A stretch of 24,068 bases of DNA from a virus, in IMG/VR virus record IMGVR_UViG_3300044617_002145, positions 1 through 24,068 of that record. One strand, given 5' to 3'. Shown one piece after another: positions 1 to 24,068 of the stretch. Both the position numbers and the translations under genes were made by a program. The notes beneath the pieces were generated by a model, which made no database searches, had not been told where the DNA came from, and saw only the letters and a list, made by a program, of their open reading frames with translations. How positions within the stretch are numbered: the first letter of the stretch is position 1; every line of letters starts with the position of its first letter.

Positions 1-1483
1 CTTGGGAGAGAAAAGCAGTCAACCGAGTGGTAGGATACGAAAGACCGTTGGGAAGCTCGTTGTGGAGTTTGCCTTCTTCCCCTGCGGCAGTCCTTCTTGC
101 GTTTTCTGCTTTTGTAACTATAAATCTCTCAACTAAAGATAGCGCCTCCTCTTTTATTTTTGTCGCAAACTCAACCTCGTTTCGAGAAGTTGCCAAAAAA
201 GACTCTACAAATTTTTTAACGATTTCTGAAGATGCCTCTTCATCTGTAAGATGACTTTCAAAAAGGGCTAGCCCGTCGAAAAAGTCTTCGCGGCGGCCGA
301 TAAAAGCCGCAAATTGAAGCGCATCGGCTTTAGCTTCGGCGATTAATGTAATTAATCTGTCCGAGGCAATTTTAATCCCTTCGAATAATTCATTATGCAA
401 TCTCCCAACTAACCCAGGTTTAACTTTTCGATCCGCCTCGACTGATGCGATTAAATCTCGCTCGATTAATGAAAACGCTTCTGCTTTGAGGCTCGCCGCC
501 ACTTCCGGGGTTCCCTTTGAAATCGCGCAATATGATTCGACAAGTTTTTTTCGAACTTCAAAAGAAAACGGGCTTGGGAGTTCGCCCGAAGAATTGTCTT
601 CGCGCCGGGCTAAAAATCTCCAGTGAGCGGCGGCTTCGGCGGCGGCTTGATCTAAAAAGGTCTGCAGGCGCGCGGATGAATAAAGAGTGCCGCCTAAAAT
701 TTCGTTGTGCAACCTGCCAATCTCCCCAGAGGAGTCTTTGCGGGTCCTCTCTACGATTGACATCACATTCCGTTCCAATAGATCGAAAGCCTGTTTTTTT
801 AACCCGGAGCCATCCGCCCCGTTATCAAGCATGATTATCCCGACTGCGAGCAAGCGGACAATTTCAGAGGGGATTGAAGGATCGAATTGTTGTGAATCCG
901 AAGTAAGCGCGGAAAAAACTATGGAGGTTTTGGCAAGCTCCTCGGCTCGCGATACGAAATTATGGTGATCGATTGCCTGTTGATACGCCTGATTAATGTA
1001 AGACTTTATGCGGCTCTGCGGGATGCGATAACGGGGCATCACTTCAAGCCCGATTCTTCCGCAAAGCCCCCCGAAGGTGTTTTGGGATGCTCCCGCTAAA
1101 GTTTGGAACTCCGACTTTCGGGCGCGGTCAATTTCGTTGTAGAGGACTTTCTCAACATAATCGAAAGCTCTTTTTTGAAGAGTATCCGCGTTTTCTAAAC
1201 TATTGTTCTCTTCCCGCCACAAGGAGAGAATCATATTTTTCGTGGCGTCGATATTGTCTAAAATTAAAAACCCGGTTGCGGGGTTTGCGGTCGTCCCGCC
1301 TTCCTGCCAGGCGAGCGCGGCTTTTTCGTATTCTTCCGTTCGCGAAATAAAATTATGGTGGTCGATCAATCGGCGTTGCGCTTCATTGATGCGCGAATCA
1401 ATACGGGCAACATTGTCCGCGGCCACTCCGTTATCGACATACGGGGCTAAATAGTTTCGGGCGGCTATGAAGCTAACAGGCAT
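1..1483 (-). CDS. Tandem-repeat virion-associated protein, C-terminus cut by window edge
   Basis: The frame is open from an ATG at 1483 to the window edge, giving 494 codons with no stop, so the gene continues outside. The start overlaps the stop of the gene before it (TAATG). The protein is built of repeats: four full units begin at about residues 27, 158, 272 and 376, and a fifth begins at 487. Each unit opens with an R-I/L-x3-I/L-x2-A-x6-H/F-x2-F-x2-R-x-E pattern and ends with G-x-L/I-G-R/K-LHNEL. Units 1 and 2 both carry IDHHNF. The predicted content is helical and charged, with no signal peptide or membrane segment. The wording of the first unit (RINEAQRRLID) recalls helical head-tail adaptor proteins of short-tailed phages, but that is a weak inference. 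Position at the end of the virion block supports a structural role. No enzyme motif seen. Confidence 0.85.
   Translation of the reverse strand, partial: MPVSFIAARNYLAPYVDNGVAADNVARIDSRINEAQRRLIDHHNFISRTEEYEKAALAWQEGGTTANPATGFLILDNIDATKNMILSLWREENNSLENADTLQKRAFDYVEKVLYNEIDRARKSEFQTLAGASQNTFGGLCGRIGLEVMPRYRIPQSRIKSYINQAYQQAIDHHNFVSRAEELAKTSIVFSALTSDSQQFDPSIPSEIVRLLAVGIIMLDNGADGSGLKKQAFDLLERNVMSIVERTRKDSSGEIGRLHNEILGGTLYSSARLQTFLDQAAAEAAAHWRFLARREDNSSGELPSPFSFEVRKKLVESYCAISKGTPEVAASLKAEAFSLIERDLIASVEADRKVKPGLVGRLHNELFEGIKIASDRLITLIAEAKADALQFAAFIGRREDFFDGLALFESHLTDEEASSEIVKKFVESFLATSRNEVEFATKIKEEALSLVERFIVTKAENARRTAAGEEGKLHNELPNGLSYPTTRLTAFLSQ
26..1405 (-). repeat. Protein-level tandem repeats, about 104-131 residues per unit
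   Basis: Four complete units lie at 1405-1013, 1012-671, 670-359 and 358-26, and a fifth starts at 25. Aligned unit starts read ARIDSRINEAQ, SRIKSYINQAY, ARLQTFLDQAA and DRLITLIAEAK. Unit ends 2-4 share GRLHNE or GKLHNE. Similarity is clear in protein but the DNA is well diverged, so the duplications are old. Confidence 0.8.
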
Positions 1484-1665
1484 TAGTTTTCAAAGGGTTG
1501 AGGTTTATTCCCGGAAGCGACCCATCGAGCGTATGCAGCGTGGCTGCCTACAACATTTTCTTTTGCCGGCGGCAACTGAATCACAACTGCCCCAATTGTT
1601 GTTTGCGCTAAAATAGCGGTGTTATCCGGGTTCGAAAAAGTAGCGGACTCAATTTCAAAGTTCAT
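1483..1665 (-). CDS. Small protein with YxxWxxxGNxPxP motif (60 aa)
   Basis: This 60-residue protein starts at ATG 1665 with ATGA overlap to the upstream gene and ends with TAATG overlap to the downstream one, so it is embedded in the operon. Its C-terminus reads YARWVASGNKPQPFE. The pattern Y-x-x-W-x-x-x-G-N-x-P-x-P is familiar from the ends of small phage proteins found beside tail fibre genes (XkdW-like and fibre-assembly-like proteins). The N-terminal half looks like a short beta segment (IGAVVIQLPP). It sits after the propeller fibre and the 239-aa beta-rich protein, so an accessory or assembly role in the tail is plausible. Real gene likely; function not established. Confidence 0.75.
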   Translation of the reverse strand: MNFEIESATFSNPDNTAILAQTTIGAVVIQLPPAKENVVGSHAAYARWVASGNKPQPFEN

Positions 1666-2381
1666 ATGTGTCTTTCTTCAAGTTGCAGGCTAACTTTGCC
1701 GGTCGCGGCGTAAACCGCGCTCGCGCTATCAATCGTCCTGTTGATGCCTAAAATAGTAGTTGAGGCATTGGCTCCGCCTACGCCTACGCGCACAGTATAA
1801 GTAACATTGCCCAAAGCAACTGGCGCGTGTGAAAAGGACATCGCAAAAGAGGAGAATTCAGTGTGTGCGGGGATCGTAAGGACCCCGGTTTGAAACGCCG
1901 TTGTGTCGGAGTCTTTGAAAATAGCCACTACCATAACCGCATTTCCAGCGCTGCTCCCAACGCGGCCGGCGACAATAGGTATGCTAATTCGGCCCTCAAC
2001 ACGATTTGTAGTCGAACTCATTCTAATAATCGATGAAACCAATACAGCGCCATTAGGAGAGGTGGGGGCTGAACCCGCCGCATAACGATTCGAGGCAGTC
2101 GAGCCATCAATAGTCGCCGTATTATTATATTCATTTGATACAAGATTTTGCCCCAATAAACTCCTCCACTGGCTAGAAGAAAAAGCCCGTATGGTGTTAT
2201 CAAGCGTGTTGTGCCATAGCGCGCTTCCGTCAATGGGGATATTCGTAGAAGAACTTTGAGAAAATAGCGCCTTTTTAGATGGCGGTGCGGTTAGCTTGCT
2301 CGCAAAAGTATTTAGTAAAGTTTGCGGAGCGGCCGGGTAAATATTTTCAGCCGTTGTGAGAGTTCCTGGGACGAGTGCCAT
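1662..2381 (-). CDS. Beta-rich virion protein, probable fibre or fibre-cap component (239 aa)
   Basis: Starts at ATG 2381, one base after the stop of the propeller fibre gene (TAATATG), and ends in an ATGA overlap with the 60-aa gene. Composition is Ser/Thr/Ala/Asn-rich with no charged clusters, typical of virion surface proteins. The first ~90 residues are polar. From about residue 100 there are alternating beta-like strands (GAVLVSSIIRMS, GRISIPIVAG, NAVMVVAIFKD, TVRVGVGG), suggesting a jelly-roll type domain. No signal peptide, membrane segment or catalytic motif seen. No family recognised. Location directly after a fibre gene favours a fibre tip, cap or decoration role; this is inference from context. 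Confidence 0.8.
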   Translation of the reverse strand: MALVPGTLTTAENIYPAAPQTLLNTFASKLTAPPSKKALFSQSSSTNIPIDGSALWHNTLDNTIRAFSSSQWRSLLGQNLVSNEYNNTATIDGSTASNRYAAGSAPTSPNGAVLVSSIIRMSSTTNRVEGRISIPIVAGRVGSSAGNAVMVVAIFKDSDTTAFQTGVLTIPAHTEFSSFAMSFSHAPVALGNVTYTVRVGVGGANASTTILGINRTIDSASAVYAATGKVSLQLEERHI

Positions 2382-2382
2382 A

Positions 2383-4176
2383 TTAAAGTTTATTGTTGTT
2401 TGGGCCTAAAATTACATTCCAATCCGGCGGGCACACGGAGGTTCGGAGTGAAACTATTCGGGCGGTTGTGCTAGTGCAGGGCGTAATGAACGCCCGCCCA
2501 TCGGGGAGAAGAACGCCGCCGCTAAACGGGGATCGCCCCAAATCTGCCCCCACGCCGGAATTTGCGCCCCCACTCCAAGCAGGCGAATTAAACGCTGACG
2601 CCGGAAGAAATGTTACAACCCCTGTAGAGTTGGAGGTGTCGGTTTCATCAATCAAAAATCCTCCAAGTTGCGCTCCCATTCCGAGTGCCAAGATAGTCCC
2701 ACAGGGAAACCTAATCGCTCCAAAACAACAATTGTTAGAGCCCTGTAGAGTAGCTCCGTGGGTAAAAAGCGAAGACCCAGTTGAATCGTTTACCCGCAAA
2801 ATATTGCCGCCAGAAATAGGGATTAGAATTTGCTGCCCATCGGCAGTCGCGACTGGGTAGCAATTAAACCCGCTGGTGAGTGTGGAATGAGTGGCGGAAT
2901 TGTTAGTGGTGTTATAAACGCCCCTTCCGGTGCTCGTAAAAAATACCGCGTTCCCACTCGAAGTCAAAACCGCTCCGTGCGCCCGAGGGGTTGTAAGATT
3001 TATCCCAGAAACAACCGCAAGTTCACCCGCGTAAGTCATCGTGTATGCTTGATTGTTGTCGTAAGGAGCTAAAAGCGCCCTTCTTTGGGTCCCGCTGCCG
3101 CTTTCTATTGGAAGCAGAACTCCGCCGCAAAAGGCTTTGTTTACTAAAGCCGAAGTGTCTCCAGAGCCGCCCCAAGACAAACTATTGGACGCACAATCGT
3201 ATATCAAAACTCGTTTTCTATTATACGGAATACATAAGACTCGATAACTATTCGCGGTGTGAGTATTGTTAGCTGCTGGCGGCATCAAAATGCCGCCCAT
3301 AAAAAGTTGAGCCGTCGGGGTAAGCGCCGGGCTCGGCTGCGATGGAATCGTTACCGAATCTTTTTCGGGATCATAAATCCAAACTTCATTGTGGTTGAAA
3401 GGAACTAAAAAAATGCGCCCGTCTGGTAAGAGAACGCTGCCGCTAAAAGCCCCGCCAAAGGTTGTTACTGATCCGGTCCCTCCGGGGAATGTTGTTTTTG
3501 GAGTAGTTATGTTGAGCAGCGGCCGCCCCAGGTTTCGATTAAAAGTTCTATAATGTAGCAAGGAAGAGACGGGAAGATTTGTTGCGCTTGAATAAGTCTC
3601 CCATTCATTAAACGCCGGGGGATTCAAAAAATAAAGTGTTCTACGAAAGTTTCCGGTAGGCACAGTGTCAGTAGCGGTTTGCGATAATTTTGTGCTCAAT
3701 ATTGTGTTTGCCTCAATTTTTTCATTAGTAACACAATTAGCTTTTAAGGCGGCGGTATTGATGGAATCCGAAGCCATTTTAGTTTCTGTGACCGCTCCGC
3801 TGGCGATACGGGAATTTTCAACAGCCGAATCTTGAATGTGCAATGACCCTACCGCTCGGTCCCCCGAGTTGGCGGATGACGCTAGCTTTGCGGCGGTGAT
3901 CGCGCCGTTGTTTATCTTATCGGTTACGACTGAACTTGCCGGGAGCAGATTGGCGAGCGTGGCTTGATTAACTGCAGTGCCCCGCCTAAAAAGCACTACA
4001 TCAGATATATTTGTAGTGGTTTGTTCGGTTTTTGCGCCGAAAATAAAATTTAATACCTTATCGTAAGTTGCTCGGTATGTCGCCCCGGCACGACTAATTA
4101 TAGAATGATCAGTGGCTGCGACATCGCCCGTTATAGAGTCTAGCCCTTCGATAGTTTTGTTTGTTGAATACGGCAT
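2383..4176 (-). CDS. Tail fibre with C-terminal seven-motif Kelch-like beta-propeller
   Basis: The ATG at 4176 gives 597 residues; a TTG at 4185 would add three residues but overlaps the upstream stop at 4178-4180, so ATG is preferred. Residues ~1-75 are a head region. Residues ~80-170 form a fibre stalk of short degenerate repeats (KINNGAITAAKLAS, NSRIASGAVTETKMAS, NEKIEANTILSTKLS). Residues ~240-585 hold seven blade-like motifs with G-G/A-x-L/V-x-P-x-G-R-x-hydrophobic-x3-P: FSGSVLLPDGRIFLVPF at ~244, then at ~293, ~349, ~400, ~439, ~484 and FSGGVLLPDGRAFITP at ~551. Intermediate blades carry I-YD turns (VWIYDPEKDS, VLIYDCASNS). This is a Kelch or galactose-oxidase-like propeller, probably the receptor-binding head of a short tail fibre. 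Cysteines occur in several blades. Stalk plus propeller is clear; binding target unknown. Confidence 0.88.
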   Translation of the reverse strand: MPYSTNKTIEGLDSITGDVAATDHSIISRAGATYRATYDKVLNFIFGAKTEQTTTNISDVVLFRRGTAVNQATLANLLPASSVVTDKINNGAITAAKLASSANSGDRAVGSLHIQDSAVENSRIASGAVTETKMASDSINTAALKANCVTNEKIEANTILSTKLSQTATDTVPTGNFRRTLYFLNPPAFNEWETYSSATNLPVSSLLHYRTFNRNLGRPLLNITTPKTTFPGGTGSVTTFGGAFSGSVLLPDGRIFLVPFNHNEVWIYDPEKDSVTIPSQPSPALTPTAQLFMGGILMPPAANNTHTANSYRVLCIPYNRKRVLIYDCASNSLSWGGSGDTSALVNKAFCGGVLLPIESGSGTQRRALLAPYDNNQAYTMTYAGELAVVSGINLTTPRAHGAVLTSSGNAVFFTSTGRGVYNTTNNSATHSTLTSGFNCYPVATADGQQILIPISGGNILRVNDSTGSSLFTHGATLQGSNNCCFGAIRFPCGTILALGMGAQLGGFLIDETDTSNSTGVVTFLPASAFNSPAWSGGANSGVGADLGRSPFSGGVLLPDGRAFITPCTSTTARIVSLRTSVCPPDWNVILGPNNNKL

Positions 4177-4177
4177 T

Positions 4178-4375
4178 TTAAACAATAATGAGTTTACGAT
4201 TTTTTAAGTTGTCCGCAACATCTGAATCATCGATACACAAAAAATATTGAGGAGTCGCAGCTTGGGTGCTGTCGTTAATAACAAGATTGAAGCCCGACTC
4301 AATGGGCGCAGCCCCGGAGCTATATTGGACATAGCCCGGATCGGTTGGTAAAATCGGCAAAGTTACGCACGACAT
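4178..4375 (-). CDS. Small hypothetical virion-block protein (65 aa)
   Basis: Starts at ATG 4375, overlapping the stop of the nozzle gene (TAATG), with a GGGGG stretch about 8 bases upstream as a ribosome site. Stops one base before the ATG of the propeller fibre. The sequence is hydrophobic-polar without a clear signal peptide or membrane span. It has a central SGFNLVINDS segment and a C-terminal FLCIDDSDVADNLKNRK stretch that could be a small beta domain. Placement between nozzle and fibre suggests a small tail accessory or fibre attachment protein, but no family is recognised. Confidence 0.7.
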   Translation of the reverse strand: MSCVTLPILPTDPGYVQYSSGAAPIESGFNLVINDSTQAATPQYFLCIDDSDVADNLKNRKLIIV

Positions 4376-6459
4376 TATATCGCACCCCCTACAGATTCTA
4401 TTTGTTTCAAGGCATGAAGCAAAAATTTGTTAAGCCTCGCCCGCCCGCGCCATTCGATTTTTATTCCAAACTCGTATCCCAAGTATAGAGGCAAGTCCGT
4501 GGAGGGGTTTTTTTGAAGCCCAGGGGTGGGAAACCTAATTTGAGGTGAATACCCCCGAGACAGAGTTTGTAGGGAGCCGCCCGCCGCGATTGTTTGCTCG
4601 GTAATAAAGCATTTTGAAAAATCAGTCCAATAAACCCAGTTGGGGTGATTGTCCGGTCGATACCACACTTTTGCCGAGAATTCTTGCGAGGGGCCCCCAC
4701 CCAAATCATCGAACCAAGCATCGCCTCGGATGAGCTTTTTCTGGCTCATTTCAGAGTCAAAATTAAAATGTTTAGTTGTGATGGAGGCTACGATAGGTCT
4801 AACGCCGGCGTCAGAAACCGAGTTGAAAGAATCAAACTCATCGTTAGATGAGATTTCCCAGAACTCATGGAAGCCGTTGTTCAGAACAACCGCAAACGCT
4901 CTATGGACTCCGTCAATCTGTCCTCCTACCAAGGACAAAATATTTAGCCCCTCCCAAAGGCCATCGTAAGCAGCCGCCGCCTTCCCATCAATAGAGGAGA
5001 CGCTTCGGAAGTCTAACACCGCGATTCCTGAATAAGTGATGGGTATGGGGGTTTTAGCGGCTTCTTCTTCAAGAGCGCTATTAGGCTGCGCTGTAACAAC
5101 TCCTTTCGGGTGACAAGTCATTAACAACCTATCATCAAAATATAAAAAACTAACATTTTCTAGCATCCAATCCGTGTCCTGATTTAAAACGGGATCAATT
5201 TCTGCGGACAACGGGGTTTGCCCGTAGCTATCAAATTCGGCTCTTGCACTCCTGTAAGTGCGAATCCCATTGCCCTCTAGGCTTCTAAAGAATATGTCCC
5301 CATTTATCGCGACGGCGGATTCTGCTGCCGATCCGATGCCTAAAAACATAACTCGTTGGAACCCGCGTGTGTTTTTCCAATCTACGCGATTTAGGTTTAC
5401 TTGATAAGATGCCGCGCCGCGTTCGCAAAAAGCAATTAGGTCCCCTTGGCCGGTCGTATCATCTTGCACAGGGATAAACTGCAAAGTTTTGACCCGCCCC
5501 ATCTCTCCCGGAAGTGAAAACGACCCGCCCTCGGCCAAGTATGTTGTTTCGTTAGTGAGCAGCAAATCCTCGTCGCTACCCCCATTGAATTTGTAAACAA
5601 ACCCGCCTAGCCCCGGAGACGCCACCGCAGCAGGGATCGTTAATTTGTTTGAGGCGGGGGTTGCTGAAATATAATATGTTCCATCAATCCTCGGAACACT
5701 ACTATGCCCGGAAATTGTGACTAAATCGCCGGGTTGAAACCCGTGATCTTCGGGGGTCGTCAAAGTCGTCGGAAAATCCACCGAGCTTGTAGTAATCTCG
5801 AGGCTTTCAGTGCTGCCGCCGTAAATAATATCCCCCGCTACAATTTCAGTGCCATCATTTACTGCAACAAACAATCTTCCGTGTCCATACGCCATCTGTT
5901 TTCCTGTTGGAACGCAAGGACTCCCAAAAGAATCGGCTCTGCGGATTGAATACCCATCAAAGACCAGCGGATGGCTAACGCCATCTTGAATGATCAAAAA
6001 TCTCTCGGCTTGGCACAAATAACATTTAAGGTTGTTAGCGAGCCTCTGCCCCGGATTTAAAAGAAAACAAGAACTTTCCGCAAAATTAAGTGACATAATC
6101 CACCCATCAACAACTAAAATGATTTGAGTGGGGTTTCCTTGGCGCGGGTCGTTGTATACAAGTGCCCCTTGAAAGAACTTTCCGCCGCGAATGTAAGTTT
6201 GAAACCTCGATCTCGAAGTCGAACCTTCGTGGGCCAAATCTAAATAATACTCGGCGTCCGAAGTATTCGTCGGGTTTCTCCAATAGTTATACGGAATTTC
6301 TTTGAACCCAGGGCGAGTCCGGGGGCCGCCGCCGCCGCGAAAGGTGCAATTCACAGCGTAAGACGCCGCCTTCACATTAATCTGCGAAGGGTCACGGCTA
6401 CCATCCATTCCGAGCATCCCTCGGAATCCATCGACCAATCGTTCAGGGTCGACGATCAT
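4375..6459 (-). CDS. Podovirus tail nozzle-like protein (tail tubular protein B type)
   Basis: The ATG at 6459 is preceded by a strong Shine-Dalgarno (GGAGGAG, ~8 bases upstream). At 694 residues it is near the size of T7 gp12-type nozzles. The N-terminus shows the usual plan of this class: short lead, then AVNCTF...GPRTRPGF at ~35-51 (compare NG...LQKRP in T7 gp12), then alternating beta strands with W-x-hydrophobic and LFVAVND...VAGDIIYG at ~196-214, as in propeller-built nozzles. Residues ~222-292 look like an inserted beta module (DHGFQPGDLVTISGH...IDGTYYIS). The C-terminal third has WYRPDNHPNW and YEFGIKIEWRGRARLNKFLLHAL, like the closing strands of nozzle proteins. It lies after capsid in the late block. 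Function by architecture and context, not by a unique signature. Confidence 0.78.
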   Translation of the reverse strand: MIVDPERLVDGFRGMLGMDGSRDPSQINVKAASYAVNCTFRGGGGPRTRPGFKEIPYNYWRNPTNTSDAEYYLDLAHEGSTSRSRFQTYIRGGKFFQGALVYNDPRQGNPTQIILVVDGWIMSLNFAESSCFLLNPGQRLANNLKCYLCQAERFLIIQDGVSHPLVFDGYSIRRADSFGSPCVPTGKQMAYGHGRLFVAVNDGTEIVAGDIIYGGSTESLEITTSSVDFPTTLTTPEDHGFQPGDLVTISGHSSVPRIDGTYYISATPASNKLTIPAAVASPGLGGFVYKFNGGSDEDLLLTNETTYLAEGGSFSLPGEMGRVKTLQFIPVQDDTTGQGDLIAFCERGAASYQVNLNRVDWKNTRGFQRVMFLGIGSAAESAVAINGDIFFRSLEGNGIRTYRSARAEFDSYGQTPLSAEIDPVLNQDTDWMLENVSFLYFDDRLLMTCHPKGVVTAQPNSALEEEAAKTPIPITYSGIAVLDFRSVSSIDGKAAAAYDGLWEGLNILSLVGGQIDGVHRAFAVVLNNGFHEFWEISSNDEFDSFNSVSDAGVRPIVASITTKHFNFDSEMSQKKLIRGDAWFDDLGGGPSQEFSAKVWYRPDNHPNWVYWTDFSKCFITEQTIAAGGSLQTLSRGYSPQIRFPTPGLQKNPSTDLPLYLGYEFGIKIEWRGRARLNKFLLHALKQIESVGGAI

Positions 6460-6464
6460 TTAGA

Positions 6465-6716
6465 TCACTCCTCCGGGGCGGCGGGCGGTTGGGCGGGTTG
6501 GAATTTATTCCCGATCACAGAAATAAAATCTTCATCGTTTGTAGAAGCAATTGGCTTTTCGGGCGGCTCTCCGCCAACTGGCAGACCGTCGATCTCAAGC
6601 AAAACAAGCGCGCCATCCATCAACTTGAGAGTGGCGAGAGCTTCAAAAGTCGAGCCTTCCGAAGCTCCCTCTGGGGGAACCATGCCATCGGGAATTGGAA
6701 AAGTGATGTCGGTCAT
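6465..6716 (-). CDS. Small acidic protein between capsid and nozzle genes (83 aa)
   Basis: Starts at ATG 6716, only about seven bases after the T-run of the capsid terminator, and has no Shine-Dalgarno because the leader is that T-rich tract. It therefore depends on read-through past the terminator or on a separate start. The protein is acidic and proline-rich: PIPDGMVPPEG at the start, a leucine-rich core (LATLKLMDGALVLLEIDG), and a disordered PAQPPAAPEE tail. No membrane span or signal peptide. Stops six bases before the nozzle ATG. A minor capsid decoration or head-tail accessory is possible; no family recognised. Confidence 0.7.
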   Translation of the reverse strand: MTDITFPIPDGMVPPEGASEGSTFEALATLKLMDGALVLLEIDGLPVGGEPPEKPIASTNDEDFISVIGNKFQPAQPPAAPEE

Positions 6717-6719
6717 AAT

Positions 6720-6769
6720 ATAAAAAATTAAAGTCGGGCCCCCTTGGAGAATTTACCAAGGGGGCTCCG
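6720..6769 (-). terminator. Strong intrinsic terminator after the major capsid gene
   Basis: A perfect 10-bp inverted repeat (GCCCCCTTGG at 6738-6747 and CCAAGGGGGC at 6756-6765) encloses an 8-nt loop. In the minus-strand transcript the stem is followed by CCGACTTTAATTTTTT, a T-rich tract at about 6724-6734. It begins some 16 bases after the capsid stop codon. CGG/CCG flanks can lengthen the stem across a one-base bulge. Confidence 0.85.
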
Positions 6770-6784
6770 AGTTTTAGCTAGGGG

Positions 6785-8017
6785 TTAGCAAGCAACCAGA
6801 TCAAGCGCGCGTTGGCAGCGCAGGTGACGAACGACGAAGCCCAAGTCAGGGCGTTCGATTTTCGGACCATACGCGAACAGAGCGCGGAAGAACCCGGTGT
6901 TGTTGTCGATGTTGCATTCGCGATCTGGGATGTTGCGCCAGACGAACTCACCAGTCCAAGAATGCTGTGGGTTGTAGGACATCCCGCCGCCGACACCAAC
7001 TGGTTTAGGCACGAGGATTTTCATCACATCAGCATGGTAGATGGTCGTGTCGGTGTATGCCGCATTTTTATAGGCAGCACTAACTTCCCACCCGTGACCC
7101 TCTTTGTTTGTCAGGATGCGGGAGGTAGGATCAGTGCCGTCGAAAGGAAGGCGGCGGACCCAAGCGTTACCCACCCAGTCATACCGAGGAGGGAACTCCA
7201 CAGTAAAGAACCGGAACCCGCGATATACGCCATTAAGCCCTGGAGCCTCAAGCATGGCTGATCCGCGCTCAGAACCTTCGTAGGCGTAGCGGAAGTCATC
7301 GCGGGTGTTGCCGTCTTGACGCTTCAAATCGTGGAAAGTGAAGCGGTCGCCGACTGCAGCATAGATTGGAGTCATTTCATCTACTCGGGCAAACGGATTA
7401 AGGCTGCCGCCGAAGTATCCGAGCTGCTCGTAGATGTGTTCCAGAGTGCCCCAGGTTAGCTTGCTAGTCGCGTTGAGATTGGCTCCGTTCGCGAAAGTAG
7501 AACCTGTGATGATGCTTGCAGGAGTCGGGGTTGCGCCAGTAGTCGCTGCGCGGGGCACAAGTTTGTTGCCGCAGGCCGCGATATACTCATCTTGATAAGC
7601 GTTGGTCCAGACATATTTTGAGTTCTCCGAGAGGACTCGGACAACATTTTTGATCTGGTCTTCAACTTGCCAAGCAAAGCGGAGATCGTCCAAGCAGATG
7701 TCGGGCGAGTTAAGAGCCGCTTTCTTGAGTTGAGTGGAACGGGTGGAAATACCGAAGTTATCGATTTTCTGTCCCGTGATTTGGCAAGCCCCACCAGCTT
7801 CGCCGTTCGAAGAAGTCCAGTTTGTAAAACTTACTGGGTTAGTCGGAAGCGAACGCTCGTAGATAGGGTATTGGTAGACTGTCCCTTGACCATCCAACCA
7901 CTTGTCGCGGGGGAGGTATTTAAGGTAGAAGTCGCTATTGATAATGTTTTTGGAAACATTGTTTCGGATAAGTCCAGCGTGTTCAATGAACAGCTGTTCG
8001 ATATTGTTACAAGGCAT
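6785..8017 (-). CDS. Major capsid protein (probable)
   Basis: This 410-residue protein starts at ATG 8017. It follows the scaffold-like gene and precedes the nozzle-like gene, the usual place of the major capsid protein in short-tailed phages. It has its own leader (8018-8210) and a strong terminator, as expected for the most abundant virion protein. Sequence features: an N-terminal helix with FIEHAGLIRNNV, then PRDKWLDGQGTVYQYPIYER at ~36-55, a Gly/Ser/Ala-rich mid loop, a RRLPFDG...DPTSRIL stretch, and an aromatic C-terminal domain (HSWTGEFVWRNIPDRECN) ending LVAC. Codon use is smoother and GC-richer than the neighbouring fibre genes. No protease or decoration domain fused. The HK97 fold is expected for this role but no diagnostic motif is visible by eye. 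The upstream sequence is A-rich with only a weak ribosome site. Confidence 0.8.
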   Translation of the reverse strand: MPCNNIEQLFIEHAGLIRNNVSKNIINSDFYLKYLPRDKWLDGQGTVYQYPIYERSLPTNPVSFTNWTSSNGEAGGACQITGQKIDNFGISTRSTQLKKAALNSPDICLDDLRFAWQVEDQIKNVVRVLSENSKYVWTNAYQDEYIAACGNKLVPRAATTGATPTPASIITGSTFANGANLNATSKLTWGTLEHIYEQLGYFGGSLNPFARVDEMTPIYAAVGDRFTFHDLKRQDGNTRDDFRYAYEGSERGSAMLEAPGLNGVYRGFRFFTVEFPPRYDWVGNAWVRRLPFDGTDPTSRILTNKEGHGWEVSAAYKNAAYTDTTIYHADVMKILVPKPVGVGGGMSYNPQHSWTGEFVWRNIPDRECNIDNNTGFFRALFAYGPKIERPDLGFVVRHLRCQRALDLVAC

Positions 8018-8054
8018 AATTTTGGTTTTCTTTTGAGGTTGTGGTTTTAACTAC

Positions 8055-8080
8055 ATCGTGCTTCGCGTAACGAAGACGAT
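8055..8080 (-). promoter_or_regulatory. Leader hairpin upstream of the capsid gene
   Basis: Within the 193-base gap before the capsid ATG, ATCGT+CTTCG pairs with CGAAG+ACGAT: ten base pairs with one bulged base (8060) and a 5-nt loop (8066-8070). It ends ~38 bases before the ATG and lacks a following T-run on the minus strand, so it looks like a 5'-UTR structure (stability or translation control) rather than a terminator. Confidence 0.45.
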
Positions 8081-8167
8081 CTTAGCTTCTTTCCCCTTCC
8101 TGCGAACCAAAGGGCCTTACGCAGTTCAGACTGTATCCTGAAATTTACCGCTTTCAGTCAGCGTTAT

Positions 8168-8202
8168 AGAGACTTATTTATACGAAGAAAAAAATCTGTC
8201 AA
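8168..8202 (-). promoter_or_regulatory. Candidate promoter for the capsid transcript
   Basis: On the minus strand a perfect TTGACA (8202-8197) lies just after the scaffold stop. It is followed by an AT-rich run with TATAAATAAG. TATAAA is at a 14-bp spacing, which is short; AAATAA or AATAAG fall at 17-18 bp. The -35 is convincing, the -10 is ambiguous. The roughly 150-base leader it would make contains the hairpin at 8055-8080. Confidence 0.35.
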
Positions 8203-8210
8203 ATATTTTT

Positions 8211-9422
8211 TTAAGAAATACCGGCTTTAATTGCCGCAATAAAATCTTCGTGCTGCGGGCCCTCATCTTTTGCAGGGATAGAACTACCCCCTCCGGCTCC
8301 AGGTTTTGCAGATTGATATTTTGATAGCGCGCCCACTGCTTCTTGGTATTTTTCGTAGAGAGCAATGAGGTTTCCGTATAAGAAAGTCGCAGCGGAAGCC
8401 CGGATTGCGACATCCGATTTTTGTGCCTCCTGCATCTGATCGAAATCAAGAGATTTTGAGTATTGGTAGGCTTGATCAAGCCCGGAGTTCCATTCGTCAT
8501 CCCCATCGCGGCGGGAAAAGATCGGAACTTTTTCGGACAAATCCCTCCAAGCGGAATCAATTGCAGCCGCATATTTCTTGGAGCGCTCCTCCGACTGCTT
8601 TTGGCCCTCCTCTTTTCGGTGCGCCTCTAACTTCTCCAAAGCCAATTTGGCGTTTGTCGTGACTTTTTCGCGGACGCCTTGAATCTCAAGCCACCGATCC
8701 GCCATTTTATAGAAAATGTTTCGATCGCGATCATTCATGCCAGAAGCCAAGTCACTCAATTTTTCTGCTTGAGTGTCGAGGTTGGATTCCCCAAAGGCAG
8801 ACAGGATTTCCGACTCATTCAAATCATACTTGGAAACATAAACTTCAACATTCTTGCGGATCAAATTCATCGGCTCAACAACCGCATCTTTATACTCTCG
8901 CGTCGCCTCAACGCGCGCTACTTGTAGTTCCCGTTCGTATTCTTCGTTTTGCTTTTTAAGAGTTGCGACTTCTGTGCTGTCAACAACGGGAGTTTTCTCC
9001 AAATCCGAGAGCTTGGCTTCCAACTCTTCGCGGCGGCGCTTCTCTTCTTTATAGGCTTTGTTCAACTTACCAAAGGCTTTTTGCGCCGGTTCAGTGGCTT
9101 GTTTTAATTCGGGGGGAGTGTCGTCCGACTCAACGGGGGCATCTTTTTTCTTGCCTAAAATTTGCGCCAAATCATCTGCGGTGGGGGCTTTTACTTCGGC
9201 GGGGGCCGCTTTTGCCTTCGGTGAAGACTCCTGCTTTGAAGCATCCTCTTTAGGCTGCGCAGGCGCGGCTTCTTTAGACTCTGCGGGCGGCGGCTCTGAA
9301 GAAGCGGACTCAAACGCACTTCGGAGGCTCCGCGCTGAATCAAATGAAAGGGTCCCTCCTGTCTCTTCCAATTCAGGGGTTGTTACGGCGGTGTTTTCGT
9401 CAGACGGTGTTTGTTGTGTCAT
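8211..9422 (-). CDS. Capsid scaffolding protein (probable)
   Basis: ATG at 9422 with AGGA eight bases upstream; 403 residues. The N-terminal ~100 residues are low-complexity and rich in Ala, Pro, Glu and Ser (PPPAESKEAAPAQPKEDASK). Residues ~110-175 form a charged coiled coil (KAYKEEKRRREELEAKLSDLE, then LKKQNEEYERELQVARVEATREY). The middle is helical and the C-terminus has a flexible GAGGGSS linker before a short tail (HEDFIAAIKAGIS), the usual site for capsid contact in scaffolds. Size, acidic/helical composition and position immediately before the capsid gene fit a T7 gp9-like or P22 gp8-like scaffold. No protease motif seen, so it is probably not self-cleaving. Confidence 0.82.
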   Translation of the reverse strand: MTQQTPSDENTAVTTPELEETGGTLSFDSARSLRSAFESASSEPPPAESKEAAPAQPKEDASKQESSPKAKAAPAEVKAPTADDLAQILGKKKDAPVESDDTPPELKQATEPAQKAFGKLNKAYKEEKRRREELEAKLSDLEKTPVVDSTEVATLKKQNEEYERELQVARVEATREYKDAVVEPMNLIRKNVEVYVSKYDLNESEILSAFGESNLDTQAEKLSDLASGMNDRDRNIFYKMADRWLEIQGVREKVTTNAKLALEKLEAHRKEEGQKQSEERSKKYAAAIDSAWRDLSEKVPIFSRRDGDDEWNSGLDQAYQYSKSLDFDQMQEAQKSDVAIRASAATFLYGNLIALYEKYQEAVGALSKYQSAKPGAGGGSSIPAKDEGPQHEDFIAAIKAGIS

Positions 9423-9426
9423 AAAT

Positions 9427-9720
9427 TTAATCCTGCTCTTCTTCGAGATTCGGCATTAGCTCGCGGGTTGTGGGAACTTTTGTTATCGGCATGGAAAGGT
9501 TTTTGAGAGCGGTCAAAGCATGAAAATACCCCTCCCGCCGCGCGTTTTGCAGGGCGTTGAAGTGAATGAAATCGATCCCATTCGGGGCTTCAAGCTCTCG
9601 GGGCAGCCCTAATTCGGAGACAAGCCCCAAAGCAATTTCCATGTGCGGCTCTGCCAAAGTGCGTTGCAGCGCGGTTTGCAGAAGTTCGTTCTTCCTAAAA
9701 GTTTCAACTGTATGGTTCAT
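9427..9720 (-). CDS. Small conserved-looking phage protein before scaffold (97 aa)
   Basis: The ATG at 9720 overlaps the endolysin stop (ATGA) and has GAGGA ten bases upstream, so it is chosen over a GTG at 9744 that would overlap the endolysin by 28 bases. The protein is helical: TVETFRKNELLQTALQRTL, then HMEIALGLVSELGLP, then FNALQNARREGYFHALTAL. This last arrangement (a helix with N-x2-A-R-R-E-G-x3-A-L-x2-L) loosely resembles the small Bbp19-type proteins that sit near portal and capsid genes in podophages, but the match is weak. Ends four bases before the scaffold ATG. A head-assembly accessory is the best guess from position. Confidence 0.72.
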   Translation of the reverse strand: MNHTVETFRKNELLQTALQRTLAEPHMEIALGLVSELGLPRELEAPNGIDFIHFNALQNARREGYFHALTALKNLSMPITKVPTTRELMPNLEEEQD

Positions 9721-10310
9721 TTTTGAAAAGTCCTCGGGCGACACGCTTCGAAATGCATTGCATCATACCCCCAAAACGCGCCGGCACTCGTCCAGCCTTC
9801 TTTGGCAAACTCCTCCATGACTTCAAACGGCATATCCGCTTTGATGGGCCACGGGTCTTTAAAAGAGTTGTCATCCGCATCGAGATCGATTGCCGCCCCC
9901 CAAGCATGAACCGAAAGGCGAGTCCCGCCGCGCTTATTGCGGAAATTGTAGATGCCCGAAAAATCAGACACTGGCTCAAGGATTTCTCGTGTCCCTCCCT
10001 CAAAGTTCCCCAAGTTCTTGAGGATGCGAAGCAAAGAGCCCGCCACCTTTTTGTGGCAGCGGCTTTTCGTTACTAGCTGGCTCCCGTAATAAACCGGGAA
10101 CGGAAAATTAATCGAAACTAAATTTGTCTCATCCCCCGGCTCGCCGTAAAAATCTCGAAGACCCTCCTGTGTTGAAAAAGGCCACGGATTCGGAGAGGGC
10201 ATTAGGGAGAGCAAATGCTCCCGACACCTTGACTGACTCCGAGGCCCCCAGAAGCCATCCGGCACGACGCCGATCCTTCGCTGGATTCTTTGGATTTGTT
10301 CTAGGGTCAT
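9717..10310 (-). CDS. Endolysin: M15-family peptidoglycan peptidase
   Basis: ATG at 10310 with GGAAGG four bases upstream, overlapping the holin candidate's stop (ATGA); 197 residues. Residues ~4-30 look like a shortened peptidoglycan-binding repeat (IQRRIGVVPDGFWGPRSQSR). The C-terminal half holds the D,D-carboxypeptidase/L-Ala-D-Glu peptidase signature of VanY/M15 enzymes: SVHAWGAAIDLD with zinc ligands H135 and D142, and MHFE with H186 as the third ligand. This type cuts peptide bonds in the cell wall. No signal peptide or SAR segment is seen, so it should need the holin to reach the wall. Only the family-level activity is supported. Confidence 0.92.
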   Translation of the reverse strand: MTLEQIQRIQRRIGVVPDGFWGPRSQSRCREHLLSLMPSPNPWPFSTQEGLRDFYGEPGDETNLVSINFPFPVYYGSQLVTKSRCHKKVAGSLLRILKNLGNFEGGTREILEPVSDFSGIYNFRNKRGGTRLSVHAWGAAIDLDADDNSFKDPWPIKADMPFEVMEEFAKEGWTSAGAFWGYDAMHFEACRPRTFQK

Positions 10311-10480
10311 TTACCCTTCCGAAGAATGTTAATCACTCCGATAAGGCCTAGCCCCGCAACAAGAATCTGCTCCTGCAGGGCGGGCTCGATCCTCAAGCCA
10401 AGAGCTGTCGCGACCAAAATTAGCCCGCGCCAGGTTGAGTTCTCTGAAAGCCTTTCAAAAAGGAGGTTTAGAATTTTCAT
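10307..10480 (-). CDS. Holin candidate, 57 aa
   Basis: A short frame from ATG 10480 to TGA 10309-10307, with ATGA overlaps on both sides (lipoprotein gene upstream, endolysin downstream). The protein starts MKILNLLFERLSENSTW. Two hydrophobic stretches follow, LILVATALGL at ~20-29 and QILVAGLGLIGVINIL at ~38-53, separated by a charged turn (RIEPALQE), and it ends RKGK. Two short membrane helices, a basic end and position directly before the endolysin fit a small two-span holin (class II-like). The STWRGL...LG...P.LQE..L..GL.LIG pattern is like that of many small phage holins. Confidence 0.75.
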   Translation of the reverse strand: MKILNLLFERLSENSTWRGLILVATALGLRIEPALQEQILVAGLGLIGVINILRKGK

Positions 10481-10695
10481 TTGTCTTTGAGTAGTTTTGG
10501 TTTCGTTAGTTTGAATTTCTCCCAGGCATACAATTCAGAAGAATCAGCATTCCTAATGAGAGATTTCGGCACATAATTCACGCTAACTTTTAGTTGCAGA
10601 TCGCCTAGCTCGCCTCGGCTTTCACCGAAAGGCGGGATGGGGATCGTGACACAACCTAGCATTAAAAAAGGAAAAAGCAAGGTTAATATTTTCAT
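10477..10695 (-). CDS. Small lipoprotein in lysis cassette, candidate outer-membrane spanin
   Basis: 72 residues from ATG 10695 (ATGA overlap with the gene before). It begins with a lipoprotein signal peptide, MKILTLLFPFLMLGC, with lipobox L-M-L-G-C and the acylated Cys at position 15. The mature part of ~58 residues opens with a proline stretch (VTIPIPPFGESRGE) and ends basic (KPKLLKDK). Small size, lipobox, a proline patch and location in the lysis cassette suit an o-spanin (Rz1-like), with the upstream TM/coiled-coil protein as possible partner. This would imply a Gram-negative host. Lipoprotein call is firm; spanin role is inferred. Confidence 0.78.
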   Translation of the reverse strand: MKILTLLFPFLMLGCVTIPIPPFGESRGELGDLQLKVSVNYVPKSLIRNADSSELYAWEKFKLTKPKLLKDK

Positions 10696-11006
10696 ATCGA
10701 CTCAAGTTTTCTTTCGACCCTCTCCATAATCATGGTGTTTTTTGAGATGGTCTGATGGGCGGTAGCGATGACTTCCAATAGCTCGGCGTTGTTTTGTTTA
10801 AGATGCCGAATAAATTCGGCGTTCTGTGCATCAAACTTGAGTTGGCTGTCATCGATTCGGCGCTGCAAATCATCGAAGCGGCTCATAAAAAACCGAATCA
10901 AAATAAAGACAAAGACTAACCCGATCACAAGCAGCGCGACAAACATCCATCGATCCGACTGATTCGAAACAAAAGAAACTGTCTCTACAAAACTCTCCGA
11001 GTCCAT
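10692..11006 (-). CDS. Membrane-anchored coiled-coil protein of the lysis cassette
   Basis: The ATG at 11006 gives 104 residues; a TTG at 11012 would add two. An acidic N-terminus of ~19 residues precedes one strong membrane helix (MFVALLVIGLVFVFILIRFF, ~21-40). A basic patch (SRFDDLQRRID) follows, then a long amphipathic coiled coil to the end (FDAQNAEFIRHLKQNNAELLEVI...). It overlaps the lipoprotein gene by ATGA. One option is an inner-membrane spanin (TM then periplasmic coiled coil). However the positive residues follow the membrane helix, which by the positive-inside rule would put the coiled coil in the cytoplasm and argue for a holin or antiholin-like role instead. Both remain open. 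Confidence 0.75.
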   Translation of the reverse strand: MDSESFVETVSFVSNQSDRWMFVALLVIGLVFVFILIRFFMSRFDDLQRRIDDSQLKFDAQNAEFIRHLKQNNAELLEVIATAHQTISKNTMIMERVERKLESI

Positions 11007-11021
11007 AATCAATCTAAAGGT

Positions 11022-11633
11022 TTACTGTAAAAGTGCTGCAAAGGCTTCTGCGGTGGTTTCCTCAAAAGAAAACGGCGCGCTCGGCCAGTCGTTTTTCGGT
11101 GCGGGGGTCTGGATAAAAGCCGCCAGGATTCCGTTGATCCAAGCTCGGACAGCCGTGAGCTTTGGCGAGTTTCCAAGTATCGATGCAAGTTGGTTCTCAA
11201 GATCAAGAAGCGTGACAAGACGCACCGAAGAGTAGCCTTGGTTCGCGAGCCATTCTTCGGCTCCGAAGAGCTTTTCATCGATCGGCGTCGGATCGGAGGG
11301 CGGCGAGTAAATCGCAATCTCGGAAATGCCCGTGCTAGGATCGTAAGAAAAAATGCGATCCCCATAGGAAACACTAAAATCCTCTGCGGGCCCCCAAGTT
11401 GATCCGCGAGAAATAAGCGTGGCGGCGGGGTAGTCTTCAATCGATGACTTGCCGTTTACGCGGCGGTATATAACAATACGATCCCCTGAAATCGGAATCG
11501 TAGAAGATGGAAGCAACTCCTCTCCGCGAACTATGTAAATTTCTCGGCAGTCGGTATACAAAATTTGCGAGCGAACCTGCGGCGTCTCCTCTGAACTCGG
11601 CTCAAGTTGCTCAATTATTTGGTCATCACTCAT
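11022..11633 (-). CDS. Hypothetical protein following collagen-like fibre (203 aa)
   Basis: The ATG at 11633 begins five bases after the fibre stop; the longer frame to 11777 would run into the fibre coding sequence and is not preferred. The N-terminal ~20 residues are acidic (EQLEPSSEE). Residues ~20-115 look beta-rich (ILYTDCREIYIVRGEELL, RIVIYRRVNG, RIFSYDPSTG, EIAIYS). Residues ~125-165 are helical with a leucine-rich stretch (VRLVTLLDLENQLASIL), followed by AVRAWINGILAAFI. No signal peptide. No family recognised; position after a fibre gene suggests a fibre accessory, chaperone or base component. Confidence 0.72.
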   Translation of the reverse strand: MSDDQIIEQLEPSSEETPQVRSQILYTDCREIYIVRGEELLPSSTIPISGDRIVIYRRVNGKSSIEDYPAATLISRGSTWGPAEDFSVSYGDRIFSYDPSTGISEIAIYSPPSDPTPIDEKLFGAEEWLANQGYSSVRLVTLLDLENQLASILGNSPKLTAVRAWINGILAAFIQTPAPKNDWPSAPFSFEETTAEAFAALLQ

Positions 11634-11637
11634 AATA

Positions 11638-14112
11638 TTAAACTTGTTCAAACCACAAAGTTGCATCTTGAATATTGCTGCCGCCATTGCCAGAGGGGAC
11701 CGAGTAAAAGATTTCGTAAGTTTCGTAAAATCCATTTCCGGTTGAGATGTCTGATGAAACCCACGAACCAACCTCATTGGTCCCTGTTATTGCGTTATCA
11801 AGTAGCCCCGGAACGCCCTCTTCTCCGCGCCCCACTCGGTTCGATCGTAGAGAGACGCGAAGAGTCGCGTTCGCGCCGGGGGAGCGGCGGACCATAAGCC
11901 GAATCCTAAATGTCGTGTTCACGCCGAAAACTTCAGCCGGGTTGAATAAAAAGTTTCCTGTTTGCGCGATTTGATAGAACCCAAAATTTGATGGTGTAGA
12001 AGTGGCTGTTATTCCTGAAACATAGCCGCTAGCATTGAAAGTCGCGTTAACTCTATGTTGTATCTGCCCCGGCCCGACTCTTCGCGTATAAATAGAGTGC
12101 GTGTGGTTGCCCGCAGAAACCTCGCTCGCACCGGAGCCTATATTTGCAATAGCGGCGCCGCCGAGCCCCAAACTAGTGCGCCAACTGGCCCTAACTTCAC
12201 TCGCAGATATCGATAACCCATAGTTCGAAGCAAAACTTAGGCCTCGCAGTGGCTTGATATCAAGCACGTCAGGGTTGGCTTCATCTACAGTCCCCTCGGA
12301 GTCAGACCAGAAGTATCTGTGGCGAATGGAAGTAGTTTCGGAGGGCGCCAAGTCCCTAAAAATAATTCGGGCTTGTTCAGATGCAGCTGTAGACCCCGTA
12401 ATAGGTTCGGTGTTAGAAAAAGTTGACGCCGCTAACCCCGTAGGAATCCTTGCTAATGGGAAAGTCCCAGAAGTAATCATTTCTGCGCCTACAGCGGGGT
12501 TGATCTGGCGGATAGTCCAATTGCTAACATTCCCGAAAGTAGTGCCGCTTACTACTGTCCTAGAAAGGCAATTTACAGTTATACTTAAAAAATTAATTGT
12601 GGTAATTTGCCCCTCTAAAAAGCCCACTCTACCCGCGCCGTCATTCCAGTTACACCTAACAAAGTCGTTAACCGCCAATGTAGTAGAGGGCCCCGACACA
12701 ACCCAAAGTCGGCTGCCTACACTTGGGGTAATGGAACTTGTGCTAGTGTGAGAAGCCATGCCGGCTCCTTGGGCTCCTTGGAAACCTTGCGCTCCCTGAC
12801 TTCCAGTCCCGTCGGCTCCTTGGAAACCTTGGCTCCCCGACCCAATAGAGCCTTGGAAACCTTGGTTGCCAACTGCGCCCTGAAAACCCTGCGCTCCCTG
12901 ACTTCCGGTCCCGGCGGCTCCTTGGAAACCCTGCGCTCCCTGACTTCCAGTCCCGGCATTTCCTTGGAAACCTTGGTTGCCAACTGCGCCTTGGAAACCC
13001 TGCGCTCCCTGACTTCCGGTCCCGGCATTTCCTTGAAAACCTTGGTTGCCAACTGCGCCTTGGAAACCCTGCGCTCCCTGACTTCCGGTCCCGGCATTTC
13101 CTTGGAAACCTTGGTTGCCAACTGCGCCTTGGAAACCCTGCGCCCCCTGGCTTCCGGTCCCGGCATTTCCTTGGAAACCTTGCGCTCCCTGATCTCCGGT
13201 TCCGGCCGCTCCTTGGAAACCCTGCGCCCCCTGGCTTCCGGTCCCGGCGGCTCCTTGGAAACCTTGGCTACCTTGGGGGCCTCTAGCCTCAAAAGTTACA
13301 TTCTGCCACATTCCCCCCGAGCGTAAAAAATGGTAACTACTACCTGCGTGAGAAACCTGCGAATTATTATTATTAACGATAGTTTCGAAGCCAGTGACCC
13401 TAACTGTATTATTTGGGTTTAAAGCCCCGATTACAATTTGAGCGCGCGCGCCATTTGGGGCAGAATCAGAAAGAGTAATTTCCGGGCCGTCCGATCCAAA
13501 TACACTTGATGTGACATTTAATCTAACATTATAGGCATTGCTTATTTGATACGGCGGGCCACCGCTAATAGCATAAACAATGCTTTGAGAATGATGGAAG
13601 GGGATCGGCGTCTGAAAGCTGCCGCTGCTCACTGTTACTACCCCGGCCCCGGCAGGGGCTTGGCTTCCGCCCCCGGTGGCTCCTTGGAAACCCTGCGCTC
13701 CCTGACTTCCAGTCCCGGCATTTCCTTGAAAACCTTGGTTGCCGACCGCTCCTTGGAAACCTTGGTTGCCAACTGCGCCTTGGAAACCCTGCGCTCCCTG
13801 ACTTCCGGTCCCGGCATTTCCTTGGAAACCCTGCGCTCCCTGACTTCCGGTCCCGGCATTTCCTTGGAAACCTTGCGCTCCCTGACTTCCAGTCCCGGCA
13901 TTTCCTTGAAAACCTTGGTTGCCGACCGCTCCTTGGTTACCTTGGTTACCTTGGTTGCCGACTGCTCCTTGGAAACCCTGCGCCCCCTGGCTTCCGGTCC
14001 CGGCTGCGCCTTGGAAACCTTGGTTGCCGACTACTCCTTGGAAACCCTGCGCCCCCTGGCTTCCAGTTCCTTGACTCCCCGCGCCACCGCTTCCTCCGAA
14101 AAATAGTCCCAT
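11638..14112 (-). CDS. Collagen-like tail fibre with two Gly-Gln repeat tracts
   Basis: Start chosen at ATG 14112 (AAGGA seven bases upstream, just past the preceding stop at 14117); the longer frame to 14187 would overlap that gene. The product is 824 residues. Residues ~8-157 are a collagen-like tract of G-X-Y triplets (GNQGFQGNAG, GSQGAQGFQG). Residues ~158-275 form a beta-rich globular island. Residues ~276-451 are a second tract. The C-terminal ~370 residues are globular and include LARIPTGLAAS and a tail-fibre signature (WRTSLGLGGAAIANIGSG...GNHTHSIY). The tracts are almost free of proline and use Gln at the Y position. A two-residue GT step breaks the G-X-Y register in each unit. The protein should form a trimeric extended fibre. 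Host-adhesion role is inferred. Confidence 0.88.
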   Translation of the reverse strand: MGLFFGGSGGAGSQGTGSQGAQGFQGVVGNQGFQGAAGTGSQGAQGFQGAVGNQGNQGNQGAVGNQGFQGNAGTGSQGAQGFQGNAGTGSQGAQGFQGNAGTGSQGAQGFQGAVGNQGFQGAVGNQGFQGNAGTGSQGAQGFQGATGGGSQAPAGAGVVTVSSGSFQTPIPFHHSQSIVYAISGGPPYQISNAYNVRLNVTSSVFGSDGPEITLSDSAPNGARAQIVIGALNPNNTVRVTGFETIVNNNNSQVSHAGSSYHFLRSGGMWQNVTFEARGPQGSQGFQGAAGTGSQGAQGFQGAAGTGDQGAQGFQGNAGTGSQGAQGFQGAVGNQGFQGNAGTGSQGAQGFQGAVGNQGFQGNAGTGSQGAQGFQGAVGNQGFQGNAGTGSQGAQGFQGAAGTGSQGAQGFQGAVGNQGFQGSIGSGSQGFQGADGTGSQGAQGFQGAQGAGMASHTSTSSITPSVGSRLWVVSGPSTTLAVNDFVRCNWNDGAGRVGFLEGQITTINFLSITVNCLSRTVVSGTTFGNVSNWTIRQINPAVGAEMITSGTFPLARIPTGLAASTFSNTEPITGSTAASEQARIIFRDLAPSETTSIRHRYFWSDSEGTVDEANPDVLDIKPLRGLSFASNYGLSISASEVRASWRTSLGLGGAAIANIGSGASEVSAGNHTHSIYTRRVGPGQIQHRVNATFNASGYVSGITATSTPSNFGFYQIAQTGNFLFNPAEVFGVNTTFRIRLMVRRSPGANATLRVSLRSNRVGRGEEGVPGLLDNAITGTNEVGSWVSSDISTGNGFYETYEIFYSVPSGNGGSNIQDATLWFEQV
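12760..13285 (-). repeat. Collagen tract 2, with exact-period 69-bp DNA repeats
   Basis: The tract encodes repeated 23-residue units (seven G-X-Y triplets plus a GT step). At the DNA level near-identical 69-bp units start at 12961, 13030 and 13099, with a diverged fourth from 13168 and partial units on either side. The DNA is prone to slippage, so copy number may differ between relatives. Confidence 0.85.
13640..14090 (-). repeat. Collagen tract 1
   Basis: Same GFQG, GNQG, GSQGAQ building blocks as tract 2, but with more mixed unit order, including a GNQGNQGNQG run at about 13930-13960. Long near-identical stretches are shared with tract 2, which could permit recombination within the gene. 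Confidence 0.82.
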
Positions 14113-14116
14113 AAAA

Positions 14117-14494
14117 TTATCCTTGAATTGCGTGAAACCGCTTGCTCGCCACAGAACAAACAATCTGGACTTCACTACTAGGAACAATCGAAGACTCGGC
14201 TACAAAACCGCCGCCGCCTTTAGCTAAAAGAATACCTTGAGGAGTGCCGGCGTTGGGGGTGCTTCCGATGCCTAAATACATATCGGTGTCGGACAGATTT
14301 TGGACGAGCAAAAATTTCCTATCTGCTTTAGCAGGGAAGACAACAGTAGCGGTGGCGGGGCTAGCGGAAGTTGCCGAAGTAGTAGAAGCCGAAACAGGAA
14401 TCGCCTCATTCAAAATAGAGTTGATTTTTTGAAGCGATCTTTCCGGCGTATCCATCTGCGCCGGGGTGTTGTTTTCAGTGTAATACGAGGGCAT
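14117..14494 (-). CDS. Small beta-sandwich-like virion protein (125 aa)
   Basis: ATG at 14494, 38 bases after the LRR gene stop, one of the few real gaps in the block. The first ~50 residues are polar and Ser/Thr/Ala-rich. The remainder is a compact beta domain: VVFPAKADRKFLLVQNLSDTD, MYLGIGSTPNAGTPQGILLAKGGGGF, VPSSEVQIVCSVASKRFHAI. This plan (R-K-x-L-x-x-Q-N-x-S-x-T/D ... GI-L-x-x-GG ... V-x3-V) is seen in many small phage virion proteins next to tail and fibre genes. It is followed after four bases by the collagen fibre ATG, suggesting it works with that fibre, possibly at its attachment point. Confidence 0.75.
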   Translation of the reverse strand: MPSYYTENNTPAQMDTPERSLQKINSILNEAIPVSASTTSATSASPATATVVFPAKADRKFLLVQNLSDTDMYLGIGSTPNAGTPQGILLAKGGGGFVAESSIVPSSEVQIVCSVASKRFHAIQG

Positions 14495-14532
14495 ATGGTT
14501 ATGAGGTTATGCGTTTGAGGTAACCTGTCAAA

Positions 14533-16761
14533 TTAATTTTCTACAATCTGCCAGCCTCGGCTAATCGCTTGGTTTTTGCCAAAAGTGTAAGTAGACCCAG
14601 AGTAGGGGCCGGGGTTGCCAGAAACATCAACAATGTTGGTATCGCCGGGATCGGTTGATGGGACTATACTGCGGGTCCCTAAACGAGACAATACTAGCCC
14701 TAATGCCGAAGAGTTGAAGTTGTTTAAACTAAAATTAAAACCTTTTCTGCAAACCGCGTTAAAGTTTAAAAACAAATTGCTCAAATTGCAGTCCAGCAAA
14801 CTTAAATTATCCCATCGCGGATTAGGCTTGTTCACAAAAGAAAGCGTCAGATTTCGGTCCAAACTTAAACTTGGGCAATTAATTGCCAGTAGTGTTTTAA
14901 GCCACACCGGTCCGAACTCCCAGGCCGGGTAATTTGCTACGCTCGCAATCGGGAGCGCTGGGCGAACCGGGGCGCCGTGCTCCGCGGTCAGACCCGTCCA
15001 TAGCTGCGTCAAATTAGGGTTATTGGACACATCGCAGTAATCAAGCCCGGTCAATCCCCACAAAGAAACTCGCGTTAGGTTCGGGCAATCGGTGCATATA
15101 AGTTTAGAAAGAAAAGGAGTGCTTCTCCAAGAGCTGCCTGGGTAGTGAGCCATCGTAAAACTAAAGCCGCTATAATTAACCGACGTAATATCTAATTTAT
15201 CCGGGTTTTTCAATGCATGAGATTTAGGATCTGTAGGAACGGCATCGATTCTGTCAGCAATAACAAAATCTGTAGAAGAGCTAGTCGTGCTGCCCCAGTC
15301 CAAATAATTGTAATTATTGACAATATAAGGCGTATTCTGCGGTTGCGTATACCCATTATTTAAAAGCGTAGCGCCTGTAAAAACAACAATATCCCCAGGT
15401 TTAATTCTGAAGCCGCCCCCGTTTGCGGCCCTAAATAAACGAGTAGAGTTGTTAAAAGTGGCGGATACGAGTCTAGCTTTGTTCGCAATATAGTTTGACG
15501 AAGTCGTAGACAACCCCAGAACACTTATCGGGTTGCCTGAAATATTGAAATATCTCAACCCGTTCGCTCCTTGCCATTCGAAACCATCAGAGAAAGGATT
15601 TTGTGTAAACAAGTTTGTTGAAATATCGCATTCCGTCAAACGATATGTATTTAGATAGACCCAAAAAGGATTGCCGTTTTGATCAAGTGCGTAGTTGCCC
15701 GCCGGGTCTAACGGCTGTTCCGCGTTGGGGGTCGCCGTAAAACTTCTAGGGTATTCACCGGGGTAAGCCAGTGAGGTAATAGAGTTATTATTTGCATACA
15801 AATATCTCAAGTCTACTAAAGACGAAACATCGAGCGTATTAAGGTTATTATAAGAAACATCTAAATATTTTATTTGATACGGGGCGCCGCTTACACTTGG
15901 CGGGAAATCAATCGAATCGATCTGGCAATGATTGCATTTAATTTCGACAGTGTTGATCCAATCCCCGTTTAAAAAATTTTCGTCCAAAGTAGTGAGGTTT
16001 GGGTTAAATGAGCAGTCGAAAACCTTGGGCCGCTCAATTCCGAAATCCTCGTAATAATACGCGCCAAAATCCACACTATTAAAATTATTAAACGATATAT
16101 TTAAAAACCGAGGGATAATCAAACCTTGTGCGAATCCTGGCGGCGCAAACGCGCCAGAAAGATTGTTGTCAGAAATGTTATATTCAACCCAAATCATATG
16201 ATTTGGTAAATCTAAATACGGGATTTCAGAGAAAAGGTTTGCCTGCAAATCCAAAACACTCATACTTCTTATTGGCAAACCAGTTACAGGGCTTGTGTAT
16301 TCAGAGCGGCCTAGCGAATCCAGCCCCAAAAACCTTTGGTGATTTAAAAAATTACTGGAAGCACGAAAATATTCAACCCACTCGCACCCAGTAACATCAA
16401 CATAGTCTAAAGAATTTCTTGATATGTCTATATCAACAAAAGAAGTTCCTTGCAAATAAAGTTTTTGCAAATTTGAATCGGTTAAATAAAAAGTAGACAG
16501 GGAGTGAAATGTAGCGCCGTCGACTTCATAATAAAATTTTGGATCAAAATAATTCATTTTAATCTCAACACCAGTGGGGAACCTCCAACCTTCGGCAAGT
16601 ATCTCCACGTCGCCGTAAAAAAAATCGACTATTTCTTGGTCGTCGGCCCAGTTATAAATTAAAAAAGGTTCTACTGTGATTACTGAAGCTCCATTTGAGG
16701 CGAATTGAAGCGCCACCTTGTTAAGGTTTTTTTGATTTAAGTTCCCTCTAATGGATAACAT
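14533..16761 (-). CDS. Leucine-rich-repeat virion protein, probable adhesin
   Basis: The ATG at 16761 follows the preceding stop by one base (TAATATG) and is preferred over a TTG at 16773; product 742 residues. Residues ~1-90 form an N-terminal domain. From ~90 to the end there are about a dozen irregular leucine-rich repeats with L-x-x-L/F-D/N-I/V-S-x-N-x-L/F cores: IKYLDVSYNNLNTLDVSS, LRYLYANNNSITSL, LRYFNISGNPISVLGLS, LDYCDVSNNPNLTQL, TNIVDVSGNPG. A ~95-residue non-LRR island (GFRIKPGDIVVFTGAT...) interrupts them near residues 430-520. It ends GWQIVEN, an ending common to LRR surface proteins. No signal peptide or sortase motif, so it is a virion part rather than a secreted protein. The gene looks more AT-rich than its neighbours, suggesting transfer. 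LRR call is firm; receptor-binding role is inferred. Confidence 0.85.
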   Translation of the reverse strand: MLSIRGNLNQKNLNKVALQFASNGASVITVEPFLIYNWADDQEIVDFFYGDVEILAEGWRFPTGVEIKMNYFDPKFYYEVDGATFHSLSTFYLTDSNLQKLYLQGTSFVDIDISRNSLDYVDVTGCEWVEYFRASSNFLNHQRFLGLDSLGRSEYTSPVTGLPIRSMSVLDLQANLFSEIPYLDLPNHMIWVEYNISDNNLSGAFAPPGFAQGLIIPRFLNISFNNFNSVDFGAYYYEDFGIERPKVFDCSFNPNLTTLDENFLNGDWINTVEIKCNHCQIDSIDFPPSVSGAPYQIKYLDVSYNNLNTLDVSSLVDLRYLYANNNSITSLAYPGEYPRSFTATPNAEQPLDPAGNYALDQNGNPFWVYLNTYRLTECDISTNLFTQNPFSDGFEWQGANGLRYFNISGNPISVLGLSTTSSNYIANKARLVSATFNNSTRLFRAANGGGFRIKPGDIVVFTGATLLNNGYTQPQNTPYIVNNYNYLDWGSTTSSSTDFVIADRIDAVPTDPKSHALKNPDKLDITSVNYSGFSFTMAHYPGSSWRSTPFLSKLICTDCPNLTRVSLWGLTGLDYCDVSNNPNLTQLWTGLTAEHGAPVRPALPIASVANYPAWEFGPVWLKTLLAINCPSLSLDRNLTLSFVNKPNPRWDNLSLLDCNLSNLFLNFNAVCRKGFNFSLNNFNSSALGLVLSRLGTRSIVPSTDPGDTNIVDVSGNPGPYSGSTYTFGKNQAISRGWQIVEN

Positions 16762-16762
16762 A

Positions 16763-17128
16763 TTAAGCAACAATCCATTCAGATGATGATATTTTTATCA
16801 AAACCTGATTATTCGTGCCGGGGACTTCTATTAAAGTAACCCCAGAGGATGCCGAAATCTTCACGCTATTATCGTCCACCGGCAATATCAATATTTGGGT
16901 CCCTATAGGGAAATCCACAGAAGTGTTACTTGGAACATTGACAGTCCAATTCGTGTTTGTCAGAATAAGGCTCCCCGCATCTTCCAAGATTAGCCCCCAT
17001 GTAGAAGCTGCCGCAGCAGTGGGCAATCTCCGAATAGGGACATTGAAAGGGGCCGCCCCGATCTCATCATAGTTAGGGACTGGGTATAACTCCCCGTTGA
17101 ATGGGTTAAACTTATAGCTCGCGAGCAT
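16763..17128 (-). CDS. Small fibre-type beta domain protein (121 aa)
   Basis: ATG at 17128, three bases after the HNH-like gene stop. The first ~40 residues look like an anchoring segment (FNPFNGELYPVPNYDEIGAAP). Residues ~43-121 match the widespread phage fibre module with plan LxLxDAGxxLxxTN...TVxVPxNxSVxFPIGTxI...SGVTLI...VLIKISSxEWIV. In other phages this module sits at the end of long tail proteins; here it is nearly the whole gene. It directly precedes the LRR gene and may anchor or cap that protein. Module resemblance is good; role inferred. Confidence 0.77.
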   Translation of the reverse strand: MLASYKFNPFNGELYPVPNYDEIGAAPFNVPIRRLPTAAAASTWGLILEDAGSLILTNTNWTVNVPSNTSVDFPIGTQILILPVDDNSVKISASSGVTLIEVPGTNNQVLIKISSSEWIVA

Positions 17129-17131
17129 AAA

Positions 17132-17350
17132 TCATTGAATGCTGCGATTCAAACTCCTCGGCATCACCCGCAAGTTGCTTGATTTGTTGTGCATCCCGGA
17201 AATATGGTGGACATCTTTCCCGTCCCCTTTGCGAACCTTGCCTTTGCGGGCCATTTTCCTTCGGGCGGCGTTTCGCGTTGCACGGCGCTTCTTTTGCTCT
17301 GGTTTCGCGTGGTATTGGGCATACTCGCGGGCGTAATTTCTTTTTCTCAT
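17132..17350 (-). CDS. HNH-like small nuclease/zinc-binding protein (72 aa)
   Basis: ATG 17350 overlaps the portal stop (ATGA), with GGGAG just upstream. The protein is very basic: a YAREYAQYHAKPEQKKRRA segment, RNAARRKMARKG, then KGDGKDVHHISG and SNLRVMPRSLNRS. The order YHAKPEQ - RN.AR - GDGKDV(D/H)H - N..NLRV...S.NRS is that of a common small phage HNH family. The paired histidines of DVHH and the downstream N/R provide the metal site. Such proteins near terminase and portal can help DNA packaging cuts in other phages. There are no paired zinc cysteines. Activity not proven. Confidence 0.8.
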   Translation of the reverse strand: MRKRNYAREYAQYHAKPEQKKRRATRNAARRKMARKGKVRKGDGKDVHHISGMHNKSSNLRVMPRSLNRSIQ

Positions 17351-19683
17351 ATGCTCCCAACTTCGGGGACTGCGGCCCGCCCCGCGTTTCGGATTTTTGC
17401 GGCGGTTTCGGCGTCCTTCAATTGAAGTTTCTGCGCTACTTCGGCTTGTTGTAGGGCGAGTTTTGCTTGATGGCGCTCAACTTCCATTTCGAATCGCGCT
17501 TTTTCCTGCAAGATTTTCTGCTGTGCTTCTGGGGATAAGGCCCTGGCGGCTTCGAGTTCGCGCTCCATCTCTCCAATCCGAGCTTGTTCCGCCTGCATCG
17601 CTCGGGTCATCTCGGCTTGTTCGGCCTCCTGCTGTTTCTTTTGGGCTGCCATAAGCTCGTTTTGGAGGCGGTCCCTCGATGCCGCCATTTGCTGGAGGCG
17701 CTGCCGCATCAACGCGACTTGATCCTTGCGGACTTCATCAGGACCGAGTCGCTCTAAATGCTCCGCCAAATGCGGCAAAAAGATATTTAGGGCCGCGAGC
17801 GCGGCTTGCGGGTTAACGCCGCTTGCAAGGCCCTCTTGAAGCTGCTCCAACGCTTGGAGGTGGCGGCCAGCGTGGATAAAGTGGTTTTCGCCGGGGGTGA
17901 CCGGAATTGGGCTTCCGGTGGACATAGTAGCGTTCTCCAAAACCGCAACTTTGTCATCAATTGGCGGTCGGAGAGTAGTCGAAGGTTTGGGTAGATACCG
18001 GTCCACAACTTCCTGCCCAAACCGAGCTGCGATCCGATCCCGCAACAAATTCACTCTTCCCGCTTCGTCGAGGGCGCCAAAAACTTGCATCGTCTCATCT
18101 ACCGCTAGTTGCCGCAGCCCCGGCGAGCCGAATCCAATGGAGCGAACCGGTTCAACGCTCGCAAACCGATGGATCGCTTCGGAGGGAACCCCGCGCGCCA
18201 AACAACGCCGTCTAAACTCAACCGCTTCGCGCCCCCCCGGTAGCAGTGCGTTATAGTCTCTGGAAGAAATCCTGCGGTAAACTTCTTTCAAAAGGCGTTT
18301 CCAGGGGTGGTAGAAAAGATTGACGCTCGCGCTAGATAGGACCGCCTCTCTTTGCAGCTGGGCCCTAACTTCATACGCGGTGCGGGCTTTGCCTTCGGAA
18401 TTCGAAGCGTATGCTTGAAATCCCACAGTGCGATTTTGAAGATTCACACTCAAATCCCCTAGCACGGGGAGGACATTCTGGCGATAATCGGGCACCGCCT
18501 TCTCAACAATTTTTAATCCCGGCGGAAATAGCGCATACGGCCCGTAATAAGACAGGGTCAAGTCTTCCAATGCGCGGGCCCCGCTATCGCTTGGTTGAAC
18601 GACCAAAGCCGATGCGAGCAACGCCCCGTCAACCATGCCACATCGAATTCGGTTCAGAAGCTGGACAAACGGGTAGATTTTAAATCCAAGCCCTCGGATG
18701 CTATGGTAAGTCCCGTTCCCGATCCCATAACAGAAGGTCACAAAACAGTTAGTAGGGGCGTCAAAACGATTTATTCTCTCAAAAAGAAATTGTTCCTCGT
18801 CGCTATCATCCTCAAAAAGAGATTCTTTCAAGAAAATTAGATGCGTTACTTTCCCTGAAAACTCTCGGACCCATTGATGGACGACATGAATTTTTTTGCT
18901 TCTTGAATTCCCATACAGAATGTCGTTGTTTTTTAGCTGCTCCTCCAACTTTTCCCAATCACTCATCTCTAAAGTTTCGTCTCGACAAGAATGGATTAAC
19001 GCAAGGCGAACCATTTTGACATTCCACCCCAACTCCGCAGCCACCTTTGGGTCTTTAATGAATGCATAGAGTTCGTGAGCCATAAACTCGCGCTCCACAG
19101 TTGCCACTTCAATATCCCACTCGTTGGCCTTGGTTCCTCGTGGGATTCTAAACTCCGAAAGCCCCGCGACTTTCCATCTCCAATCTGTCTCGTCTTCAAA
19201 ATAAGAAATCCCAACTCCGTGGGATACAAAGTTGTCCGCGAGCATTTGATGATTAATTTCAAATTCCTGCCACTCTTTCAAAGTATTATGAAACTCTTCG
19301 GAAACGATTTGGCTCCATTCGGCGCGCTGCTCTGCGGTTCCGTAGTCAATTTTTACTCGGGCTAAAACATCAACAGAACTTGTTAAGTCGTAATAACTCG
19401 CCAACGCCTGTTCTTTAAGAGATGCCGCATCCCCAAAATCTAAATTAGTTCTCTCCCCCTGGCCCAATTCAAGTAAATCGTTTTGATTAAAAGGGGGCGC
19501 CCCGTTGAACATGGCATCAATCAGGGCTCGATTTCGAGAAGATGCCGCATCGGAATCTTTAATTGTTTTGTATATTGCGCGGGCTGCATCGACGCTGCCG
19601 ACTCGGCATTTAGGGGCCCTCCCGGTATCAGGGTTAAGTCCAAGCAACTCAAAAGGGGCGGCGTTGTTATCGTAAGAATTCAT
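17347..19683 (-). CDS. Portal protein, podovirus-like, with long C-terminal coiled coil
   Basis: ATG 19683 overlaps the preceding gene (ATGA); 778 residues, long for a portal but typical of podophage head-tail connectors plus extension. Residues ~1-580 contain the portal-like core: helical start (AARAIYKTIKDSD), ERTNLDFGDAASLKEQALASY at ~76-96, FVSHGVGISYFEDETDWRWKV, HQWVREFSGKVTHLIFLKE, and a central helix stretch YPFVQLLNRIRCGMVDGALL. The last ~150 residues are a long Glu/Gln/Ala-rich coiled coil (LQNELMAAQKKQQEAEQAEM...), matching a portal barrel/crown. Two genes from the terminase, before scaffold and capsid. Assigned by size, fold pattern and context. Confidence 0.82.
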   Translation of the reverse strand: MNSYDNNAAPFELLGLNPDTGRAPKCRVGSVDAARAIYKTIKDSDAASSRNRALIDAMFNGAPPFNQNDLLELGQGERTNLDFGDAASLKEQALASYYDLTSSVDVLARVKIDYGTAEQRAEWSQIVSEEFHNTLKEWQEFEINHQMLADNFVSHGVGISYFEDETDWRWKVAGLSEFRIPRGTKANEWDIEVATVEREFMAHELYAFIKDPKVAAELGWNVKMVRLALIHSCRDETLEMSDWEKLEEQLKNNDILYGNSRSKKIHVVHQWVREFSGKVTHLIFLKESLFEDDSDEEQFLFERINRFDAPTNCFVTFCYGIGNGTYHSIRGLGFKIYPFVQLLNRIRCGMVDGALLASALVVQPSDSGARALEDLTLSYYGPYALFPPGLKIVEKAVPDYRQNVLPVLGDLSVNLQNRTVGFQAYASNSEGKARTAYEVRAQLQREAVLSSASVNLFYHPWKRLLKEVYRRISSRDYNALLPGGREAVEFRRRCLARGVPSEAIHRFASVEPVRSIGFGSPGLRQLAVDETMQVFGALDEAGRVNLLRDRIAARFGQEVVDRYLPKPSTTLRPPIDDKVAVLENATMSTGSPIPVTPGENHFIHAGRHLQALEQLQEGLASGVNPQAALAALNIFLPHLAEHLERLGPDEVRKDQVALMRQRLQQMAASRDRLQNELMAAQKKQQEAEQAEMTRAMQAEQARIGEMERELEAARALSPEAQQKILQEKARFEMEVERHQAKLALQQAEVAQKLQLKDAETAAKIRNAGRAAVPEVGSI

Positions 19684-19961
19684 CGTGACTTATTGGTTAT
19701 GACCGGTCTAAAAAGAGTAATCTCTCGGATGCCGTATGACAATCGGACTTTTTGTTTAGTGCTTTCAAATTTTAAATTTCGGTTTAAGCGATCCCGCATT
19801 CTGCGACGGATAGAAATAGGAAAATCAGTAACCGGCTTCCAGCCCTCTGACTTCCAGTGGCTTAAATCGTATACTTCAGACTCTTTTTGAATAGCTTCCC
19901 ACGCGCTTTCATACAAATCTTTACGATTAAAGTGGGATTTGAGGCGTTTGATCTGGGTCAT
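19680..19961 (-). CDS. Small basic hypothetical protein between phosphoesterase and portal (93 aa)
   Basis: ATG 19961, overlapping the end of the phosphoesterase gene by 35 bases and the portal start by ATGA. The protein is basic (KRLKSHFNRKDLYESAW; RRRMRDRLNRNLKFESTKQK) with a tryptophan-containing middle (LSHWKSEGWKPVTDFPIS). There is no membrane span and no recognised domain. Position between the terminase side and portal could suit a nucleic-acid or terminase-small-like role, but it has no helix-turn-helix that I can recognise. Confidence 0.7.
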   Translation of the reverse strand: MTQIKRLKSHFNRKDLYESAWEAIQKESEVYDLSHWKSEGWKPVTDFPISIRRRMRDRLNRNLKFESTKQKVRLSYGIREITLFRPVITNKSR

Positions 19962-20739
19962 AAGTAACTAATTTAACCGCCGGCAATCTCTGACCGCCGC
20001 GCCAGTCGAGTATTGCAATTGAGGGCCGAGAAATAGAGTCTGTGACGACTTTAAAGCCGTATCGGGTTAGCAGCTGCCACGCGCCCGTTACGACAAAAAG
20101 CGCGTGTGCATCCGAGTAAAACCCCCCGCAGTGTCGATGCGCGCGTAAAAAAACTTTCGGGATGCTGTGTCCGGCGCGCGCATAATTCAATCGAGCGTTG
20201 CCCATAACAATGCTCATCGCCCCGGCTTCCAAGTAAGCGCGGCTACTCGTCGGCATATGGTGGGCTACATCAATTAGCATCCCGTTTAACTCTAAAAGAG
20301 CTTTGTCGCCACACCATTTGGCCCCGATCTCTTTGGCGATCAACTCCTCCCAATCTCCTGTGTGGCATTCAGTTCCGGCGATGCAAAAACTTTTAGCTGC
20401 CGCGCTTGCCAGGGGGGCCAAGCATTCAATTGCGGCGGCGGCATGATCGCGGTTTTTTGCCGCCACAATTTCAGTAGTCCCATGATGCCGGCCTTCGATG
20501 CAGTCTCCATTGACAATCAACGCCCAAGGAGAGTCCCCAAAATGCTCTATAGCCTTGCCGATAGCATCCAACCAGCAAGACCACAACCATTTTTGGTGCA
20601 AGTTGTTCCCAAGTCCGATGGTATTTCCGTAGCTCACTTGAAACCCGTCCGGCCACAGCCCAACCGAAGAACCGCAATGCAAATCCGAGACAACCACCGC
20701 GCCGACAATTTTATTTGAGCGTTTTTGTTTTTTTGACAT
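19927..20739 (-). CDS. Phage metallophosphoesterase (calcineurin-like)
   Basis: ATG 20739; 270 residues. All core motifs of the calcineurin-like phosphoesterase fold are present in order: SDLHCG (D19-x-H21), VNGDCIEG (G78-D79), GTECH at 122-126 (in place of GNHD/E), VAHH at 158-161, and RAHRHCG (H201-x-H203). These bind two metal ions. Size and layout match single-domain phage-borne enzymes beside terminase genes. Substrate (nucleotide, phosphate ester or DNA end) cannot be told from sequence. Nearest neighbours are terL upstream (36-base gap) and a small basic gene downstream. Confidence 0.9.
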   Translation of the reverse strand: MSKKQKRSNKIVGAVVVSDLHCGSSVGLWPDGFQVSYGNTIGLGNNLHQKWLWSCWLDAIGKAIEHFGDSPWALIVNGDCIEGRHHGTTEIVAAKNRDHAAAAIECLAPLASAAAKSFCIAGTECHTGDWEELIAKEIGAKWCGDKALLELNGMLIDVAHHMPTSSRAYLEAGAMSIVMGNARLNYARAGHSIPKVFLRAHRHCGGFYSDAHALFVVTGAWQLLTRYGFKVVTDSISRPSIAILDWRGGQRLPAVKLVTYDPDQTPQIPL

Positions 20740-20774
20740 TATAATATTTTAGCGGGTTATTATATTACAAGTTG

Positions 20775-22550
20775 TCAATAAGTCAAACTTCCCGCCAACC
20801 GGGGCGAATATCTCGATTTAATCTGCGCTTTCCATCGAGTTTCGCCGCGAGGCCCGCTGCCACTTTCTTGCGGAGTCTGGATTCCGAGCCTTTCGCGAAC
20901 AACCTCCAACATCACAAACGCTGCATCGGCTATGTCAGGAGACTTGCCCGTCCTAGCTTTCATATCAGATTTAGACTCAACTAGGACTTTCATGGCGCCG
21001 CTTTTCCGGGTTTCATAATTTCGAGCGGTCATTTCTTTAGCCAGATCAACTCCGATCCCGCGTAATTGACTGTTTTGGAGAAGCTCTTTTGCGCCAAACC
21101 AAAGTTCCGTGACTCGGTTGCAATATTTGTCACTCGCCAAAGTCGAGTCGTAAGCGGACAAAGTCCTTGTCGAGGGGGCCCCTCCGAAGTGGACTCTCAA
21201 AAATTCGTTTGAGCGGCAAACAGTAGCCAAGGCATCGCAGAACGGGACGCCGCCGCCCGTCACATCGACTCCTACATGATACCAATCGATTCCTTCTGCT
21301 GACACGATTTCAGAAATTTTGCGAGCGATCTGAAAAGTTCTGGGCTCCGAATCAGTGGCGTCCTCTTCGAGGTAATAAAACTTATCGAAGCTAACTTGAT
21401 CCGCGCCGTCCTTGTTGGTCCCGAAACTGCCCAAATATAAAACGCACCGATCGCCGCCGCTCACAAAAGATGGATCGATGCCCACTACGCGGGTCGGAGG
21501 GGACATCCACAGAGCGGGGCGATCCGCCATGAATCTCACAATCTCCGCCTCGGAATATATCGCCTTCGAAACTGCTTGCGGCGGCCAGAAGCCGCGATAA
21601 TCGCGCCAGAACATCGGGCTGTCTTCGCCTAGCCGCTCGCGGGCTTCTTCGATTTTCTCCCACTTTTGAATTGGCCAAAGATTTTCTTTCGCGAGGTAGT
21701 TCGGATTTTTTAGCGCATCGAAGTGCAGGCAGATTCCGCCAAGTTTTGTCTCCCATCTTTCATCGTTGACCGAGACGGAGCCCCAGCCGTTTTTTGGCTC
21801 TACAAATTTTCCAAAAGGATCGTAGTAGCTAACAGGATTTGCCGCCGCGCTAATGTGGAGTTCCGCGTTGTTTGAAAGGTTCGAGATCGCGGTATCGATC
21901 AAAGCGTGCCCCAACTCTGACAACTCGTCCGCTGCAACAATGACGCGGGCCGCCTTCATGCCCCGCATTTTTCCCGTGACTTCGTTTGTCTTTTTTGCTT
22001 CGGCAGGGATCAAATAGACTCCCGCCTGCTCCATTCTCTGCTCCCCGCGAATAGCGTAGATCGCGGGCGTCGGAGTGTCCGTGAGCTTTGCCGGCGCGAT
22101 CGGCTTTAGTGCGGGCCAATACCTTTGGATCGCGCCCCAGACTCGCTTCTTGGCGTCTCGTATCGAAGTTGAAGTTACCAACGACAAAGTGTGAAAAGGC
22201 GCGGCCAGCCAATTCAACAACGCCCAGACCGCCATAAAGTCCGACTTGCCGGAAGAGCCGCAGCCCGCAAACCCGACAAATTGATTGTGGCAGCACTCAT
22301 GCAGCATTTCTTCGGCCCAGGGATGCCAAATGAAATTCTCGGTTTTCTTGTGCCAAAACATTTTTGCGGCCCGCTTGAAGTGTTCATCGGGGGGAGAAAA
22401 ATCCGCCTTGCCTACAAGTTTTTTGGAATGCCGATACGCAAATAGTTCGATGGTCCAGTCGGCAGTTTCGGGCGGGAAAACGATTCCGTATCGCTCAATC
22501 GCCCCGCGAGGCGCATCCTTGATTTCAGAAGCAAGAGTAGGTTTGAACAT
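20775..22550 (-). CDS. terL: Terminase large subunit
   Basis: ATG 22550; 591 residues, normal length. ATPase half: variant Walker A GFAGCGSSGKS (~93-103), Walker B VIVAADE (203-209), and coupling motif AAANP (235-239). Nuclease half, RNase H-like: VGIDPSF with D359, VGVDVTGGG with D429, and KSPDIADAAF with D539/D542. Translocates DNA into the procapsid and cuts the concatemer. First gene of the minus-strand block; the upstream sequence has no strong ribosome site. No small terminase gene is recognised on either side. Confidence 0.95.
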   Translation of the reverse strand: MFKPTLASEIKDAPRGAIERYGIVFPPETADWTIELFAYRHSKKLVGKADFSPPDEHFKRAAKMFWHKKTENFIWHPWAEEMLHECCHNQFVGFAGCGSSGKSDFMAVWALLNWLAAPFHTLSLVTSTSIRDAKKRVWGAIQRYWPALKPIAPAKLTDTPTPAIYAIRGEQRMEQAGVYLIPAEAKKTNEVTGKMRGMKAARVIVAADELSELGHALIDTAISNLSNNAELHISAAANPVSYYDPFGKFVEPKNGWGSVSVNDERWETKLGGICLHFDALKNPNYLAKENLWPIQKWEKIEEARERLGEDSPMFWRDYRGFWPPQAVSKAIYSEAEIVRFMADRPALWMSPPTRVVGIDPSFVSGGDRCVLYLGSFGTNKDGADQVSFDKFYYLEEDATDSEPRTFQIARKISEIVSAEGIDWYHVGVDVTGGGVPFCDALATVCRSNEFLRVHFGGAPSTRTLSAYDSTLASDKYCNRVTELWFGAKELLQNSQLRGIGVDLAKEMTARNYETRKSGAMKVLVESKSDMKARTGKSPDIADAAFVMLEVVRERLGIQTPQESGSGPRGETRWKAQIKSRYSPRLAGSLTY

Positions 22551-22668
22551 AAAATCTGTCGTTGTTTTTTGTCATTGTTACACGGGTTGGAGAAACAGGC
22601 TGGAACAAGGAAAATAGGCTTTCGGCAAGCAACTGCGGTGGAATTTAGTGCGCGTTTCGGCATACCGC

Positions 22669-22691
22669 TTCGAATCCCGTAGGCGCTGCCA
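22669..22691 (+). other. tRNA 3'-end-like segment, candidate attP core
   Basis: On the plus strand the segment reads as the end of a tRNA: T-loop TTCGAAT (22669-22675), T-stem 3' half CCCGT, acceptor 3' half AGGCGCT, discriminator G and CCA (22689-22691). The bases before it (ACCGC) do not pair with CCCGT, and no anticodon arm fits upstream, so this is only a 3' fragment. Tyrosine integrases often use such tRNA 3' ends as core sites, and the integrase starts 132 bases away. A host tRNA with acceptor AGCGCCT and discriminator G (Trp, Ser or Gln type possible) is predicted. Confidence 0.6.
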
Positions 22692-22708
22692 AAAATCGTT
22701 TTTTTGGC
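22688..22708. repeat. Inverted repeat joined to tRNA-like segment
   Basis: GCCAAAAA (22688-22695) and TTTTTGGC (22701-22708) are perfect complements around a 5-nt loop, starting at the discriminator and CCA of the tRNA-like piece. It could be paired core-type integrase binding sites, or a hairpin. On the plus strand no T-run follows, so it is not a good terminator. Confidence 0.45.
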
Positions 22709-22823
22709 CACAGGTAAAAACATTCACTTTCAAGGGGTTGCGTGTCCAATGGGTTATTATTTTTATACTACAATATGACATTTTTTGAACGATTTGGAAC
22801 AAACTTTTGTCTACAGCCCCAAC

Positions 22824-24035
22824 ATGAAAATCCAGCTTCTCACAATCGGCAGGCACAAAATGGAAGTAACCTGTGGCGGGGCGAAGGTGACAATTCGACA
22901 AGTCCGAAACGGAGCCTACAAAAATTTTAGGCTTGACTGGAAGGTTGGGGCTCGAGCGCAGCGCCGATCCATTTCCGATGCGGAGAAGGCGGTCGAGGAA
23001 GCGCGCAACATTGTCAAGAATCTTGCGAGAGCAGAAGGAGAGAAGACTCTGGTCCGAAGCGAAGATGTTGTTTACTACCGCGAATGCCAGAAGCGCCTCG
23101 GGTCTGTGCCGCTTCACGAGGCGGTCGCGTTTTATTTGAAATTCCATAATGTCGATGCGCCGAGAAAGACGCTCGCTACGATTATCGACGAATTCATTGA
23201 AGATCGCAAACGCCGGGTTCTCTCCAACCGATACTACCAGTCGATCCGATACGAAACCAAAGTGTGGAAAAATTGGGCGGGCAGCCGAACTCTCCAATCC
23301 CTAACTACAGAGGAGATCGATGCGTTTTTCGATGATTGCGGGTATGGGCCGGTCACCAAAAGAAATCTGCTGCGCACTCTCAAGGCCCTGGAAATTTTTG
23401 CGGCAAAAAAGAGATACCTCCCGCGCGATTTCGATGCCGCATCCGACCGAGTTTCGATTCCAGCGGCTCGCAAAAAAACCTACTCGGTTTTTACTCCCGA
23501 AGAATTGATGCGCTTATTCGTTGTCCTCGACAAAGACGAACTCGCGTATGTAGCGACAATGGCGTTTGCGGGTTCTCGGCGAGCGGAACTGGAAAGACTA
23601 GAGGCTCAAAAAATCGATCCATCAGAAAACTTCGCTCGCATCGATGCGGAGATTGCCAAAAAAGGGACTGCGCGAGTAATTGAGCTGCCGGACAACTTGA
23701 AGCAATGGCTACAAATCGTAGACCTGCCTTCTAAAGGCAGTTTGACAACCACTAAAAAGGTCGCCAACATTTCAAGTAGGAAAGACCGCCTCTCTTCCGT
23801 TGGATTGGAGTGGAAACAAAATGTGCTGCGGCACTCCTTTTGCTCCTACCATTTGGCCCTACATCGCAACGCCGATTTGACATCAGAACTCGCCGGAAAC
23901 TCTCCTCAAATGCTCAAAGAGCATTACAAGTCTTTAGTGGCTCCGACCGCTGCGACCGATTGGTTCAACATAACCCCGCAGTCAGTGCGGGAATACGCAG
24001 CAAAAAAAGATTTGACTCGGTTATTAACTTGGTGA
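22824..24035 (+). CDS. int: Tyrosine recombinase / phage integrase
   Basis: ATG at 22824 gives 403 residues; a TTG at 22785 would add 13. Numbering from ATG. Residues ~1-65 form an N-terminal arm-type DNA-binding region (VTIRQVRNGAYKNFRLDWK). Residues ~75-110 hold YYRECQKRLGSVPLHEAVAFY, and ~115-215 form the core-binding SAM-like domain. The catalytic domain has the box I arginine in AGSRRAELERL (~R252/253), a Lys near 280 (AKKGTARVIEL), the second arginine R336 in NVLRHSF, and the nucleophile Y368 in LKEHYKSL. Two usual histidines are replaced by Asn: HxLR is N-V-L-R (N333), and GH is GN in AGNSPQM. I associate this pattern, with a WFNITP tail, with Verrucomicrobiota-type integrases. It likely acts at the attP candidate upstream. 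Confidence 0.93.
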   Translation: MKIQLLTIGRHKMEVTCGGAKVTIRQVRNGAYKNFRLDWKVGARAQRRSISDAEKAVEEARNIVKNLARAEGEKTLVRSEDVVYYRECQKRLGSVPLHEAVAFYLKFHNVDAPRKTLATIIDEFIEDRKRRVLSNRYYQSIRYETKVWKNWAGSRTLQSLTTEEIDAFFDDCGYGPVTKRNLLRTLKALEIFAAKKRYLPRDFDAASDRVSIPAARKKTYSVFTPEELMRLFVVLDKDELAYVATMAFAGSRRAELERLEAQKIDPSENFARIDAEIAKKGTARVIELPDNLKQWLQIVDLPSKGSLTTTKKVANISSRKDRLSSVGLEWKQNVLRHSFCSYHLALHRNADLTSELAGNSPQMLKEHYKSLVAPTAATDWFNITPQSVREYAAKKDLTRLLTW

Positions 24036-24068
24036 AAACTGAACCCGCCCAACACTCCCCCCCCCTAA

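Follow-up and report, generated by a model that had tools for sequence, protein, structure and literature searches.

The fibre gene and its surroundings

The stretch of DNA analysed here (the window), an IMG/VR record 24,068 bases long, sits within a record of 71,940 bases at 99–100% identity. The reading frame for which the first-pass annotation proposed a short-tail fibre (2383..4176) is real and lies on the minus strand, as do all the fibre features given below; it encodes 597 amino acids plus the stop codon, and while a TTG at 4185 offers an upstream start option, the orthologues begin at the same ATG as the start at 4176. Residues 1–72 (3961..4176), 30–42% identical in orthologues, are the presumed virion anchor. 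They are followed by a stalk (residues 73–171; 3664..3960) that matches the tail-fibre family phrog_892 with an E value of 9.3e-14, which bears out the fibre stalk named in the annotation; in tblastn against phage records the matches, weak and often in genes annotated as tail fibres, were confined to this same region. A linker and neck helix (residues 172–220, helix 201–215; 3517..3663), assigned from AlphaFold2 and DSSP at low to moderate pLDDT, lead into the C-terminal domain. The search of Pfam and NCBIfam with the window protein itself and the search of PDB sequences with the window protein alone gave no match. The protein ends in a conserved tail, ILGPNNNKL (2386..2439).

The fibre is encoded among virion genes, namely a capsid-like and a nozzle-like gene, with a terminase in the same record. 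Three related records (72,313, 72,742 and 24,813 bases) share the virion-gene order of the window, which in the relatives runs capsid-like gene (56–61% identity), nozzle-like gene (55%), fibre (29–35%), 239-residue gene (32%) and repetitive gene (53%); the fibre and the 239-residue gene thus diverge fastest, their neighbours being otherwise mostly 53–58% identical. Within the fibre orthologues, blades 1 and 7 of the domain described below are the best kept (52–72%) and blades 5 and 6 the least (13–30%). The nozzle-like gene (4375..6459, minus strand), next but one upstream of the fibre and syntenic in the three related records, has no PHROG or Pfam match, and its putative nozzle role is suggested by sequence and position. 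Directly downstream of the fibre, the syntenic 239-residue gene (1662..2381, minus strand), about as fast evolving as the fibre and with no family match, may encode a second tip or a partner of the fibre.

Several other features of these records deserve mention. An 849-residue collagen-like fibre protein (11638..14187, minus strand; phrog_6320, E 3.5e-47) is a second fibre candidate, and a 746-residue leucine-rich-repeat protein (14533..16773, minus strand; LRR_4, E 1.4e-7) is encoded amid the phage genes, a position at which such proteins are unusual. A repetitive protein (2..1483, minus strand) is cut by the record end, the protein of a relative having 1,122 residues; in the 71,940-base parent the first 106 bases of this segment recur at steps of about 312 bases, and again near the other contig end, which points to a parent that is probably circular or permuted, with a possible misassembly at that place. 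In a related phage, the homologue of the capsid gene gave two separate matches, about 260 bases apart (L191, 11669–11931; L193, 7465–7727), which suggests an insertion. Beside the terminase and on the opposite strand lies an integrase-like gene (22785..24035, plus strand; Phage_integrase, E 0.0011, below the cut-off), and the phage may be temperate.

Predicted fold of the C-terminal domain

AlphaFold2, run as a monomer on residues 176–597 with 46 relatives, returned a propeller model (pLDDT 79.8, pTM 0.84) in which the strands fall in seven groups, with A strands at or near residues 244, 292, 349, 403, 439, 484 and 551. On the basis of this model and its DSSP assignment, and for blades 1, 2 and 7 also of a blade profile, the blades were delimited as blade 1 (residues 244–291; 3304..3447), blade 2 (292–348; 3133..3303), blade 3 (349–402; 2971..3132), blade 4 (403–438; 2863..2970), blade 5 (439–483; 2728..2862), blade 6 (484–550; 2527..2727) and strands A–C of blade 7 (551–579; 2440..2526), blades 4–6 being modelled at lower confidence. 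A strand at residues 221–224 (3505..3516; DSSP E46–49 of the domain) would, from the predicted topology, supply the missing D strand of blade 7 and close the ring. The best superpositions of the model are on seven-bladed propellers (virginiamycin B lyase, Z 27.9, rmsd 2.7 over 293 residues). The monomer model is thus a closed ring of seven four-stranded blades, and neither of the two outcomes named beforehand as fatal to the propeller assignment, an open fold or fewer than six blades, was obtained.

The Kelch/galactose-oxidase affiliation shows at the level of the family described in the next section. One member, L031, is modelled with seven regular ABCD blades, the strands recurring every 44 residues (pLDDT 91.9, pTM 0.91), and for this model Foldseek ranks designed Kelch proteins, Keap1 and galactose oxidase highest; the family profile finds the designed Kelch propeller SAKe6AE (E 4.5e-13) and galactose oxidase (E 4e-11) among PDB sequences, the matches ranging from 4e-13 to 1e-7. 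Pfam Kelch_1 is found in 6 of 47 family members and is absent from the window protein alone; the many other Pfam matches in family members (DUF4651, Rap1a, TGS and others) were set aside, since repetitive sequence had probably produced them. The canonical Kelch motif (PF01344) consists of a double glycine after strand B together with a conserved tyrosine and a conserved tryptophan. In the family consensus VFCVP...IYDP...TDTLTTP the tyrosine is retained, but VP replaces the diglycine and the tryptophan is missing, which sets the family apart from galactose oxidase and the SAKe proteins despite the shared fold and profile match; as the double glycine is absent after strand B, the domain is called a Kelch-like fold and not a canonical Kelch-motif protein. 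Taken together, the stalk match, the AlphaFold2 model, the superposition and the family profile support the annotation in its central claim, a C-terminal seven-bladed propeller of the Kelch/galactose-oxidase type on a tail fibre.

The motif count and the disulfides proposed in that annotation fared less well. Seven motifs of the GGVLLPDGR type had been claimed, which is an overstatement, though seven blades are predicted: the strict pattern G-[GA]-x-[LV]-x-P-x-G-R has a single copy, at residue 553, joined by a second (GSVLLPDGR at residue 246) if G-S is allowed. A looser half-motif is present four times (residues 246, 294, 351 and 553), and at least three copies were reached in none of 10,000 shuffles. 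With the blade profile built from relatives, strong scores of 47.0 and 33.3 bits were obtained for two blades, 1 and 7, and a partial one of 15.1 bits for blade 2, the others lying at noise level. As for the cysteines, only two of the ten in the window protein, C315 in strand B of blade 2 and C567 in blade 7, are kept in a three-way orthologue alignment, and disulfides in several blades were rejected because of this poor conservation; in the wider family the conserved cysteine is one per blade, within strand B.

A wider family of viral propellers

When viral contigs were searched at the DNA level with a degenerate pattern encoding GVLLPDGR[VI]F, 101 stretches came up; since blade positions 1–10 are fixed by this pattern, framework statistics were calculated anew from the remaining positions. 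Most complete copies consist of seven blades of about 44 residues ending in NK[LFY], on unrelated N-termini. By profile, seven or eight matches were counted in 58 of 66 complete reading frames (near-copies among them). In those with eight, a half-blade preceding the first full motif typically accounts for the extra match, which is what closure of the ring by an N-terminal strand would produce. The N-terminal carriers of the relatives vary, belonging to tail-fibre, minor-tail-protein and further families without assignment. A tail of the form [SG]xxxN[KHP]x is near-universal at the very end of the propeller proteins (for example L031, L066 and L104), 67 of 71 distinct C-termini ending in N[KHP] plus one or two residues. 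With its seven blades, its NNNKL end and 25–35% identity to members, the window protein shares the family traits.

Outside viral contigs, no relative of the window domain was found in a first scan of bacterial genomes, and a second scan with the family profile returned mostly cousins at 25–38% identity, which look like ordinary cellular propellers, and a single match at 51% on a 10-kb contig of an Afipia metagenome-assembled genome; no closely related cellular family emerged from the bacterial genomes scanned. In tblastn of the propeller against phages and plasmids, only Cylindrospermopsis phage Cr-LKS4 (E 8) and chance plasmid matches appeared. Among the best BFVD matches of the propeller is a Hokovirus collagen-repeat protein, hinting at the same tip on fibres of giant viruses. 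No paper describing a GGVLLPDGRVF propeller family was found in the open-access papers searched, and the window protein is best regarded as an old, diverged member of a large viral propeller family that is itself apparently undescribed.

Diversification of the blade face

The annotation had proposed that repeated motifs allow blade-by-blade evolution of receptor binding. Among 93 adjacent blade pairs from relatives of the window protein, blade positions 14, 15, 39, 40 and 43 carry 282 amino-acid against 10 silent changes, whereas positions outside these five and outside the search pattern carry 183 against 329; the Fisher p of about 3e-75 is flattered, the pairs not being independent and the positions having been picked from the same data. 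At the five positions, the second codon position changes at 2.4 times the rate of four-fold silent sites when all pairs are counted (protein bootstrap 1.9–3.0) and at 10 times that rate in the closest pairs (5.7–15.8), compared with 0.2–0.4 of it in the framework. Comparison between different proteins agrees with the blade pairs, the framework being about 95% identical and the variable positions mostly 11–51%, and the blades of phage Cr-LKS4 (described below) agree as well. At silent sites, the identity of blades is 0.77 when they belong to one protein and 0.35 when they come from different proteins, and a recent amplification or homogenisation of blades is therefore indicated. When mapped on the models, positions 14–15 follow strand B, 39–40 lie in the D–A loop and 43 opens strand A, so that in an antiparallel four-stranded blade the five positions, in the B–C and D–A loops, are predicted to share one face.

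This pattern belongs to the wider family. In the subfamily of the window protein, of which few copies are available, there is no sign of diversifying selection, the best close pair (98% DNA identity) showing 9 amino-acid and 23 silent changes. Blade-by-blade diversification is thus upheld for five loop positions of the family but not for the subfamily of the fibre from which it was proposed. At family blade positions 14, 15, 40 and 43, 86% of four-fold codons end in C or T, as against 51% in the framework; this bias fits rapid amino-acid turnover, yet is not wholly accounted for by it.

Comparison with known systems

Propeller heads on phage fibres, described in the annotation as less common than pectin-lyase or knob tips, are less rare than that wording implies. 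The receptor-binding protein of Staphylococcus phage phi11 has a helical stem followed by a beta-propeller thought to bind surface sugar, and resembles the window fibre in this architecture and in the N-terminal strand that closes the last blade, but has five blades and a mid-protein propeller followed by a C-terminal tower; the likeness is one of architecture (PMC4901313). PhiKZ gp131C carries a seven-bladed C-terminal propeller at the virion periphery with suspected receptor binding, although it is a large myovirus baseplate protein, and PRD1 P2 is another phage receptor-binding protein with a propeller (PMC4901313). For phage CBB, a jumbo myovirus, Kelch-type propeller domains are described, one of them found in virions (PMC5259590). 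The propeller of the window fibre is one further case of something already known.

Highly repetitive propellers occur in cells and in some viruses (PMC9218822), and the closest parallel to the evolution of the family is found in the fungal HET-D/HET-E WD40 domains, whose near-identical blades show concerted evolution, with diversifying selection on four codons of the d–a loop and the b–c turn (PMC1805685). Homogenisation of blades within a gene and a few diversifying loop codons are common to both, and the very fast change at a few surface residues in the phage family resembles that of recognition proteins of the immune type; the HET-D/HET-E blades are nevertheless WD40 blades of intracellular fungal NLRs (PMC1805685), and the analogy is one of process and not of homology. 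The near-identity of blades, seen in relatives, is not displayed by the window protein itself, whose blades are old, unequal and diverged.

In an isolated phage, the family is exemplified by Cr-LKS4 WHL30579.1, with seven C-terminal blades of 44 residues and the ending LNKF. Its first three blades are identical in DNA, and blades 1–6 differ only at the residue before GG and at positions 12–17, so that the differences are almost confined to the B–C and D–A hot spots. It differs from the window domain in its near-identical blades of the GGVLAPNGR type, and the match between the two is very weak (26%, E 8).

Interpretation

With good confidence, the gene codes for a fibre by which a tailed phage, probably a short-tailed one, binds its receptor, with a closed seven-bladed propeller of the Kelch/galactose-oxidase type at the tip. 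The order of a phage tail fibre, a stalk (phrog_892) and then a C-terminal globular tip (the predicted propeller), is found here. The N-terminus would fix the fibre to the virion, the stalk would project outwards, probably as a trimer, and the closed seven-bladed propeller at the C-terminus would form the tip, most likely binding a host surface molecule by the face of the B–C and D–A loops; we infer that the window protein uses the same face as the family. This reading is supported by the gene, the stalk match, the predicted fold, the synteny of the virion genes, the fast divergence of the fibre and the limitation of the family's diversification to that face.

Two other functions of the propeller were considered, both improbable and to a similar degree. 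Enzymatic cleavage or modification of host surface polymers (by a lyase, oxidase or depolymerase activity) in place of binding is suggested by the nearest folds, which include virginiamycin B lyase and galactose oxidase, but the conserved residues recur in each blade and look structural, and the family varies most on the face that usually holds the active site of propellers. A structural or assembly domain, acting as a spacer or as a docking site, for example for the 239-residue product, with the receptor binder elsewhere, would be in agreement with the equally fast divergence of the downstream gene (32%) and with the collagen-like and leucine-rich-repeat proteins also encoded in the window; the propeller is nonetheless placed at the C-terminus of the fibre, relatives bear it on unrelated carriers without the 239-residue neighbour, and rapid change on one face suits host contact better than a structural joint. 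As to the origin of the loop variation in the family, C or T third bases (86% against 51%) are what adenine-directed mutagenesis of AAY codons by a diversity-generating retroelement would leave, but the same mark would follow from a rapid exchange of amino acids among codons ending in C or T, and lysine, glutamine and glutamate codons are present too; the retroelement, very improbable, was rejected because an RVT_1 reverse transcriptase was absent from all 50 records searched, the 71,940-base parent included, in a search whose control worked.

For the receptor-binding fibre and its relatives, a broader proposal has about an even chance of being right, namely that these proteins form a virus-specific class of receptor-binding propellers: one blade would be amplified and homogenised again and again within the gene, selection would drive the diversification of five loop residues in each blade (about 35 on one face) without a retroelement, and the whole would have moved among unrelated tail proteins; the window protein would be an aged member of this class, and the class a phage counterpart of the fungal HET-E repertoire. 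What is possibly new is a virus family whose scaffold is fixed and of which one face evolves fast, and the isolated phage Cr-LKS4 makes this proposal testable. If it is true, many different tail proteins of phages would share a modular binding tip in which seven blades provide an unchanging scaffold for a ring of variable residues; this would represent a testable way of matching changing host surfaces without a diversity-generating retroelement, as well as a natural repeat scaffold for binder design.
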